From an uncultured Prevotellaceae bacterium (GTDB taxonomy: Bacteria; Bacteroidota; Bacteroidia; Bacteroidales; Muribaculaceae), in assembly GCA_946409635.1 (NCBI GenBank), contig CAMJXD010000008.1, positions 1 to 64,000 of the forward strand: DNA of 64,000 bases. The letters run 5' to 3'. Shown here piece by piece: positions 1 to 64,000 of this stretch (position 1 is its first letter; each line of letters starts with the position of its first letter). The position numbers and the translations under genes are program-made. The notes beneath the pieces are model-generated. The model was not told where the DNA came from. It saw only the letters and a list, made by a program, of their open reading frames with translations, and did no database searches.

Positions 1-1082
1 GACAGATACTTGACCAAATAGGGGGAATGACTCGTCGTGATGACCTTGGTATTACTCGCGAGCTCGGTAACGACCTGTAGCAGATTTTGCAACAGTCGGG
101 GATGTACAGAGTTTTCCAGTTCCTCAAACATAAGAAGGTCAACATGATTAAGGCTGGCTGCCAATGACATGGTCAAGACATACAAGATCTTCTTGCTGCC
201 GGTTGACACATTGTTAATGCTGGTGTACTGGTTGTTGTAGCGTTCCTTGACACGGATATCAAAGTATGTGTTTGGGAGTTGGAATGGCACATCTGTCTTC
301 GGTGACAAGTCCACCTGAACAGGCTCAAAATCCTCAATGTTGGGCAGCAGGTCAACGATGGTATTCTTCAGCAACTCATACTTGTCCACATCAAGTTGGC
401 GGAGGCTGTTGATGAAGAAGCCGATTTCACCAGGCTTGGGAAAGGACACACTGTACCCTCCAGAGCCCGAAGCTGGATATGGTGAACTGAAAATACCATC
501 CGGGTTGTCCAGGGTATTTACTCGCTTGACGTTCATCGACCTTATCGCCTTAACCACATCCAGATAGAACAGCCCATCCATATTCAACAGTTTATCCATG
601 ACAAGGGTGCCACGATCAACCAGGACCTCTTTGTTGCAGCGTCCCTTAGGCGTGGCAATGATATACGCGAGTTCAGTAGCCTCACGCTTGATATATGCCT
701 TATACTTCAGTTCTGTGGCCTGTTTTAATTTCAGGGTCTCGCTCACCACCCTACTCCCTTGATCTTTACCGTTTGTCCTGGCCCACTCAAACGAGAAGCC
801 ATAAACAAACTCCGTGTCACCCGTGCAGCCCTCCATCTCAAACGAGAAGGGAGCATCCTCCATTGACTTATTGATGGGTATCACGTTGCGCGTTGACATC
901 ATCTTGAGCCTGGTATCGCTCTGAGCCGCCATGAACTGCACAGCGAACTCGATGGCGACAAGGAAGTTGCTCTTACCATAATTGTTGGGAGCGACAAGGG
1001 CCGTCAACTTCTCCATGGGAATCTCAACATCCTTGATATTGGTGATTCCGCCAATTTTGATTTTCTTAATTGATATCTCCAT
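1..1082 (-). CDS. AAA family ATPase (RecF/SMC-like), partial at left edge
   Basis: Reading the minus strand from the ATG at 1082 gives an open frame of about 360 codons that runs off the window, so the C-terminus is missing. Walker A is seen as APNNYGKSN (residues 31-39), an ABC-type signature near residue 292 (STGSKKILYVLTMSLA), Walker B near residue 318 (LLMFEELE), and an H-loop near 350 (ITTSHSPYLVKYL). This order fits the RecF/SMC-like AAA ATPases (AAA_15/AAA_21) often found in mobile elements, sometimes as OLD-type nucleases or in toxin-antitoxin or defence pairs. No nuclease domain is visible in the part present. It lies 122 nt downstream of the integrase on the same strand, with its own promoter. 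Function beyond ATP-dependent DNA or RNA transactions is not known. Confidence 0.8.
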   Translation of the reverse strand, partial: MEISIKKIKIGGITNIKDVEIPMEKLTALVAPNNYGKSNFLVAIEFAVQFMAAQSDTRLKMMSTRNVIPINKSMEDAPFSFEMEGCTGDTEFVYGFSFEWARTNGKDQGSRVVSETLKLKQATELKYKAYIKREATELAYIIATPKGRCNKEVLVDRGTLVMDKLLNMDGLFYLDVVKAIRSMNVKRVNTLDNPDGIFSSPYPASGSGGYSVSFPKPGEIGFFINSLRQLDVDKYELLKNTIVDLLPNIEDFEPVQVDLSPKTDVPFQLPNTYFDIRVKERYNNQYTSINNVSTGSKKILYVLTMSLAASLNHVDLLMFEELENSVHPRLLQNLLQVVTELASNTKVITTSHSPYLVKYL

Positions 1083-1109
1083 AATGTCGAAATATTTGCG
1101 TTTTAGTCG

Positions 1110-1140
1110 CAAAAATAGCCCATTTTTGGCAATTTCCAAA
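1110..1140 (-). promoter_or_regulatory. Bacteroidetes-type promoter of the AAA ATPase
   Basis: On the minus strand, TTTG (1137-1140) is followed after exactly 19 nt by TATTTTTG (1110-1117). This matches the Bacteroidetes primary-sigma consensus TTTG-N19-TAnnTTTG. The expected transcript start leaves a leader of about 20 nt before the ATG at 1082, so the ATPase can be transcribed independently of the integrase. Confidence 0.65.
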
Positions 1141-1204
1141 AGAAAACGCAACAAATCGTTGCATTTTCCACAAATTCTTCTCTTCACAACATCAGGTATT
1201 AGTA

Positions 1205-2563
1205 TCAACTTGCAATTGACTTGACGAAATCATACACCAACTCAAGTTTGTCGGCATCAAGATCCTCAAGAGCAGTGATGATGTCAACCTTGGTGTCTTT
1301 ACCGTTCCACTTGCCGAGTTCAAGTTTCTGCGTATCGTTCCCCACCTCGATGTAGGGCTTCATGCTCTGATAGTCCTTGTGCCCCGTGCATGACATGACA
1401 ACGGCAGGTGGTATTCCAAATGCCAAAGAGCAGCACACAAACGTGCGACGACCGTCATGGCAACCAATGATTTCATAGAACTTATGAACCTCATCGTACC
1501 GTTTCGTGCCAATGAAGTAAGTGTTGACGACTTCCCTATCGATGCCGGCCTGCTCTGCCGCAATTTTGATATAGTCATTCAACTTCTGGCTTGACGGCAC
1601 CGGGAATAAACTGCCATCTGATGACTGGAAGGTGGAATACTTGTCCATGATCTCCCGCGCATAATCAATAATCGGTATCGTTATTGGAGTAGAGGTCTTC
1701 TTGGTATAGAGTTCAATGCCACGGCTTGTGATATTGGCCCGTTTGAGTTGAGCAAGGTCAGAATAGCGCAACGAGGTGAACGCCATGAAGCAGAACATGT
1801 CGCGAGCCTTATCCAGATATTTATGCTCAGGTGCGAACTTATAGTGATAAAACTGCATCAGCTCCTTGAACGTCAGAAAAGTCACATTTTTCTTGGTTAC
1901 GGTCAAATGAATCTGGCAGTCAATTGCACTCTCGTGGACAGGATAGCCGTTGGCCTTCATCCAGCGAAGGAACGACTTCAAAAACCTGAACTGCTTGGTG
2001 ATTGTGCGATTCTTGTAATTGTTCTTGACATACCAATCCTTGAGTTCAAGCATCTTGTCCTTGTCAAGGGTCTCAAGAGAAACGGTCGGATCACACTGAG
2101 TCAAGTGTTTCCACACCTGCTCATACTTGTAGTGCACTGCGCTCGTCCAATCGCGTTCCTTTTTGCCAGACGCAAGGAAATCGTCAAAAATCTCCTTGAG
2201 TGGCTTTACCTGTGGTTCTTCTTCCAGGTCCTCGACCCGGCCCACCTTTTCGTTCACGAGCTCTCGCAGTTCGTCTGGTCCAGGCATAACATCTTTGAGC
2301 CCGAACTCGACAAAGGACTCATTGATAGCCGCAAGGAACTCATCGATCCGGTCGTTAATGACACGCGACGGGATCCTCTTTTGGCCGATAACATGCGTCG
2401 AACCGCGCACAGGTCTCTGAGAGTCGGCGTTCCACTTCGAAGGGTCAGCATGCAACCCGATAGAGAAACCAACCTCTGACCTTTTTTTGTTCCACCTTAC
2501 GCGCACCACCACTTGATCGCGATGGTTCAGGAATGTCCTGCAATTAAATTTAATCTCCTTCAT
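1205..2563 (-). CDS. Tyrosine recombinase / phage-type integrase
   Basis: The 452-residue protein has the layout of Bacteroidetes element integrases: an N-terminal arm-binding domain (about 1-110), a SAM-like core-binding domain (about 125-215) and a C-terminal catalytic domain. Catalytic residues are visible: Arg in FTSLRYSDL, Lys in the KKTSTPITIPI beta-hairpin, His-x-x-Arg in HDGRRTF, His in CTGHKDYQS, and the nucleophile Tyr in MKPYIEV. The HDGRR motif departs from the usual HTARR but keeps H and R. It catalyses site-specific integration or excision through a 3'-phosphotyrosyl intermediate. With the neighbouring ATPase it suggests an integrated element that continues left of the window; the right-hand chromosome resumes at dapF. 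Confidence 0.92.
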   Translation of the reverse strand: MKEIKFNCRTFLNHRDQVVVRVRWNKKRSEVGFSIGLHADPSKWNADSQRPVRGSTHVIGQKRIPSRVINDRIDEFLAAINESFVEFGLKDVMPGPDELRELVNEKVGRVEDLEEEPQVKPLKEIFDDFLASGKKERDWTSAVHYKYEQVWKHLTQCDPTVSLETLDKDKMLELKDWYVKNNYKNRTITKQFRFLKSFLRWMKANGYPVHESAIDCQIHLTVTKKNVTFLTFKELMQFYHYKFAPEHKYLDKARDMFCFMAFTSLRYSDLAQLKRANITSRGIELYTKKTSTPITIPIIDYAREIMDKYSTFQSSDGSLFPVPSSQKLNDYIKIAAEQAGIDREVVNTYFIGTKRYDEVHKFYEIIGCHDGRRTFVCCSLAFGIPPAVVMSCTGHKDYQSMKPYIEVGNDTQKLELGKWNGKDTKVDIITALEDLDADKLELVYDFVKSIAS

Positions 2564-2588
2564 AATAACTATAATTTTATATTTTCTG

Positions 2589-2620
2589 CAAAATTACAAT
2601 GCCTCAAAATAATACGCAAA
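2589..2620 (-). promoter_or_regulatory. Promoter of the integrase
   Basis: Minus strand TTTG at 2617-2620 and TAATTTTG at 2589-2596, 20 nt apart, fit the Bacteroidetes consensus. The expected start lies about 20 nt before the integrase ATG at 2563. Confidence 0.55.
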
Positions 2621-2960
2621 TTATTGATTAACAATAAATTAGCGCGATACGATAAGACATCACAAGACATCTTATGACACGATAACGCCATTATGCCGAC
2701 CACATCATCTGATAGATTTCCATCGATGACGTGCGCATCAAATTCGTATAACTTTGAGTAAGAAGAAACGCTGGGTCGCGTCGGTGCGCAAGGTTGCTTT
2801 TTGGGGGGGTACATTGATTCCCCCCTTTTACGGGATAACGGGGTATTCATCGATATACATAGAATCGATAGCTTAATCTAAGCAACTGACAATCCGAACA
2901 TTATCGATCCTATGGGTGTCAATCCATATCGCTCCATAAAGCGCTATGCTCCACAATCGC

Positions 2961-3000
2961 AACTGCTTAATTGGCTATAAACAGCGAATTAAGCAGTTTT
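2961..3000. terminator. Hairpin terminator, 12-bp perfect stem
   Basis: AACTGCTTAATT (2961-2972) pairs with AATTAAGCAGTT (2987-2998) across a 14-nt loop, followed by TTTTTG on the plus strand. It is AT-rich and could act in either direction. It insulates the integrated element from dapF. Confidence 0.5.
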
Positions 3001-3090
3001 TGTTTTCACCAAAATTCAATCGGTTGTCATAAAGATTTTACACTAAAGTGTCCAATTCTTTTACAAATCATGCTTTGGTGAATGAGAAAA

Positions 3091-3117
3091 GAGAGCGAAG
3101 GATTACCTATCGCTCTC
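3091..3117. terminator. Hairpin downstream of dapF, possible terminator
   Basis: GAGAGCGA (3091-3098) pairs with TCGCTCTC (3110-3117) around an 11-nt loop. On the minus strand the stem is followed by TTTTCTC, so it is placed correctly to end dapF transcription about 165 nt past the stop codon. Confidence 0.4.
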
Positions 3118-3281
3118 CGTCTAGATGGATGTCAAATCAATGTCTAGGGAACTGCCTGATACTTGACAAGCACGAATGAATTACCAGAGGTCGCCACCAA
3201 TAGGGGGGCTTGCCACCCGCCGGGGCGTACTCGATTGACCACAGGCCCGTTGCCAGGATGAAGCGTCTATTATTTTACACT

Positions 3282-4112
3282 TCATTGGTCGAGGTCCAGG
3301 CTGATGTCGCCTTCAAAGGTGATTGTTGCAGGGCCGCTCAGGTAGACGTGACCGTCCTCGTTCCAGTCGATGTCCAGCACACCGCCGTCCATGATGATGC
3401 GTGACTGGCGCCCGGCGCGGCCTGTTACGGCGGCAGCCACGGCGGTTGCACATGCGCCGGTGCCACATGCCAGGGTGATGCCGCTGCCGCGTTCCCACAC
3501 GCGCATCCTGATGCCGTCGGGCCTGATCTGGGCAAACTCGATGTTGCAGCGCTCGGGGAAGCGTGGATGATGCTCCAGGCGCGAGCCCTCGCACTCGACA
3601 TCAACGGCTTCTACATCGCTGACAAAGATGACATAGTGGGGATTTCCCATCGACACAAACACGCCGTCGGGCAACGCGTCACCATCGGGCAGCATCAGCG
3701 ACTCGTCTTGCAGTATCGGAGCCAGCATGTCTACCCTGACACGCTCGACCACCGCTGCATTGTCGCCCACGGTCAGTTCCAGCGTCTTGATGCCTGATGC
3801 CGTTTCCAGCCTGATGCTGGTCTTGTGTGTCATTCCGCGCTCATAGAGATACTTGCCGATGCAGCGGCTTGCGTTGCCACACATCAGGCCCTCTGATCCG
3901 TCGGCGTTGAAGATGCGCATCGAGAAGTCGGCCTCGGGCGTGCTCGGGCGTCCTATCAGCACCAGGCCGTCGCTGCCGATGCCCACGTGAGGACGGCTCC
4001 ATGCCACTGCCAGCCGGGCCGGGTCGTTGATGGGATACTTTGTCGTGTCTACAAAGATGTAGTCATTCCCTACACCGTGCATTTTAATGAAATGTATTGT
4101 CTGATCCATCAT
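3282..4112 (-). CDS. dapF: Diaminopimelate epimerase
   Basis: Cofactor-free racemase converting LL- to meso-2,6-diaminopimelate for lysine and peptidoglycan synthesis in the cytoplasm. The 276-residue length is normal. The N-terminal KMHGVGNDYIFVD signature is present, and the two catalytic cysteines sit in MCGNASRC (Cys78) and ACGTGACAT (Cys216). Two adjacent Met codons open the frame; either could start the protein. A minus-strand TAAATTTG at 4132-4139 supplies the promoter, back to back with that of the plus-strand lyase gene at 4221. Confidence 0.97.
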   Translation of the reverse strand: MMDQTIHFIKMHGVGNDYIFVDTTKYPINDPARLAVAWSRPHVGIGSDGLVLIGRPSTPEADFSMRIFNADGSEGLMCGNASRCIGKYLYERGMTHKTSIRLETASGIKTLELTVGDNAAVVERVRVDMLAPILQDESLMLPDGDALPDGVFVSMGNPHYVIFVSDVEAVDVECEGSRLEHHPRFPERCNIEFAQIRPDGIRMRVWERGSGITLACGTGACATAVAAAVTGRAGRQSRIIMDGGVLDIDWNEDGHVYLSGPATITFEGDISLDLDQ

Positions 4113-4131
4113 GTTTATGAATTAAGGTGCG

Positions 4132-4139
4132 CAAATTTA
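4132..4139 (-). promoter_or_regulatory. -7 box of dapF
   Basis: TAAATTTG on the minus strand, about 20 nt before the dapF start. No clear -33 TTTG is seen at the right distance. Confidence 0.5.
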
Positions 4140-4161
4140 GCAATTATTGATGAAAAGTTTG

Positions 4162-4169
4162 TACTTTTG
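4162..4169 (+). promoter_or_regulatory. -7 box of the PatB/MalY-type gene
   Basis: TACTTTTG on the plus strand, about 50 nt before the ATG at 4221. It overlaps the upstream region of the dapF promoter, so the two divergent genes share about 110 nt of control region. Confidence 0.5.
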
Positions 4170-4220
4170 CCGACAAATTATCAAAATCATGATTATTCAC
4201 CTTAAATCATTATAACAATA

Positions 4221-5414
4221 ATGGGAAAGTATAATTTCGACCAATGCATTGACCGCCATGGAACCCAATGCAAGAAGATTGAAGTCCTCAAACAGGATTA
4301 TGGACGCGACGATCTGATACCGCTATGGATTGCCGACATGGACTTTGCAGTATGTCCCGAGATTACTCAGGCCCTCGTGCGACGGCTGGCCGACCATCCC
4401 GTCTATGGTTACACATGCCTCTATGACGGATACTGGCAATCGATCATCGACTGGCAACGCGAGCGCAACGGCTTTGAATTCACCCAGGACGAGGTCACCT
4501 TTGTGGCCGGAATTGTCACGGGATTCGGCTTAGCAGTGAACTTTTTCACCAAGCCCGGCGACAAGATTGTGATCCAGCAACCCGTCTACTACCCGTTCAA
4601 GGATGTCATCGACGGCAACGGCCGCATCACCGTCAATAACGCGCTCATCCACACCGACGACAACTTCTACCGCATGGATCTCGAGGGGCTCGAGCGCATC
4701 ATGGAGACAGAACACCCCAGAATGATGGTCGTGTGCAACCCCCACAACCCGGCTGGCATTGCTTGGGAACCCGATGTCTTGCGTCAGGTCGCTCGACTGG
4801 CCCACAAGCATGGCGTGATCATCTTCTCGGACGAAATCTTCGGCGACCTCATGCTCTTCGGCCACAAGCACACCGCGATGGCAACCGTCAGCCCCGAGGC
4901 TGCGGCCGTGACGGTTACCTGCGGCGCTCCCAGCAAGACGTTCAACATTGCGGGACTCAAGAGTTCGTGGTGCGTTGTCAAGAACCCAGAGCTGCGTGAG
5001 CCTTTCTTCAAGTGGATTGAGACCAACGAGCTATGCAACGCCAACCTCGTCTCGATCATCGCAACCGAGGCGGCCTACAGGAACGGCAAGCAGTGGCTCG
5101 AAGAATGCCTACACTACATCGAGGGTAATGTCGAATATGTGGAACAGTATTGCCGCGATCACATCCCCGGCATCGTTGCCGTCAAGCCTCAGGCGGGTTT
5201 CCTCGTCTGGCTCGACTGCACGGGCCTGGGCATCAGTCACGACGAGGTGATAGACCTCTTCCGTAACAAGGCTCGACTGGCCATGAACGAGGGCTCGATG
5301 TTTGGCGAGGCTGGCAAGTGCCACATGCGTTTCAACATGGGCAGCCCGCGATGCGTCATCGAGCAGGCCATGCATCAGCTCGAGGCTGCCGTCAAGGAGT
5401 TGAAGGGAAACTGA
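4221..5414 (+). CDS. PLP-dependent C-S lyase / aminotransferase, MalY/PatB type
   Basis: Fold-type I PLP enzyme of 397 residues. Visible: IADMDF near the N-terminus (typical of the MalY/PatB subgroup), CNPHNPAG (172-179), SDEIFGDL with the PLP-binding Asp (203-210), the Schiff-base lysine in APSKTFNIAGLKSS (Lys239), and a C-terminal MRFNMGSPR with the carboxylate-binding Arg. The MalY/PatB subgroup usually cleaves cystathionine or cysteine (beta-lyase) rather than acting as a true transaminase; the substrate here is inferred. Its last 23 nt overlap the 3' end of the convergent aminopeptidase gene. Confidence 0.9.
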   Translation: MGKYNFDQCIDRHGTQCKKIEVLKQDYGRDDLIPLWIADMDFAVCPEITQALVRRLADHPVYGYTCLYDGYWQSIIDWQRERNGFEFTQDEVTFVAGIVTGFGLAVNFFTKPGDKIVIQQPVYYPFKDVIDGNGRITVNNALIHTDDNFYRMDLEGLERIMETEHPRMMVVCNPHNPAGIAWEPDVLRQVARLAHKHGVIIFSDEIFGDLMLFGHKHTAMATVSPEAAAVTVTCGAPSKTFNIAGLKSSWCVVKNPELREPFFKWIETNELCNANLVSIIATEAAYRNGKQWLEECLHYIEGNVEYVEQYCRDHIPGIVAVKPQAGFLVWLDCTGLGISHDEVIDLFRNKARLAMNEGSMFGEAGKCHMRFNMGSPRCVIEQAMHQLEAAVKELKGN

Positions 5415-7899
5415 TCAGCCAGTAAGCATTCTCCTTGAGCTTATTCATCAAGGCTGGGGACAATGAGCCGTGGGTTTCAATCCATGCCCTCACGATGTCC
5501 CTGGCCTCGTTGCTATGGTGGCCCGACAGCAGGCCCGTGAGCCAGTAACCCGGGAAGAAGATGTCGCCCGTGCGCTGCACGTCTTCCAGGGCATCAAGGC
5601 CTGGAACGAGATAGCGGTTGCTGAACGGCTCACGTGCGGGGTCGTTGAGCAGCGCCAGCATTTCCCTTGCCCAGGGCTCGACACGGCGGTTCTCGGCCCG
5701 TAGCAGTTCGTTGAACAGTTGCTGCTGAACCAACGTGTCGGGGTTACAGGCTCGTGAGATGAAGTCAAACTCTCGCCGCTGGTCCTCGTTGTTGAGGCGG
5801 CCGCGCTGCTCGTCAAGAATCTGCTGCCACCGGTCGGGCTGCATGATAGCCAGATGATAGGCCATGCGCATATAATCACGGTGATTAAGGAACGTGGCGC
5901 TTTGCTTTTTCCAGATTTCGTCCATTTTGTCCACGACTGTGGGCGACACGGCATGGAGCGAGAGTTGGCGCAGCAAGGTCTGGCGCACCGATTGCAGGCT
6001 GTGATTCTCCATCAAATCCGACAGGCTGCGCTCCGTTTCGTCCCGCTCCTTTTCATCCAGGTTTGGCAACAAGTCGCTGATATAACTACAGGTGGTCGAG
6101 GCTATCAGTTCGTTTTTCTCATGGGTGAGGAACTCGATGAGGACCTTTGTCAGGTCCCCTGCCGTGATGTGGCCCCGATGGAAGTTCTCGTAGAGGTTGA
6201 GCACGACGGCATAGCGGGACAGGTCATTGTCGGCCATCGTTTTCCAGGCTTCGGACATCGTCGAGATGCCCTCACTTCTAAGGTTAAACTGGCCATAACC
6301 CTCGGCGTTGCTGTTGACAAACACGGCATCGTTATAACCCACGTAGAGTATACAGTCGCGGTCGTCCATATAAATGTGCTGCTGGCAAAATTTTCCGTTT
6401 TCATCCACATAGCCGATGTCAAAACCCTGCTTCCACACCAGGTTGCGGCCATAGGGGTCGGTCTGACGCACCCGTAGAATGTCACTCATGCGGTTGGAAT
6501 TGATGACAGGCATTCCCTTCTGCTTGACCCACACGTCGCTGAAGGATTGCGCGCTGTGCTCGGGGTTAAAACGGTCGAGTTCGACGATGAGGTCATCCCA
6601 ACTGGCGTTACCATAGGCATATCGGCTGAGGTAGGAGCGCAAGCCGTCCCGCAGGTTGTCGGCGCCCTTCTCTTTCTCGAGTTTGCTCATCATGATGGGG
6701 GCCTTGTGGTAGATGATGTTGCCGTAGAGCAGGCCCGCCTTGTTCATGTTGTCCAACGGCTGCTGGATGGGGTGCGTACCCTCGGTCCTGTCGGTACTCA
6801 TCGCCAGCGGATAGTGGGACTTGACGAAAGCCAGGTCGTGGTTGATGTCGGGGAAATTCTCCCTGGCGATTTTATCGGCCATGAAATTGGCATACACCTC
6901 CTTGGTCCACACGTCGTCAAACCAGCGCATGGTCACCAGGTCGCCAAACCACATGTGTGCCGTCTCGTGGGCGATGAGGTTCAGGCGCGACATCTCCTCG
7001 TCGGGGGTCGGCTCGGGTCCAAGAAAGATGCGCTGATCATTAAACTGGATGCACCCGGGATGCTCCATGCCGCCAAACTGATAACCCGGCAGGACGACAA
7101 ACCCGTATTTCTCAAACGGATAGTCTATTCCTGTATATTCCTCCATCCAGCGCAACGACAGGGCCACCTGGTCAAACACGACAGGCAGCTGGGCCACCTT
7201 TATGGGGTCGGTCTCGCGATACAAGGCCTTGAGCAGCCGTCCGTCGCGTGTGGCCCATTGCACCTGAAACCGTCCTGCAGTAAACGAGAACAGATAGGTG
7301 GGAATGGGCTTGCGAGTCTCGTTGCTGATGCTCTCCCACCCCTCAGGAATATTCAGTTTCAAGTCAAATACCGCTTTCAGGTCAGGCTGGTCAAAGCACG
7401 GGAAAACGCTGCGGGCATGGTCGGGCACAAACAGCGTGTACAGGTAATCATCGCTGCGGTTCAGAGCCTTGTCGCCGCTGTAACCGCCTATCACTATCGA
7501 GTTCTCACCCTTAACAAGACAGTGGGCCGGTATCACGATGTGCTCGTTCTTCAAGACGGTCGGCACAGTCTTGTCATTGACCATCACCTCGCCGAACAAT
7601 TGGCCGGCTTCTCCCTGGAAGTCGATCTGCAGGTCTTCGTCGCCTGTCCAATAGAACATGAGCGTTTCATCAAAGTAGACAGGCTTCGACTTCTCGGCCG
7701 GCACCGTAAATGTGAGGTTGTAAACCACGTCGCTGATGTGGGCCGAGCGGTAAAGGGCCAGCTCGTGAGACACGCCTTCCTCAACGTTGACGGCGTTGAG
7801 CGGCAATACGGCACACGTCATCAGGAATACAATCCCCATGAGGACGACTCTTACACTAGCGGGCCATGCAGACATTGTACAGATGGATTTCGGTTTCAT
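5392..7899 (-). CDS. M1 family aminopeptidase (secreted or periplasmic)
   Basis: The 835-residue protein has an N-terminal hydrophobic segment (about 16-36) that reads as a signal peptide or anchor. It then has the M1 core: exopeptidase motif GGMEH (276-280) and zinc site HETAH (311-315) with the third ligand Glu334 in TKEVYANF. It would remove N-terminal residues from peptides in the envelope, helping peptide scavenging. The C-terminal half is a helical region without recognised motifs, as in other M1 enzymes. The gene converges on the upstream lyase gene with a 23-nt overlap, so there is no room for a terminator between them. A GCAAAAATAGCC sequence at about 7922 may be its promoter. Confidence 0.93.
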   Translation of the reverse strand: MKPKSICTMSAWPASVRVVLMGIVFLMTCAVLPLNAVNVEEGVSHELALYRSAHISDVVYNLTFTVPAEKSKPVYFDETLMFYWTGDEDLQIDFQGEAGQLFGEVMVNDKTVPTVLKNEHIVIPAHCLVKGENSIVIGGYSGDKALNRSDDYLYTLFVPDHARSVFPCFDQPDLKAVFDLKLNIPEGWESISNETRKPIPTYLFSFTAGRFQVQWATRDGRLLKALYRETDPIKVAQLPVVFDQVALSLRWMEEYTGIDYPFEKYGFVVLPGYQFGGMEHPGCIQFNDQRIFLGPEPTPDEEMSRLNLIAHETAHMWFGDLVTMRWFDDVWTKEVYANFMADKIARENFPDINHDLAFVKSHYPLAMSTDRTEGTHPIQQPLDNMNKAGLLYGNIIYHKAPIMMSKLEKEKGADNLRDGLRSYLSRYAYGNASWDDLIVELDRFNPEHSAQSFSDVWVKQKGMPVINSNRMSDILRVRQTDPYGRNLVWKQGFDIGYVDENGKFCQQHIYMDDRDCILYVGYNDAVFVNSNAEGYGQFNLRSEGISTMSEAWKTMADNDLSRYAVVLNLYENFHRGHITAGDLTKVLIEFLTHEKNELIASTTCSYISDLLPNLDEKERDETERSLSDLMENHSLQSVRQTLLRQLSLHAVSPTVVDKMDEIWKKQSATFLNHRDYMRMAYHLAIMQPDRWQQILDEQRGRLNNEDQRREFDFISRACNPDTLVQQQLFNELLRAENRRVEPWAREMLALLNDPAREPFSNRYLVPGLDALEDVQRTGDIFFPGYWLTGLLSGHHSNEARDIVRAWIETHGSLSPALMNKLKENAYWLISFPSTP

Positions 7900-8008
7900 G
7901 CAGTTGACAGTTTCATTTGATGCAAAAATAGCCTTTTTTTGATGATAATCGTGGCTCGACGCCCATTTTTTTGATAAATTTGCGCATCATTACAAGACCA
8001 TACCCGTT

Positions 8009-9481
8009 ATGACTGAACAAAAAATAATTCCCCACCCCCTGGTCGCAGCGATACCCGTTGTGGTGTTGATTGGCCTTTTGATTGTTGTCATCACCCTGTT
8101 CGGCAGCGACTCGCTCAGCGGCGGTAGCCAGATTGCCCTGCTGCTGGGACTGGCCGTGTGCGTGACCATCTCGATGGTCGTCTATCACGTGTCATGGAAG
8201 GTGTTTGAACGGCAGATGTGCAAGACCATCGGCGATATCGCCGTGACATTGCTCATCCTGCTCACGGTGGGCATGCTGGCCGGGTCGTGGATGGTCAGCG
8301 GTGTGGTTCCCACGCTCATCTATTATGGCGTTCAGATTCTGTCACCCCGGTTTTTCCTTGTCAGCGCGTGTGTGATTTGCGCCCTGGTGTCGCTGCTGTC
8401 CGGCAGTTCGTGGACCACGATCGCTACCATCGGTGTGGCTTTGCTGGGCATCGGGCATGCACTGGGCGTTGACGAGGCCTGGACTGCGGGAGCCATCATC
8501 TCGGGTGCCTATTTCGGTGACAAAATGTCACCTCTGAGCGACACCACGATTCTGGCATCGTCGTCGGTCGGCGTGGACATCTTTGAGCACATCCGCTACA
8601 TGGTCATCACCACCACCCCGTCGATTCTCATCACGCTGGCCATCTTTCTGGTAGCCGGCCTGGGGCATGGCACCGACGCTGCACTCCACGTCGATCAGTA
8701 CACCCGGGGCCTGGCCTCGACCTTCAACATCTCAGCATGGACGCTGCTGGTGCCCGTCATCACAGGCGTACTCATCGCCAAGAAGGTGCCCTCGCTCATC
8801 GTCCTGTTTGCATCGTCGATTCTCGCGGGCATCACCGCCCTCGTCCTGCAGCCCCATATCCTCACCCAGATAGCCGGCGACGCCTCGCTGAGTGTTCCGG
8901 CCGCACTGGCCAAGGGGCTGACCATAACCTACTATGGTGCCACGGCGATTGAGACCGGTTATGACGCCCTCAACGACCTGGTCTCGACTGGAGGCATGGC
9001 GGGCATGCTCAACACCATCTGGCTCATCATCTGCGCCATGTGCTACGGTGCCGCCATGGTGGCCAGCGGCATGATTGAGAGCCTCACCAGGGTAATTATC
9101 CGTTTTGTCCGCTCCCGCCTGAGTCTGGTATCATCGACCGTGGGCACGGGCCTATTCCTGAATCTCACCACAGGCGACCAGTTCATCAGCATCGTTCTCA
9201 CGGCCGACGTCTTTCGCGACGTCTACAAGCAGGAGGGCTACGAACCCCGGTTGCTGAGCCGCACCACCGAGGATGCCGCCACTGTGACATCGGTACTCGT
9301 CCCGTGGAACACCTGCGGCATGACTCAGGCTACCGTGCTCGGCGTCCCCACCCTCACCTATCTGCCCTACTGTTTCTTCAACCTGCTCAGCCCGTTGACC
9401 ACCATTGTCATCGCTGCCATCGGCTGGAAAATCAAGCGTTCAAGCAAGCAGGCCGCCGTCACACCCCCTCAAGTCCAGTAA
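8009..9481 (+). CDS. Na+/H+ antiporter, NhaC family
   Basis: Integral membrane protein of 490 residues with about 11-12 hydrophobic segments. The family hallmark is seen in the middle: LLSGSSWTTIATIGVALLG, then ISGAYFGDKMSPLSDTT, and a later VPWNTCG. NhaC proteins exchange sodium for protons, or malate/lactate in relatives, across the inner membrane. It is divergent from the M1 aminopeptidase (110 nt between starts) and convergent with groEL. A TAAATTTG at 7975-7982 could be its -7 box. The exact substrate cannot be told from sequence. Confidence 0.92.
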   Translation: MTEQKIIPHPLVAAIPVVVLIGLLIVVITLFGSDSLSGGSQIALLLGLAVCVTISMVVYHVSWKVFERQMCKTIGDIAVTLLILLTVGMLAGSWMVSGVVPTLIYYGVQILSPRFFLVSACVICALVSLLSGSSWTTIATIGVALLGIGHALGVDEAWTAGAIISGAYFGDKMSPLSDTTILASSSVGVDIFEHIRYMVITTTPSILITLAIFLVAGLGHGTDAALHVDQYTRGLASTFNISAWTLLVPVITGVLIAKKVPSLIVLFASSILAGITALVLQPHILTQIAGDASLSVPAALAKGLTITYYGATAIETGYDALNDLVSTGGMAGMLNTIWLIICAMCYGAAMVASGMIESLTRVIIRFVRSRLSLVSSTVGTGLFLNLTTGDQFISIVLTADVFRDVYKQEGYEPRLLSRTTEDAATVTSVLVPWNTCGMTQATVLGVPTLTYLPYCFFNLLSPLTTIVIAAIGWKIKRSSKQAAVTPPQVQ

Positions 9482-9558
9482 ACCCGACAAAACAAATCCC
9501 CCGCCGGCGCCATTGTCCAGCAGGGGAATCGTTATCTTGAAATCCGTTGACAGCGTGA

Positions 9559-11223
<1,665 letters not shown>

Positions 11224-11236
11224 TTATCAGTTATTT

Positions 11237-11509
11237 TCATTCAACCACGATGGCCAGGATGTCGTTCTGGCGCATCATCAGCAGCTTCTCACCGTCGATC
11301 TCGATCTCGTTGCCGGCATACTTGCCATAGAGTACCGTGTCGCCGGGCTTGACAATCATTTCCTCGTCCTTGGTGCCGTTACCGGCTGCACGCACGATGC
11401 CCTTCAGGGGCTTTTCCTTTGCGCTGTCGGGGATGATGATACCGCCCACTACTTCTTCTGCTTTTGCCGGTTCGATGAGAACGCGGTCGTTTAATGGTTT
11501 AATAGTCAT
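11237..11509 (-). CDS. groES: Co-chaperonin GroES (10 kDa)
   Basis: 90 residues with the GroES beginning ([19 protein letters not shown]), the mobile loop [18 protein letters not shown] and the terminal [20 protein letters not shown]. It caps the GroEL ring and is the first gene of the groES-groEL operon. A 585-nt space separates it from the divergent lipoprotein gene, so promoter elements must lie there, though no perfect TAnnTTTG was found close to the start. Confidence 0.98.
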
Positions 11510-11736
11510 GATTCTTACTGTCTAGTTAGGTTATTGTTGTTTTAAGTTGATTTCTCGCTCTCCAAGACTGCAACCAACATGCCAACCCCCATTTCAAGAC
11601 GGCAATCAGCCATTTTGTCACCCGCGACTGACATTTTTCCATTTTTTCCAAACGTGCGTGCACTTCACCAGCACTAACGGGCTTCAGATGTGGGCAGGCC
11701 AAGGCGAGGCCTTACAACAGGCCGACTTAAATAAAA

Positions 11737-11904
11737 TTATACTGGTTCAAATTCAGAGTAGGCTGAGTCATGGCCAGCGTGGTCCATGGCCTCGTCAAGG
11801 GCTCCGTCGAGGGAGTAACTCCCTGTAAAGTAGCTGTCGACGACATGGCCAGTGGCGGCGTTGATGACATACTCCGGGACATCCGCCTGGCCATGTGTTT
11901 TGTT
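11737..11904 (-). pseudogene. Decayed gene 3' end (no start codon)
   Basis: The minus strand is open from just after a TGA (11905-11907) to a TAA (11737-11739), 55 codons, without a usable ATG. The translation looks like a genuine protein C-terminus with local codon usage (many GCC and GAC): DVPEYVINAATGHVVDSY, then TGSYSLDGALDEAMD, ending AYSEFEPV. I do not recognise the family. It is best read as the remaining end of a deleted gene between groES and the lipoprotein. Confidence 0.45.
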
Positions 11905-12023
11905 TCACCCGGAGGATGATTTTTTAATCGTGGTAATACAACAGACAGAACATTGTTACCAAACACATGGTTTTGCACCTGACACCAAAAAAACACAAAA
12001 AATGTTACAGCATTCAATCAATG

Positions 12024-12054
12024 TTGCCCGATACAGAAAATTTCACTAATTTCG
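12024..12054 (+). promoter_or_regulatory. Promoter of the WG-repeat lipoprotein
   Basis: TTG at 12024-12026, 20 nt, then TAATTTCG at 12047-12054, a one-base variant of TAnnTTTG. The ATG follows 41 nt downstream. Confidence 0.45.
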
Positions 12055-12094
12055 CACCCTTGAACGACAAGACCAACGACAACTAATAAGAATA

Positions 12095-13612
12095 ATGAAA
12101 CTCTTATCAACACTATTTCTTGCTGCGACCGCAGCAATCCTGCTCACCGCCTGTGGTGGCAACGACGCAACCTATCAGTACAAAACACAATACCTGCCCG
12201 TGCAACTTGTCGGCAGCGAGAAATGGAGCATCCTCGATGTGAACAGCGGCGAGGTCGTAGCCAAGGACGCCTTTGTCAATGCGCCATCGCCCGTGGTGGC
12301 CGACATGTTCTATGTCATGAACGACCAGGGCAGCTATGACTACTACAACGTGGGCAATCCCACAACACCCGTCGCCGGACACTATGGCAGCGTCACGGCC
12401 TTCAGCGACGACGGCGTCGCTGTCGCCAGCAAGGTGGGCGGTCCTCTCTGCATCATCGACCGCCAGGGCAACATAGTCAAGCAGTTGCCCGCCGAGGTGT
12501 CACAGTGCTCGATGTTCTCCCGCGGCATGGCAGCCTATCAGAACGATGGCGGCCAGTGGGGATATATCAACACCAGCGGCGACACCATCGTTGCCGCCAC
12601 CTATAGCAGCGCCAACATGTTTCTCTACAACGACTATGCCCTGGTCATCGACAGTCAGCAGCCTGCCGACAGCGTCATGAGCTTTACCGTCATCGACAAG
12701 AGCGGCAAGGTGATGTTCACGGCCAGCGGTGCCGACTACCAGCCCGTCCAACCCTACTACATCAATGGCGTACTGCCCGTCATCAAGGGTGACACGCTGG
12801 TGTGCCTCGACAAGAACGGCAAGGAGGTACCCAACCCCATCAACGACAAGCAGGCGGTCGAGAAGGCCGGCTATGACGACTTCTCGCGCACACCCTCGGG
12901 CGACTACATCGTCTTCAAGGGCAAAAAGGCCGGCATGGTGGACAACGCCGGCAAGTCGCTCATCCCCATCGAGCACGATAACATCATCGACATCAACGGC
13001 GAACGCCTCATTGCCGTCGACGGCGACAACTATCGCATCATCGACCGCCAGGGCAAACCCGTCGGCAATGTCAAGTTCCAGAACGCCCATGTGAGCGAGG
13101 ACAACCCGTTTGCCACACGCGGCTTCATCGACACCGACCTGGCAGCAGCATCCATGATGATGATGTTTGACGAGACCTCGTGCTGCGGTGCCGATGCCTC
13201 GACAACACTCATGGACATGAACGCCATGGTGGGCACCGACGCGCGACCCTACGTAGGCAACAACACCCTGATCCTGCCCCAGGGACCCTATTTCATCCAG
13301 TACGTGTTTGACCACGAGGTCGCTACAGCAACACCCGACAGCACCGGTGCCGAGTTTAACTACGACGCACGGGTCAAGTGCGTCATCATCACCCTCAACG
13401 TGAACCACTGCCCGGCTACCACCGAGCCCGCCATCGTGGGCAAGGTCGAGAACCGCCTCGGCACCAGGGGCTTTGTCCTGGCCAGAGACGGCATCTTCTG
13501 CAGCGACCACTTGACGGCCATCACCACCGGCTACGACAAGGGCATTGTCAACCTCATCTACTACATGCGCTTCAACGAGTCGGTCCCCCAACCCAAAAAC
13601 AAACGAAACTGA
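12095..13612 (+). CDS. WG-repeat lipoprotein
   Basis: 505 residues starting with a lipoprotein signal peptide: hydrophobic stretch, then lipobox LLTAC with the lipidated Cys at position 20. The body contains repeats of the WG (KWG leptospira) type, such as EKWSILDVNSGEVVAKDAF, GQWGYINTSGDTIVAATY and KKAGMVDNAGKSLIPIEH, which form a beta-propeller-like fold. It sits in the envelope, probably the outer membrane; its partner is unknown. The gene lies 10 nt before queD and may be cotranscribed with it, although a role in queuosine synthesis is not expected. The C-terminal 150 residues lack repeats and are unrecognised. Confidence 0.85.
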   Translation: MKLLSTLFLAATAAILLTACGGNDATYQYKTQYLPVQLVGSEKWSILDVNSGEVVAKDAFVNAPSPVVADMFYVMNDQGSYDYYNVGNPTTPVAGHYGSVTAFSDDGVAVASKVGGPLCIIDRQGNIVKQLPAEVSQCSMFSRGMAAYQNDGGQWGYINTSGDTIVAATYSSANMFLYNDYALVIDSQQPADSVMSFTVIDKSGKVMFTASGADYQPVQPYYINGVLPVIKGDTLVCLDKNGKEVPNPINDKQAVEKAGYDDFSRTPSGDYIVFKGKKAGMVDNAGKSLIPIEHDNIIDINGERLIAVDGDNYRIIDRQGKPVGNVKFQNAHVSEDNPFATRGFIDTDLAAASMMMMFDETSCCGADASTTLMDMNAMVGTDARPYVGNNTLILPQGPYFIQYVFDHEVATATPDSTGAEFNYDARVKCVIITLNVNHCPATTEPAIVGKVENRLGTRGFVLARDGIFCSDHLTAITTGYDKGIVNLIYYMRFNESVPQPKNKRN

Positions 13613-13622
13613 AAACTGCAAT

Positions 13623-13958
13623 ATGTATTACGTACAAAAAACTATCGAAATCTCATCAGCACACATGCTGATGCTCGACCACAACAGCAAGTGCGAGAAC
13701 CTGCACGGCCACAACTGGATCGTTAACGTCTATTGCAAGGCCCAGGAACTGGACGACAACGGCATGGTGACCGACTTTACCCTTATCAAGGATATGGTGC
13801 ATGGCAAGCTCGACCACCGCAACCTCAACGAGGTGCTCGACTTCAACCCCACAGCCGAAAACATCGCCCGCTGGATTGTCGACACCGTCCCCAACTGCTA
13901 CCGGGCCGACGTGCGCGAGAGCAGCAACAACCTGGCCATCTACATCAAGGACGAATAA
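13623..13958 (+). CDS. queD: 6-carboxytetrahydropterin synthase (QueD / PTPS family)
   Basis: 111 residues. Converts 7,8-dihydroneopterin triphosphate to 6-carboxy-5,6,7,8-tetrahydropterin, the second preQ0 step. Zinc ligands are seen as His in SSAHML and the pair in LHGHNW; the catalytic Cys is in NSKCENLHGH, and Glu is in PTAENIARW. A longer in-frame opening exists inside the preceding lipoprotein gene, but the ATG at 13623 gives the normal PTPS N-terminus (MYYVQKTIEISSAHM) and avoids overlap. Followed by queE after an unusual 79-nt repeat-bearing gap. Confidence 0.93.
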   Translation: MYYVQKTIEISSAHMLMLDHNSKCENLHGHNWIVNVYCKAQELDDNGMVTDFTLIKDMVHGKLDHRNLNEVLDFNPTAENIARWIVDTVPNCYRADVRESSNNLAIYIKDE

Positions 13959-13963
13959 TTAGT

Positions 13964-14037
13964 CGTCAGTTGTCAGTTTTCAGTTGTCAGAATGCGGATG
14001 CCGCTGAAAACTGAAAACTGAAAACTGAAAAACTGAA
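13964..14037 (+). repeat. ACTGAAA-rich intergenic repeat element, copy 1
   Basis: CAGTTGTCAG/CAGTTTTCAG units, a GAATGCGGATGC core (13990-14001), then five tandem CTGAAAA-type units that run directly into the queE ATG. CAGTTTTCAG and CTGAAAACTG are inverse to each other, so the RNA can fold. The same arrangement, including the core, recurs before ridA at 38331-38400; a degenerate version lies before groEL. Confidence 0.75.
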
Positions 14038-14628
14038 ATGTGGAAAATTAACGAGATCTTCCACTCGCTGCAGGGCGAGGGCTACAACACTGGCACCGCT
14101 AGCGTGTTTATCAGGCTCAGCGGCTGCAATCTTCATTGCCCCTTCTGTGACACCCGCCACGAACAAGGGATAATGATGTCGCTGCCCGAGATTGTCAACC
14201 AGGTGATGGCGCATCCTGGGGCACCCCTCATCGTGCTCACGGGCGGCGAACCCTCGTTATGGATCGATGATGACTTTGTGGCCGGGCTCAAGCGCATGAC
14301 CGGCAAGCGCATCGCCATCGAGACCAACGGCACCCATCCCCTGCCCCACGGCATCGACTGGGTGACACTCTCACCCAAGACGGGCATCGCCGGCTGTGGC
14401 GACGCTCCCGTGGTGCTCACCCGCTGCGACGAGCTCAAGGTGGTGTACCTGGGCCAGGACCTGGGGCAGTACGATGCCATCCAGGCCACTCACCGCTACT
14501 TGCAGCCCTGCTGGGTCGACGACGAGCAGCAATGCCGCCGCAACATGCAGGCCACCGTCCAGGCCGTCCTCGACAATCCCCAGTGGCGCCTGTCGCTGCA
14601 GACCCACCGCATTCTGGGCATCAACTAA
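14038..14628 (+). CDS. queE: 7-carboxy-7-deazaguanine synthase (radical SAM)
   Basis: 196 residues. Radical SAM enzyme that contracts 6-carboxytetrahydropterin to 7-carboxy-7-deazaguanine. The [4Fe-4S] cysteines are in SGCNLHCPFCDTRH (CxxxCxxC), and the SAM-binding GGEPS motif follows in LIVLTGGEPSLW. The N-terminal KINEIFHSLQGEG is typical of QueE. With queD just upstream and queC-queF 1.1 kb away on the other strand, the window carries the preQ1 pathway from dihydroneopterin triphosphate to preQ1. The ATG lies directly at the end of a tandem CTGAAAA repeat. Confidence 0.95.
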   Translation: MWKINEIFHSLQGEGYNTGTASVFIRLSGCNLHCPFCDTRHEQGIMMSLPEIVNQVMAHPGAPLIVLTGGEPSLWIDDDFVAGLKRMTGKRIAIETNGTHPLPHGIDWVTLSPKTGIAGCGDAPVVLTRCDELKVVYLGQDLGQYDAIQATHRYLQPCWVDDEQQCRRNMQATVQAVLDNPQWRLSLQTHRILGIN

Positions 14629-14653
14629 GCACACTGCTGATATGGCATATACA

Positions 14654-14699
14654 ACAGCGAGCGGGGCTTGAATCTATCTCATCAAGCTCCGCTCGCTGT
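14654..14699. terminator. Bidirectional terminator between queE and fabD
   Basis: An 18-nt arm at 14654-14671 pairs with 14682-14699 (one G-T type mismatch) around a 10-nt loop. It lies exactly in the gap between the convergent ends of queE and fabD. Confidence 0.8.
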
Positions 14700-14717
14700 A
14701 ATTCTCTATTGGCAATA

Positions 14718-15596
14718 TCACTGGCGGCCGCTCAGTGCAACCTCGCGGTTGGTCTTGCCGATGAGGCCTTGCAGCACCTTGCCCGGGCCCAGCTCCTCAG
14801 CCTCGGTCATGCCGTCGGCCACCATATTGGCAACGATATGGCTCCAGCGTACGGGAGAGGTCAACTGCTGCAGCAGGTTGGCCTTGATCTCGGCGGGATC
14901 GGTGTGCGGCTTGGCATCCACGTCCTGATAGATGGGACATACGGGAACCGAGAACTCGGCGGCCTCGATGGCCTCGGCCAGTTCGGCACGGGCAGGCTCC
15001 ATCAGCGGCGAGTGGAAGGCACCTCCCACCTTGAGCGGCAATGCGCGGCGGGCACCGGCCTCCTTGAATTTCTCACATGCAGCTTCAATGGCGGCAATCT
15101 CACCCGAGATGACCACCTGACCGGGGCAGTTGTAGTTGGCGGGAACGCACACGCCATCGATGGTGGCGCAGATTTCCTCCACCTTCTCGTCGGGCAGGCC
15201 GATGATAGCAGCCATCGTCGAGGGGGCTGCCTCACAAGCCTTCTGCATAGCCAGGGCACGTGCCTCGACCAACTTCAGGCCCTGTTCAAAGGGCAGTGCG
15301 CCAGCGGCAACAAGTGCAGAGAACTCGCCCAGCGAGTGACCGGCAACCATGTCGGGCTTGAACTCGTCGCCCATGGTGAGCGCGAGGATTACAGAGTGCA
15401 GGAATACGGCGGGCTGGGTGACCTTGGTCTGCTTCAGGTCTTCCTCTGTGCCATCAAACATGAGGTCGGTGATGCGGAATCCCAGCACCTCATTGGCCTT
15501 CTCAAACAACTCCTTGGCCTGTGCGTTGTTGTCATACAGGTCCTTGCCCATACCCACAAACTGTGCTCCCTGTCCGGGGAAAACAAATGCTTTCAT
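14718..15596 (-). CDS. fabD: Malonyl-CoA:ACP transacylase
   Basis: 292 residues. Loads malonyl groups onto acyl carrier protein for fatty acid synthesis. N-terminal FVFPGQGAQFVGMG, active-site GHSLGEF with the nucleophile Ser88, and the catalytic His in VGGAFHSPLM are all visible. Single-gene unit: the neighbours on both sides are queuosine genes, with queE convergent. A minus-strand TACCTTTG at 15655-15662 is a likely -7 box, giving a leader of about 55 nt. Confidence 0.97.
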   Translation of the reverse strand: MKAFVFPGQGAQFVGMGKDLYDNNAQAKELFEKANEVLGFRITDLMFDGTEEDLKQTKVTQPAVFLHSVILALTMGDEFKPDMVAGHSLGEFSALVAAGALPFEQGLKLVEARALAMQKACEAAPSTMAAIIGLPDEKVEEICATIDGVCVPANYNCPGQVVISGEIAAIEAACEKFKEAGARRALPLKVGGAFHSPLMEPARAELAEAIEAAEFSVPVCPIYQDVDAKPHTDPAEIKANLLQQLTSPVRWSHIVANMVADGMTEAEELGPGKVLQGLIGKTNREVALSGRQ

Positions 15597-15764
15597 TGTC
15601 TTGTTTTTCTGTTTTATCGTTTTTAATTATGGAATTTTTTCTTTAATGCGGCTGCAAAGGTAACACTTTTTTTAGATTAGCAATATATGATAAAAGATAA
15701 AAGATACTTTTTCATCTTGATTCAATGAAGAAGCACCCCCTATCTCTTATCTCTCATCTCTTAT

Positions 15765-16418
15765 CTAAGCAAGGTATTCCGTCGGGTCGTCGATGCCGGC
15801 TTCGCGCAGGGCCTGTCGGCGCTCGGTGCAGGTGCCGCAGGTGCCGCAGTGCTTCTCCCCTCCCTTGTAGCAGGAATAGGTCTCGCTATAGTCCAGACCC
15901 AAGGCCGCGCCATGACGGGCGATGTCGGCCTTGCTCAAGTCGGTATAGGGGGCAAAGACCTTGATTCCCTCGTAGGTGCCCGTCATCATCGCCGTGCTCA
16001 TGGCCTCGATAAAGGGCGAACGGCAGTCGGGATAAATCGAGTGGTCGCCGGCATGGTTGGCAATCATGACGCGCTTGAGGCCGTTGCTCTCGGCAATGCC
16101 GCAGGCGATCGCCAGCATGATGCCGTTGCGGAAGGGGACCACCGTCGCCTTCATGTTCTCGTCGTTGTAGTTGCCGTCGGGGATGGCGTCGGCACTCTCC
16201 AGCAGGGCGCTCTTGAAGTACTTGTGCATGAAGTCCAGTGGTATGATCAGGTGTTTGATGCCCAGGCGCTCACAGTGCATGATGGCACAACGGCGCTCGC
16301 GGCCGTTCTGCGTACTGCCGTAGTCAAAGGTGATGGCCAGCGCTATCTGGTCCTGGTACTCATAGAGCATGGTTGTCGAGTCCATGCCACCCGAGGTAAT
16401 GATAACTGCGTCTTTCAT
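15765..16418 (-). CDS. queC: 7-cyano-7-deazaguanine synthase
   Basis: 217 residues. ATP-dependent conversion of 7-carboxy-7-deazaguanine to preQ0. PP-loop ITSGGMDSTT near the N-terminus, and zinc-binding cysteines near the C-terminus in CYKGGEKHCGTCGTC. The frame is open further upstream, into queF, but the ATG at 16418 gives the canonical start MKDAVIITSGG and lies 1 nt after the queF stop codon (TAATATG), indicating translational coupling in a queF-queC operon. Confidence 0.96.
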   Translation of the reverse strand: MKDAVIITSGGMDSTTMLYEYQDQIALAITFDYGSTQNGRERRCAIMHCERLGIKHLIIPLDFMHKYFKSALLESADAIPDGNYNDENMKATVVPFRNGIMLAIACGIAESNGLKRVMIANHAGDHSIYPDCRSPFIEAMSTAMMTGTYEGIKVFAPYTDLSKADIARHGAALGLDYSETYSCYKGGEKHCGTCGTCTERRQALREAGIDDPTEYLA

Positions 16419-16419
16419 A

Positions 16420-16890
16420 TTAATCGTTGTGGAAATTGCTGATGAGGCGAGCGCGCACCATATCCTGGTGCTCGCTGTCGCCATAGTTGGCAAACGGCTT
16501 GATGCTGATGCCGCCGCGCGGGTTGAACAGGCCGATGACCTCCAGGTACTTGGGATCCATGAGCTTGACCAGGTCCTTCATGATGATGTTGACGCAATCC
16601 TCATGGAAGTCGCCGTGGTTGCGAAAGCTGAACAGATACAGCTTCAACGACTTGCTCTCGACCATGCGCACGCGCGGGATATAGTTGATGATGATGCGGC
16701 CAAAGTCGGGCTGGCCCGTCTTGGGACACAACGAGGTGAACTCGGGGCAATCGAGCGTCACCACATATTCGTTCTCGGGATGCTTGTTCTCGAAGGTCTC
16801 GAGCACATCGGGGCGGTAGTCAAACTCATAGGTCGTGCCCTGGTTGCCCAGCAGCGTCACACCCTCCAGTTCTTTATCGTTTCTTGACAT
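16420..16890 (-). CDS. queF: NADPH-dependent 7-cyano-7-deazaguanine reductase
   Basis: 156 residues from the chosen start. Reduces preQ0 to preQ1. The catalytic Cys is in [13 protein letters not shown], and the QueF substrate motif [15 protein letters not shown] follows. The open frame reaches 16920, but the -7 box (16918-16925) overlaps that codon, so the ATG at 16890 ([10 protein letters not shown]) is the real start; the same start is conserved in the damaged copy at 18232. First gene of queF-queC. Its first 299 nt are duplicated upstream in a chimeric gene. Confidence 0.96.
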
Positions 16891-16917
16891 ATTGCTATTG
16901 TATTTATTTTCGGACTG

Positions 16918-16925
16918 CAAAGGTA
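16918..16925 (-). promoter_or_regulatory. -7 box of queF-queC
   Basis: TACCTTTG on the minus strand. It covers the first Met of the longest open frame and so decides for the downstream start at 16890. Confidence 0.55.
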
Positions 16926-16998
16926 CAAAAAAGTTTTTAGAGATAGATTTCCGTTCCTTGATTTACACATGCAATTGGACCAGCATTTCCCGTAAAAC

Positions 16999-17059
16999 GG
17001 TTTTCGGTGGCTTGGCAGCGGCGGGCTGTCGCCTCGCTTGTGCCAAACCACCGAGAACC
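16999..17059 (-). terminator. Long imperfect hairpin after the chimeric SUMF1 gene
   Basis: GGTTTTCGGTGGCTTGGCA (16999-17017) pairs with TGCCAAACCACCGAGAACC (17041-17059) with two mismatches; a smaller GC stem sits in the loop. It lies 24 nt past the chimera's stop and before the queF promoter, so it probably separates the two transcripts. Confidence 0.5.
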
Positions 17060-17082
17060 AATAATCCTTCAAGGTAAAGGAC

Positions 17083-18232
17083 TTAGAGGGCTAGGCGAAA
17101 GCCTAAGCCATTGGCTACAAGGTCAGCAGACGAATGGTTACGGAACCAAACACGATGGCCGGCTGCAGAATTGAAGAATGCTCCACCACGGAAGGCCCGC
17201 TCCACGCCTGATGCAGGGCCAGTCGGGTTGGTCTGATTTTCGGCGCTGTACGCTCCATAATAATCGTTGCACCATTCCCAGACACTACCGCTCATGTCAT
17301 ACAGGCCCAACTCGTTGGGCTCCTTCTGCCCCACGGGTTGAGTGGTATTAGTTGAATTGTTATTACTATTCCATGCCACATCATTGATGGTGTTGCTGCC
17401 GGCATAGGTATATCCATGGCTCATATTGCCACCACGGGCGGCGAACTCCCACTCGGCCTCGGTGGGCAGGCGGAAGGTCATGCCCGTCATCTGGTTCAGC
17501 TGGGTGATGAACTGTTGGCAGTCGTCCCAAGAGACGCTCTCCACAGGCCTGCTTGTATCACCGGTGAAGTGACTTGGATTGCTGCCCATCACAGCCACCC
17601 ACAATGCCTGAGTCACCTCGGTTTCACCAATGCTATATGACGACAGCGTCACTTGATGGGCGGGCAAGGCGCTCTCGTCATCGCTATCAGGAGTCTCTCC
17701 AGTAAATCCCATTGTGAAGGTGCCGCCGGTAACAGGCACCATATTGAAGGTCACACCACCGATGGTGAAAGAACTCCCGGGCCAACTGCCACTCCACAGG
17801 TAGTTGATCAACACGGACAAGTCGCTGATGTTCACGTTGCCATTCCGGTCACAGTCGGCATTGGCGAGAAAAATGCCCGAGGCATTTTCACTCAGCAGGT
17901 AGTTGATCAGGGCTGTCACGTCGCTGATGTTCACGCAATCCTCATGGAAGTCGCCGTGGTTGCGAAAGCTGAACAGGTACAGCTTCAACGAATTGCTCTC
18001 GACCATGCGCACACGCGGGATATAGTTGAAGATGATGCGCCCAAAGTCGGGCTGGCCGGTCTTGAGGCACAACAAGGTGAACTCGGGACAATCCAGAGTC
18101 ACCACATAGTCATTCTCGGGGAGCTTGTTCCCGAAGGTCTCGAGCACGTCAGGGCGGTAATCAAACTCATAGGTCGTGCCCCTGGTTGCCCAGCAGCGTC
18201 ACGCCCTCGAGATCCTTTTCATTTCTTGACAT
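17083..18232 (-). pseudogene. Chimera: frameshifted queF 5' copy fused to dockerin-like repeats and a SUMF1 domain
   Basis: The minus strand starts with a second queF beginning (ATG at 18232, [18 protein letters not shown]). An extra base in a C-run at 18179-18182 (CCC in queF, CCCC here) shifts the frame and stops translation after 21 codons. The other frame is open from a GTG at 18147 (354 codons). It reads queF sequence including [13 protein letters not shown], switches inside [18 protein letters not shown] to dockerin-like repeats (the second is [21 protein letters not shown]), then enters a formylglycine-generating-enzyme-like (SUMF1) domain: [43 protein letters not shown], ending GLGFRLAL. 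The FGE catalytic cysteines are absent from the [18 protein letters not shown] stretch. The first dockerin repeat is only half present and no signal peptide remains. Probably a pseudogene; a short cytoplasmic product from the GTG cannot be excluded. Confidence 0.8.
17933..18232 (-). repeat. Duplicated 5' part of queF (matches 16592-16890)
   Basis: Hand alignment over about 299 nt finds roughly 26 substitutions (about 91% identity) plus the one-base insertion. About 16 changes are synonymous and about 9 alter residues, including S-to-L and P-to-L next to the catalytic Cys. The promoter regions upstream differ more (TAATTTTG instead of TACCTTTG). The homology ends at TGATGTT (17925-17931), shared by queF and the dockerin coding sequence, suggesting microhomology at the crossover. 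Confidence 0.85.
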
Positions 18233-18309
18233 ATAATCAACAATTTAATTCATTCAGGGCTGCAAAATTACTAAAAAACGCTCCCACACCCTATAGCTGC
18301 CCTACAACG

Positions 18310-19023
18310 TTACCCGAACAATAGGTCTAGGGCAAAACGCGCGGCCTCTTGGCCTTGGGGCTGCAGGTTGTCCAGGCTCTGCAGGGCTGCAAGCCTAACG
18401 GTCTCATCAATGTCGTCGCTGCAGTTGGTGAGCAGGTGGCGGCTATAGGCAACGGTGAACTCGGGGTGTCCCTGGAAGGTAACGACTTGCTTGCCTATAC
18501 GATAGGACTCGTTCTGGCAGAAGGCGCTCGTCGCACATCTCGTGGCACCGTCGGGCAAGGCTGTCACCTGGTCATGGTGGCTATAGAGCAGACGCATCTC
18601 CTGACCCGGGAAATAAGGCTGCATGAGCTCATCCACCACATGACTGGCACGCACACCGGCACCGAAGCCTCCGTCATATTTCCTCACTTCGCCGCCCAGT
18701 GCACGAGCGATGACCTGATGGCCGAAGCACACGCCCATCAACTTGGCGCTACGGCAATAGGCCTTCTCAATCCAATGCAGCAGCGACACGATCCACGGCT
18801 TGTCGTCGTAGGCCGAGTCCAAGCTGCCCGGCACCAGATAGATTTCTCCGGCGTTGATGCCCGACGGCAACTCGCCCTGCCACGTCTGGTAAATTGTGTA
18901 AGATACCGGCTCGTTCAGGGCGGCAATCAGGTCGATGAACAGTGACTCGTAGTTAGGGATAAAACCAGGCAATCGGCCAGGGAACGTGTCACACAACAGG
19001 ATGTTGATGCAGCGCGGTGTCAT
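18310..19023 (-). CDS. Class I glutamine amidotransferase-like protein
   Basis: 237 residues, stand-alone GATase1 domain. The nucleophile Cys99 is in GVCFGHQVIA and the His-Glu pair in FQGHPEF, with an oxyanion-type VPGSLDSAYD earlier. Such GMP-synthase-like proteins hydrolyse glutamine or gamma-glutamyl compounds; the acceptor substrate is not known. The ATG overlaps the stop of the upstream HD-domain gene by 4 nt (ATGA), so the two are translationally coupled. Confidence 0.88.
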   Translation of the reverse strand: MTPRCINILLCDTFPGRLPGFIPNYESLFIDLIAALNEPVSYTIYQTWQGELPSGINAGEIYLVPGSLDSAYDDKPWIVSLLHWIEKAYCRSAKLMGVCFGHQVIARALGGEVRKYDGGFGAGVRASHVVDELMQPYFPGQEMRLLYSHHDQVTALPDGATRCATSAFCQNESYRIGKQVVTFQGHPEFTVAYSRHLLTNCSDDIDETVRLAALQSLDNLQPQGQEAARFALDLLFG

Positions 19024-19652
19024 AGCTCGTCCATCTCTTCGCCCGTGCGTTCCATGATGCTGGCGGCCAGGCCGTCGGCTGTCTGGATAATGGTCACCAG
19101 CGGATAAAGCTTTCGGGCAGCGTCATAGTTGCGCACGTCCTCATAGCTGTTCTGGTTCACGCCCCAGGCTCCCATGTGCCAGCGTATGGCCAGCATCTCG
19201 TCGTCGTTCAGCGGCAGGCCGCTGCACAACAGCAACGCCAGCGACTTCTCGCCATGGCCCATCGGGAAGCCCCTGTACGTGATCTTGTAGCCCTCGGCAT
19301 CTTCCCATATGCCCAAGGCATTCTTGCGCTTCTTCACCGTGCGCTTGTAGATGTCACACTTGCACACGTCGTGCAGCAGGCTCGCCAGGACGATGCTGTC
19401 ACGCTTCACCTCATGCTCCAGGCCGGGCTCGACGGTCTTCATGGCCTCAAACACGGCAAGCGCTGCCTTGCAGGTATTGAGCGAGTGCTGGGCCAGTCCG
19501 CCCTCCACATTCAGGTGATGACCGGCCGACGCCGGAGCCGTGAAAAAGCCCCATGACTCCAGGTCACCAATCACGTCCTCGATACCTTCACGCCCCGTTG
19601 AGCGCAACAACTCCACGATTTCTTCTTTACAGTTCTTATCACTGGTTTTCAT
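19020..19652 (-). CDS. HD-domain phosphohydrolase-like protein
   Basis: 210 residues. Metal ligands of the HD superfamily are visible: His in GGLAQHSLNT (His56), the HD pair in SLLHDVCK (His94-Asp95), a His in GFPMGHGEKS, and an Asp in IIQTADGLAA. These proteins hydrolyse phosphate esters of nucleotides or nucleic acids; the substrate is unknown. First gene of a two-gene unit with the GATase. Similar Bacteroidales proteins are annotated only as HD-domain hydrolases. Confidence 0.82.
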   Translation of the reverse strand: MKTSDKNCKEEIVELLRSTGREGIEDVIGDLESWGFFTAPASAGHHLNVEGGLAQHSLNTCKAALAVFEAMKTVEPGLEHEVKRDSIVLASLLHDVCKCDIYKRTVKKRKNALGIWEDAEGYKITYRGFPMGHGEKSLALLLCSGLPLNDDEMLAIRWHMGAWGVNQNSYEDVRNYDAARKLYPLVTIIQTADGLAASIMERTGEEMDEL

Positions 19653-19709
19653 GTCTTTCTCTCAGTTTTTATCCGCCATTTATAGGAAAAAAAGGGGCAA
19701 CGACCGGCA

Positions 19710-20504
19710 CTACATTCTTGACGGCTTATAGCCATGCTCACGACGATACTTGCGCACGTCGCGGAACAGGTCGGTAGCGTACACAAAGTTGTTCAAGTCG
19801 TCGTTGTCCACGTCATAGATCTGGTCCTTGTTGCCTATCCAGCCCACATGGCCCTTGTTGATAAACACGATGTTTTCTCCGATACCCATTACCGAATTCA
19901 TGTCATGGGTATTGATAATCGTCGTGATGCCAAACTCATGCGTGATATCGCTCAACAGCTCATCAATCACAATCGACGTCTTGGGGTCCAGGCCCGAGTT
20001 AGGCTCGTCACAGAACAGGTACTTGGGATTCAAGGCGATAGCCCTGGCAATGGCACAACGCTTCTGCATGCCGCCCGACAGCTCGCTCGGATACTTGTTC
20101 TCGCTGCCCGTCAGGTTGACGCGGTCAATACAGAACTGGGCACGCTCGCGCATCTCTTCGGCGCTCATCTTGCCAAACATCACCAGCGGGAACATCACAT
20201 TGCCCAGCACGGTCTCGCTGTCAAACAACGCCGATCCCTGGAACAGCATGCCTATCTCCTTGCGCAGCTCCTTGCGTTGCTTGCGGTCCATGCGGGTGAT
20301 GTCACGCCCGTCATACAGGATTGAGCCCTCATCAGGGTTAAACAGGCCCACTATATTCTTGATAAACACCGTCTTGCCCGAGCCCGACTGGCCGATGATC
20401 AGGTTGGTCTTGCCGTCATACAGCTTGCAGTTGATGTCAAATAACACCTGCCGCATCCCGCCGTTCTCCTTGAAGGACTTCGATACATGATTAACTTCGA
20501 TCAT
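19710..20504 (-). CDS. mlaF: ABC transporter ATP-binding protein, MlaF type
   Basis: 264 residues. Walker A GQSGSGKT (38-45), signature LSGGMQKRCAIARA (142-155), Walker B YLFCDEPNSGLDP and a switch His in IINTHDMNSVMGIG. The FQGSALFDSETVLGNV stretch and its pairing with an MlaE permease place it in the lipid-transporting Mla/Ttg2 family, which keeps outer-membrane lipid asymmetry. It follows the permease gene by 4 nt. The substrate-binding MlaD partner is not in the window. Confidence 0.9.
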   Translation of the reverse strand: MIEVNHVSKSFKENGGMRQVLFDINCKLYDGKTNLIIGQSGSGKTVFIKNIVGLFNPDEGSILYDGRDITRMDRKQRKELRKEIGMLFQGSALFDSETVLGNVMFPLVMFGKMSAEEMRERAQFCIDRVNLTGSENKYPSELSGGMQKRCAIARAIALNPKYLFCDEPNSGLDPKTSIVIDELLSDITHEFGITTIINTHDMNSVMGIGENIVFINKGHVGWIGNKDQIYDVDNDDLNNFVYATDLFRDVRKYRREHGYKPSRM

Positions 20505-20508
20505 GGCT

Positions 20509-21255
20509 TTACAATAATAACAGGGTTAATATCACGTCGGCAACAAGAATCATGATGTTGCTCATCACCACGGTGTCGGTACTGGCCTGGCCCACTTCAA
20601 CCGAGCCGCCCTCGACCGTGTAACCGTAGTAGCACGCTATGCTCGACATGATGTAGGCAAAGAACAACGACTTGATCAACGCAAACCACACATACCACTC
20701 GATAAACAGCGACTGGATACCAAAGATGTAGGTATCCGGATCCACAATGCCGGTGATGATACAGATAATCCATCCGCCAAACAGGCTCGTCGCCATGCAT
20801 ATCACCACAAGAAACGGCAAGATGGTCAGCAAGGCCAATATCTTGGGGGCTGCCAGGAAGTTGGCACTGTTGATGCCCATGATGTCCAGGGCGTCGATCT
20901 GCTCGGTGGCACGCATCGTGCCTATCTCGCTCGCAATGTTCGAGCCAATCTTTCCCGACAGAATCAGGCACAGGATCGTAGATGAGAACTCCAGCAGGAT
21001 GATCTCGCGGGTCGTCAAGCCCACCGTGTAACGCGGCAGCAACGGGTTCGAGATATTCAGTTTGATCAGGATTGTGCACAGCGAGCCGATGAACAGCGAA
21101 ACGATGATAATTAGGGGTATTGAGTCTATACCCAGTTTATAGATTTCGTTGAGATAACGCTTGAAGAAGACTTTCCACTTGTCGGGAATGGCTATCACCC
21201 TCCACATGAACATGCAGTAGTCTCCAAACTTATCCAGCATTTTTGTCAATAACAT
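20509..21255 (-). CDS. mlaE: ABC transporter permease, MlaE type
   Basis: 248 residues with about five hydrophobic segments. Family features include SIPLIIIVSLFIGSLCTIL, then GSNIASEIGTMRATEQIDAL, the conserved EIGTM-EQIDAL motif of the MlaE/TrnE permeases. It forms the inner-membrane part of the phospholipid transporter with the ATPase encoded 4 nt downstream. A minus-strand TAATTTTG at 21288-21295 may be the promoter. Confidence 0.93.
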   Translation of the reverse strand: MLLTKMLDKFGDYCMFMWRVIAIPDKWKVFFKRYLNEIYKLGIDSIPLIIIVSLFIGSLCTILIKLNISNPLLPRYTVGLTTREIILLEFSSTILCLILSGKIGSNIASEIGTMRATEQIDALDIMGINSANFLAAPKILALLTILPFLVVICMATSLFGGWIICIITGIVDPDTYIFGIQSLFIEWYVWFALIKSLFFAYIMSSIACYYGYTVEGGSVEVGQASTDTVVMSNIMILVADVILTLLLL

Positions 21256-21467
21256 AACTCTCTTCAGTTTCTCGTATTTTCAACCTGCAAAATTAATGAA
21301 AATTAGTGCAAGTCATGGACAGAACAAAAAAGAAAAGCGCAGTTTTTCTTTTTTTATGTCATGGCGGCGCCTAATTTATCCAAATTATTCGCTTATCCCC
21401 CTGGATACACCAAGTTTTTAGGGCACTCTCTTGATGATCAAAATTCCGGGGTTTGCGACATCCTCGC

Positions 21468-22025
21468 TTAAGAGTTGATCAGGTTATTCAGCATGGCATA
21501 CACCGTCAAGCCGGCCACACTCTTGATGCCCGTCTTGTGGGTGATGTTCTTGCGGTGACTGATCACTGTGTGAACACTCACGTTGAGGGCATCGGCAATC
21601 TCCTTGTTCGTCTTCCCTTGGGCCAGTTGCACCAGCACTGCGGTCTCGCGTTTGGTCAGTTCATAGTTGCCCTGGTTGGCGGCCTGTTCGCCAGGGGATG
21701 CCTGGGTAAGTGTCTCGATAATCACAGCTCGGCTGTCGCGTATGTCGACGATGCTGTCATAATTCTTCAGCTCGTCGCGTTCTATATACTGGTACACCAG
21801 CGCGACCATGGCTCCGGAACAATTCTCCCGCAGTTTCGACAAGTTATCCACCATCGTCGGGTTCACAAGGACAACGTCGGGATGCGTAGCCAGCAGCCGC
21901 TCTGCCAGGCGGGAAGCATCCATCTCGGGCTCCAGCACCTTAAAGCGGATCTGAGCTTCGAGGATGGATTTCAGTCCATCAACAATCACCTCCGACGGTT
22001 CTGCTATGAGTAATCGCTGCTTCAT
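21468..22025 (-). CDS. LuxR-family regulator with degenerate receiver domain
   Basis: 185 residues: an N-terminal receiver-like domain (1-110) and a C-terminal LuxR/NarL helix-turn-helix (ELTKRETAVLVQLAQGKTNK, then EIADALNVSVHTVISHRKNI). In the receiver the usual acidic pair is AEPSE and the phosphoacceptor position reads VVLVNPTM, with Asn where Asp is expected, so ordinary phosphorylation is unlikely. The gene overlaps the hemerythrin gene by 4 nt (ATGA), suggesting that the hemerythrin protein, not a histidine kinase, supplies its signal (inference). Confidence 0.88.
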   Translation of the reverse strand: MKQRLLIAEPSEVIVDGLKSILEAQIRFKVLEPEMDASRLAERLLATHPDVVLVNPTMVDNLSKLRENCSGAMVALVYQYIERDELKNYDSIVDIRDSRAVIIETLTQASPGEQAANQGNYELTKRETAVLVQLAQGKTNKEIADALNVSVHTVISHRKNITHKTGIKSVAGLTVYAMLNNLINS

Positions 22026-22726
22026 TTCAGGATGGCTTTTTCGAGATGCTTTACCAGCGGAACCATAATCTTCTCCTCAATGAAGGTGTGCTTCTTGAGG
22101 TCTTCGCTCAGCCTCAGGATGTCATACACTACGTCAAGCACATTATCGTCATCGACCTGCGGCGGCAAGTACTTGAACACAATATTCAGCAGGTCATCCA
22201 GCTTGCCTTCAATATCGCTGTGCGTGTCGATAAACTCGCCTATGACATACGTCGTGTCGGCTTTGCCCGACATCAAGCCGTCGATGTGCGGAAACACGTC
22301 TTGCTCCTCGTGGGCAAAGTGGTGGGCAACCTCACTCTTGTATTCTTCAAAAAAGCTGATGAACACCCGACCGATGCGGCCGTTCAACTTTTGGGCAATG
22401 GCGTCGAGATGCTTCTCGATGTGAGGCAGACGTTTCTCTACATAATACTTGTGCGACTTCTTCAGATAGGGTACCAGGCCGCTCATGTCGGTCCCCAGGA
22501 TAGTTGCCGTCGACGGCACGTAGTTATTGAACGTGTACACATTGCAGATGAGCAGGAAGAAGTCGGTGTCAACGTCACTGGCCTCACACACATCGGCAAT
22601 CGATCGGTCGCCAAAGCCCAACGATATGTTCAGGCGGGTCAACAACGACAACAGCGCCGGGTGGGCGGTAATCAAGTCGCTCAATCGGCGGTCTCTCGAG
22701 AATAGTCGCGATTTCTGATGATTCAT
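22022..22726 (-). CDS. Hemerythrin-domain protein, RIC/ScdA-like
   Basis: 234 residues. The N-terminal part (about 15-75, LSDLITAHPALLSLLTRLNI) resembles the short domain of RIC/ScdA (DUF542), but the usual Cys-Cys pair is replaced by GFGDR. The C-terminal part is a hemerythrin-like four-helix domain with di-iron ligands His and Glu in HFAHEEQDVFPH, His in DTHSDIE, and His/Glu in KKHTFIEEKIMVPL. Such proteins bind O2 or NO or repair iron centres. Coupled to the LuxR-type regulator and preceded by the sulfatase gene 2 nt upstream. Confidence 0.88.
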   Translation of the reverse strand: MNHQKSRLFSRDRRLSDLITAHPALLSLLTRLNISLGFGDRSIADVCEASDVDTDFFLLICNVYTFNNYVPSTATILGTDMSGLVPYLKKSHKYYVEKRLPHIEKHLDAIAQKLNGRIGRVFISFFEEYKSEVAHHFAHEEQDVFPHIDGLMSGKADTTYVIGEFIDTHSDIEGKLDDLLNIVFKYLPPQVDDDNVLDVVYDILRLSEDLKKHTFIEEKIMVPLVKHLEKAILK

Positions 22727-22728
22727 TA

Positions 22729-24615
22729 TTATCTTTTGTTTTGGTTGGATGCATTTGATGGCATTGTCTGGCCGCCGTCAAAGATGATGTAACGGCTCAC
22801 TTCCCATGCCTTACGCTGGTGAGGCGTCAACGACGTGCTGTCACCTATCACGCTCATGTTGCGCGGCTGGATCGCGCTTGCAACCGGGTAGCGCAGGATA
22901 CTGTGCCCCAAGCCCTTCCAGGGGTAGGCATTGGCTCCCATCACGTCAAGCAGCGTCGGGAACACGTCCACCTGGCCTATCACAGCGTCATATCTCAGGG
23001 TTGTATCACAGCCGGCTATAATCAACGGGATGCCCCAGTCATCGGGCACAAACTCATAGTCCGACCTGCCCTCGATGCGGTTACGGTACAGCTGGGTATG
23101 GTCGCTCACGATGGCCACGACGGTTCGCTGCGACAATCCGCAACGGCCCAGGTCGTCAAGCAGTGCCCCGATGCAGCTGTCGGTGATGTTCACGCAGTTC
23201 AGGTAGGCGCGGGCCTCGGCATTCATCACGTTGCTGGAGGTAATCCACGAGGGGCGGGCATTTCCGTTCGAGAACGGCACGTGCATCGTCATGGTCACCA
23301 TCTCCAGGAAGAAGGGCTCTCGCAACTGCGGCAACAGCTGGCCGGCATAGTCGGTGAGCGCAGCGTCATCGATATCGTTGTGCCGCGACAGGGCTCCGGC
23401 TTCGTGCAGCTGGTCGCGCGTGTACAGCGTGTCAAAGCCGTAGGTCTTTGATGTCACGGTCTGGTTCCAGTTCATGCCAGGCGTACATATCACCTCGCGG
23501 CAGTCATAGCCCTTCAGGGCTGCAGCCAGTGTGGGATAATATCCGTCGCCGTGGTTAACGGCAACGGCCGCGTCACGCAGGGGCAGCAAGCCGGTATTGT
23601 AGATGAAGTGGGCATCGCTCGAGTGGCCATGGCTCGTCTGGAACAACACGTGTGGAGCATAGATCACGCTGTCACCTGCAATCAGGCGGTTCATCACTGG
23701 AGTCACTTCGCGTCCGTCGACCTCCATCCCGATTGGCCAGGTGTGCAGCGACTCCACAATAATCAGCACCAGGTTGCGGCCCTCGGTGCTGCAATAGGCA
23801 TTATCGCTGTAGTGCGGACAGTCCTCTTCAATAAACTGGACCATCACGGCACGCTCCTCGTCGGTGACTCGATGACCATTGAACAGCACCTGGTACAGCG
23901 TGAACACGCCATAGGGTATCAGACCGTTCTGTGAGAAATACCCCTTGTTGCTGAAGTTGTGCAGGAAGCGTTTCGCATAGTTCTCTTCAGGATTGATATA
24001 GGCTACGGCCGACACCACCAGGCACGACAACAGTGTAATCAACAACGGCTTTGCTCGACGTTCATCAGCCCGTTCTCGGCTGCCTCGGCAGCAGGCCACA
24101 ATCAGCAGCAGATAGGGCACCACAATCAGCAGGTCATGCCACCGCAGCAGGGACAAGGTGCTGTGAAACAAGGTGCTGTTAACGTTATTGGTCAACGTCA
24201 GGCTCTGCCATGGCATCAGGTCATCATAGGCCCGGCAGTAACACAGCTGCATCAGGATCCACAACGTCAGCAGCGTCAGGGGCAACCACACGGTCCACCG
24301 CCACCGGCGACGCAGCAGCCAGTAGGGAGACAACAGCAACAGGATATTGGCTATCGAGATCAGGATGGTCGTGTACATTCCCGTGCCACCTGTCATCCCG
24401 TTCAGATAGAACATCGGCGTGTTGAACGGCGGCATAAAAGCCCATGCATTGCCTATCGATAACGGGGCCATGAACCACTCGTGAGGACCACGGCCCATCA
24501 CTCTCAGGTCGGCCACCATCGCCAGGCATTGCCACACGGCCACGATGACACACAAGACAAAGAACGTCTTGCCATATCGTATCCGCTGTTCCTTTCTGTC
24601 TTCCATTACACTCAC
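22729..24615 (-). CDS. LtaS-like membrane sulfatase / phosphoglycerol transferase family
   Basis: 628 residues. Cytoplasmic N-terminus, about five membrane helices in the first 220 residues, then an extracytoplasmic sulfatase-fold domain. Metal and nucleophile sites are seen in LIIVESLHTW, in QTSHGHSSDAHF (Ser where LtaS has its nucleophile Thr) and in AIVSDHTQLY. Family members transfer phosphoglycerol or phosphoethanolamine groups to envelope glycans or lipids; the substrate in Bacteroidales is not settled. Stop codon 2 nt before the hemerythrin ATG, so the three genes form one unit. Confidence 0.88.
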   Translation of the reverse strand: MSVMEDRKEQRIRYGKTFFVLCVIVAVWQCLAMVADLRVMGRGPHEWFMAPLSIGNAWAFMPPFNTPMFYLNGMTGGTGMYTTILISIANILLLLSPYWLLRRRWRWTVWLPLTLLTLWILMQLCYCRAYDDLMPWQSLTLTNNVNSTLFHSTLSLLRWHDLLIVVPYLLLIVACCRGSRERADERRAKPLLITLLSCLVVSAVAYINPEENYAKRFLHNFSNKGYFSQNGLIPYGVFTLYQVLFNGHRVTDEERAVMVQFIEEDCPHYSDNAYCSTEGRNLVLIIVESLHTWPIGMEVDGREVTPVMNRLIAGDSVIYAPHVLFQTSHGHSSDAHFIYNTGLLPLRDAAVAVNHGDGYYPTLAAALKGYDCREVICTPGMNWNQTVTSKTYGFDTLYTRDQLHEAGALSRHNDIDDAALTDYAGQLLPQLREPFFLEMVTMTMHVPFSNGNARPSWITSSNVMNAEARAYLNCVNITDSCIGALLDDLGRCGLSQRTVVAIVSDHTQLYRNRIEGRSDYEFVPDDWGIPLIIAGCDTTLRYDAVIGQVDVFPTLLDVMGANAYPWKGLGHSILRYPVASAIQPRNMSVIGDSTSLTPHQRKAWEVSRYIIFDGGQTMPSNASNQNKR

Positions 24616-24664
24616 GCTTGTCTAGCCTCTATCCTCTGCACCTGACGTCTGTTAAAGCGTCGCT

Positions 24665-25093
24665 TTAAACCTTCTTGATAATGTGCGACACCACGCCCCA
24701 CACCTGAAAATTGCTCCCCTCGCTCACTGGAATCTCGGGATAACTGGCATTGGCTGGGGTCAAGAATATGCCGTCGTTCCTGATACTCAGTCGCTTTACG
24801 GTAAAATCGCCGTCAATAAAGCACACGGCTATGCTACCGTTATGAGGAGTGACGGCCCGGTCTATGATAAGCAGATCACCCTCGTTGATGCCTGCATCGA
24901 CCATCGAGTTGCCTATCACCCTGGCACAGAAGGTCGAGGCCGGGTTAGTAATAAGGGCACGGTTCAGGTCTATCGTGTCGGCATACTCGCCTTGGGCCGG
25001 ACTGGGGAAACCGGCCTGCACACGTCCCTCAAAGAACTGAAGACCTGACGTCTTTTCTTCGGGCTTGACCTGTGAAATCTTGACTTCGTCCAT
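24665..25093 (-). CDS. umuD: UmuD-type S24 self-cleaving protein (no adjacent umuC)
   Basis: 142 residues. The Ala-Gly cleavage site is in VQAGFPSP (27-28), the nucleophile Ser63 in GNSMVDAGI and the general-base Lys100 in FTVKRL, matching UmuD/LexA-type peptidases. There is no DNA-binding domain, so it is UmuD-like rather than LexA. UmuD normally partners the translesion polymerase UmuC, encoded next door; here the neighbour is an MBL hydrolase 2 nt away and no polymerase gene is in the window. Confidence 0.9.
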   Translation of the reverse strand: MDEVKISQVKPEEKTSGLQFFEGRVQAGFPSPAQGEYADTIDLNRALITNPASTFCARVIGNSMVDAGINEGDLLIIDRAVTPHNGSIAVCFIDGDFTVKRLSIRNDGIFLTPANASYPEIPVSEGSNFQVWGVVSHIIKKV

Positions 25094-25095
25094 CT

Positions 25096-25869
25096 CTATA
25101 CGTTAACGATGAGGCCGTCATAGGCCAGTTCTACTGTCGGTGGCAACAACTTCGGCGAGTCGGCATGCAGGCCTATCCTGTCACTCATGTGGATGAGGTA
25201 GGTACGGCCCGGCCCAATGCGTCTCACGATCTCAAGCGTCTCGTCAAGGCACATGTGTGACATGTGTTCTTCCTTGACACGCAGCGAGTTGATGACAAGC
25301 AGCGGCACGCCCTTCAGGCGGTCAACGACTTCGGGGGCAATGGTCTTGGCATCGGTGATATAAGCCAGCGGACCAATGCGGTAGCCCACGATGGGCAACC
25401 GGTAATGCATCACGGGGATGGGTTCTACTCTCACGCCCTCGACTAAAAACGGATCCTCGCCTATCTCATGTTCCTCAAAATGCGGCACCCCAGGGTAAGG
25501 ATGTTCCGAGAAACAGTACGGGATGCGTTGATGCAAGTCCCGCAACACATCGCCCCGGGCATACACGGGCATCGGTTTGAGGTAACAGTAGGAGCGGAGG
25601 TCATCCATTCCGGCTACGTGGTCAAAGTGGATGTGCGTCAGCAACACGGCATCCAGGTTGTCATCGCTGGCACGAAGCATCTGGGTGCGGAAGTCAGGAC
25701 CGCAGTCGATGAGCAGACGCACGCCCTGATAACGCACGATAGCCGACGTGCGCAATCGTTTGTCACGGGGATCCGAACTCAGGCACACCGGGCAATGGCA
25801 ACGCAGCATCGGCACGCCGGTCGAGGTGCCGGTTCCCAGAAATTCTATTTCCAGTGTAGCTAGGGACAT
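25096..25869 (-). CDS. MBL-fold metallo-hydrolase, PhnP-like
   Basis: 257 residues. Starts with LGTGTSTGVPMLRCHCPVC, combining the LGTGTS motif with a small Cys/His zinc cluster (24-29) typical of the PhnP/Lactamase_B_2 group. The metal site THIHFDHVAGMDD (His79, His81, Asp83, His84) follows. PhnP-like enzymes cleave cyclic phosphodiesters. The ATG overlaps the upstream lipoprotein stop by one base, and umuD follows 2 nt downstream. Confidence 0.9.
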   Translation of the reverse strand: MSLATLEIEFLGTGTSTGVPMLRCHCPVCLSSDPRDKRLRTSAIVRYQGVRLLIDCGPDFRTQMLRASDDNLDAVLLTHIHFDHVAGMDDLRSYCYLKPMPVYARGDVLRDLHQRIPYCFSEHPYPGVPHFEEHEIGEDPFLVEGVRVEPIPVMHYRLPIVGYRIGPLAYITDAKTIAPEVVDRLKGVPLLVINSLRVKEEHMSHMCLDETLEIVRRIGPGRTYLIHMSDRIGLHADSPKLLPPTVELAYDGLIVNV

Positions 25870-26834
25870 TATCTCCTGTATTGATTGAGCAGGCCGTCCA
25901 CAAAGTAGAGGTACGTCCCGCCGTCATAGTACCAGTATTCTCTCATTCCCCGTTGGTCGGGGTTCTCGCTGATGCGGGTGGGATTACCCATCGCCAGGCG
26001 GCACTCTTCCTTGGTCATGCCGGTTTCTACCTTGCCGCGGGTAATCAGTTCCCAGTGGGCATCGGTGATGGCAGGATGGCTCAGCCGGGGATCGGCAGCG
26101 ACAAACATCGCGTCAAAGTCACGGCCATACATCACCGACCTCTCATCGCTCATCCACACCATCGATTGCTCTCCGCTGTCGATTGCGGTAAACAGCACCC
26201 GCAACGGCATCACGGCATTGCCCGGCTGCACGCTGTCGATGTGGACCTTGATGTAGTGACGCCCGTCTCTCATCTGCTCGCTAGTGCGGTCATACCATAT
26301 CGGAGTCCGTATGTAGAAATCTTTTCCGGCTATTTGACGCGACACATGTGCCACATAGTCCATGTCGATGAGCATGGGAATGGTAAACCCGGGGCCAAAC
26401 TCATCTATTGTCTTTCCGGTGCGGTAACTGAGCGTCTTTCCGTCGGTGGGATCGCTAAACTGCAGGTTCACCGTCTTGCGGTTATCATACAGCCCACCTG
26501 TATCATAGCCGACATACGACAGCACACGGCCCGATAGTTGCACGGTGTCGATATTGTAAGACCGCGAGCGGCCGAACAATTGACGCACCTGGTTGTCGGC
26601 CACCCAGAACTGTTTTCCCGGGCGCCATGATGCCACCGAGTCGACATATGGCGACAAAGTTGATACTCCGCGCCGGCCGTCGTCGGCCTGGATCACTTTC
26701 TGCACGTCCTTGTCGGTCACATGCTCGGTCACCTCGATACCCGTGCCACACGATGAGATGGCCAGGCCCAGCATGAGCCCCGGCATCACGGCGAGCACTC
26801 GCTTGAGCAGTATGTCGAACCCACTCGTCAGCAT
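25869..26834 (-). CDS. Lipoprotein with SmpA/BamE-like C-terminus, unknown function
   Basis: 321 residues. Signal segment VLAVMPGLMLGLAISSCGTG with lipobox AISSC. The body (about 60-260) is beta-rich and unrecognised. The last 60 residues contain GKVETGMTKEECRLAMGNPT and a terminal GTYLYFVDGLLNQY, resembling the SmpA/OmlA (BamE) module found in outer-membrane assembly lipoproteins; this resemblance is inference from the motif alone. Overlaps the MBL gene by 1 nt. Confidence 0.72.
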   Translation of the reverse strand: MLTSGFDILLKRVLAVMPGLMLGLAISSCGTGIEVTEHVTDKDVQKVIQADDGRRGVSTLSPYVDSVASWRPGKQFWVADNQVRQLFGRSRSYNIDTVQLSGRVLSYVGYDTGGLYDNRKTVNLQFSDPTDGKTLSYRTGKTIDEFGPGFTIPMLIDMDYVAHVSRQIAGKDFYIRTPIWYDRTSEQMRDGRHYIKVHIDSVQPGNAVMPLRVLFTAIDSGEQSMVWMSDERSVMYGRDFDAMFVAADPRLSHPAITDAHWELITRGKVETGMTKEECRLAMGNPTRISENPDQRGMREYWYYDGGTYLYFVDGLLNQYRR

Positions 26835-26840
26835 TTGGGC

Positions 26841-27266
26841 TTATTCTTCTGTCGGGCCTTCGCTGGCACGTATCGCCTCGTTAATCGAATTAGTCACCGT
26901 GGTGATGTCGCCCTCTCCGCTCAGCACATCATTAACCAGCGGGGTCACGGCCTCTTCCTTGGAGGCGCCGGCCTCAACCTTCTGTCGGGTAAGATAGGGC
27001 GCATTGCGCTGGCGGCTTTCCTTCAGCGCTAATCTGAAATCTCTGATAGCGGTCGAATCACCCTCGGCAACAATCGCTGCTTCACGAGCGCGGATACTGT
27101 CATCCAGAGCCATGGCGGCTACCGAGTCATTCGCCTTGCACAACGAGTCCAGTTTAGCAGCCAGCTTCTCGCCTTCGACTTTATAGGGGTGATCTTTACT
27201 CTGGTTGTTACAGCTCACCAGTGACACGACCACCAGGGCACACATCGTCAATAATAACTTCTTCAT
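26841..27266 (-). CDS. Small lipoprotein, unknown function
   Basis: 141 residues. Signal peptide with lipobox SLVSC (Cys19), then a charged, helix-prone, alanine-rich sequence (GEKLAAKLDSLCKANDSVAA and following). No known domain is recognised. It ends 6 nt before the next lipoprotein gene and starts 30 nt after the Crp-type regulator, in the same minus-strand series. Confidence 0.75.
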   Translation of the reverse strand: MKKLLLTMCALVVVSLVSCNNQSKDHPYKVEGEKLAAKLDSLCKANDSVAAMALDDSIRAREAAIVAEGDSTAIRDFRLALKESRQRNAPYLTRQKVEAGASKEEAVTPLVNDVLSGEGDITTVTNSINEAIRASEGPTEE

Positions 27267-27296
27267 TTCGTTCTTTCTTTGTTATTGTTTAGATCC

Positions 27297-27980
27297 TTAT
27301 TTCTTTTGTCTATTCTGTTCCAGCAGAGCATTCAGGTCCAGAATGCGCAACTCGTTGCTGTCATAATCCACAATTTCCTGATCCTTCAGCCGGTCCAGCG
27401 TGGCCACCAGCGTCGTCCGTTGTGTGCCCAGCAGGGTACACAGGTCCTTCTGCTTGTAGCGCATGCTGATGTCGGTTGCTCCGGCTATGGTCAATGAATC
27501 CACCACCTGGGCCAGGCGCTCTGCCACCGAGCCGTCGCTGGTCGAGGCCAGTGTCGAGACACTACGCTGGCTGCCCGACGACAGGTAGTTCAGGATGTTG
27601 AACAGGAACACCTTGTCGCTGTTGATCATCTTGATATAGTCGCTCTTGAGCAACTGCAGGATGCCGCAGGCCCCATCGGCGACGGCTGTATAGGGGTAAG
27701 CCGTCTCGCGACCAAACAGATACTCGGCAGCCAGCACATGAGGGGTCGACAATAGCTGCCGCAGCGTCACACGCAAGTGGGTGAACGGTGTCTCCAGACA
27801 CACCCGGCCCGACACGATAAATTTGATGTGAGTGCAGCTCTCGCCTGCCTGCAGAATCTGTTCGCCGTTGCGGTACTTGAGAAAATGAAACGGCAGCTTC
27901 TCGACTAGCGATGTAATCTGCTCGGTGCTCACGCCCTGGAACAACGGCAGCTGCATCAACTGTTTATACATGCTGTTCAT
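27297..27980 (-). CDS. Crp/Fnr-family transcriptional regulator
   Basis: 227 residues: an N-terminal cyclic-nucleotide-binding-like beta-roll (about 10-130, with FLKYRNGEQILQAGES and FIVSGRVCLETP) and a C-terminal winged helix (MRYKQKDLCTLLGTQRTTLV). No Fnr-type cysteine cluster is present at the N-terminus. The ligand is unknown. Its start is 25 nt from the hisS stop, so it may be read with hisS. Confidence 0.88.
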   Translation of the reverse strand: MNSMYKQLMQLPLFQGVSTEQITSLVEKLPFHFLKYRNGEQILQAGESCTHIKFIVSGRVCLETPFTHLRVTLRQLLSTPHVLAAEYLFGRETAYPYTAVADGACGILQLLKSDYIKMINSDKVFLFNILNYLSSGSQRSVSTLASTSDGSVAERLAQVVDSLTIAGATDISMRYKQKDLCTLLGTQRTTLVATLDRLKDQEIVDYDSNELRILDLNALLEQNRQKK

Positions 27981-28005
27981 GATTCGGCAGCCTATTGTTT
28001 ACTGT

Positions 28006-29370
28006 TTAGGACTTCAACTGGTCGATAACCTGCTCCACCGTCAGCGACTGCTGTTCGCCAGTGGCCATGTTCTTCAGGGCAATGGTGCCGTTCTGCAGTT
28101 CATCGGCTCCCACGATGGCCACATAGGGGATCTGGCGGTCGTTGGCATAATTCATCTGCTTCTTCATCTTGGCACTGTCGGGATAGAGCTCGGCACTGAC
28201 GCCGCCCCGGCGCAGGGCCATGATATGTCCCAGGGCTGCACTGGCTTCCTGTTCGCCAAAGTTGACAAACATCACCTTAGCTGTGGCCATCGTGTCGGCG
28301 GGATACAGGTCCAGCGCGTTCAGCACGTCATAGATGCGGTCGGCTCCGAAGCTGATGCCCACGCCCGACAGGCCCGGCATGCCGAAGATGCCCGTCAGGT
28401 TGTCATATCGGCCACCTCCCAGGATGCTCCCGATGGTGACATCCAGCGCCTTGGTCTCAAAGATCGTGCCCGTATAATAGTTCAGGCCGCGGGCCAGCGA
28501 CGGGTCAAAGTCCACCTGGGCGCGGGTGCCCAGTCGCGTCACGTGACCCAGCACGTAGCGCATTTCTTCAATACCCTTCATGCCCGTTTCGCTGCTCGCC
28601 AGCATGCCGGCCAGCGATTCCAGGCGCTCATCATTGTTGCCTTCCAGGGTCAGCAACGGCTGCAGTGTGGCGATCGCCTCATTGCTCAGTCCCTTCTCCT
28701 TGAGCTCGGCATTCACGTTGTCCAGACCTATTTTGTCCAGCTTGTCGATGGCTACCGTGATGTCGACGATCTTGTCGGCGGCTCCTATCACCTCGGCGAT
28801 TCCACTCAGGATCTTGCGGTTGTTCAGCTTAATGGCCACGTTGATGTTAAAGCGGTCAAACACCTCGTCAATCATCGTCACCAGCTCCACCTCGTTGAGC
28901 AGCGAGTCACTGCCCACGATGTCGGCATCACACTGGTAAAACTCACGGTAACGGCCCTTCTGCGGACGGTCGGCACGCCACACGGGCTGCACCTGGTAGC
29001 GCTTGAACGGCATCTGCAGGTCGTTGCGGTGCTGGACCACATAGCGCGCAAACGGCACCGTCAGGTCATAGCGCAGGCCCTTCTCGCTGATCTTTGTCGT
29101 CAGGTGCAACGAGTCATGGGCGGCCAGCAGGTCGTCGGGGGCGTCCTTCAAGTAGTCACCGCTATTCAGAATCTTGAACAGCAGTTTGTCGCCTTCCTCG
29201 CCATATTTTCCCAGCAGCGTCGACAGGTTTTCCACAGCCGGGGTTTCTATCTGCTGGAACCCGTACAGCAGAAACACTTCCTTAATCGTGTTGAAGATAT
29301 AGTTGCGGCGCGCCATCTCGATGGGTGAAAAGTCGCGCGTCCCTTTAGGTATCGATGGTTTTTGTGCCAT
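28006..29370 (-). CDS. hisS: Histidyl-tRNA synthetase
   Basis: 454 residues, class II synthetase charging tRNA-His in the cytoplasm. Motif 1 region [20 protein letters not shown], motif 2 around [21 protein letters not shown] (Arg-containing loop [10 protein letters not shown]), the HisA motif in [13 protein letters not shown], and motif 3 [15 protein letters not shown] are visible. A C-terminal anticodon-binding domain (about 350-454) completes it. It follows the zinc metallopeptidase gene after 53 nt. Confidence 0.97.
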
Positions 29371-29423
29371 GATTGATTTTTAAAATATTGTCTTGTGTAT
29401 TAATTCTTTATATATGTTTATTC

Positions 29424-30104
29424 TTATCTGCGGCGACCTCCAAAGATGATGGCCACATAATATAATAATGTAGCTAGCGAGCCGATGGCAGCCACAACAT
29501 AGGTGTATGCCGCAGCATGCAGAGCATCCTTGGCATAGGTCAGTTGCTCGCCGTTGACGATGCCTGAACCCTCCAGCCACTTGATGGCCCTGCGGCTGGC
29601 ATCAACCTCTACCGGCAGGGTCACGAAGCTGAATGCCACCGTCGTCGCAAACAGCGCGATAGCTATATACAACGGTATCGGGGTCCACTGAGCCACCATG
29701 ATGCCGGCAAGCAACAGCCACTGGATAGTATTTGAGGCAAATGACACCAGCGGCACCATCTTGGTGCGCAGCTGCAGCATGCTGTAGCCCACTTTGTGCT
29801 GGATGGCATGACCGCACTCGTGTGCCGCAACAGCGGCCGCGGCTATACTGTTGGTGCCATACACGGGCTCACTCAGGTTCACCGTCCGGTTAGCAGGATT
29901 GAAGTGATCGGTCAACTGACCGCTCACGCTCGTCACCTGCACGTCACCACAACCGTTCTGCTGCAGCATCGCGCTGGCTATGTCACGGCCGGCCATAGGC
30001 ACACCCAGCGGCACCCTGCTATACTTGGCAAACTTCGACTTAAGGGAGTTCTGAACAACCATGCTCAGTAAAAATATGCCTCCCATTAATATCCAGATCC
30101 ACAT
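29424..30104 (-). CDS. YugP-type neutral zinc metallopeptidase (membrane)
   Basis: 226 residues. N-terminal membrane anchor, zinc site AAVAAHECGHAIQHK (HECGH), then two or three hydrophobic segments. This is the pattern of the YugP family (PF04298). Targets are unknown; it probably acts at the inner membrane. It is the first gene of a series that may continue through hisS, the Crp regulator and the lipoproteins. A TAACTTTG at 30230-30237 (minus) would give a leader of about 120 nt. Confidence 0.88.
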   Translation of the reverse strand: MWIWILMGGIFLLSMVVQNSLKSKFAKYSRVPLGVPMAGRDIASAMLQQNGCGDVQVTSVSGQLTDHFNPANRTVNLSEPVYGTNSIAAAAVAAHECGHAIQHKVGYSMLQLRTKMVPLVSFASNTIQWLLLAGIMVAQWTPIPLYIAIALFATTVAFSFVTLPVEVDASRRAIKWLEGSGIVNGEQLTYAKDALHAAAYTYVVAAIGSLATLLYYVAIIFGGRRR

Positions 30105-30229
30105 ATCTTTTTATTTTTAATAGTTGAATTCTATATCCTTCGTTACTTCTTGAGGAACAATATCTTGAGTCAACGCAGCCTGTTGGCACGATTGTTGCAT
30201 TACAACATGGCGGACAACATTTTGCACCG

Positions 30230-30237
30230 CAAAGTTA
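30230..30237 (-). promoter_or_regulatory. -7 box upstream of the YugP-type gene
   Basis: TAACTTTG on the minus strand, 126 nt before the start codon. No well-spaced -33 TTTG. The unusually long leader contains a 27-codon reading frame (30117-30200) that I do not consider proven. Confidence 0.4.
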
Positions 30238-30309
30238 TAGTTTTTTGCCCGCAAAATGACCCAAACGGACAATAAAAGTATTAAAAAATGAAAATTGGGA
30301 GTAAAAAAA

Positions 30310-30340
30310 TTTGGTAATTCAAAAATAGCCGCTACTTTTG
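30310..30340 (+). promoter_or_regulatory. Consensus Bacteroidetes promoter of the repeat lipoprotein
   Basis: TTTG (30310-30313), 19 nt, TACTTTTG (30333-30340): a perfect match to the published consensus. The leader to the ATG is about 50 nt and AT-rich, suggesting high expression. Confidence 0.8.
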
Positions 30341-30396
30341 CGGCGTTGAAACTTTTGTTTTATTATTAATCATTATTATTTTAAAGTTGTTTTATT

Positions 30397-30957
30397 ATGA
30401 AGAAGTTATTATTGATGTTTGCAGCTGTTGCTGCTATCGCTTTTGTTGGTTGCAAGACCGAAACCAAGCCTGCCGAGGCTGAAGTCATCAACGACAGCAT
30501 CGAGGCTCCCACTACCGAGTACACCGTCGAGAGCGTTACCACCGACCTCATGAAGTTTGTAGAAGCTGGCGACGAGGCTGGTACCCTCGGTTTCCTCGAT
30601 GGCCTCAAGAAGACTGCCGACGAATTCATGAACGCTGGTGAGAACGACAAGTACTTCAACATCATCAACATCATCAAGACCGTTTGGGAGCAGAACAAGG
30701 ATGCCATCATGGCCAAGCTCCCCAACATCGCCGACAAGATGAGCAACTACATCAATGTTCCCGACAACATGAAGGAGGGTTTCAATGCATTCGTTACTAA
30801 CGCTACCCAGAACGTCGCCGACAAGGCTAATGAGGCTGGTGAGAAGGTAGCCGACAAGGCCGATCAGGTGGCCGACAAGGCCGGTGAAGTTGTTAACGAC
30901 ACCAAGCAGGCTGCAGGTGACGCCCTCAAGAAGGCTGGCGAAGAGCTGCAGAAGTAA
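30397..30957 (+). CDS. Lipoprotein with LEA/apolipophorin-like helical repeats
   Basis: 186 residues. Lipobox FVGC (Cys19 region), a central helical part, then C-terminal repeats NVADKANEAGEKVADKADQV and AGEVVNDTKQAAGDALKKAG. These amphipathic ADKA/AGD repeats resemble LEA or YtxH-type coiled helices. The protein is probably abundant: perfect promoter, codon choice dominated by GCC/AAG/GAC, and a strong terminator. Function unknown; stress protection or surface association is a guess from the repeat type. Confidence 0.8.
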   Translation: MKKLLLMFAAVAAIAFVGCKTETKPAEAEVINDSIEAPTTEYTVESVTTDLMKFVEAGDEAGTLGFLDGLKKTADEFMNAGENDKYFNIINIIKTVWEQNKDAIMAKLPNIADKMSNYINVPDNMKEGFNAFVTNATQNVADKANEAGEKVADKADQVADKAGEVVNDTKQAAGDALKKAGEELQK

Positions 30958-30986
30958 TTAGCAGTATTTCATAATACTTTACATTT

Positions 30987-31024
30987 CAGGGCTGTCCTCC
31001 CGTGAGGGCAACCCTGATTGTTTT
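30987..31024 (+). terminator. Terminator of the repeat lipoprotein
   Basis: CAGGGCTGTCCTC pairs with GAGGGCAACCCTG (30987-31016) around CCGT, with a short bulge, followed by ATTGTTTT. Rho-independent form for the plus-strand gene ending at 30957. Confidence 0.75.
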
Positions 31025-31109
31025 ATGCGATAAAAAAACAGTCGGCCACAATCTCAAATTTGACTGAAAGAAACCACAAATTCCACAAATTTTAAAAATC
31101 CGTAACAAT

Positions 31110-31130
31110 CTAACGCGGAGGCCGCGTTAG
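31110..31130. terminator. 9-bp hairpin between convergent genes
   Basis: CTAACGCGG (31110-31118), loop AGG, CCGCGTTAG (31122-31130). It is located 38 nt past the GNAT stop on the minus strand, so it may end that transcript; the T-run is short. Confidence 0.5.
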
Positions 31131-31168
31131 TTTACTTCGCGCAATTAGTAGTTTAAGAACTTGTTTTA

Positions 31169-31681
31169 TTATTCGCTCGACTTCTGGTAGGCCAGCCGCT
31201 CGTCTCCGTTCAGCAGGTAGATGATGCCGCAGTAACCAAATCCGTAACGCTCAATCACGTGGCGCATGATCACATTGTCGCGATGAGTGTCAATGCGCAG
31301 GTTTCCAGCAACTGCCATGCAGTAGTCCATCACGTCGTCAAACACTCCGTGGCTCGCCCTCGTGCTTGCTAGCCGGTGCACCACATGGTAGGGTTTCTCG
31401 TCCAGCCACGCGCCCTCATAGATTTCCTTGTAGGTCGGCTCTGGACCCGGAATAAAGGCAAACGAGGCCACCACTTCCCCACCCTGATCCACACACAGGT
31501 AGCAATGACCGTTTCTGATATCCTCCTCGATGACATCGCGGCTGGGATAACCGTTGGTCCACTGATCCATATTGCCACACGACCGCATGATGCCACGCGC
31601 TTCTTCCACCAGCCGCATGATCATCGCCACATCTTGGGGCACAGCCTTCCGGATAGTCCTCTTGTTCATCCTGTCACTCAT
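31169..31681 (-). CDS. GNAT-family acetyltransferase
   Basis: 170 residues. Begins with the GNAT-type TIRKAVPQDVAMIMRLVEEA; the middle has YLCVDQGGEVVASFAFI (beta strands of the acetyl-CoA fold) and the end ERYGFGYCGIIYL, the usual final strand. It transfers an acetyl group from acetyl-CoA to an unknown amine. MSDRM could also start at the fifth residue. A 27-nt gap separates it from the upstream lipoprotein gene. Confidence 0.82.
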   Translation of the reverse strand: MSDRMNKRTIRKAVPQDVAMIMRLVEEARGIMRSCGNMDQWTNGYPSRDVIEEDIRNGHCYLCVDQGGEVVASFAFIPGPEPTYKEIYEGAWLDEKPYHVVHRLASTRASHGVFDDVMDYCMAVAGNLRIDTHRDNVIMRHVIERYGFGYCGIIYLLNGDERLAYQKSSE

Positions 31682-31708
31682 ACTCTTTCAACAATTAATC
31701 TACGGCCA

Positions 31709-32179
31709 TTATCGCATCGTCTCAAGTTCATCTTTTCCAAACTCGAGTTCCATCGTTCGGCCAGACTGATTACCCTTATACTCATAGCACAGCTCACAGC
31801 CGGCATCAAGCACAAGCGACACAAAGTCGGTCACGGCGCTGGCCCCCTTGATCTCCTTTTTCAAGTTTGCTCTGAAATCCTCTTGATATTCCACCAGGTC
31901 TTCAAACGCTACCGCGTCCTCGTCCACCTCATAGTGATAGGTAACGACATGACCGTCGCGCGTGATCGACAGCAGTGTAGTGGCATAATCCACCTTCATG
32001 GGCATCTGGGCGTTAGAAATGCGCAAGTCAGCATCCAGCTTTTCCATCTCACTGCCACCAGCGTCGCTCACGCTGGAGACTGTACTGCCGGCGTTGTCAG
32101 TGCTTCCCGTACATGACGCCATCAACAACAGCACGGGGCACAACATCATTGCAAATAACAACTTCTTCATAATACTCAT
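31709..32179 (-). CDS. Lipoprotein, unknown function
   Basis: 156 residues. Signal peptide ending in lipobox LMASC (Cys23), a Ser/Thr-rich linker, then a compact domain with ISNAQMPMKVDYATTLLSIT, reminiscent of small Bacteroidales lipoproteins with no assigned role. A Cys pair (AGCELCYEY) lies near residue 132. Starts 32 nt after the M3 peptidase stop, so the two may be cotranscribed. Confidence 0.72.
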   Translation of the reverse strand: MSIMKKLLFAMMLCPVLLLMASCTGSTDNAGSTVSSVSDAGGSEMEKLDADLRISNAQMPMKVDYATTLLSITRDGHVVTYHYEVDEDAVAFEDLVEYQEDFRANLKKEIKGASAVTDFVSLVLDAGCELCYEYKGNQSGRTMELEFGKDELETMR

Positions 32180-32211
32180 TTTATTTGGTTAATTACACAC
32201 TACACCCGTCG

Positions 32212-34263
32212 TTATTTCACCCGCTGGATTCCGTCACGACGCATCATCGCTTCAATTCCCGGTTCACCGCCCCTGAAGCGCTTGTACAGCGTCATCGGGG
32301 CCTCGGTACCACCGCGCGACAGCACATGTTCCACCCACGAGCGGGCGGTAGCGCGATCAAAAATGCCTTCTTGCCTGAACTTATCAAACGCGTCACACTC
32401 GATCATCTCGGCCCACTTGTAGCCATAATAACCCGCTGCATATCCGCCCGAGAAGATGTGCGTAAACTGCGGCGACATGATGCAGCCCTCTACTGATTCA
32501 AACGCCTGAACATCCTTGACGGCCTTATACTCAAACTCATAGTCGTCGCCCTCATACGGCTGCTCGATGCTATGCCACGCCATGTCAATGTAACCGAAAC
32601 CCAACTGGCGCACGCAGCCATAGGCCGCTCCATACTGCGACGACGCAATCAGCCTCTCGATCAGCTCCTGCGGCACCGGCTCGCCCGTTTGATAATGTCG
32701 GGCAAAGCTGTCCAGAAATTCACGTTCATACACATAGTTCTCGTTGAACTGCGACGGCACCTCAACAAAGTCGCGATACACGTTAGTCCCCGACAGTGAC
32801 TGATACCGACAACGGCTCAGCAACTGGTGCAATGCGTGCCCAAACTCATGCATGTAGGTTTCCACCTCGCGCACGGTCAGCAGCGACGGCCGGCTGTCGG
32901 TGGGACGTGAGAAATTCATGGTCAACGTCACCAGCGGTCTCACGTCGTTGCCGTCTCCATCGACATATTGTTCCCTGAAGCTCGTCATCCATGCGCCGCT
33001 CTGCTTGGTCGGGCGCGGGAAGAAATCCAGATACAGCATTCCCACGGCCTTGCCATCCTCGTCGGTCACATCATACACCTCCACCTCGGGGTGAAATACC
33101 TGGGCATCGTGGTTGGTGGTAAATCGCAGCCCATACATCCGCTTGGCAAAGCCGAACACGCCCTGCGTCACTCGGCCCAGCTCGAAATAGGGCCTCAGCA
33201 ACTCGTCGTTGATGTCAAACATCGAGTCCTTCTCCTTGTTGCTGTAGTAGCTGTAGTCCCAGGGCTTGATTTCTACAGGACGGCCCTCTAGTTGGCTGGC
33301 AAACTCGCCCAAGCGCTTCATCTCGGCTCGTTCCACAGGCAGGTAGGCGTCGCGCAGCTCATCCAGCATGCCGTACACGGCCTGGGGCCTCTGGGCCATC
33401 GTGTGCTGCAACTTATAGTCGGCAAATGTCTTGAAACCCATCAGCCGGGCAAGCTCAAGCCGCTTGTTGGCAATCTCGCGCAGCACGTCCAGGTTGCAGT
33501 ATTGGCCGGCGGTGCACTGCCGGTTATACATCATATACAGTTTCTCACGCAGGTCACGACGGTCGCTGTATTTCATAAACGGCACATAGCTTGGCGCATG
33601 CAGCGTCACCAGCCAGGCATCTTCTCGGCCCTTGTCGCGCGCTGCCTGCTTGGTGGCATCCAGCACACTCTCGGGCAACCCGCCCAGGTCCTCAGCCGTC
33701 AGCCACAGTTCATATTGCGAGGTCTCTTTCAGGGCATTCTGGTCAAACTTCAATGTCAACTCGGTCAGGCGCTTCGACAATTGGCGGTAGCGCTCTCGGG
33801 CTTCGCCCTCCAGGTTGGCGCCGCTGCGCACAAATCCGTCATAAGTTTCTTGCATCAGCATCCGGTCCTCGGCATCATGCTGGCCTGGGTCAAAGTGCTC
33901 CTGCACGTGTTTCACGCGTTGCCACAACTGCTCATTCAGGGTGATGCTGTTGAAATGCTCGCTCAGCACCGGAGCCATGCGCTCGCTCACCTTCAGCAAC
34001 TCATCGTCGGCGTTGGCCGACAGCATCGGGTAGAACACGCCCAGCACACGGTTCAACATCACGCCGGCACGTTCCAGAGCCACAATCGTGTTCTCAAACG
34101 TTGCCTCGGCCCCATTCTCGGCTATGGCCTTCACCTCGGCATCATGTTGCTTGATGCCTTCTACTATCGCGGGCTCAAAATCCGCCGTGCTGATGCGGTC
34201 AAACGGCACGGCACCGCCCGTCGTCCTGAACGCCCTATAAAAAACATTATTCTCTATCATCAT
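32212..34263 (-). CDS. dcp: M3-family oligopeptidase / peptidyl-dipeptidase (Dcp-like)
   Basis: 683 residues, the usual length. The zinc site is in MHEFGHALHQLLS (HEFGH) with the third ligand Glu in VEVPSQFNENYV, 25-30 residues later. Dcp enzymes release dipeptides from oligopeptide C-termini. No signal peptide is visible, so it is probably cytoplasmic. The choice between Dcp and oligopeptidase A cannot be made with certainty from motifs. Confidence 0.92.
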   Translation of the reverse strand: MMIENNVFYRAFRTTGGAVPFDRISTADFEPAIVEGIKQHDAEVKAIAENGAEATFENTIVALERAGVMLNRVLGVFYPMLSANADDELLKVSERMAPVLSEHFNSITLNEQLWQRVKHVQEHFDPGQHDAEDRMLMQETYDGFVRSGANLEGEARERYRQLSKRLTELTLKFDQNALKETSQYELWLTAEDLGGLPESVLDATKQAARDKGREDAWLVTLHAPSYVPFMKYSDRRDLREKLYMMYNRQCTAGQYCNLDVLREIANKRLELARLMGFKTFADYKLQHTMAQRPQAVYGMLDELRDAYLPVERAEMKRLGEFASQLEGRPVEIKPWDYSYYSNKEKDSMFDINDELLRPYFELGRVTQGVFGFAKRMYGLRFTTNHDAQVFHPEVEVYDVTDEDGKAVGMLYLDFFPRPTKQSGAWMTSFREQYVDGDGNDVRPLVTLTMNFSRPTDSRPSLLTVREVETYMHEFGHALHQLLSRCRYQSLSGTNVYRDFVEVPSQFNENYVYEREFLDSFARHYQTGEPVPQELIERLIASSQYGAAYGCVRQLGFGYIDMAWHSIEQPYEGDDYEFEYKAVKDVQAFESVEGCIMSPQFTHIFSGGYAAGYYGYKWAEMIECDAFDKFRQEGIFDRATARSWVEHVLSRGGTEAPMTLYKRFRGGEPGIEAMMRRDGIQRVK

Positions 34264-34380
34264 TTTATCTAATCTCTTAATCTATGAATCCATCTTCATT
34301 GGCAACTTGAACTCTTCAACGCGCTGCACGCGCGTGAGGGAACAAAGGATAATTTGGAAAAGGCTGAATCCCGCTCATCA

Positions 34381-36834
34381 TTATTCAAGCTCCACGACCG
34401 TGATACCCGCTCCGCCAAACTGTACATGCTCGTCACGATAACTCTTCACGCCGCCCACGCTCCTCAGGTACTCCCTGATGGCCACCTTCAACGCCCCGGT
34501 GCCAGTCCCGTGCAGGATACGCACCCGCTGGGCATTAAACTGGATGGCATCGTCTATGAAGTAGGTGATGGCCTGCAGGGCCTCGTCGGCACGCATGCCG
34601 CGAACGTCGATGTCGGGTTTGAAATTCAGCTGGCGAGTCCGTATCTCGTCGGTCGTGCTGCGGCTCAGCGATTCGGCCTTGGGCAGTTTTTCTTTGCGCA
34701 TCGTCCGCTCCACCTTGTCGGCCTCGATGCGCGTCTTGATGTTGCCAAAGGCCACCAGTGCATATTTCTCATCGATGCTGATGAGCGTCCCCACGGTAGT
34801 CGTTCCCTTGATCACCACGTTATCGCCGGCCTGTAGCGGTCGGCTCGCGGGTGCAGCGGGAGTGCGCTTGGACTTAGGCTGCTTTCGGCGTGGTTTATCC
34901 TTCGGCGTCAGCTCCTTCAGCCGAGTCGGGGCCTCGGGCTCCTCGGCGTTCAGCCGTTGCTTGAATTCATCAAGTTGCCGCCTCAGTTCCTTGGTCCGCT
35001 CTTTCTCGGCCTGCTGGTCGCGTATTTCCTTAATCGTCTTCTCAATCTGAGCATTGCTGCCTCTCAGGATTTCTTGCGCCTCCTCGCGTGCGTCATGGAT
35101 GATCTGGCGGTGCTCGGCCCTGATGTTGTCCAGGCGTTGGTCATAGGCCTCGATCATCTGGTCCAGGCGCTTCTCCTTGGCGCGCACTTCTTGACGCTTA
35201 TTCTCCCAGTAGCGGCGGTCGCGCACGATGTCCAGCAGGTACTTGTCCATGTTGATGTAGTCGCTGCCCACGATTTCACTGGCCTTGTCGATCACCTGCT
35301 GCGGCAGGCCGGTCTTGCGGGCAATCTCGATGGCAAACGAACTCCCGGGGTATCCCATCGACAGCTGGAACAACGGCTGCATGCGCTGCCTGTCATATAG
35401 CATCGCGCCGTTGACCACGCCATCGGTCTCGTCGGCAAAGTGTTTCAAGTTCTGGTAGTGCGTTGTCACCACACCCATCACGCGGTGCTCGTTCAGCTGT
35501 TCCAGGATTGACTGGGCGATAGCTCCGCCTATCTGAGGCTCGGTACCGCTGCCCATCTCGTCTATCAGGATCAACGACTGCTCGCCGCCCTTGGCCAGAA
35601 AGAGCTTCATGTTTTGCAGGTGGCTGCTATAGGTACTCAGGTCATTCTCGATGCTCTGCTGGTCGCCGATGTCTATAAAGATGTCATGGAATATACCCAT
35701 GTGCGAGTTGTCATGCACGGTGGGCAGCAGGCCACACTGCATCATGTATTGCACCACGCCCACGGTCTTCAGGCACACCGACTTGCCGCCGGCATTAGGG
35801 CCCGAGATCACCAGCACGCGGTCTCGCTTGTTCAGCGTGATATTCAGCGGCACCACGCTCTTGCCTTGGACACGCAGCGACATCATCAGCGCGGGATGTA
35901 TTGCATGATACCATTCCACCACGGGATGACGGTCCACGTGGCACATCTGGCCGCCCACGTCCTGGGCAAACAGCGCCTTGGCTCTGATGAAGTCCAGACG
36001 GCCCAGCGTCTCGAGCACCCCTTCCAGCTCAGGCAAGTGAGGTCTGATCTGGTCGGTCAATGCCGTCAGGATGCGTATGATCTCTCGTGCAATCTCGGCC
36101 TCGGTCTCGCGGATGCGGTTATTGGCTTCAACGATGGCTTCGGGCTCGATAAACACGGTCTTGCCAGTCGCACTCTCGTCGTGGACGATGCCGTGCACCT
36201 TGCGTTTGTTCATGGCGCTCACCGGCAATACCAGCCGTCCGTCGCGCAGCGATGGCTGGACGTCGGCATCCAGGATGCCGTCCTGCTTGCCCTGGGCGAT
36301 GATGCGCCTGAGCGTGCCGTTGATGCTGCTGGTCACGCGCGCTATCGACGTGCGCAGCTCCTGCAGCCGTGGCGACGCGGTATCCTTGATATTTCCAGCC
36401 TTGTCAAGCACGTGGCCGATGGCCGTCCCCAACTCGGGAAACGACTGCAGTCCCGCCGTCAGCTGCTTCAGCCGTGGATACGGAGACTCGCCGTCACCGC
36501 CGCTGGTGAAGAATCTCACCACCTGCCCCACGGTCTGCAACAAGCGCTGCAGGTCAAACAAGCGCTCGGCCGACAGAAACGTGCCCGGTGTCGACACCTC
36601 CTTGAGCACTACACGCAGGTCAAAGTAATAGCTCAACGGAAACTCCTTTCCCGTCTCGACAATCGACAGAAATTCGTTGGTCTCTTCCAGCCAGCCGATC
36701 ACCTCGTCGCGGCGTGTCGAGAAACGCAGCAGCGGCACGTGGGCAGTACCCAATTCGCTCACACAATGCCTCGCCAGTTCGTGCCTGATGGCATCAAAGC
36801 CTATCTTGGTCTCAAAGTTTGAGGGATAAATCAT
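34381..36834 (-). CDS. mutS2: Endonuclease MutS2
   Basis: 817 residues. ATPase Walker A ISGPNAGGKSVCLKTV, Walker B LILIDEMGSGTEP, the following TTHYQNLKHFA, a charged coiled coil (about 510-640), and the C-terminal Smr nuclease domain beginning DVRGMRADEALQAI with HGTGTGALK. MutS2 suppresses recombination and, in other bacteria, rescues collided ribosomes. The N-terminal MIYPSNFETKIGFD is typical. The -7 box TAATTTTG (36839-36846) lies so close to the ATG that the mRNA may have almost no leader. Confidence 0.96.
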   Translation of the reverse strand: MIYPSNFETKIGFDAIRHELARHCVSELGTAHVPLLRFSTRRDEVIGWLEETNEFLSIVETGKEFPLSYYFDLRVVLKEVSTPGTFLSAERLFDLQRLLQTVGQVVRFFTSGGDGESPYPRLKQLTAGLQSFPELGTAIGHVLDKAGNIKDTASPRLQELRTSIARVTSSINGTLRRIIAQGKQDGILDADVQPSLRDGRLVLPVSAMNKRKVHGIVHDESATGKTVFIEPEAIVEANNRIRETEAEIAREIIRILTALTDQIRPHLPELEGVLETLGRLDFIRAKALFAQDVGGQMCHVDRHPVVEWYHAIHPALMMSLRVQGKSVVPLNITLNKRDRVLVISGPNAGGKSVCLKTVGVVQYMMQCGLLPTVHDNSHMGIFHDIFIDIGDQQSIENDLSTYSSHLQNMKLFLAKGGEQSLILIDEMGSGTEPQIGGAIAQSILEQLNEHRVMGVVTTHYQNLKHFADETDGVVNGAMLYDRQRMQPLFQLSMGYPGSSFAIEIARKTGLPQQVIDKASEIVGSDYINMDKYLLDIVRDRRYWENKRQEVRAKEKRLDQMIEAYDQRLDNIRAEHRQIIHDAREEAQEILRGSNAQIEKTIKEIRDQQAEKERTKELRRQLDEFKQRLNAEEPEAPTRLKELTPKDKPRRKQPKSKRTPAAPASRPLQAGDNVVIKGTTTVGTLISIDEKYALVAFGNIKTRIEADKVERTMRKEKLPKAESLSRSTTDEIRTRQLNFKPDIDVRGMRADEALQAITYFIDDAIQFNAQRVRILHGTGTGALKVAIREYLRSVGGVKSYRDEHVQFGGAGITVVELE

Positions 36835-36838
36835 ACCA

Positions 36839-36846
36839 CAAAATTA
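36839..36846 (-). promoter_or_regulatory. -7 box of mutS2, immediately before the start codon
   Basis: TAATTTTG on the minus strand, only 4 nt before the ATG at 36834. If used, transcription would begin at or inside the start codon region (leaderless). Confidence 0.35.
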
Positions 36847-36853
36847 GTCATTT

Positions 36854-36991
36854 TTCGTGATTCAACGAAATATTTGTATATTTGCGGTCAAATAGGGAAA
36901 TTTAGCTTATATAATCATCAATCAAATCTTATCTGTCTGATTCATGAAAAAATTCAGTGTCCTTCGTGCCAACACGAAGGACACTTTTTTT
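36854..36991 (+). ncRNA. Candidate small RNA: promoter and intrinsic terminator without a gene
   Basis: TTCG (36854-36857), 19 nt, TATATTTG (36877-36884) form a promoter; about 70 nt later a perfect 12-bp stem, GTGTCCTTCGTG / CACGAAGGACAC (36957-36984), is followed by seven T. The expected RNA is about 100 nt (about 36891-36991). The C1 peptidase gene has its own -7 box at 37044, beyond the terminator. A 44-codon frame starting at 36943 reads through the terminator and is not convincing. Confidence 0.5.
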
Positions 36992-37109
36992 GATTTCATG
37001 CAATTTTATTACCCCAAATCGCAATGGATAAAAAAATATTATGTACATTTGCGAGTTATAACACCGGAAATCCATTAACCAATTCATTTTATAACTAACA
37101 CATTTATTT

Positions 37110-38315
37110 ATGAAGAAATTATTTTTAGCATTGCTCGCTTCGGCCATCGCAATCAACGTCATGGCCGACGACAAGGTGGTTATCCCCGACAGCACTGGTT
37201 TCAAGTTCACCGACACCAAGGTCATCCGTCACACTCCCGTCAAGGACCAGAACAAGTCCGGCACGTGCTGGTGCTACTCCACCAACTCTTTCTTTGAGGA
37301 TGAGATTCTCCGCATCACCGGCAAGGAGGTTCACCTCAGCGAGGGTTTCGTAGTCAACCACTGCTACTACGACAAGGCCATCAAGTACATCCGCATGGAT
37401 GGTGAAATCAACTTCGCCGAGGGCGGTGCCGCCGAGGACGTGCCCTACGTTTGGCGCAACTATGGTATGGTCCCCAATGATGTCTACACTGGCATGACCT
37501 ATGGCGACAAGAAGTTCGACACCAGCGAGCTCACAGCCCTGCTCAGTGGCTATGTCGGAACCATCAACAAGAAGAGCCTCAAGAAGCTCACTCCCGCTTG
37601 GAAGGACGGTCTGCAGGCCATCCTCGACAGCTACATGGGCAAGATGCCCGAAACCTTCGTCTATGAGGGCAAGACCTGGACTCCCCAGACTTGGGCTGCC
37701 AGCCTCGGCATCAACCTCGACGACTATGTGCCCATCTGCTCGTTCAGCCACCACCCCTACTATCAGCCCTTCATCCTCGAGGTGGCTGACAACTGGCTCT
37801 GGTCCAGCTATCAGAACGTTCCCATCGATGAGCTCATGGAGATTGCCAACTATGCCATCGACAACGGCTACACCATGGCTTGGGGTGCCGACGTCAGCGA
37901 GAAGGGATTCAAGTGGCGCAACGGTTATGCCATCCTTCCCGTCAAGAAGGATGTGCCCGATGCAGCCGGCACCGACATGGCTCGCTGGGCTCAGCTCACC
38001 GACCGCGACCGCGAGGCCGAGCTTTGGGACATCAAGGGCCCGGTTAAGGAGCAGTGGGTTACCCAGGAGGAGCGCCAGGAGATGTTCGACAACAAGGAGA
38101 CCACCGACGACCACGGCATGGTAATCATGGGCAAGGCCGTTGACCAGGAAGGCAACAAATACTTCAAGGTACAGAACAGCTGGGACACCAACCAGCTCTA
38201 CGACGGCTACTTCTACTGCAGCGAAGCCTTCTTCCGCGCCAAGACCATGAACATCCTCGTCCACAAGGATGCTATCCCCGCCAAGATCGCCAAGAAGATG
38301 GGCATCAAGAAGTAA
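37110..38315 (+). CDS. C1-family peptidase (aminopeptidase C / bleomycin-hydrolase-like), secreted
   Basis: 401 residues with an N-terminal signal peptide (MKKLFLALLASAIAINVMAD). Papain-like active site: Cys53 in KSGTCWCYST, His in DDHGMVIMGKA, Asn in KVQNSWDTN. The order and insertions match PepC/bleomycin hydrolase rather than simple papain. The signal peptide makes it periplasmic or exported, unlike cytoplasmic PepC. A TACATTTG at 37044-37051 is the likely -7 box. RidA follows after an intergenic repeat. Confidence 0.9.
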   Translation: MKKLFLALLASAIAINVMADDKVVIPDSTGFKFTDTKVIRHTPVKDQNKSGTCWCYSTNSFFEDEILRITGKEVHLSEGFVVNHCYYDKAIKYIRMDGEINFAEGGAAEDVPYVWRNYGMVPNDVYTGMTYGDKKFDTSELTALLSGYVGTINKKSLKKLTPAWKDGLQAILDSYMGKMPETFVYEGKTWTPQTWAASLGINLDDYVPICSFSHHPYYQPFILEVADNWLWSSYQNVPIDELMEIANYAIDNGYTMAWGADVSEKGFKWRNGYAILPVKKDVPDAAGTDMARWAQLTDRDREAELWDIKGPVKEQWVTQEERQEMFDNKETTDDHGMVIMGKAVDQEGNKYFKVQNSWDTNQLYDGYFYCSEAFFRAKTMNILVHKDAIPAKIAKKMGIKK

Positions 38316-38330
38316 TAAACCAATAATTTG

Positions 38331-38400
38331 TTTTCAGATGTCAGTTGAATGCGGATGCGCTGACAACTGAAAACTGAAAACTGAAAACTAAAAACTGATA
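38331..38400 (+). repeat. ACTGAAA-rich intergenic repeat element, copy 2
   Basis: TTTTCAGATGTCAGTT, then GAATGCGGATGC (38347-38358), then GCTGACAACTGAAAACTGAA and further ACTGAAA units. Same plan and same 12-nt core as the copy at 13964-14037. TGTCAG and CTGACA are inverse, so the centre can fold. It ends 5 nt before the ridA ATG. Confidence 0.75.
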
Positions 38401-38405
38401 ATACA

Positions 38406-38783
38406 ATGAAAGCATTAAACACCGACAAGGCTCCCGCAGCCATTGGACCCTACAGCCAGGCTATACGCTCTGGTAATCTTGTGTTCGTTTCTGGACAGCT
38501 TCCCATCATTCCCGAGACTGGCGCCTTCCCCGAGGGCGGCGTACAGGAGCAGACCCACCAGAGCCTCAAGAACGCCCGTGCCATCCTGCAGAGCGAGGGA
38601 CTTGACCTTAACAACGTGGTCAAAACAACTGTTTTCCTCAGCGACATTGCCAACTTTGGCCCCATGAACGAGGTTTACGCCGAGTACTTCTCAGCGCCCT
38701 ATCCCGCTCGTTGCGCATTCGCCGTCAAGGACCTCCCCAAGGGAGCACTCGTCGAGATTGAACTCATCGCCGAGGCCAACTGA
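38406..38783 (+). CDS. ridA: Enamine/imine deaminase RidA
   Basis: 125 residues, the normal family length. Typical motifs: APAAIGPYSQAI near the N-terminus, FVSGQLPIIPETG, and the catalytic Arg in APYPARCAFAVKDLPKGALV with a terminal EIELIAEA. It clears 2-aminoacrylate and other reactive imines made by PLP enzymes. It follows the C1 peptidase by 90 nt and ends at a terminator. Confidence 0.96.
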   Translation: MKALNTDKAPAAIGPYSQAIRSGNLVFVSGQLPIIPETGAFPEGGVQEQTHQSLKNARAILQSEGLDLNNVVKTTVFLSDIANFGPMNEVYAEYFSAPYPARCAFAVKDLPKGALVEIELIAEAN

Positions 38784-38809
38784 CACATCGTTCAACACCA
38801 TCATTATGA

Positions 38810-38844
38810 GTGGAGGAGACACACCATCTCCCCCACTTTTTTTT
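38810..38844 (+). terminator. Terminator of ridA
   Basis: GTGGAGGAGA (from 38810) pairs with TCTCCCCCAC (to about 38836), one mismatch, followed by eight T. Confidence 0.85.
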
Positions 38845-38957
38845 ACTATTGGTATGCGGAGGAAAGGGCTACACATGACCAACGCTTGAAGAGGGCCAAT
38901 AGGCGCCCGAATCAAGCGATTTGTTATGATAACCCGGCGACAATAGAAAAAATGTAT

Positions 38958-38965
38958 TATCTTTG
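38958..38965 (+). promoter_or_regulatory. -7 box of gpmI
   Basis: TATCTTTG, 49 nt before the first Met of gpmI. A TTTG at 38920 is too far (34 nt) to be a standard -33. Confidence 0.4.
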
Positions 38966-39014
38966 CACTCGCATTTACTAATCAGGTTTAATAATTCAAA
39001 TAGGTAAGACTTAA

Positions 39015-40544
39015 ATGATTATGGCAAAGAAAGCTTTATTAATGATACTCGACGGTTGGGGCGAGGGACCCAAGGGCCACAGCAACGCTATCTATAGCAC
39101 GCCTACCCCTTACCTTGACTTCCTGCGCAATGCCTACCCGCACAGCACACTCCGTGCCTGTGGTGAAGATGTCGGGCTCCCCGACGGACAGATGGGCAAC
39201 AGCGAGGTCGGACACTTGAACATCGGTGGCGGACGCGTGGTTTATCAGGACCTGGTCAAGATCAACAATAGCATCAAGGATGGTTCCATTCTCAACAACC
39301 CCGAGATTGTCAACGCCTATACCTATGCCAGGGACAACAACAAGGCCCTGCACATTATGGGCCTCACCAGCACCGGCGGCGTTCACAGCTCTCAGGACCA
39401 CCTCATGGCCCTTTGTGACATCGCCAAGCAGTACGGCCTCGAGAAAGTGTTCATCCACTGCTTCATGGATGGACGTGACACCGACCCCGAGAGTGGCAAG
39501 GGATTTGTTTCTCAAGTGATTGAACACTGCAGTCACAGCGCAGGCACTGTAGCGACCGTTATCGGGCGTTACTATGCCATGGACCGCAACAACAACTGGG
39601 ACCGCATTAAGGTCGCCTACGACATGCTCACCGCGGGTATCGGCAAGGCCAGCGACGATATGGCCCGTGCCATTCAGGAGTCATACGACGAGGGCGTGAC
39701 CGACGAGTTCATCAAGCCCATCGTCAACAACACGGTTGACGCTCGCATCCAGCAGGGCGATGTCGTGATTTTCTTCAACTTCCGCAACGACCGCGCCAAG
39801 CAGATTACCATCGCCCTCACTCAGGAAGACAAGCCCGAGCACGGCATGCAGGTTATCCCTGATTTGCAATACTACTGCATGACGCCCTACGACCCCACCT
39901 TCAAGGGCATGCACATTCTCTTCCCCAAAGAGAACGTCGACAACACGCTGTCCGAGTACCTGGCCAGCCAAGGCATGAAACAGCTCCACATTGCCGAGAC
40001 CGAGAAGTATGCCCACGTGACTTTCTTCTTCAGCGGTGGTCGCGAACAGCCCTTTGACGGCGAGGATCGCATCCTCGTGCCTTCACCCGATGTGGCAACC
40101 TATGACCTCAAGCCCGAGATGAGCGCCTATGAGGTGCGCGACAAGCTGGTGGCAGCCATTCGTGAGAATAAGTACGACTTTATCGTCGTGAATTATGCCA
40201 ACGGTGACATGGTGGGACACACGGGCGTGTATGATGCCATCTGCAAGGCGGTCAAGGCCGTCGATCGGTGTGTACACGACACCGTCGAGGCTGCCAGGGC
40301 AACGGGCTATGAAGTCATCATCATCGCCGACCACGGCAATGCCGACCACGCCATCAACTCCGACGGCACCGCCAACACGGCTCACTCGCTCAACCCCGTT
40401 CCCATCATCTATGTCACCGAGGATCCCGAGCTCATTATCAACTCTGGCCGTCTTGCCGACGTTGCGCCCAGCATCCTCCAGATCATGGGTCTCCCACAAC
40501 CTCCCCAAATGACTGGACACGGCTTGATCGATACAACAAAGTAG
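39015..40544 (+). CDS. gpmI: 2,3-bisphosphoglycerate-independent phosphoglycerate mutase
   Basis: 509 residues. Converts 3- to 2-phosphoglycerate using two manganese ions. The N-terminus [14 protein letters not shown] supplies the first metal Asp, the phospho-Ser lies in [16 protein letters not shown], then [24 protein letters not shown] and the late metal motif [11 protein letters not shown]. Two Met codons (MIM) precede AKKALL; the third residue could be the real start. Monocistronic between the ridA terminator and a 25-bp palindromic terminator. Confidence 0.97.
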
Positions 40545-40568
40545 ACACTTATCATTCAATAAGCTACA

Positions 40569-40621
40569 GAATAAATGAATCACGGTACACAAGCAGCTTG
40601 TGTACCGTGATTCATTTATTC
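40569..40621. terminator. Bidirectional terminator, perfect 25-bp stem
   Basis: Arm 40569-40593 is perfectly complementary to 40597-40621 with a 3-nt loop (CAG). It lies between the convergent gpmI and first subtilase genes. AT-rich outer ends serve as T-runs in both directions. Confidence 0.9.
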
Positions 40622-40639
40622 CCAAATAGGCGCTATCTA

Positions 40640-42874
40640 TCAGTGAATGATCGTGTTGACCAGCATGATGACATCCTGAATCGTAATCCTTCCGTTTTGG
40701 TCAATATCGGCTGCCTTTTCAACAAAAGTGGTAGTCATTGTATTCGTCAACAGGTAGTTGACCAGGTCGGTAATATCGATGATATTTACTCGACCGTCGC
40801 CATTCACGTCGCCTAACTCAAAAGGGGGCTCTACCGACCTGAGCACATATTGCAACCCTGCCATAGCATCAATTTTTCCGTTCGGACCGAATCTTAGACG
40901 ATTCACTCCCGTGGTGTAGCTGTCCTTGATTGCGGTTTCGGCCATGATGTGCTTGATCTGAGATACCGACAACTGCGGGTTGGCCTGAAGCCACAGTGCT
41001 ATAATGCCGGCTACTGTCGGGGCGGCCATCGAAGTGCCGCTCATCACTCCCCAGTAGCTGCCTTCATACTGCATTACGGTGCTGGCACTGCCACGGGCAA
41101 AATAGGAGTAACGGCTTCCGGCTGCGACGACATTGACACCTGGAGCGCATATCGTCGGCAATGCCTCTCCAGTGGGGCCGGCACCAGCAATCTGGTAACT
41201 CGAGAACGACGCGATATCACCCATGATTACCGACGTGTCGATCACCTGACGGCCCAGACCCAGGCTATAATAACTGTTGCGGGCAGTATAAGCGCCAGCC
41301 GATATGGTTGAGTCGCCGACGGCATACGTCCCGATGCAGCATGAGTCACTAGGCACCGAATAGAAATCATGTATGCGCTCGCCGTTCATGTCAATAATGG
41401 GCAAGCTGGTGTAACCAAACCGCGACCCGGTATTGCAGGCCCAAGCATCGATATGGCAGGCCGACGAGGAGCGGGGATATATGCTCATGCCTATCGCATA
41501 GCGGCTTTGCTTGACTCCGCCCACTTGGGTATATTTACTGCATAACAAGTTGTGCAGCGTGACTTCCAGGTGATATTTCCTGCCGGCCGAGGCAAACAAT
41601 GTCTCGGCCGACACATAGCCTACGCTGTCCAACGAGTGGCACAGGTAATAGCCGCCCAGGTCCTTGGCATATATCTTGTTGTTCTTGGACAACTCCTCGG
41701 TTTCCCAAACGACCTCTCCAGTTTTCAGGTCCACGATATGAAACTTGTAGTATAGATTGATATTCTCTTTCCTGATCCACATGTCGGAGATGATGCCACC
41801 GTAATAATACGTCGAGTCACCTCCCAGGCTGTTACGGCACTTGAACATCAGGTTCATGGGTGATTCAGCCGATGACACCTTGTGACTATAGGAATATCGG
41901 GAACCGTCATTGCCGGCCGAGATGACAAAGATGCGGCCCGGACCGGAAGTCTGATTCACCACCCTTGACAGGTAGTCCTTGCCGTCGTGCTGACCATTAG
42001 GCGTGCTCACGCTCAGGCTCATCACACAGGGCTGGCCCACGCTGTCGGCATAGCTGTCGATGTATCTCACGCAGTTAGCGACTTCTACTGCCGACATGCT
42101 ACCGTCAAGAACGCTAACGGCACACAACACGATGTCGGATCCTGGAGCCATGCCACCATATCCGTTCACGTGCGATCCGGCGGCGATGCTTGAGGTGTGC
42201 GTGCCGTGGGTCGAGTTGTTGCTGTCCGTTGTGAGCAATTGAATCTCATTGTTCATGAACACCGATCCGGGCAGCCTGATGATCTTATTATAGTTGGCCT
42301 TGTGACCGCTGTTGTCACGTGTGTGATATACCCTCACAATGCGTGACTTAGTGGGATCCTCGTTTGACCTGAACGCTCGGTGCTGGAAGTCAAAACCCAC
42401 GTCAATCACCCCGACGATGACACCACTGCCGTCAAAATTCTGCCAGATTCCATATTGCTGGGCATTCAATACTTGGTCGGTATGGGTCACACGCATGGTC
42501 GTGTCTGTACACAACGCCAGGCGACGGCTGATCTCCACATCGGTCACGCCGGCAACTCGGCACACATCGGTAAGCTTGTCCACCGGTATCTGAGCAGTAA
42601 CAAACCCGTCAAACCTGCTGTTGATAATGACTCCTGCGCGGCTCAGGCTATTCAGCACCAGGTCGTTCTCAACAGCAATAAAGGCATCAACCATGTCGAC
42701 GCCATCCACATTATAAGGGGGCATGAAACGCAGCGATGACTCCGATTGACGGAATTCAGCACTGTAGCTCTGCTCTTCCAAAAACTGCTTGACTGTCACA
42801 GGCAAGAGTCCCTGAGCATTCATGCCTAGCACCGCTAGAGACATCAGCAAGAGGCTATAACACAGTTTTCTCAT
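40640..42874 (-). CDS. Subtilisin-like S8 serine protease with C-terminal dockerin-like repeats (copy 1)
   Basis: 744 residues: signal peptide (1-20), an inhibitor/propeptide-like region (about 55-125, GFVTAQIPVDKLTDVCRVAG), then the S8 domain with Asp158 (GVIDVGFDF), His223 (STHGTH), Asn322 (SAGNDG) and Ser615 (SGTSMAAP). A 150-residue beta insertion (about 340-560) separates the last two. The tail carries two dockerin-like calcium-binding repeats: GDVNGDGRVNIIDITDLVNY and, more degenerate, AADIDQNGRITIQDVIMLVN. It should be exported and degrade extracellular protein. It has its own -7 box (TAATTTTG, 42897-42904) and is separated from copy 2 by 225 nt. Confidence 0.9.
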   Translation of the reverse strand: MRKLCYSLLLMSLAVLGMNAQGLLPVTVKQFLEEQSYSAEFRQSESSLRFMPPYNVDGVDMVDAFIAVENDLVLNSLSRAGVIINSRFDGFVTAQIPVDKLTDVCRVAGVTDVEISRRLALCTDTTMRVTHTDQVLNAQQYGIWQNFDGSGVIVGVIDVGFDFQHRAFRSNEDPTKSRIVRVYHTRDNSGHKANYNKIIRLPGSVFMNNEIQLLTTDSNNSTHGTHTSSIAAGSHVNGYGGMAPGSDIVLCAVSVLDGSMSAVEVANCVRYIDSYADSVGQPCVMSLSVSTPNGQHDGKDYLSRVVNQTSGPGRIFVISAGNDGSRYSYSHKVSSAESPMNLMFKCRNSLGGDSTYYYGGIISDMWIRKENINLYYKFHIVDLKTGEVVWETEELSKNNKIYAKDLGGYYLCHSLDSVGYVSAETLFASAGRKYHLEVTLHNLLCSKYTQVGGVKQSRYAIGMSIYPRSSSACHIDAWACNTGSRFGYTSLPIIDMNGERIHDFYSVPSDSCCIGTYAVGDSTISAGAYTARNSYYSLGLGRQVIDTSVIMGDIASFSSYQIAGAGPTGEALPTICAPGVNVVAAGSRYSYFARGSASTVMQYEGSYWGVMSGTSMAAPTVAGIIALWLQANPQLSVSQIKHIMAETAIKDSYTTGVNRLRFGPNGKIDAMAGLQYVLRSVEPPFELGDVNGDGRVNIIDITDLVNYLLTNTMTTTFVEKAADIDQNGRITIQDVIMLVNTIIH

Positions 42875-43035
42875 ATCTTTGAAGTAATTATTTTTGCAAA
42901 ATTATATCAAAACTGCCATATCTGCCGCACATTTGATTGCCAAAAATTCTTAAATTGAAGTAAATGATTAACAACACATTGCAGCACATGACACTTATCA
43001 GCACCAATAGGAGTGTCCATCGTTCCATTTTTAAA

Positions 43036-43078
43036 GCAAGGACGCCAGCCTTCATTTCGGTCGGCGTCGGCGTCCTGC
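43036..43078 (-). terminator. Hairpin after subtilase copy 2
   Basis: On the minus strand GCAGGACGCC pairs with GGCGTCCTTGC across about 22 nt that themselves can pair (GACGCCGAC), then CTTTAAAAATGG follows. It sits 22 nt past the copy 2 stop codon. Confidence 0.5.
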
Positions 43079-43099
43079 TGAGGATAATATGTCTTGATG

Positions 43100-45382
43100 T
43101 CAATTGCCGTCATCAAGCGATATATGAGTAATCAACAACAGAGCATCTGTGATATTGATTAAGCCATCTTGGTTCATGTCCGATTGCGCGCTATTGATTA
43201 CAGGCTCATTCAAGCCGCCTTCTTCCGAAAGATACGTAATCAACATGACCGCATCCGTTATATTTACCTGGCCGTCGTCATTGACATCGCCCTGCAAGAG
43301 GGAATCTCCCATCTGGGCAAGGATGTAACACGCTCCAGCCAGGGCGTCAATCTTGCCGTTAGGGCCAAATCTCACTCCATTGTGTTGGTTCTGAGTAAAC
43401 ATGTCCTTGATGGCTGTCTCAGCAATGACATTCTTGATTTCGCCTGGGGTCAACCGGGGATTGATCTGCAACCACTGGGCGATGATGCCGGCAACCGTCG
43501 GTGCTGCCATCGAGGTGCCGCTCATGATTCCCCACAGGAATCCTTCGTCGTTCCTCATGACCATATACGGGAATCCGCCTATTCCCGTATTGTACTGGGA
43601 ATATCGGCTCACCGACGAGACGACATTATAACCCGGGGCCATCACGGTGGGCAACGCCTTACCGGTAGGACCATAACCTTGTACCTGATAACTCGATGCA
43701 CTATAGATTGAGCCAATTGCTATATTATCGTATTGCATGGATTCCAAAGCCCATGAATAGTAAGAATTACGGGCCACATAGGATCCGGCCGAGATAATGG
43801 AGTCATGTACTGCATAGGTGCCTATGCAGCAATTGTCATCGGGCCAGCGATAGTATCCCTCGTTTGCTATGGTGACAGTATCTCCGCTCTCTGTTATATC
43901 ATCGGTATATACGATTCCGCCATAGGAGCCGAGAGATCCTTGCACAACCCAAGAGTCAATATAGATACTGTCAGTCTGGTTAGGATATGAGATCTTAGGC
44001 GGATAGACGGTTACTCCTATCTTATAACGGCTGGTTTGATCTCCGTTATAGGCTTTACTTTTCAGGTTATAGGCAGTAAGCTGCACCTCATATTTTTTAG
44101 CCGAGGTCAGAGATAACAGCGCCGTTAGATAACCTTCCTGGCCAACCGTAGCATCTGGCTCAAAATACTGGCTGAACTGTGAGGCATCTATCTTCTTGTA
44201 CATGGTAATCAATTCCGATTTCCATACAATGCGTTTTGTTGAGGTATCAAATATATGATACTGCACCACCGGACGAACCCTCAACGTCCTTATCCAGGTG
44301 TCGAACATAACATTCCTGTAATAGCCTTCGGTCTGAAAGCCCAGCTGCATATTCAAGGGTTTTTCCATCGTCGATGGTCCATAGGCATAGGCATATCGAT
44401 TGCCTGTATTTCCGGCAGCAATCACGAAGATATGACCTGGTCCCGTCGTTTGAGCTATTACTTGCGATAGACGATCACTTCCGTCATGAGGGCCAAACGC
44501 TGTGCTCACGCTTACGCTGATGACGCAGGGCTTGCCCACACTGTCGGCATAGGAGTAGATATACTTGATGCAATTGGCCACTTCAGTCTCAGGCAAGTAC
44601 ACGTTAAGATTCCTGCAGACACACATCACGATCTCGGCCTTGGGAGCCATGCCGCCATAACCACTGATGTGAGTCCCGGCAGCAAGACCGGTAACATGCG
44701 TACCATGGGCACTATGCGAGCCGTAATCATGTGTCAGTGTGTCGATTTGAGCCCCCATGAACACCGATCCCGGAAGCACATTTTCTCCTAGTCTCGCCTC
44801 ATGGCCTGTGGAATCTTGAGGATCATATACCCTGACGATGCGTGATTGTGTCGGGTCATCAGAGCGCTTGAACGCTACATGCTGGTAATCAAATCCATTG
44901 TCAATAATACCTATTACAACACCATTGCCATCATAGGACTGCGGCAAGCCGCAGTTTGAGCCATTCAGCACTTTTCCTGCCCTGGTAATACTTAGTGTAC
45001 TATCGGACGCCAGTTTCATCATTCGGCTGATCTCAATATCTGTCACTCCTGGCATGTGAGATACCTTTGACATCAATTCTACCGGTATCTGGGCAGTAAC
45101 AAATCCGTCAAACTCACAATTGACTACTACACCTTGTTTTTTCAACGATGATACAACTGCACCACTTTCAATTCCGATGAATACATCGGCCATCTCAACA
45201 CCATTAATGACACGTATCGGGGCGTACAGTGGCACATCCATTGAATCTGTGGCCTTGCCTGTGCTCTTCACAGACTCAGAACCGACAGTTTGTTGTCCAA
45301 AGAGTACATTGCCACCTAACTGGGCAAAACCTACCATCAACGACAGCAGGGCTATAAACGACACGACACTCCTTTTCTTCAT
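43100..45382 (-). CDS. Subtilisin-like S8 serine protease with C-terminal dockerin-like repeats (copy 2)
   Basis: 760 residues with the same plan as copy 1. Signal peptide (1-20), propeptide-like CEFDGFVTAQIPVELMSKVS, catalytic Asp161 (GIIDNGFDY), His226 (SAHGTHVTG) and Ser624 (SGTSMAAP). The dockerin-like tail has two full repeats, GDVNDDGQVNITDAVMLITY and SDMNQDGLINITDALLLITH. It is clearly more similar to copy 3 than to copy 1 (for example VYDPQDSTGHEARLGENVLP versus VYDPMDSTGHEARIGDKVLP). It starts 38 nt after the copy 3 stop, so both are probably read from one promoter. Confidence 0.9.
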   Translation of the reverse strand: MKKRSVVSFIALLSLMVGFAQLGGNVLFGQQTVGSESVKSTGKATDSMDVPLYAPIRVINGVEMADVFIGIESGAVVSSLKKQGVVVNCEFDGFVTAQIPVELMSKVSHMPGVTDIEISRMMKLASDSTLSITRAGKVLNGSNCGLPQSYDGNGVVIGIIDNGFDYQHVAFKRSDDPTQSRIVRVYDPQDSTGHEARLGENVLPGSVFMGAQIDTLTHDYGSHSAHGTHVTGLAAGTHISGYGGMAPKAEIVMCVCRNLNVYLPETEVANCIKYIYSYADSVGKPCVISVSVSTAFGPHDGSDRLSQVIAQTTGPGHIFVIAAGNTGNRYAYAYGPSTMEKPLNMQLGFQTEGYYRNVMFDTWIRTLRVRPVVQYHIFDTSTKRIVWKSELITMYKKIDASQFSQYFEPDATVGQEGYLTALLSLTSAKKYEVQLTAYNLKSKAYNGDQTSRYKIGVTVYPPKISYPNQTDSIYIDSWVVQGSLGSYGGIVYTDDITESGDTVTIANEGYYRWPDDNCCIGTYAVHDSIISAGSYVARNSYYSWALESMQYDNIAIGSIYSASSYQVQGYGPTGKALPTVMAPGYNVVSSVSRYSQYNTGIGGFPYMVMRNDEGFLWGIMSGTSMAAPTVAGIIAQWLQINPRLTPGEIKNVIAETAIKDMFTQNQHNGVRFGPNGKIDALAGACYILAQMGDSLLQGDVNDDGQVNITDAVMLITYLSEEGGLNEPVINSAQSDMNQDGLINITDALLLITHISLDDGN

Positions 45383-45420
45383 TCTACTACAATAATACGT
45401 TTCTTCTCTATAGATTTGTG

Positions 45421-47739
45421 CTATTCAGCAGCATTCGAGAGGTGATTAACCAATAGCACAACATCAGTGATATTAATGAAACCATCCTGGTTCATATCAG
45501 AGTTGACCCTATGTATTACCGGCGTCTCATCGCTACCTTCCCTTGACAGGAAATTAATCAACACGACTGCGTCGGTAATATTCACAAAGCCATCATCATT
45601 TACATCACCATACATGACATCTTCTCCCATCTGAGCAAGGATATAGCGGGCTCCCGCCATAGCATCAATCTTGCCATTGGGGCCAAAACGGACGCCATTA
45701 TTTGGATCTAAAGTAAATGCATCCTTGACGGCCGTATGGGCAATGATGTCCTTGATATTTCCGGGTGACAGATTGGGATTAATCTGTAGCCACTGGGCAA
45801 TGATGCCCGCAACCGTAGGCGCAGCCAGTGAAGTTCCACTCATTACACCCCAGATGTAACCGTCATCAGTCCTCATTACCAGATTGGGATGTCCGCCCCA
45901 ATCCAGGAAGTAAGAATAACGGCTGGCCGACGAAACCACATCAAAACCAGGAGCCATCACAGTGGGCAACGCCTTCCCTGTAGGTCCATAACCAGGAGAT
46001 TCATAACTAGACAAATTAAAGATGCCACCTATGATCGCATTATAATCATATTGCATCGAATGGTTGGGCAATGAATAAAATGAATTGCGACCAACAAATG
46101 CTCCAGCCGAAATGATTGAGTCATGCACCGCAAAGGATCCGATACTACAGTTATCGCTTGGCCATCGATAGAAGCTGTCATGAGCAACAGCCACAGTATC
46201 ACCATTCTCAGAAATTTCATCGGTATAAACGATTCCACCATAAGACCCAAGATTTCCCTGGACTGTCCATGAATCAAGATAAATGCTATCGGTCTGGTTA
46301 GGATAATATATCTTGGGCGGATAAACCGTCACACCTATTCGATAACGACTAACATAGTTCCCATTACCATCTATCGTATATTCTGTGGTTTTTAGATTAT
46401 AGGCATATGCCTGTAACTCATATTTTCCCGATGACGTCTGAGAAATGAGCGCCTGCAAGTACCCCTCACTGTCGACCGACTGGTTGGGAACAAAATAGTC
46501 ATCAAACTCTGAAGCATTAATCTTCTTAAATAATGTAATCAGATCAGACTTCCATACGATACGTCTAGTAAATGTATCAAAAATATGGAGTTGTGCAACA
46601 GGACGTGTACGGGGATTTCTTATCCATATATCAAACCAAGTGTACTTGTAATAGTAATAAAAATCAGCCGGGCCCTGGCCTTCAGGATAACAAGACATCA
46701 GCATACTCAAAGGCTTCTCCATAGTAGAAGGGCCATAGGCATAGAAGTATCGGCTGCCTGTATTGCCAGCTGCAATTACAAATATGCGTCCGGGGCCTGA
46801 CGTTTGAGCGACGGCTCGTGAAATCCAGTCTGACCCATCATGAGGGCCAAATGTCGTGCTTACGCTCACATTGATGACACAAGGCTTGCCTACACTGTCG
46901 GCATAGGAGAAGATATACTTGATGCTGTTGGCAACCTCGGTCTCGGGGATATACAGGTTCAGGTTCCTGCATACGCACATCACGATATCGGCCCCAGGAG
47001 CCATACCGCCATAACCGCCCACGTGCATGCCAGTTGCAATACCTGCAACGTGAGTGCCATGAGTGCCTGAATTATAGGTCATTGTATCGATCTGTTCGCC
47101 CATGAAGACCGTTCCCGGCAACACCTTATCACCAATTCTTGCCTCATGACCTGTGGAGTCCATGGGGTCATAGACTCTGACGATGCGAGTCTGAGACGGA
47201 TCATCGGTGCGCCTGAATGCAATATGTTGATAATCAAACCCCGTGTCGATGATACCAATCACAACGCCACTGCCATCATAGGCTTGAGGCAGACCATACT
47301 GCGTACCATTCAACACTTGACCGGCATGCGTAACCCGTAGCGTTGTGTCGGTGGCAAGTTTTACCATACGGCTGATTTCGACTTCAGTCACTCCGGGTAA
47401 ACGGGAAATACGAGACAACTCCTTGACAGGTATCTGAGCAGTTACAAATCCATCAAACTCACAATTGACTATCACACCATGCCTTTCCAGGGTAGATATT
47501 ACCGAATGGTTCTCTATACCGATGAAAGCATCGGCCATCTCAACGCCATTGATAAGACGAGTCGGGGCAAACTGTGGCTCATAGGCAAGCGTTTGAGCTC
47601 GGTTAGATTTCATCACGCGCTCGCGATCGGAACGCTCATCCATAAAGCGCTGTATACTGATGGGAACCTCGTCGTTAAACTGAGCAAATCCAACTACCAG
47701 TGATAACAATGCAATAATTGCCAGTATGATTCTTTTCAT
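45421..47739 (-). CDS. Subtilisin-like S8 serine protease with C-terminal dockerin-like repeats (copy 3)
   Basis: 772 residues. Signal peptide (about 1-19), propeptide-like GFVTAQIPVKELSRISRLPG, Asp165 (GIIDTGFDY), His227 (GTHGTHVAG), Ser637 (SGTSLAAP), a long beta insertion before Ser, and two dockerin-like repeats, GDVNDDGFVNITDAVVLINF and SDMNQDGFINITDVVLLVNH. The coding sequence is visibly more AT-rich than copy 1, which suggests separate histories. First gene of the copy 3-copy 2 pair, with a promoter at 47766-47795. Confidence 0.9.
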   Translation of the reverse strand: MKRIILAIIALLSLVVGFAQFNDEVPISIQRFMDERSDRERVMKSNRAQTLAYEPQFAPTRLINGVEMADAFIGIENHSVISTLERHGVIVNCEFDGFVTAQIPVKELSRISRLPGVTEVEISRMVKLATDTTLRVTHAGQVLNGTQYGLPQAYDGSGVVIGIIDTGFDYQHIAFRRTDDPSQTRIVRVYDPMDSTGHEARIGDKVLPGTVFMGEQIDTMTYNSGTHGTHVAGIATGMHVGGYGGMAPGADIVMCVCRNLNLYIPETEVANSIKYIFSYADSVGKPCVINVSVSTTFGPHDGSDWISRAVAQTSGPGRIFVIAAGNTGSRYFYAYGPSTMEKPLSMLMSCYPEGQGPADFYYYYKYTWFDIWIRNPRTRPVAQLHIFDTFTRRIVWKSDLITLFKKINASEFDDYFVPNQSVDSEGYLQALISQTSSGKYELQAYAYNLKTTEYTIDGNGNYVSRYRIGVTVYPPKIYYPNQTDSIYLDSWTVQGNLGSYGGIVYTDEISENGDTVAVAHDSFYRWPSDNCSIGSFAVHDSIISAGAFVGRNSFYSLPNHSMQYDYNAIIGGIFNLSSYESPGYGPTGKALPTVMAPGFDVVSSASRYSYFLDWGGHPNLVMRTDDGYIWGVMSGTSLAAPTVAGIIAQWLQINPNLSPGNIKDIIAHTAVKDAFTLDPNNGVRFGPNGKIDAMAGARYILAQMGEDVMYGDVNDDGFVNITDAVVLINFLSREGSDETPVIHRVNSDMNQDGFINITDVVLLVNHLSNAAE

Positions 47740-47765
47740 AAGCTTTCAGTATTTTAAAGTTTTGG

Positions 47766-47795
47766 CAAAAATACTACTTTCTGGGCGAAAACGAA
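47766..47795 (-). promoter_or_regulatory. Promoter of subtilase copies 3 and 2
   Basis: Minus strand TTCG (47792-47795), 18 nt, TATTTTTG (47766-47773), 26 nt before the ATG at 47739. Confidence 0.5.
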
Positions 47796-47817
47796 ACAAG
47801 AATGTTACAATTAATGA

Positions 47818-49494
47818 CTATTGTGTGGTAATAATCACGATTAGCATGGTTACATCGGTGATATTGTACTTGCCATCCTGGTTCAGATCAGCATTAGAGA
47901 AGTTGAAATCCAGAATCTGATTCCCAAGCACATAATTGATATACAAGCTAGCATCTGAGATATTGACTTGTCCATCACTATTTACGTCACCTAGTAGAGC
48001 AGTTGTCTGCGGTTCGATGCGTTCAATAATAAACGAGAGTGTATTGGTATCAAACGTGAACACATAATCACTGCCATCACCCATAAAATAGTAGGAGTAA
48101 TTATTGTTGCGCTTGGCTGTATAATACTGAGTCGACGTGAGGACTGTGGTTGTAGCAGTCGGGCCATAACGATAAGAGCTATTGAATGTCGGCCAGTCAT
48201 CATTCCATTGTTCTGGGCTGCCATCAGCAAACACAAAATAGATGGGATCGCTGATGGTCAAAGTGTCCACATAGATGCCATTGCCCTGATGCGACATTCT
48301 GCCGATTGGCTCAGTCAGACTCCAGTTGCCTACTCCACCAACGATGTAGTAGCTCGGGGTTTCAATAGGCTCTGGCTCGTCGTCATCGACAAAAGCCAAC
48401 GTCTCAAACAAGGCATCCATCACTTGTCCGTTACTATTGTCCCACCATCCACAATTGTACCAGTCGGTTGTTACATGATTGGTGTAATTGATGCCATACT
48501 CATTAGCCTCGGGGAACCACCAGAACAAACCGTTGACATGACTGTGGCCGTTGAGCATTGCCACAAGCGCAGTAGTGAATGCCTTCTGGCCAGCTTCGGT
48601 TGCAGGCCAGACTGACTGCAGATCATAGCTAGCTCCACTGGGATAATAGGCATGAGGATAACCAGTCTCAACTATCTGGATCTGCTTGCCAGGATAACTA
48701 TTCTCCAATTCAGTCAACAGGGCATCCAGCACATTCAGGTCACCATGCCAGTAAGGATAATAGCTGAGGCCGATCACATCAAAGTCGGAGGTATATCCTG
48801 CCAGAGTCCTGTAGAATGATGTCACATTGGTCGATCGACTCATCTCGGTGTGAACAACGACCTTAGCATCAGGACACACTTCACGACAGGCTCTGATGCC
48901 CTGCATCAGATAGGTCGCAAACTGCTGGAACGTGCCACCATTGTTGTCACCACCGTTAGGATAGCAATGGCCTGTTGGCCAAAGCATGCCGTAGGTCACC
49001 TCATTCCCCACCTGGATCAAGTCGGGTGTGGCACCAGCATTCATCATTGCATGGAGCACCCGCTTGGTGTAGCCATAAACGCTGTCGGCCAAGGCTGTTG
49101 TCACGGTCCATGACGATGGAGTAGAATGCTGTCCTGGATCGGTCCATGTGTCGCTGTAATGGATATCCAGCAACAGGTCAAAGCCAGCATCCTTGATGCG
49201 CTTGCCCAATGCCAACACGTAAGGCAGATCTTGGCATACGCCCTCACCCTGGTCTTCAGCGTTGGCCTTTGACGGATCAACGAACAGCCTGACACGCATG
49301 GCATTCATGCCGGTGGCCCTAAGGTAGCCCAGCATATTGGTTATTCTGACGCCATTCTCATTATAGTAAATGGCCCCTTTCTCCTCATACTTGGTCAACA
49401 AAGAGATATCCCCACCCAAATACTTGGTTGTGGCTTTGGACGAGAAGATACCTAACGTTATCAAGCAGATCAACAACAAGTACAATCGTTTCAT
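47818..49494 (-). CDS. GH53 endo-beta-1,4-galactanase with dockerin-like tail
   Basis: 558 residues from the ATG at 49494 (MKRLYLLLICLITLGIFSS, signal peptide); the longer upstream frame lacks a signal and is rejected. The GH53 domain (about 25-345) has the acid/base Glu in IQVGNEVTYG and the nucleophile Glu in IQIVETGYPH, with ITNMLGYLRATGMNAMRVRL at the start. A following domain (about 365-490, YYIVGGVGNWSLTEPIG) resembles the SusE/F-type carbohydrate-binding fold. The end has two dockerin-like repeats, GDVNSDGQVNISDASLYINY and ADLNQDGKYNITDVTMLIVI. It would cut the galactan side chains of pectin. Promoter TATTTTTG at 49524-49531 (minus). Confidence 0.9.
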   Translation of the reverse strand: MKRLYLLLICLITLGIFSSKATTKYLGGDISLLTKYEEKGAIYYNENGVRITNMLGYLRATGMNAMRVRLFVDPSKANAEDQGEGVCQDLPYVLALGKRIKDAGFDLLLDIHYSDTWTDPGQHSTPSSWTVTTALADSVYGYTKRVLHAMMNAGATPDLIQVGNEVTYGMLWPTGHCYPNGGDNNGGTFQQFATYLMQGIRACREVCPDAKVVVHTEMSRSTNVTSFYRTLAGYTSDFDVIGLSYYPYWHGDLNVLDALLTELENSYPGKQIQIVETGYPHAYYPSGASYDLQSVWPATEAGQKAFTTALVAMLNGHSHVNGLFWWFPEANEYGINYTNHVTTDWYNCGWWDNSNGQVMDALFETLAFVDDDEPEPIETPSYYIVGGVGNWSLTEPIGRMSHQGNGIYVDTLTISDPIYFVFADGSPEQWNDDWPTFNSSYRYGPTATTTVLTSTQYYTAKRNNNYSYYFMGDGSDYVFTFDTNTLSFIIERIEPQTTALLGDVNSDGQVNISDASLYINYVLGNQILDFNFSNADLNQDGKYNITDVTMLIVIITTQ

Positions 49495-49523
49495 AATAGC
49501 CTCTTCATTTAATAATAAGGTTA

Positions 49524-49531
49524 CAAAAATA
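49524..49531 (-). promoter_or_regulatory. -7 box of the GH53 gene
   Basis: TATTTTTG on the minus strand, 29 nt before the chosen ATG and downstream of the longer alternative start, which supports the start at 49494. Confidence 0.5.
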
Positions 49532-49632
49532 ATCAATAATCGACATTCGACCACTATTGTCGTGCCATAATTACCGAAAATACGGAAACAATAGAGCGAT
49601 TCGGTACTGGTTGCAACCCTGCCACCCAAGTA

Positions 49633-50679
49633 TCAGGCATGAAGGATTTTATATACCAGTTCCTTGAGCAACGCATACTGGTCTTGACGAGAACCGATAC
49701 CCTTGCTGCGGGTATCACACTCCCTGAGATAGCCGATGATGTTGACCAGCGAACGTGTATTGTAGACACGGGCTGCATCAATGAACTTGCGGGCTCGCCA
49801 GGGACTTGACGCGCCCACGAGGGTCATGATGGCATCAGGCGACTTGTCGCGTGCCGTGGACGTTATCAACGTGTTAGAAAAGAACGACGACAACATGGCC
49901 ACGACCTGCATCGACGGGTTGTTCTTGGGATTTCGCTCAAAATAGTCGACAATCCTGAAAGCCTTGAGGGCATCACGACGAGCCAAGGCATCCTCAAGCT
50001 CAAAGTTGTTAAAGTCCTTGCTGATTCCCACATTGCGCTCGATGAGCAACGGAGTTATGTTCTTGTCCTCGGAAAGGATAGCCAGTTTGTCCAGTTCACT
50101 GAACTGCCTGCTGATATCGGTGCCGATGTGATCGGCCAGCATGCTGGTGGCCTTGCTGTCGATATTGCATCCCAAGGAATTAGCATAATTGACAATCATC
50201 GCTTCCAGGTCGCGGCCTTCACGCACCTTGTTGGAACTGAACACCACCCCCGTCTTGTAATCCTTCAAGGCCGCAGCGAAGCTCTTGCTCTTGAGTGATG
50301 CGCCCTTGTGACAGATGACCAGGATTGTTGAGTTCAAGGGCTTCTCAGCATAGGACGCCAAGAGGTCCAGGTCATCCTTGTGGCCCGGCTGTTTGGGAAT
50401 GAGCTGTGCCTCACGCAGGACCACGACTTTATATTGTGAGAATGCCGGATACTGCCTGCAGGCGCTGATTACCTCACGCACATTGGCCGTATTGCCGTAG
50501 TACAGCGACAGATTGAAATCGCGCTGATCCTCGGTGAGCGCTGTATCGATGACAAGTTGCTGCAACCGGTCAATGAAGTAAGGTTCCTCGCCTTGCAGGA
50601 CATAGATAGGCCTGAATGATCCAGCCTTAATTTCCTTGGTCAAGCTGTTGAAAGTGATTGATTCTCGTTTTACTGCCAT
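49633..50679 (-). CDS. holA: DNA polymerase III delta subunit
   Basis: 348 residues from the chosen ATG. Clamp-loader subunit that opens the sliding clamp. Features of HolA: FRPIYVLQGEEPYFIDRLQQ at the N-terminus, LDLLASYAEKPLNSTILVIC, then LGCNIDSKATSMLADHIGTD and the C-terminal helical LLKELVYKILH. A longer frame starts at 50730, but the -7 box TATCTTTG (50701-50708) lies inside it, so MAVKRESITF at 50679 is the start. Confidence 0.9.
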   Translation of the reverse strand: MAVKRESITFNSLTKEIKAGSFRPIYVLQGEEPYFIDRLQQLVIDTALTEDQRDFNLSLYYGNTANVREVISACRQYPAFSQYKVVVLREAQLIPKQPGHKDDLDLLASYAEKPLNSTILVICHKGASLKSKSFAAALKDYKTGVVFSSNKVREGRDLEAMIVNYANSLGCNIDSKATSMLADHIGTDISRQFSELDKLAILSEDKNITPLLIERNVGISKDFNNFELEDALARRDALKAFRIVDYFERNPKNNPSMQVVAMLSSFFSNTLITSTARDKSPDAIMTLVGASSPWRARKFIDAARVYNTRSLVNIIGYLRECDTRSKGIGSRQDQYALLKELVYKILHA

Positions 50680-50700
50680 CTTGTAGTGTATTGAACAGTG

Positions 50701-50708
50701 CAAAGATA
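50701..50708 (-). promoter_or_regulatory. -7 box of holA
   Basis: TATCTTTG on the minus strand, 21 nt before the ATG at 50679. It decides the start codon. Confidence 0.55.
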
Positions 50709-50923
50709 GTAAATAGTTTTCAGCCGTCAAAAGGCTATCGGTATGTAGCAGTCATGATTTTGTCAATCTACTGATTATCAACGATGATTATTGGTGTCAT
50801 CTAATTAAACAGGAGGAGCGGAAGTGTTAACAAAATGTTAAACGCAAAATTGCACCCAGTGCTACATAACCGTGTTCCCTGATGACAAGCACCAAGAGCA
50901 ACCATTAACCCGCACTGCCGCCA

Positions 50924-52345
50924 TCAATGACTCGTATAGAAGTCGGTGATGCGCTGGATTGCGCGAGAGCACACGGGGCAGAATTTTGTCACTTCATTGA
51001 CCTTCATGCGACACTCTTGAGCAGGACGGTACACACCCCTCGACTGGTATCCCCCACCCTCGAACACGCCCACGCGCTGGGTGGCAGCATCGAGCAGGCG
51101 CTGTTCCTTGTCGTTAGTTATCTTGCGGTAGTTGGGTACCTTGGGATCGGCAGGCGTCGGGACGGGAGTTCCCTTAGGCAACATATCGGCCCACTTGCTC
51201 TGGAAATTGACCAATGTCGTCAAGTTAGGCTCCCAGGGCTCAGTGTCGGCTGGATACATCGACTCGTAGGCGTCATCATAGAAATACTCATCGCCCAGTC
51301 CAGCATAGGCATGACCAAATTCATGGACGAGTACCTGATGGAATGTGGGGTGATCGCTGGTGGTAACCGTCAACTGGTTGTAGATGCCACCGCCGCCATA
51401 GGTGTCGCTATTGACCAGCACAATGATGTGCTCGAAGGGGATCCCCGACAGCACATCGTACAGGCGATGGATGTCTTGAGTCATCAGGTAGCGGTCGCTG
51501 TAGAAAGTGTCGTAGTGGGTGCCGACGGGCGTGTTGCTCCAACGGCCCAGATGGGGCACGCTGGGGCCGCTGGTGAGAGACTCGGCTGCGACGGCAACGA
51601 CATTGAAGCGGTCCTTCAACGAGGTAAACGGCTCGTGGGCAAACAGGGCATCGACCACACGCTGGCAGTCGCTGTAGAACTTGCCCATCTGGGCTCGGGT
51701 GTATCCCTCGGCGACGATGGCCAGGTCGATACACTGGGTGATGTCGGGCTGGCCATCGAGCGGGCCATCGGTGGGCGTGTAGTCACGCCTGCCGGGTTGA
51801 TCGGCCGTCTTCTCTTGAATGGGCAGTGTTTTACCTTTCCAGATGTAATAACAAGGGATGCCGTTATCGCCCAGCTGCCGGATAAGGATGTCGGCAGGAT
51901 CAACCGTGTGGGTCAGGCTGGTCACTTCCTTACCGTGGAAGTCAAGCAGCGAGACAGTTATGTCCACCGTCTGCTTAGGCATGGGCACGTTGTAACTTGT
52001 GGCAAAAGCCTTGCTGACCCGGGTGGCCTCCTCGGTCGCCAGCCACTCCTGGAACAGCGTTGAGAAGGTGTGGACAAACATCAGCTGGCCTGTTGTATGA
52101 TCCTTGACCTGTATCTGTCCATTGCCCTTGAGCGGCACATCGGCCAGGCGGCTCCGTCGCCCTGCCCACTGTGGGGTGACATACATCTGCTCCAGATATA
52201 TCTGCTGGCTGTCATGGTTGCCGGCAAACACATAGTCAAGGCGCAGTGTGCGACCATCAAAATAGTCCTCAAACTTCTGGGCCATTACCTCGACTGAGAT
52301 AAAGACAGCAGTGACAATAAGTAAAATCTGTTTCATAGACATCAT
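50924..52345 (-). CDS. M64-family (IgA-peptidase type) secreted metallopeptidase
   Basis: 473 residues with a signal peptide (about 1-22, ILLIVTAVFISVEVMAQ). An N-terminal beta domain (25-190) precedes the M64 peptidase domain, which begins at CIDLAIVAEGYTRAQMGKFY. Its extended zinc site is VHEFGHAYAGLGDEYFYDD, the HExxHxxGxxDE hallmark of M64. The family is named for the Clostridium ramosum IgA protease, but the Bacteroidales members have no proven substrate. C-terminal CRMKVNEVTKFCPVC suggests a disulfide or metal pair. Likely -7 box TAAATTTG (52361-52368, minus). Confidence 0.92.
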   Translation of the reverse strand: MMSMKQILLIVTAVFISVEVMAQKFEDYFDGRTLRLDYVFAGNHDSQQIYLEQMYVTPQWAGRRSRLADVPLKGNGQIQVKDHTTGQLMFVHTFSTLFQEWLATEEATRVSKAFATSYNVPMPKQTVDITVSLLDFHGKEVTSLTHTVDPADILIRQLGDNGIPCYYIWKGKTLPIQEKTADQPGRRDYTPTDGPLDGQPDITQCIDLAIVAEGYTRAQMGKFYSDCQRVVDALFAHEPFTSLKDRFNVVAVAAESLTSGPSVPHLGRWSNTPVGTHYDTFYSDRYLMTQDIHRLYDVLSGIPFEHIIVLVNSDTYGGGGIYNQLTVTTSDHPTFHQVLVHEFGHAYAGLGDEYFYDDAYESMYPADTEPWEPNLTTLVNFQSKWADMLPKGTPVPTPADPKVPNYRKITNDKEQRLLDAATQRVGVFEGGGYQSRGVYRPAQECRMKVNEVTKFCPVCSRAIQRITDFYTSH

Positions 52346-52471
52346 AATAATTCAATGGCACAAATTTACATCATTTTTCTCATTACGCATGACCATACAA
52401 GCGACAAATGGCATTATAAACATGCCGTCGCGTGTCACAGTGTTATAATCCACTAAGAAATGCCCGCCCTA

Positions 52472-52558
52472 TTATACCTTCACGTCGCGGACAGAGAAAC
52501 CGTAGAAGCGGTTGTCGCTGCCCCAGCCAAGGGCCTTTTCGGAGTTAAATTCGGCCAT
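52472..52558 (-). pseudogene. Small open frame resembling the tail of a surface protein (gene remnant)
   Basis: 28 codons: MAEFNSEKALGWGSDN then RFYGFSVRDVKV and stop. The ending is like the C-terminal YGFSVRPV of Fibrobacter-paralogous (FISUMP-like) surface domains common in Bacteroidales. The rest of such a gene is absent, and M64 and PD-(D/E)XK genes flank it. Either a gene remnant or a chance frame. Confidence 0.3.
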
Positions 52559-52607
52559 ACTTGTTATTAACTAGGCGCCAGTATACCATATTCTCGGGAA
52601 AAATGAC

Positions 52608-52615
52608 TATATTTG
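52608..52615 (+). promoter_or_regulatory. -7 box of the PD-(D/E)XK gene
   Basis: TATATTTG, 24 nt before the ATG at 52639. It lies downstream of an alternative start at 52561, which is therefore rejected. Confidence 0.5.
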
Positions 52616-52638
52616 TACACGAAAAATCAGAGATCACA

Positions 52639-53094
52639 ATGGTGGAGTTGAATTTGCCGGAATATGCCTTTAAGGTGAAGAAGCGGGAGGACGGCTCGTC
52701 GTGGGCCATCTGGGACCGGCTGCGTGAACGGTGGGTGGCCTTGACGCCCGAGGAATGGGTGCGCCAGCACTTTGTGGAGTGGCTCATCACCGACAGGGAG
52801 TTTCCTGCTGCACTGATGGGCAACGAGGTGTCGCTGTCGCAGAACGGCATCGCCCGCCGCTGCGACACAATTGTGGCCGACCGCACGGGAGCTCCGCTGG
52901 TCATCGTGGAATATAAGGCCCCGAGCATACAGGTGACGCAGAAGACGTTTGACCAGATAGTTCGCTATAATATGGTCTTGCATGCCAAGTACCTGATCGT
53001 GAGCAACGGTCTGGAGCACTATTGCTGCCAGATTGACTACGACAACAACAGCTACAGCTTCTTGGAACAAATCCCCCACTATTCCGAATTATAA
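52639..53094 (+). CDS. Stand-alone HsdR_N / PD-(D/E)XK nuclease-fold protein
   Basis: 151 residues, corresponding only to the N-terminal nuclease-fold domain of type I restriction HsdR. The core is visible: RRCDTIVADRTGAPLVIVEY, giving Asp...Glu-x-Lys in VEYKAP, and a Gln in FDQIVRYN. No helicase or specificity partner is near. Such short proteins are widespread in Bacteroidetes, often close to holA or DNA-repair genes, as here: holA lies 2 kb left and pcrA starts 28 nt right. Its role is unknown. Confidence 0.82.
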   Translation: MVELNLPEYAFKVKKREDGSSWAIWDRLRERWVALTPEEWVRQHFVEWLITDREFPAALMGNEVSLSQNGIARRCDTIVADRTGAPLVIVEYKAPSIQVTQKTFDQIVRYNMVLHAKYLIVSNGLEHYCCQIDYDNNSYSFLEQIPHYSEL

Positions 53095-53109
53095 CCCAAG
53101 AAAAAATAG

Positions 53110-53117
53110 TATTTTTG
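53110..53117 (+). promoter_or_regulatory. -7 box directly before pcrA
   Basis: TATTTTTG ends 5 nt before the ATG at 53123. If active, the mRNA would be leaderless; pcrA may instead be read from the upstream promoter at 52608. Confidence 0.35.
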
Positions 53118-53122
53118 TGACC

Positions 53123-55510
53123 ATGAAAGAGGATTATCTGGAGAAATTGAACGAGCAGCAACGCGCTGCAGTCGAGTATTGCGACGGGCCGCAACTGGTG
53201 ATTGCCGGCGCGGGCTCGGGCAAGACGCGCGTGCTCACCTATAAGATTGTGCACCTGCTTGCACTGGGCTACGAGCCGTGGCGCATCATGGCACTGACGT
53301 TTACCAACAAGGCAGCGCGCGAGATGCGCGAGCGCATTGAGCCACTGGCGGGTCCCGAGGTGGCGGCACAGCTGTGGATGGGCACGTTTCACTCGATTTT
53401 CTCCCGCTTGCTGCGCCGCAATGCCGAGCGCATAGGCTTCAAGAGTGATTTCACCATCTATGACCAGAGCGACTCCCGGTCGCTCATCAAGCTCATCATC
53501 AAGGACATGGGCCTGGACGACAAGGTATACAAGCCCGCCACGATACAGAATCAGATCAGCAATGCCAAGAATGCGCTGATCACACCCGACGATTATGCCC
53601 GCAACCAGGGCTTGCTTAACGCCGACCGTGATGCCCAACGGCCCGAGACCGTGAGCATCTACAGGCATTACTGGAACCGCTGCCGCATCGCGAGTGCAAT
53701 GGACTTTGATGACCTGCTGCTGTATACCAACATCCTGCTGCGTGACCATAAAGATGTGCTGGAGCGGTATCAGGAGTTCTTCCGCTACATCCTCGTCGAC
53801 GAGTACCAGGACACCAACTTCTCGCAACACCTGATTGTGCACCAGCTGAGCAAACGGTACAACATGCTGTGTGTGGTGGGCGATGACGCCCAGAGCATCT
53901 ACAGCTTCCGCGGTGCCAACATTGAGAACATCCTGAGGCTGCAGAAGTTTTATCCCGACATCAAGACATTCAAGCTAGAGCGCAACTATCGCTCTACTCA
54001 GACCATCACCGACGCGGCTAACAGTCTGATTGAGAAGAACCGCGGTCAGATTGCCAAACACCTGTTCAGCAAGAACCAGGTGGGCGACCGGATTCCGGTC
54101 ATCCAGTGCTACAGCGACTATGAGGAAGCCTATGTCGTTGCCAACCAGATTGCCGCACTCAAGGCCCGTCAGGGGGACAGCTACGAAGACTATGCGATAC
54201 TGTACCGCACCAATGCCCAATCACGACTGCTTGAGGAAGCGCTAAGCAACGGCGGCCGCCGTGACAAACACGGCAACATGCGCAGCGCAATCCCATACCG
54301 CATCTACGGCGGACTGTCGTTCTACCAGCGCAAGGAGGTGAAGGATGCCATATGCTACTTCAGGCTCGTCATCAATCCTGACGACGACGAGGCACTGCGA
54401 CGCGTTGTGAACTACCCCGCTCGTGGTATCGGCGACACTACCGTGGGAAAGATCAATCACTGTGCAACCCAAAACGGAGTGAGCGCCTGGCAGGTCATCA
54501 ACAATATCGAGCAATACGGGCTCAACGTCAACCGTGGCACTCAGTCCAAGCTGGAGGCTTTTGCTACACTGATGCGAGGGCTGATAGAGCTTAATCAGAA
54601 CGGCACCGATGCCGTAGCGATGGCTGAGGAGACCATACGCAGAACAGGACTCAAGAGTGTGCTCATGGGTGACAACACGCTTGAAAACATCAGCCGCATC
54701 GAGAACCTGGATGAGTTGCTGAATGCCGTAAGCGACTTCCAGCAAGGCAAAGAAGAAAGCGGAGACGAACATTACCAGATAGGCGATTTCCTGGCCGAGA
54801 CATCATTGCTGACCGATCAAGACATGACCGACCCCGACGGGGAGAAAGTCACGTTGATGACCGTCCATGCCGCCAAGGGCCTTGAATTTCGCAACGTCAT
54901 CATCGTGGGGGTCGAGGAAGACCTGTTTCCCAGCGCGATGAGCATGGACTCGCTATACCAGATTGAAGAAGAGCGGCGGTTGCTCTACGTTGCCATAACC
55001 CGCGCCGAGGTGAACTGTGTGATAACTTATGCCACTTCACGGTATCACAACGGACAGACCAAGACCTGCGTGATGAGCCGATTCCTGCGAGACATCGCAC
55101 CCGAGTTCCTGATGATGGGCAGTACCAGCTCAACACCTGCACCCTCACGCAAGCGCAGCCGCTGGAATGACTGGGATGACGATTCCATGGCACGGCCAAG
55201 AAGCACGAAACAGGCACCACCGCCGATTGCGCCGCCAAGCGGGCCGCGAAACGCTGAGCCCCGGAAGCAGCCAAGCGGGCCATCAAGGCCAGTCGCCCCT
55301 ACCCCGCCTGCTGGCACGACAAACGGTAACTTTGTCCTGCATACGGCCGATGAGCTTCACGTGGGCAGCGAGATACTGCATCAACGATTTGGCCGCGGTG
55401 CAGTGGCCGAAATCGACACTAGTGGCAGCGATGCCAAGATTGACGTCGACTTCTATGACGGCCAGAGGCGCAAGCTGCTACTGAAGTTTGCAAAATTTGA
55501 AATTCTATAA
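53123..55510 (+). CDS. pcrA: UvrD/PcrA-type ATP-dependent DNA helicase
   Basis: 795 residues, superfamily 1 helicase. Motif I GAGSGKTRVL, motif Ia ALTFTNKAAREMRERI, motif II DEYQDTN, motif III VVGDDAQSIYSFRGA, motif V TVHAAKGLEF, motif VI VAITRAEVNCVITYA. A Pro/Arg-rich linker (about 670-730) leads to a C-terminal Tudor-like domain (HQRFGRGAVAEID), as in PcrA. It unwinds DNA in repair and replication. The frame is open further upstream, but MKEDYLEKLNEQQ at 53123 is the usual N-terminus. nspC follows 17 nt downstream. Confidence 0.95.
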   Translation: MKEDYLEKLNEQQRAAVEYCDGPQLVIAGAGSGKTRVLTYKIVHLLALGYEPWRIMALTFTNKAAREMRERIEPLAGPEVAAQLWMGTFHSIFSRLLRRNAERIGFKSDFTIYDQSDSRSLIKLIIKDMGLDDKVYKPATIQNQISNAKNALITPDDYARNQGLLNADRDAQRPETVSIYRHYWNRCRIASAMDFDDLLLYTNILLRDHKDVLERYQEFFRYILVDEYQDTNFSQHLIVHQLSKRYNMLCVVGDDAQSIYSFRGANIENILRLQKFYPDIKTFKLERNYRSTQTITDAANSLIEKNRGQIAKHLFSKNQVGDRIPVIQCYSDYEEAYVVANQIAALKARQGDSYEDYAILYRTNAQSRLLEEALSNGGRRDKHGNMRSAIPYRIYGGLSFYQRKEVKDAICYFRLVINPDDDEALRRVVNYPARGIGDTTVGKINHCATQNGVSAWQVINNIEQYGLNVNRGTQSKLEAFATLMRGLIELNQNGTDAVAMAEETIRRTGLKSVLMGDNTLENISRIENLDELLNAVSDFQQGKEESGDEHYQIGDFLAETSLLTDQDMTDPDGEKVTLMTVHAAKGLEFRNVIIVGVEEDLFPSAMSMDSLYQIEEERRLLYVAITRAEVNCVITYATSRYHNGQTKTCVMSRFLRDIAPEFLMMGSTSSTPAPSRKRSRWNDWDDDSMARPRSTKQAPPPIAPPSGPRNAEPRKQPSGPSRPVAPTPPAGTTNGNFVLHTADELHVGSEILHQRFGRGAVAEIDTSGSDAKIDVDFYDGQRRKLLLKFAKFEIL

Positions 55511-55527
55511 CCACCAGCACAAGAGCA

Positions 55528-56673
55528 ATGGAAGAGTACAAGACACCATACTATATCGTGTATGAAGAAAAGTTGCGCCGCAATATCGAACTGATTACGG
55601 GTGTGGCCCGGCGCACAGGTGTGGACATCATCATGGCCTTCAAGGCCAATGCGCTGTGGAGGACGTTTGACGTGTTCAGGGAATACGGGATCGAGTCGAC
55701 CGCGAGTTCGGTCAATGAGATGCTGCTGGCCAACGACGAGTTGAAGTGCCGCACCCACACTTATTGTCCCGCCTATACCGACGAGACCATCGATGCCTAT
55801 ATCGCGGGCAGCTCACATATCACGTTTAACTCGATTGAGCAGTACAAGCGCTTTGCCGACAAGGTAAACCAGCACAATGCCGACTGGCCTGGCGAGAGGG
55901 TGAGCTGCGGCCTGCGCGTTAACCCGATGTGCTCAGTCATCGAGACTGACATCTATAACCCGTGCTGCCCCGGATCACGGTTTGGCGTGCTGGCCAGTGA
56001 CCTGAAGGAATTGCCCGAAGGGATTGAAGGATTCCATTTCCATGCCCTGTGTGAGAGCAGCAGCTTTGACCTTGAGAAAGTACTGCTGGCACTGAAGCAA
56101 CAGTTCGGCCAGTACCTGCCCCGGCTCAAGTGGCTGAACATGGGCGGCGGCCACCTGATGACACGAGAGGGCTACAACATCGGCCACCTGGAGCAGGTGC
56201 TCGGCGCATTCCAGGGGGCCTACCCAAACCTGCAGCTCATTCTTGAACCAGGCAGTGCCTGGTGCTGGCAGACTGGAGACCTTGAGGCGACGGTGGTTGA
56301 CGTTGTGAGCAACAGCGGCATCAGCACAGCAATCGTTGACGTGTCGTTTGCATGCCACATGCCTGACTGCCTGGAGATGCCGTATAAGCCCAAGATCAGT
56401 CAGGCCCTAGAAGAAGTTGACCAGTCAAAGCCTACCTATCGCATGGGAGGCAACTCGTGCCTGAGTGGCGACTATGTGGGCGACTGGAGCTTTGAGAAAC
56501 CGTTAAAACGGGGTGACCGCATCACCTTTGAAGACATGAACCACTACACGACGGTCAAGACCAACATGTTTAACGGCATCCAGCACCCGTCCATCCTGTT
56601 CAAGCGCATGGACGGCAGCGTAGAAGTGCTACGGGAGTTTGATTACCTTGACTACAAGACTCGGATGAGCTGA
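55528..56673 (+). CDS. nspC: Carboxynorspermidine decarboxylase
   Basis: 381 residues, PLP-dependent alanine-racemase fold III decarboxylase making norspermidine or spermidine from the carboxy form. The Schiff-base Lys is in IIMAFKANALW (near residue 37), with SCGLRVNPMCS, FHFHALCESSSFD (pyrophosphate and substrate region) and the late GGNSCLSGDYVGDWSF with its Cys. The partner carboxynorspermidine synthase gene is not in this window. Second gene after pcrA. Confidence 0.95.
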   Translation: MEEYKTPYYIVYEEKLRRNIELITGVARRTGVDIIMAFKANALWRTFDVFREYGIESTASSVNEMLLANDELKCRTHTYCPAYTDETIDAYIAGSSHITFNSIEQYKRFADKVNQHNADWPGERVSCGLRVNPMCSVIETDIYNPCCPGSRFGVLASDLKELPEGIEGFHFHALCESSSFDLEKVLLALKQQFGQYLPRLKWLNMGGGHLMTREGYNIGHLEQVLGAFQGAYPNLQLILEPGSAWCWQTGDLEATVVDVVSNSGISTAIVDVSFACHMPDCLEMPYKPKISQALEEVDQSKPTYRMGGNSCLSGDYVGDWSFEKPLKRGDRITFEDMNHYTTVKTNMFNGIQHPSILFKRMDGSVEVLREFDYLDYKTRMS

Positions 56674-56755
56674 AAACAATGCTCATCAACTCCTGCTTAT
56701 TTGGCAACGTCTTGTTTTTCAACAGAATGAGCATTCACATGGCCATCGGTGGACA

Positions 56756-58033
56756 TTATTTGCCAGAGTAGGCGACGCCGTAGCCCACCAGATGATCGTA
56801 ACGCTCGCCCATAGGACGGTCGTAGACCATGACCAGATACTCGTTGACAGTCTCGTAGTGGTCGCCCTCGATGCGTGATGTCTGGCCAACCGAGGTGCCA
56901 TCGGGAATCCAGAGATATAGATAGTTATAGGCTCCCTGCTTGAGGAGCAGGTCGGCGATGTAAAGTCCGGTGGCATCATCATACTTCATCATGGCCTGAG
57001 ATGCCGGATAGCCCTCGATGAACTCGCCGTAGAGCCACAGGGTGCCACCATTGAGCTGCCCGCCGGCATCGAGAGCAAAGTGAGTGATCATGTAGTCGGC
57101 CTCGACATCACTCTCGCCACGCGTCTCGGCATTACGTATGGTGAAACGGCCAAACTGCGTCCTGTCGTAGAGGTACTGAATCTGGTTGCGCGGCTCGTCG
57201 ACCATGAGTGTCGCGTGATACATCGGTTCATAGTAACGAATGGACTGAACACCCATGTTGATGTTGTGGGCGTTGACGGTCTCAAATCGCCTGAACTCAT
57301 TGCCCGCCGGGAAAATCAGGTCACGATTGTGCTCAAAGGTGACATGGTCCACACCCACCATAGAGGGGCGGGTGACCATGACGGCGTTGTCGGTGCGGGA
57401 GTTCTGAGAGACTACACAGCGCAATTCGCCATAGGGGTCCCTGATCTGACCGGGCTTGTACTTGACGTCGAACGACAGCTGCTGGTAGCGGTTGTTGTAC
57501 TCAACGTCGGTGCGCGAGGTGACTTGAGGATAGACTCCTACCTTGCTCTCACAAACCGAGAAACGAGTCTGGAACAGAATCTGCTGGGGATTGTCCTGTT
57601 CGTAGACCGACAGCAGATAATTGCCACTCACCAGGAATTGCATGTCGGGGTTGGGAAGCGAGAACTGGTAGTTATAGTAGTGGACAAAGGTGGCCTCGCT
57701 GGGCGCATAATCGTCGATGTCGGCATAGTTGAAGCCACTCACATACTCGCTCTCGACCAGTTGTGACGGCTGCCAGTCGGCATTGCAATGGGTGACGCTA
57801 TAGCGCAGATAATGCACGTCGTAGTCCAGATAATCGAAGTTGACGATCAAGCAGTCGTCACTGTCCATCATGAGCACGGGAGGGATGTACATGTTGCTGG
57901 CCAGGCTCACCTTGAGCGAGCGCACATTGTTGTCAAGGATGTGAACACGGGTGTCCACCTTGGCTTGTGCCAGAACCGTCAGCGCCAGGGCGGAGCAGCA
58001 CAGCAGCGATATCGATCTCATGCAATTGTTCAT
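56756..58033 (-). CDS. DUF5103 family protein (type IX secretion plug-like)
   Basis: 425 residues with a signal peptide (about 1-22). The N-terminal MYIPPVLMMDSDDCLIVNFDYLDYD and the conserved CNADWQPSQLVESEYVSGFN are typical of DUF5103, described in Bacteroidetes as a plug protein for the type IX secretion channel. The C-terminal part reads like an Ig/CBM-type domain (YNYLYLWIPDGTSV). No other type IX genes are in the window, so its role here is open. Confidence 0.85.
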   Translation of the reverse strand: MNNCMRSISLLCCSALALTVLAQAKVDTRVHILDNNVRSLKVSLASNMYIPPVLMMDSDDCLIVNFDYLDYDVHYLRYSVTHCNADWQPSQLVESEYVSGFNYADIDDYAPSEATFVHYYNYQFSLPNPDMQFLVSGNYLLSVYEQDNPQQILFQTRFSVCESKVGVYPQVTSRTDVEYNNRYQQLSFDVKYKPGQIRDPYGELRCVVSQNSRTDNAVMVTRPSMVGVDHVTFEHNRDLIFPAGNEFRRFETVNAHNINMGVQSIRYYEPMYHATLMVDEPRNQIQYLYDRTQFGRFTIRNAETRGESDVEADYMITHFALDAGGQLNGGTLWLYGEFIEGYPASQAMMKYDDATGLYIADLLLKQGAYNYLYLWIPDGTSVGQTSRIEGDHYETVNEYLVMVYDRPMGERYDHLVGYGVAYSGK

Positions 58034-58090
58034 ATCAGGACGGATTGATTAATGAAATACTACTATAAGACACTGAAAGTCATGCCAGGT

Positions 58091-59065
58091 TTAACGGAGG
58101 AGCAAGTAGACCGTGTAGGCGATGTAGGCGCCAAAGAAGAGGACGCCCTCGATGCGGTCAAACTTGTCTTTCTTGAAGGTGAGCACCACCATGAAGAGCA
58201 TGATGGCGGCCACGAGCATCACCGCGTAGTCCCAGAGGTTGATGTCGACAAGCGTGAGAGGCTTGACGGTGGATGCGGTGCCGAGGATGAACATCAGGTT
58301 AAACAGATTGCTGCCGATGACGTTGCCCAGAGCGAGCTGGGGGTTCTTCTTGGTGGCAGCAATGACGGCAGTGACCAGCTCGGGCAGCGAGGTGCCCACG
58401 GCGACAATAGTGATAGCGATAACAGCCTCGCTCATGCCCCAGGCGCGAGCCAGATTCTTGGCACTATCAAGGAAGAGGTTTCCGCCGAAGATGAGCACTA
58501 CCAGCGACACGATCGCTATGCCCCAAAGGAGCCACGGATTCTTGCCAGCAAGCGAAGACTTGGCTTCCTCGTCGGCATCCTCGATGGCCTGCTTGGGATT
58601 CTTGCCCTTCTGGACAATCACCCAGCACATGTAGGCAATGAAGCAGACGAGCAGGACGATACCGTCGAGCCGGCTGAGCGTGTTTTCCTTGATGCCGGGG
58701 ACAATGGAGTCGTTGGCGATGAGAGCGACAAATATCGTTGCAATGATCAAGAACGGGATATCGCGATGGCGCTGAAGACGCTCGATGTCGAACGGGAAGA
58801 TCATTGCCGTCACACCCAGGATGAGCAGCACGTTGGCAATGTTGGAGCCGATGACGTTACCCATGGCGATGTCGCCGCTGTTGCTGAGGGCCGACGAAAC
58901 AGAGACAAAGAGTTCGGGAGCACTCGTGCCGATGCCCACAATCGTGAGTCCGATGATAAAATTGGAAATCTTGGCCCGCTGTGCGATGGCTACCGACGAG
59001 TCCACAAGATAGTTAGCGGCCAGCAAGAGCAAGCCAAGGCCGACCAGAAGCAATAAATAATCCAT
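58091..59065 (-). CDS. Ca2+/Na+ antiporter, YrbG (CaxA) type
   Basis: 324 residues with about ten hydrophobic segments. The two inverted alpha repeats are visible: IGLTIVGIGTSAPELFVSVS with GNVIGSNIANVLL, and AITIVAVGTSLPELVTAV with GNVIGSNLFNLMFILG. These GTSxPEL motifs bind the transported cation. Exchanges calcium or sodium across the inner membrane. A possible -7 box TAATTTTG is at 59154-59161 (minus). Confidence 0.93.
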   Translation of the reverse strand: MDYLLLLVGLGLLLLAANYLVDSSVAIAQRAKISNFIIGLTIVGIGTSAPELFVSVSSALSNSGDIAMGNVIGSNIANVLLILGVTAMIFPFDIERLQRHRDIPFLIIATIFVALIANDSIVPGIKENTLSRLDGIVLLVCFIAYMCWVIVQKGKNPKQAIEDADEEAKSSLAGKNPWLLWGIAIVSLVVLIFGGNLFLDSAKNLARAWGMSEAVIAITIVAVGTSLPELVTAVIAATKKNPQLALGNVIGSNLFNLMFILGTASTVKPLTLVDINLWDYAVMLVAAIMLFMVVLTFKKDKFDRIEGVLFFGAYIAYTVYLLLR

Positions 59066-59277
59066 GATGACGGTGATAACATGAGAAAGATGAAGAGGCT
59101 ATGCCATAAATCAGTTGCTGGCTTTTAATCGGCCTAACGGCCGAAAAATTTAACAAAATTATGTATAAAAATTAAGCAAAATCAATTTTTATTTTAATTA
59201 TAATTTTGTTAGATTTTTCCGTGCGCAGCATGGACACCCATGCAGGCTTGATTTATGACACAGCCTCAAAATGATGT

Positions 59278-61896
59278 TTACTGTAACAAGGCTTCATGCA
59301 TGGCCAGCATGGCATCCTCAAGTCCCTGAGGATTGCGGCCTCCGGCCTGGGCGAAGTGGGGCTGACCACCGCCGCCTCCCTGGATGCACTTGGCTGCGCC
59401 ACGCACGATATTGCCGGCATTCTTGCCGCTCTTGACGATGTCCTCGCTGAGCATGACCGTGAGCATGGGCTTGCCCTCGTACTCGGTTGCAGCCAGGAAG
59501 GCAGTAGCTGTCGGGCAATCGGCCTTGATGGCAAGGGCCACACCCTTGACAACATCGGGGATTCGCTCACCCGTGAGGGCGATGAGATTAATGCCGTTCT
59601 CCTGCTTGGCCTCGGCCACGAGTTGCTTGGAGAGGATAGCGATGCGCTGCTTCATGAAGTCGTCGACCTGCTTCTTGAGGTCGGCATTCTCGTTGAGAGA
59701 CTTCTGCAATGCGGCAATGGCGTCAGGGGCATTGTTGAGCATCTCCTTGATATGTCCCAGGGTATCCTGAACGGTGTCAATCATTTCCTCGACACGTTCA
59801 CCGGTAACGGCCTCGATGCGGCGAATGCCGGCTGCGATGCTGCTCTCGCTGACGATGCGCACCATGCCGATGTTGCCAGTGTTGGGCACATGGGTACCAC
59901 CACACAACTCAACCGAGTCACCATACTTGATGACGCGCACACTGTCACCGTATTTCTCACCGAAGAGTGCCATGGCACCCATCTGGCGAGCCTGGCCGAT
60001 GGGCATATCACGGTATTCCTCGCGGCTGATGGAACTGCGTATCATCTGGTTAGTGAGATGCTCGACTTGACGAATCTCCTCGGGTGTAACCTTGCGGAAG
60101 TGAGAGAAGTCGAAGCGGAGCGAAACCGGATCGACATAGGAGCCTTTCTGCTCGACATGGGTTCCCAGCACTTGGCGCAGGGCGGCATGGAGCAGGTGGG
60201 TTGCCGTGTGGTTGCACTCGGTGGCATGACGGGCATCAACGTCGATGGCGGCATGCAGGGTGGCATTGACATCGCTGGGTAACTTGGCCGTGATGTGAAC
60301 CGGCAGATTGTTCTCGCGCTTGGTGTCGGTCACCTCGATGACTTCGTCGCCCAGAGTGAGCGTGCCACGGTCGCCCACCTGGCCACCCATCTCGGCATAG
60401 AAGGGCGTGCGGTCGAGCACCAGTTGATAGAATGACTTGTTCTTCTGGGTCACCTTGCGGTAGCGCAGGATGTTGACGTCACACTCGGTGAGGTCGTAGC
60501 CCACAAACTGGGTCACACCGTCCTTGAGCTCCACCCAGTCGGTGGCCTCGACAGCAGCGGCATTGCGGGCACGCTGTTTCTGCTTCTGCATCTCGACGTT
60601 GAATTCCTCCTCGTTGACGGTCATGCCGTTCTCGCGCAGGATGAGCTCGGTAAGATCGAGGGGGAAGCCGAAGGTGTCATAGAGCGTGAAAGCCTCCTTG
60701 CCATCGACCACGGTCTTGCCAGCAGCCTTGGTATCGGCAATGACCTTCTCGATAAGCTTCATACCCGTCTCCAGGGTACGCAAGAAGGCATCTTCCTCCT
60801 CCTTGGTGACATGCTTGATGAGGTCGGCCTGTGCGGCTATTTCGGGATAAGCCTCACCCATGCCCTCGATGAGGGTGTCGATGAGACGATACATGAAGGC
60901 CTCGCGGAATCCGAGGAACGTGTAGCCATAACGCACGGCACGGCGCAGGATGCGGCGGATGACGTAGCCAGCCTTGGCATTGCCGGGCAGCTGTCCGTCG
61001 GCTACCGAGAAGGAAATGGTGCGCACGTGGTCGGCGATGACGCGCATGGCGATGTCAACGTCCTTGTTGTCGCCATACTTCTTGCCGCACATCTCGCCCA
61101 GCTTGCCAATCAGCGGCTGGAAGACGTCGGTGTCATAATTGGATTTCTTGCCCTGGAGCACCATGCACAGGCGCTCGAGTCCCATGCCGGTATCGATCAC
61201 CCTGTTGGGGAGCGGCTCGAGTGAGCCGTCGGCCTTGCGGTTATACTGCATGAACACGAGGTTCCAGATCTCAATCACCTGGGGATTGTCCTTGTTGACG
61301 AGTTCGGCTCCAGGCACGGCAGCCTTTTCCTCGTCGCTACGCAGGTCGATGTGAATCTCGCTGCAGGGACCACAGGGACCGGTATCGCCCATTTCCCAGA
61401 AGTTGTCATGAGCATTGCCGTTGATGATGTGATCCTTGGGAAGATGAGCCTCCCAGAAACCCGCAGCCTCGTTGTCGCGTTCCAATCCGTTGCGCTCATC
61501 GCCTTCAAAGACAGTGGCGTAGAGCAGCTTGGGGTCAATCTTGAACTTATTGACCAACAGGTCCCAAGCCCAGTCGATGGCCTCATGCTTGAAATAGTCA
61601 CCGAAGGACCAGTTACCCAGCATCTCAAACATCGTGTGGTGGTAGGTATCGTGACCCACCTCCTCGAGGTCGTTGTGCTTGCCGCTGACGCGGAGGCACT
61701 TTTGGGAGTCGGCGACACGTTTCCACTGGGCCTGCTTGTTGCCCAAAATGATGTCCTTGAACTGGTTCATACCTGCATTGGTAAACATGAGGGTGGGATC
61801 GTCCTTGATTACCATGGGAGCCGAAGGCACAATGTGGTGCTGCTGCTCCTGGAAGTAACGCTTGAACGTCTCTCGGATTTCTCTTGCTGTGAGCAT
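59278..61896 (-). CDS. alaS: Alanyl-tRNA synthetase
   Basis: 872 residues, class II synthetase with editing. N-terminal [20 protein letters not shown], motif 2 around [27 protein letters not shown], the editing site [16 protein letters not shown] with a zinc-binding [12 protein letters not shown], and the C-terminal oligomerisation domain with [14 protein letters not shown] leader of about 85 nt follows the promoter at 61987-61994. Followed on the same strand by yrbG after 212 nt. Confidence 0.98.
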
Positions 61897-61959
61897 AATC
61901 TTTTTATCTTAATTTATTATAAATGTTCCATGTTTATTGCAAAGTCTAAACTAAATGTT

Positions 61960-61967
61960 TACCTTTG
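61960..61967 (+). promoter_or_regulatory. -7 box of merR-type gene
   Basis: TACCTTTG with ATTG 20 nt upstream (61936-61939). The predicted start, near 61974, faces the alaS start near 61980. Confidence 0.5.
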
Positions 61968-61986
61968 CGCAGTTAATATCAACCTG

Positions 61987-61994
61987 CAAAGGTA
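61987..61994 (-). promoter_or_regulatory. -7 box of alaS
   Basis: TACCTTTG on the minus strand, about 90 nt before the alaS ATG; CTTG lies about 20 nt further upstream. Confidence 0.5.
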
Positions 61995-62021
61995 AACAAT
62001 TCTATCAATCTGTGCAAGACC

Positions 62022-62378
62022 ATGCAAGAACTGGACAAAAAATTCTATAAGATAGGCGACGTTTCAGAGATTCTGGGTATCCCCGAATCCACGTTGCGCT
62101 ACTGGGAGTCGCAATTCACCATCATCCGCCCCAAGCGCAACAAGAAGAACATCCGTTACTACACGCCCAATGACATCGAGATCATCAGCAAGGTCTACTA
62201 CCTGGTCAAGGAGAAAGGCCTCAAGCTCGATGCGGCCCAGGCACAGATACGCCACAACCGCGACGGTGTGGACAAGCGCTATGAAGCCATTGAACAGCTC
62301 AAGGACATCAAGCAGCAACTCATTGCGTTCCAGAACGCTCTGGACGAGCTGTTCCCAGACATACAGGCCGGCAAATAA
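62022..62378 (+). CDS. MerR-family transcriptional regulator
   Basis: 118 residues. N-terminal MerR helix-turn-helix: YKIGDVSEILGIPESTLRYW, then ESQFTIIRPKRNKKNIRYYT and NDIEIISKVYYLVKEKGLKL. A short C-terminal coiled coil (about 75-115) for dimerisation, but no effector domain or metal-binding cysteines. Such short MerR proteins are conserved in Bacteroidales. Its promoter overlaps that of the divergent alaS gene. Confidence 0.9.
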   Translation: MQELDKKFYKIGDVSEILGIPESTLRYWESQFTIIRPKRNKKNIRYYTPNDIEIISKVYYLVKEKGLKLDAAQAQIRHNRDGVDKRYEAIEQLKDIKQQLIAFQNALDELFPDIQAGK

Positions 62379-62417
62379 GCCTCTGCGGGCCTGAAGTCTC
62401 GGTGATTTATTTTCATC

Positions 62418-62460
62418 AAAAAAACAATCTGGCGACACGCATTCACAGCGCATCGCCAGA
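62418..62460 (-). terminator. Terminator of the OmpP1/FadL gene
   Basis: On the minus strand TCTGGCGA pairs with TCGCCAGA (62428-62435 and 62453-62460), extended by an inner TGCGC/GCGTG pairing, then TTGTTTTTTT. Placed 54 nt past the porin gene's stop codon. Confidence 0.85.
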
Positions 62461-62514
62461 CGTTCATTTAATGAATTTTATAAACGTAACTTTCCGGATA
62501 ATATTCGAAACTTC

Positions 62515-64000
62515 TTAGAATCTCATGCCCAGGGTGAGCGAGAAGCGGTTGTTGTGATCCTTGACGTCGGCACTGACGTTAGGCTCATAGCCATACTGGT
62601 CGTTGATGGGCGAGAAGGCATTGTAGACGCTCGTGCGGATCTTGTGCACATAGGCCAGGTCGGTGTAGAACTTCTTGTAGCGATAACCCACACCACAGGT
62701 GATGTTCTGGACCGAATTGTCATACTGGTAGGCAGGATTGGTGCCCACGGTGGCAATATTGTAGTCATAGTTATCAACACCCTTCTCGACCTGGGTGGTC
62801 TTGTAGCTGTAGCCGGCACGCAGGCTCCAGTTGGGATTGAGGCGATACTCGCCACCGATGCGTATGATGTGGGAAGGCTTGAAGTAGTTCTTCACGTTAT
62901 CGGTCACATCAGGATAGTCGTTGTTGCGGTCATCGCCGATGCGCATCGTCTCGTTAGCTACATACTCATAGTCGAGGCTGACGATGCCACTGGTGCCAAT
63001 CACACCAGCCACGCTGCCCATGAAGTGCCAGGGCGTCTTGATGGTGTAGGTGCTGGAATAGTCATAACCGTCGTTGCTGCCCTTGTGGGCACTGTAGAGC
63101 ATGTTGCCGTCCTGATAGGCCTTGAGCGATGCGTTCACATAGTAGGTGTCACGCATGTCATAGTAGGTGGGCGTGTGGAAGGCGGCTCCAATGCGCAGTG
63201 CCTGAACGGGACGCCAGATGAGTCCCAGCTTGAAGTTGACACCTGTACCCTCGGAGTGCAGGTGGTTGTAGAGCCCCCAGTCGGCACGCGTGTTGTCGTT
63301 GACGATGGGGCTTAACAGCAGATCACCGTCATCAGCCATGACGTAGGCATTGGTCAGGTCCTCCTCGTAGGACTGGAAACTCCTGTAATCCAGGTCAAGG
63401 ATTCCGAAGTCAAGGCCGAAGTAGAGCTTGTTGGCGATATTACCGCCGAAGGCGATGTTGTATTCGTCGGCATGACCGCGCTCGTCCACCTCGTAGTAGG
63501 CATCGCCCCTAGTGCCCTGGCCAAACAGGCCCTGCATGTAGTCGTTGTTGGCATTGATGATGCCCACGTAGCCACCGTTGTTGGTCTTCATGTCGTAGGT
63601 CGTCACTGCTGCCCAGGGAGCGTAGCCGTCAAAGTAGGGATTGAAGTCATCGGTCCAGTAGAGGTCACGCTCGGAGTAGCCCGGCATATTGACAAACTCG
63701 TCGGCGATAAAGTTACTCATCGAAGTGGGAATACTGCCCACACCGCCGATGTAGTGGCGGTTGAACGACTGCAAGCGGTTGTAGGTAAAACCGAAGTTCA
63801 GGTTGGGAACCGACTCGGAATTGAGGCGGATAGACCCCACATAGCCCACGTTGTTGACATTGAATTTGGTCTCGTTGAGCTTGTCAACGCCAGCCTTGGT
63901 GCTGTTGAAGTCGAGACTGAAGGTTATACCCAGGTCAGAGCTGCGATAGACACCGATGCCCGCAGGATTCTGGGTAAGCGTCGACAGATCTCCACCCAGG
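62515..64000 (-). CDS. OmpP1/FadL/TodX-family outer membrane protein, partial at right edge
   Basis: The open frame continues to the window edge, so the N-terminus (signal peptide) is missing; about 494 codons are present. The first visible residues, LGGDLSTLTQNPAGIGVYRS, are the typical hatch-domain motif of Bacteroidetes OmpP1/FadL proteins. The rest alternates aromatic beta strands and ends in LGMRF, with the C-terminal Phe usual for outer-membrane barrels. Family members import hydrophobic substrates such as fatty acids; the substrate here is unknown. An internal Val-Gly-Tyr near 63849 could be mistaken for a start. Confidence 0.9.
   Translation of the reverse strand, partial: LGGDLSTLTQNPAGIGVYRSSDLGITFSLDFNSTKAGVDKLNETKFNVNNVGYVGSIRLNSESVPNLNFGFTYNRLQSFNRHYIGGVGSIPTSMSNFIADEFVNMPGYSERDLYWTDDFNPYFDGYAPWAAVTTYDMKTNNGGYVGIINANNDYMQGLFGQGTRGDAYYEVDERGHADEYNIAFGGNIANKLYFGLDFGILDLDYRSFQSYEEDLTNAYVMADDGDLLLSPIVNDNTRADWGLYNHLHSEGTGVNFKLGLIWRPVQALRIGAAFHTPTYYDMRDTYYVNASLKAYQDGNMLYSAHKGSNDGYDYSSTYTIKTPWHFMGSVAGVIGTSGIVSLDYEYVANETMRIGDDRNNDYPDVTDNVKNYFKPSHIIRIGGEYRLNPNWSLRAGYSYKTTQVEKGVDNYDYNIATVGTNPAYQYDNSVQNITCGVGYRYKKFYTDLAYVHKIRTSVYNAFSPINDQYGYEPNVSADVKDHNNRFSLTLGMRF

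Follow-up and report, generated by a model that had tools for sequence, protein, structure and literature searches.

A queF-dockerin-FGE-like chimera between a GATase gene and queF, probably a decaying product of short-homology recombination

INTRODUCTION

Homology-facilitated illegitimate recombination (HFIR) produces chimeric junctions that, as described in PMC3240628, mostly fall at 3-10 bp of microhomology. Unimodular QueF (preQ1 synthase, TIGR03139) is described with the motif E(S/L)K(S/A)hK(L/Y)(Y/F/W), and its listed catalytic residues are Cys55, Asp62 and Glu97 (PMC5372742). The active site of FGE holds a pair of cysteines, Cys336/Cys341 in the human enzyme (PMC4505483).

We describe a locus that can be set beside these systems, in which the 5′ part of a second queF gene (queF′) is joined within a dockerin repeat to an FGE-sulfatase-like domain. 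It lies in a 64,000-nucleotide window, meaning here the whole stretch of DNA that was analysed. Like HFIR products, the chimera has its junction at a short sequence shared between related genomes, but it shares 10-12 nt with some natural alleles, is an evolutionary relic rather than an experiment, and comes without a located homologous exchange point or donor. Compared with unimodular QueF, queF′ keeps the equivalents of Cys55, Asp62 and Glu97 but ends after the equivalent of Cys99, has the motif broken by a change of K to N and is frameshifted near its start. With a BspA-LRR/dockerin/FGE-sulfatase-like gene that occupies the same slot in relatives, and which we call the parent, the chimera shares position, downstream spacer and residues 498-794, but the signal-peptide-like start, the LRR, the middle of the protein and one half of dockerin repeat 1 have been lost from it.

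MATERIALS AND METHODS

The source assembly is a draft of 134 contigs, 83.6% complete. Relatives from the same genus are denoted by G numbers and their loci by L numbers; ‘own’ refers to the genome that carries the chimera.

Thirty loci were taken from 100 other genomes of the genus, chosen mainly for strong matches to queF′ or to the FGE part. A DNA search at 1e-20 covered 101 genus genomes including the own genome, with four candidates scored per genome; 98 of the 101 gave some match and three gave none. Allele pairs for the junction comparison combined 24 queF alleles (own included) with 7 dockerin alleles, skipping five queF alleles that have other codons there; seven additional rows with the chimera itself stand outside these pairs. 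Private changes in queF′ were counted against 28 relatives plus own queF. The queF and FGE trees were poorly resolved and were not used for naming a donor.

RESULTS

Layout of the locus

Genes on the minus strand of the window run in the order HD, GATase, chimeric stretch (18232-17083), queF, queC and fabD (Table 1). A preliminary description, made from the letters alone, saw queF sequence running into dockerin and then into an FGE-sulfatase-like domain. Profile searches of the 354-aa ORF at 17083-18147(-) agree with it, matching QueF-II at residues 1-74, Dockerin_1 at 72-117 and FGE-sulfatase at 135-353. Beyond the join, the chimera consists of the last ~280 codons of a dockerin/FGE-like gene, whose end is at 17083. 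That description also took the chimera as one gene from the queF start, which does not hold. The ORF from the queF′ ATG at 18232 stops at 18167, 21 codons long, through a +1 shift near codon 17 at a C-run (18179-18182) that counts four in queF′ and three in own queF and in all 28 aligned relatives. The listed open frame of 354 codons begins instead at GTG 18147.

Table 1. Features of the GATase-queF region, in window coordinates
Feature	Position	Strand	Evidence or remark
GATase class-I (glutamine amidotransferase) gene	18310..19023	-	Pfam PF00117, synteny; left border of variable slot
queF′ leader	18233..18309	-	77 nt from GATase stop to queF′ ATG
queF′ (second queF, 5′ ~308 nt, cut off at junction)	17925..18232	-	DNA identity to own queF
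C-run of four, +1 frameshift	18179..18182	-	Comparison with own queF and 28 aligned relatives
Junction word GCGTGAACATCA (coding strand)	17925..17936	-	queF and dockerin allele comparison
Dockerin remnant: repeat 1 second half and repeat 2	17797..17934	-	Pfam PF00404, ORF residues 72-117
FGE-sulfatase-like domain, C-terminus complete	17086..17745	-	Pfam PF03781, 2.6e-44; stop codon 17083-17085
FGE-to-queF spacer and intact-queF leader	16921..17082	-	Strong hairpin; 91% to same spacer of G106, G024
Intact queF	16420..16890	-	TIGR03139, 1.6e-51; 4f8b, 1.9e-68
queC, downstream of queF	15765..16418	-	PF06508

The intact queF downstream has a conserved ATG at 16890, and the ORF list offers a longer TTG start at 16920. 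Folding gives a strong hairpin in the spacer (16930-17083, z -5.65), whose 3′ arm is conserved in G024, G106, G099, G007 and G115, the whole hairpin being seen in G007; the hairpin matched no Rfam family at the gathering threshold. A riboswitch in the queF leader was rejected, as no Rfam match reached the gathering threshold within the window.

The slot in related genomes

The order HD-GATase-slot-queF-queC is kept throughout the 30 loci, except for three without a GATase and two whose contigs end inside queF (G023, G026). In the former group no GATase match lies between HD and queF (L082, L206 and L207, from G036, G093 and G025). The slot is empty in 19 loci, with 26-303 bases between the matched ends, and a full-length parent fills it in 7. 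Two loci carry a parent with an internal deletion, and in the remaining two the gene is a more distant one. The full-length parent has ~800 aa and matches the G024 protein over its whole length, the G023 copy being split into two ORFs at residue 225. Pfam searches of three of the seven found BspA leucine-rich repeats, dockerin and FGE-like domain in two whole proteins, and dockerin and FGE-like domain in the C-terminal ORF of the G023 parent. The internally deleted parents keep residues 7-66 and 699-795 (G007, L078) or 2-297 (G115, L205), and the distant genes match at 51% (G114) and at 54% over a dockerin only (G079).

The chimera genome retains parent residues 498-794, at 78% identity to G024. 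Judged by eye, the parent in relatives has a signal-peptide-like start; this is absent from the chimera, which begins with QueF sequence, so the reported loss of the signal peptide stands. Elsewhere in the own assembly (84% complete) there is no close match to the parental 5′ half: the best-scoring match is 39% identical, and short LRR pieces reach 56%. queF′ and the FGE part are each present only once in the assembly, the next FGE match being at 58%.

Two arms of different affinity

By sequence comparison, the left half of the chimera resembles an empty locus and the right half an occupied one. The queF′ leader is 84% identical to that of empty-slot G002 and, over the 44 nt nearer queF, 82% to that of empty-slot G109, whose leader has the same distance from the GATase stop. 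Parts of it also match empty G102, G073 and G095 as well as occupied G101 (86%, 43 nt) and G100 (79%, 51 nt), so that leaders of this kind occur outside empty slots as well: parts of it front queF in the latter two. Own queF matched the query only from position 77 on, and its leader therefore differs from that of queF′. Within the queF′ leader is a candidate -7 element, TAATTTTG (18263-18270), of the TAnnTTTG consensus type. On the other side, the spacer before the intact queF is 91% identical to that of occupied G106 and G024 and, near queF, 98% over 57 nt to that of empty-slot G035.

Sliding identity puts GATase nt 525-675 at 91% to G002 against 79% for the next best, and finds no clear switch point along this G002-like GATase 3′ end. 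Within queF′ the first 100 nt are nearer to G109 (93%) than to own queF (90%), and the last 100 nt are closest to own queF (96%); in the queF tree, queF′ clusters with own queF, G035 and G100 at weak support (88/69). The best identities of flanking genes among relatives are 78-92%, and no relative is thus close enough for a donor or a direction to be named.

The junction word

The coding strand across the join reads TTCCATGAGGATTGCGTGAACATCAGCGACGTGACAGCC. A crossover at the 7-nt stretch TGATGTT (AACATCA on the coding strand), as first described, is real with respect to own queF, but some natural queF and dockerin alleles have 10-12 nt in common there, the junction word (G)CGTGAACATCA. On the left side, the chimera is exactly like the queF genes of G109, G107 and G099 until AACATCA ends; on the right side, from CGTGAACATCA onward, it is exactly like G024 dockerin repeat 1. 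GTG stands at the junction valine codon in the queF of 12 of 28 relatives. Among the 168 allele pairs, the shared word is 4-7 nt long in 144 and 10-12 nt long in 24.

G109 queF and the G024 parent gene have no common word longer than 11 nt, and the word of that length lies at the join; it occurs in both dockerin repeats, and the chimera join sits at the first of these two copies. With this pair, which was picked after seeing the junction, 2.1e-5 of all possible junction points share at least 11 nt. With own queF, 5.6e-4 of junction points share at least 7 nt, and the longest shared word, of 9 nt, is elsewhere. Going by the frames on either side, the original join would have been in frame when made.

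Spread of the fusion

Among the matches listed in the DNA search of the 101 genus genomes, only the own row spans the junction (query position 386); queF-side matches end at 408 or before and FGE-side matches start at 375 or after. A widespread conserved fusion was rejected on this result and on a scan of named genomes. In that scan, none of the best 80 rows, outside which the nearest genomes may fall, covers both queF′ and the FGE part. Normal QueF sequence continues past the junction place in 73 of the best 80 loci (72 by a loose pattern and one by eye), and the other 7 gave no motif.

A protein search of 60 relatives gave, among the matches listed, non-self matches beginning at query residue 56 or later, with three exceptions that begin at 39, 40 and 47 (G002, G035 and G014, respectively). 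The matches in G002 and G035 have two stops inside. When these genomes were searched for queF, G002 and G035 each yielded a single copy, located on another contig, and G014 yielded none. Within the searches made, the chimera does not appear to be a conserved new protein. A narrow literature search on queF fusions and pseudogenes did not turn up this fusion.

Decay of queF′ and of the dockerin remnant

Over 306 columns queF′ and own queF are 91% identical in DNA. Beside the frameshift, 8 substitutions are private to queF′, of which 7 are nonsynonymous and 1 is synonymous, against 12:38 summed over the 29 intact queFs (Fisher p = 0.001) and at most 4 nonsynonymous in any one of them (G071). In this comparison the ratio counts more than the number, since the method leaves few private changes to any row whose close sister is also included. 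Of the seven residues altered, six are invariant in 29/29 intact queFs and one is the same in 28/29. One change, K80N, breaks the QueF motif, which reads ESNSLKLY; the K is kept in 29/29 intact queFs compared. An alignment of own queF with 4f8b, read by eye, served to place the three catalytic equivalents, which queF′ keeps. The domain is incomplete, covering QueF-II profile positions 5-78 of 115 only.

In the dockerin remnant, 7 nonsynonymous and 1 synonymous private changes fall in 50 codons, with 0-4 nonsynonymous in each of 7 relatives. The Dockerin_1 match opens at profile position 10 of 57, in line with the earlier remark that only half of the first repeat is left; the first loop is replaced by queF′, leaving the protein without two complete repeats. 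The second loop reads DRNG (DQDG, NQDG, DQEG, DQNG or DLDG in relatives) and was not counted as lost. Taken together, the pattern of change in queF′ and the dockerin remnant indicates that the hybrid is decayed and not fresh, against the preliminary reading of a fresh pseudogene or very young fusion gene; the chimera is probably a decaying pseudogene.

Gene conversion from another own dockerin was rejected as the source of the dockerin changes, the best DNA match being G024 (91%). Over 28 other own loci plus contig ends, of 66 own matches, the best own dockerin reaches 73% over a long stretch, with 35-36-nt pieces at 92-97%. Dockerin segments are very common in the own assembly: the dockerin part accounts for most of its 66 matches, which fall in many different open frames. 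Further segments within the window are at 40649-40813, 45430-45612 and 47833-47991.

The FGE-like domain

The FGE-sulfatase match spans nearly the whole profile (4-254 of 255; 152.2 bits, cut-off 23.3). Over 233 codons this part has 4 nonsynonymous and 6 synonymous private changes and no stop, with fewer nonsynonymous changes than any of 7 relatives (6-23). The ratio differs from the 14:2 of queF′ and dockerin together (Fisher p = 0.026), and private nonsynonymous changes divide 7:4 between dockerin and FGE here against 12:88 summed over the 7 relatives (p = 0.0003). The low count in the FGE part could reflect continued selection. The dockerin-FGE stretch (17924-17083 in the window) is however a mosaic at its nt 180-360 and 420-540: one piece reaches 98-100% identity to G024 and another 98% to G100, the full-length values being 86% and 89%. 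The mosaic suggests exchange between species at the locus, and such recombination alone would reduce private changes, confounding the reading as selection. When singletons are counted more strictly, with dockerin and FGE combined, there are 8 nonsynonymous and 4 synonymous changes here, like relatives (6-13 and 2-8), and pairwise dN/dS between this genome and 7 orthologs (0.28-0.50) is similar to that among the orthologs (0.31-0.90), measures that do not separate the time after fusion. Given the 4:6 ratio and lack of stops in the FGE part, and a stricter count that resembles that of relatives, this stretch does not look wholly dead.

The FGE active-site cysteines, reported missing in the preliminary description, are indeed absent at the aligned place by eye, but this is not damage: they are equally absent from 7/7 full-length orthologs. 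Their loss is thus ancestral and was rejected as a sign of decay. As the parent orthologs also lack them, the secreted parent was probably a binding protein rather than an enzyme. The nearest solved chain to the domain, ahead of true FGEs, is 2y3c, Treponema denticola variable protein 1, a diversity-generating retroelement target. The idea that a retroelement drives variation at the C-terminus of the FGE part was rejected, there being no RVT_1 match in this 84% complete genome; a control search was positive in 3 of 14 genomes.

DISCUSSION

The fusion is present in the assembly, and an assembly error is unlikely. From what is read directly off the genomes (sequence, synteny, parental states, junction word and private-change counts), we consider it probable that short-homology recombination between an empty and an occupied version of the locus made the chimera, which then decayed. 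The starting versions would have been GATase, about 78 nt and queF on one side, and GATase, the secreted BspA-LRR/dockerin/FGE-like gene and queF on the other. In an illegitimate exchange, the C-V-N-I codons of queF would have met the N-V-N-I codons of dockerin repeat 1 at 10-12 identical nt. The empty version would have given GATase, leader and the first ~100 queF codons, and the occupied version the dockerin 3′ part, the FGE-like domain, the spacer and the whole queF; with homologous exchange elsewhere, this would be ordinary HFIR. The direction of transfer and the route of DNA entry are what we infer. The product would have had neither a signal peptide nor the second half of QueF. Seven amino-acid changes and the frameshift in queF′ and seven more changes in the dockerin remnant would have followed. 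The intact downstream queF supplies the enzyme. The chimera is presumably not expressed.

Several observations favour this recombination. Congeneric genomes show both parental states at this very position, and either side of the junction is matched exactly by natural alleles. The right-arm spacer matches occupied G106 and G024, and the left leader matches G002 and G109. No word common to G109 queF and the G024 parent is longer than the one at the join, and inter-species exchange at the locus is seen independently in part of the FGE region (98-100% to G024). The preliminary proposal that illegitimate recombination swapped the export end of a secreted protein for a queF leader and 5′ end is thereby well supported.

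Against recombination between locus versions, the queF′ leader type also occurs in occupied G101 and G100, and the word shared with own queF is only 7 nt and not the longest. The 96% identity of the queF′ end to own queF, with the weak tree grouping, could mean local origin or gene conversion. A purely local history, in which duplication gave a tandem queF-parent-queF arrangement and a deletion at this short word then removed the DNA separating the first queF from the dockerin, would agree with own queF being the closest sequence to queF′ overall (91%; 96% in the last 100 nt), and deletions do occur in the slot, as the remnants in G007 (7-66 and 699-795) and G115 (2-297) attest. Yet the leaders of queF′ and own queF are unlike, the first 100 nt of queF′ are nearer G109 (93%) than own queF (90%), and two events are needed, whose intermediate was seen in 0 of the 30 fetched loci; we regard duplication and deletion as rather unlikely. 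It is very improbable that assembly joined two co-occurring strains, one empty-slot and one occupied, even though the assembly is a draft of 134 contigs and 83.6% completeness and the two arms of the chimera look like two haplotypes. A working queF from a second strain would be unlike the damaged queF′, with 7 private changes at residues conserved in 28-29 of 29 plus a frameshift. A word of 10-12 nt is short for a k-mer join. The assembly moreover has no further copy of either queF′ or the FGE part (58% for the next FGE match), and what scores best in it against the parental 5′ half is only 39% identical.

There is also a slim chance that the chimera is a live young gene, with translation of the FGE-like domain still beginning at GTG 18147 or some other internal start and giving a short protein that is under selection and not exported, and with queF′ and dockerin left to drift. 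The open 354-codon frame speaks for this, as do the two contrasts in private changes (4:6 over 233 codons against 14:2, p = 0.026; 7:4 against 12:88, p = 0.0003). The 98-100% mosaic identity to G024 or G100 weakens the contrasts, since recent exchange alone would lower private counts; besides, the frame has no signal-peptide-like start by eye, a frameshift separates it from the leader, and there is no known cytoplasmic job for an FGE-like domain. In the boldest form of this idea, for which the probability is similarly slight, fusion freed an FGE/lectin-like domain from export and dockerin, giving a selected intracellular binding protein under a captured queF leader while queF′ and dockerin erode. 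If true, a secreted domain would have been caught becoming an intracellular gene.

The chimera is a genetic accident that is well documented and is probably no new working gene, and no new kind of system is revealed. It is a useful natural case: sister genomes make it possible to read the product, the two arrangements behind it and naturally occurring forms of the junction word, and such cases help to test how short-homology recombination builds chimeric genes and how those decay. Within one genus, the GATase-queF slot shows a single secreted gene being lost along several routes; the same gene seems to have been lost in different ways in two other species, G115 and G007.
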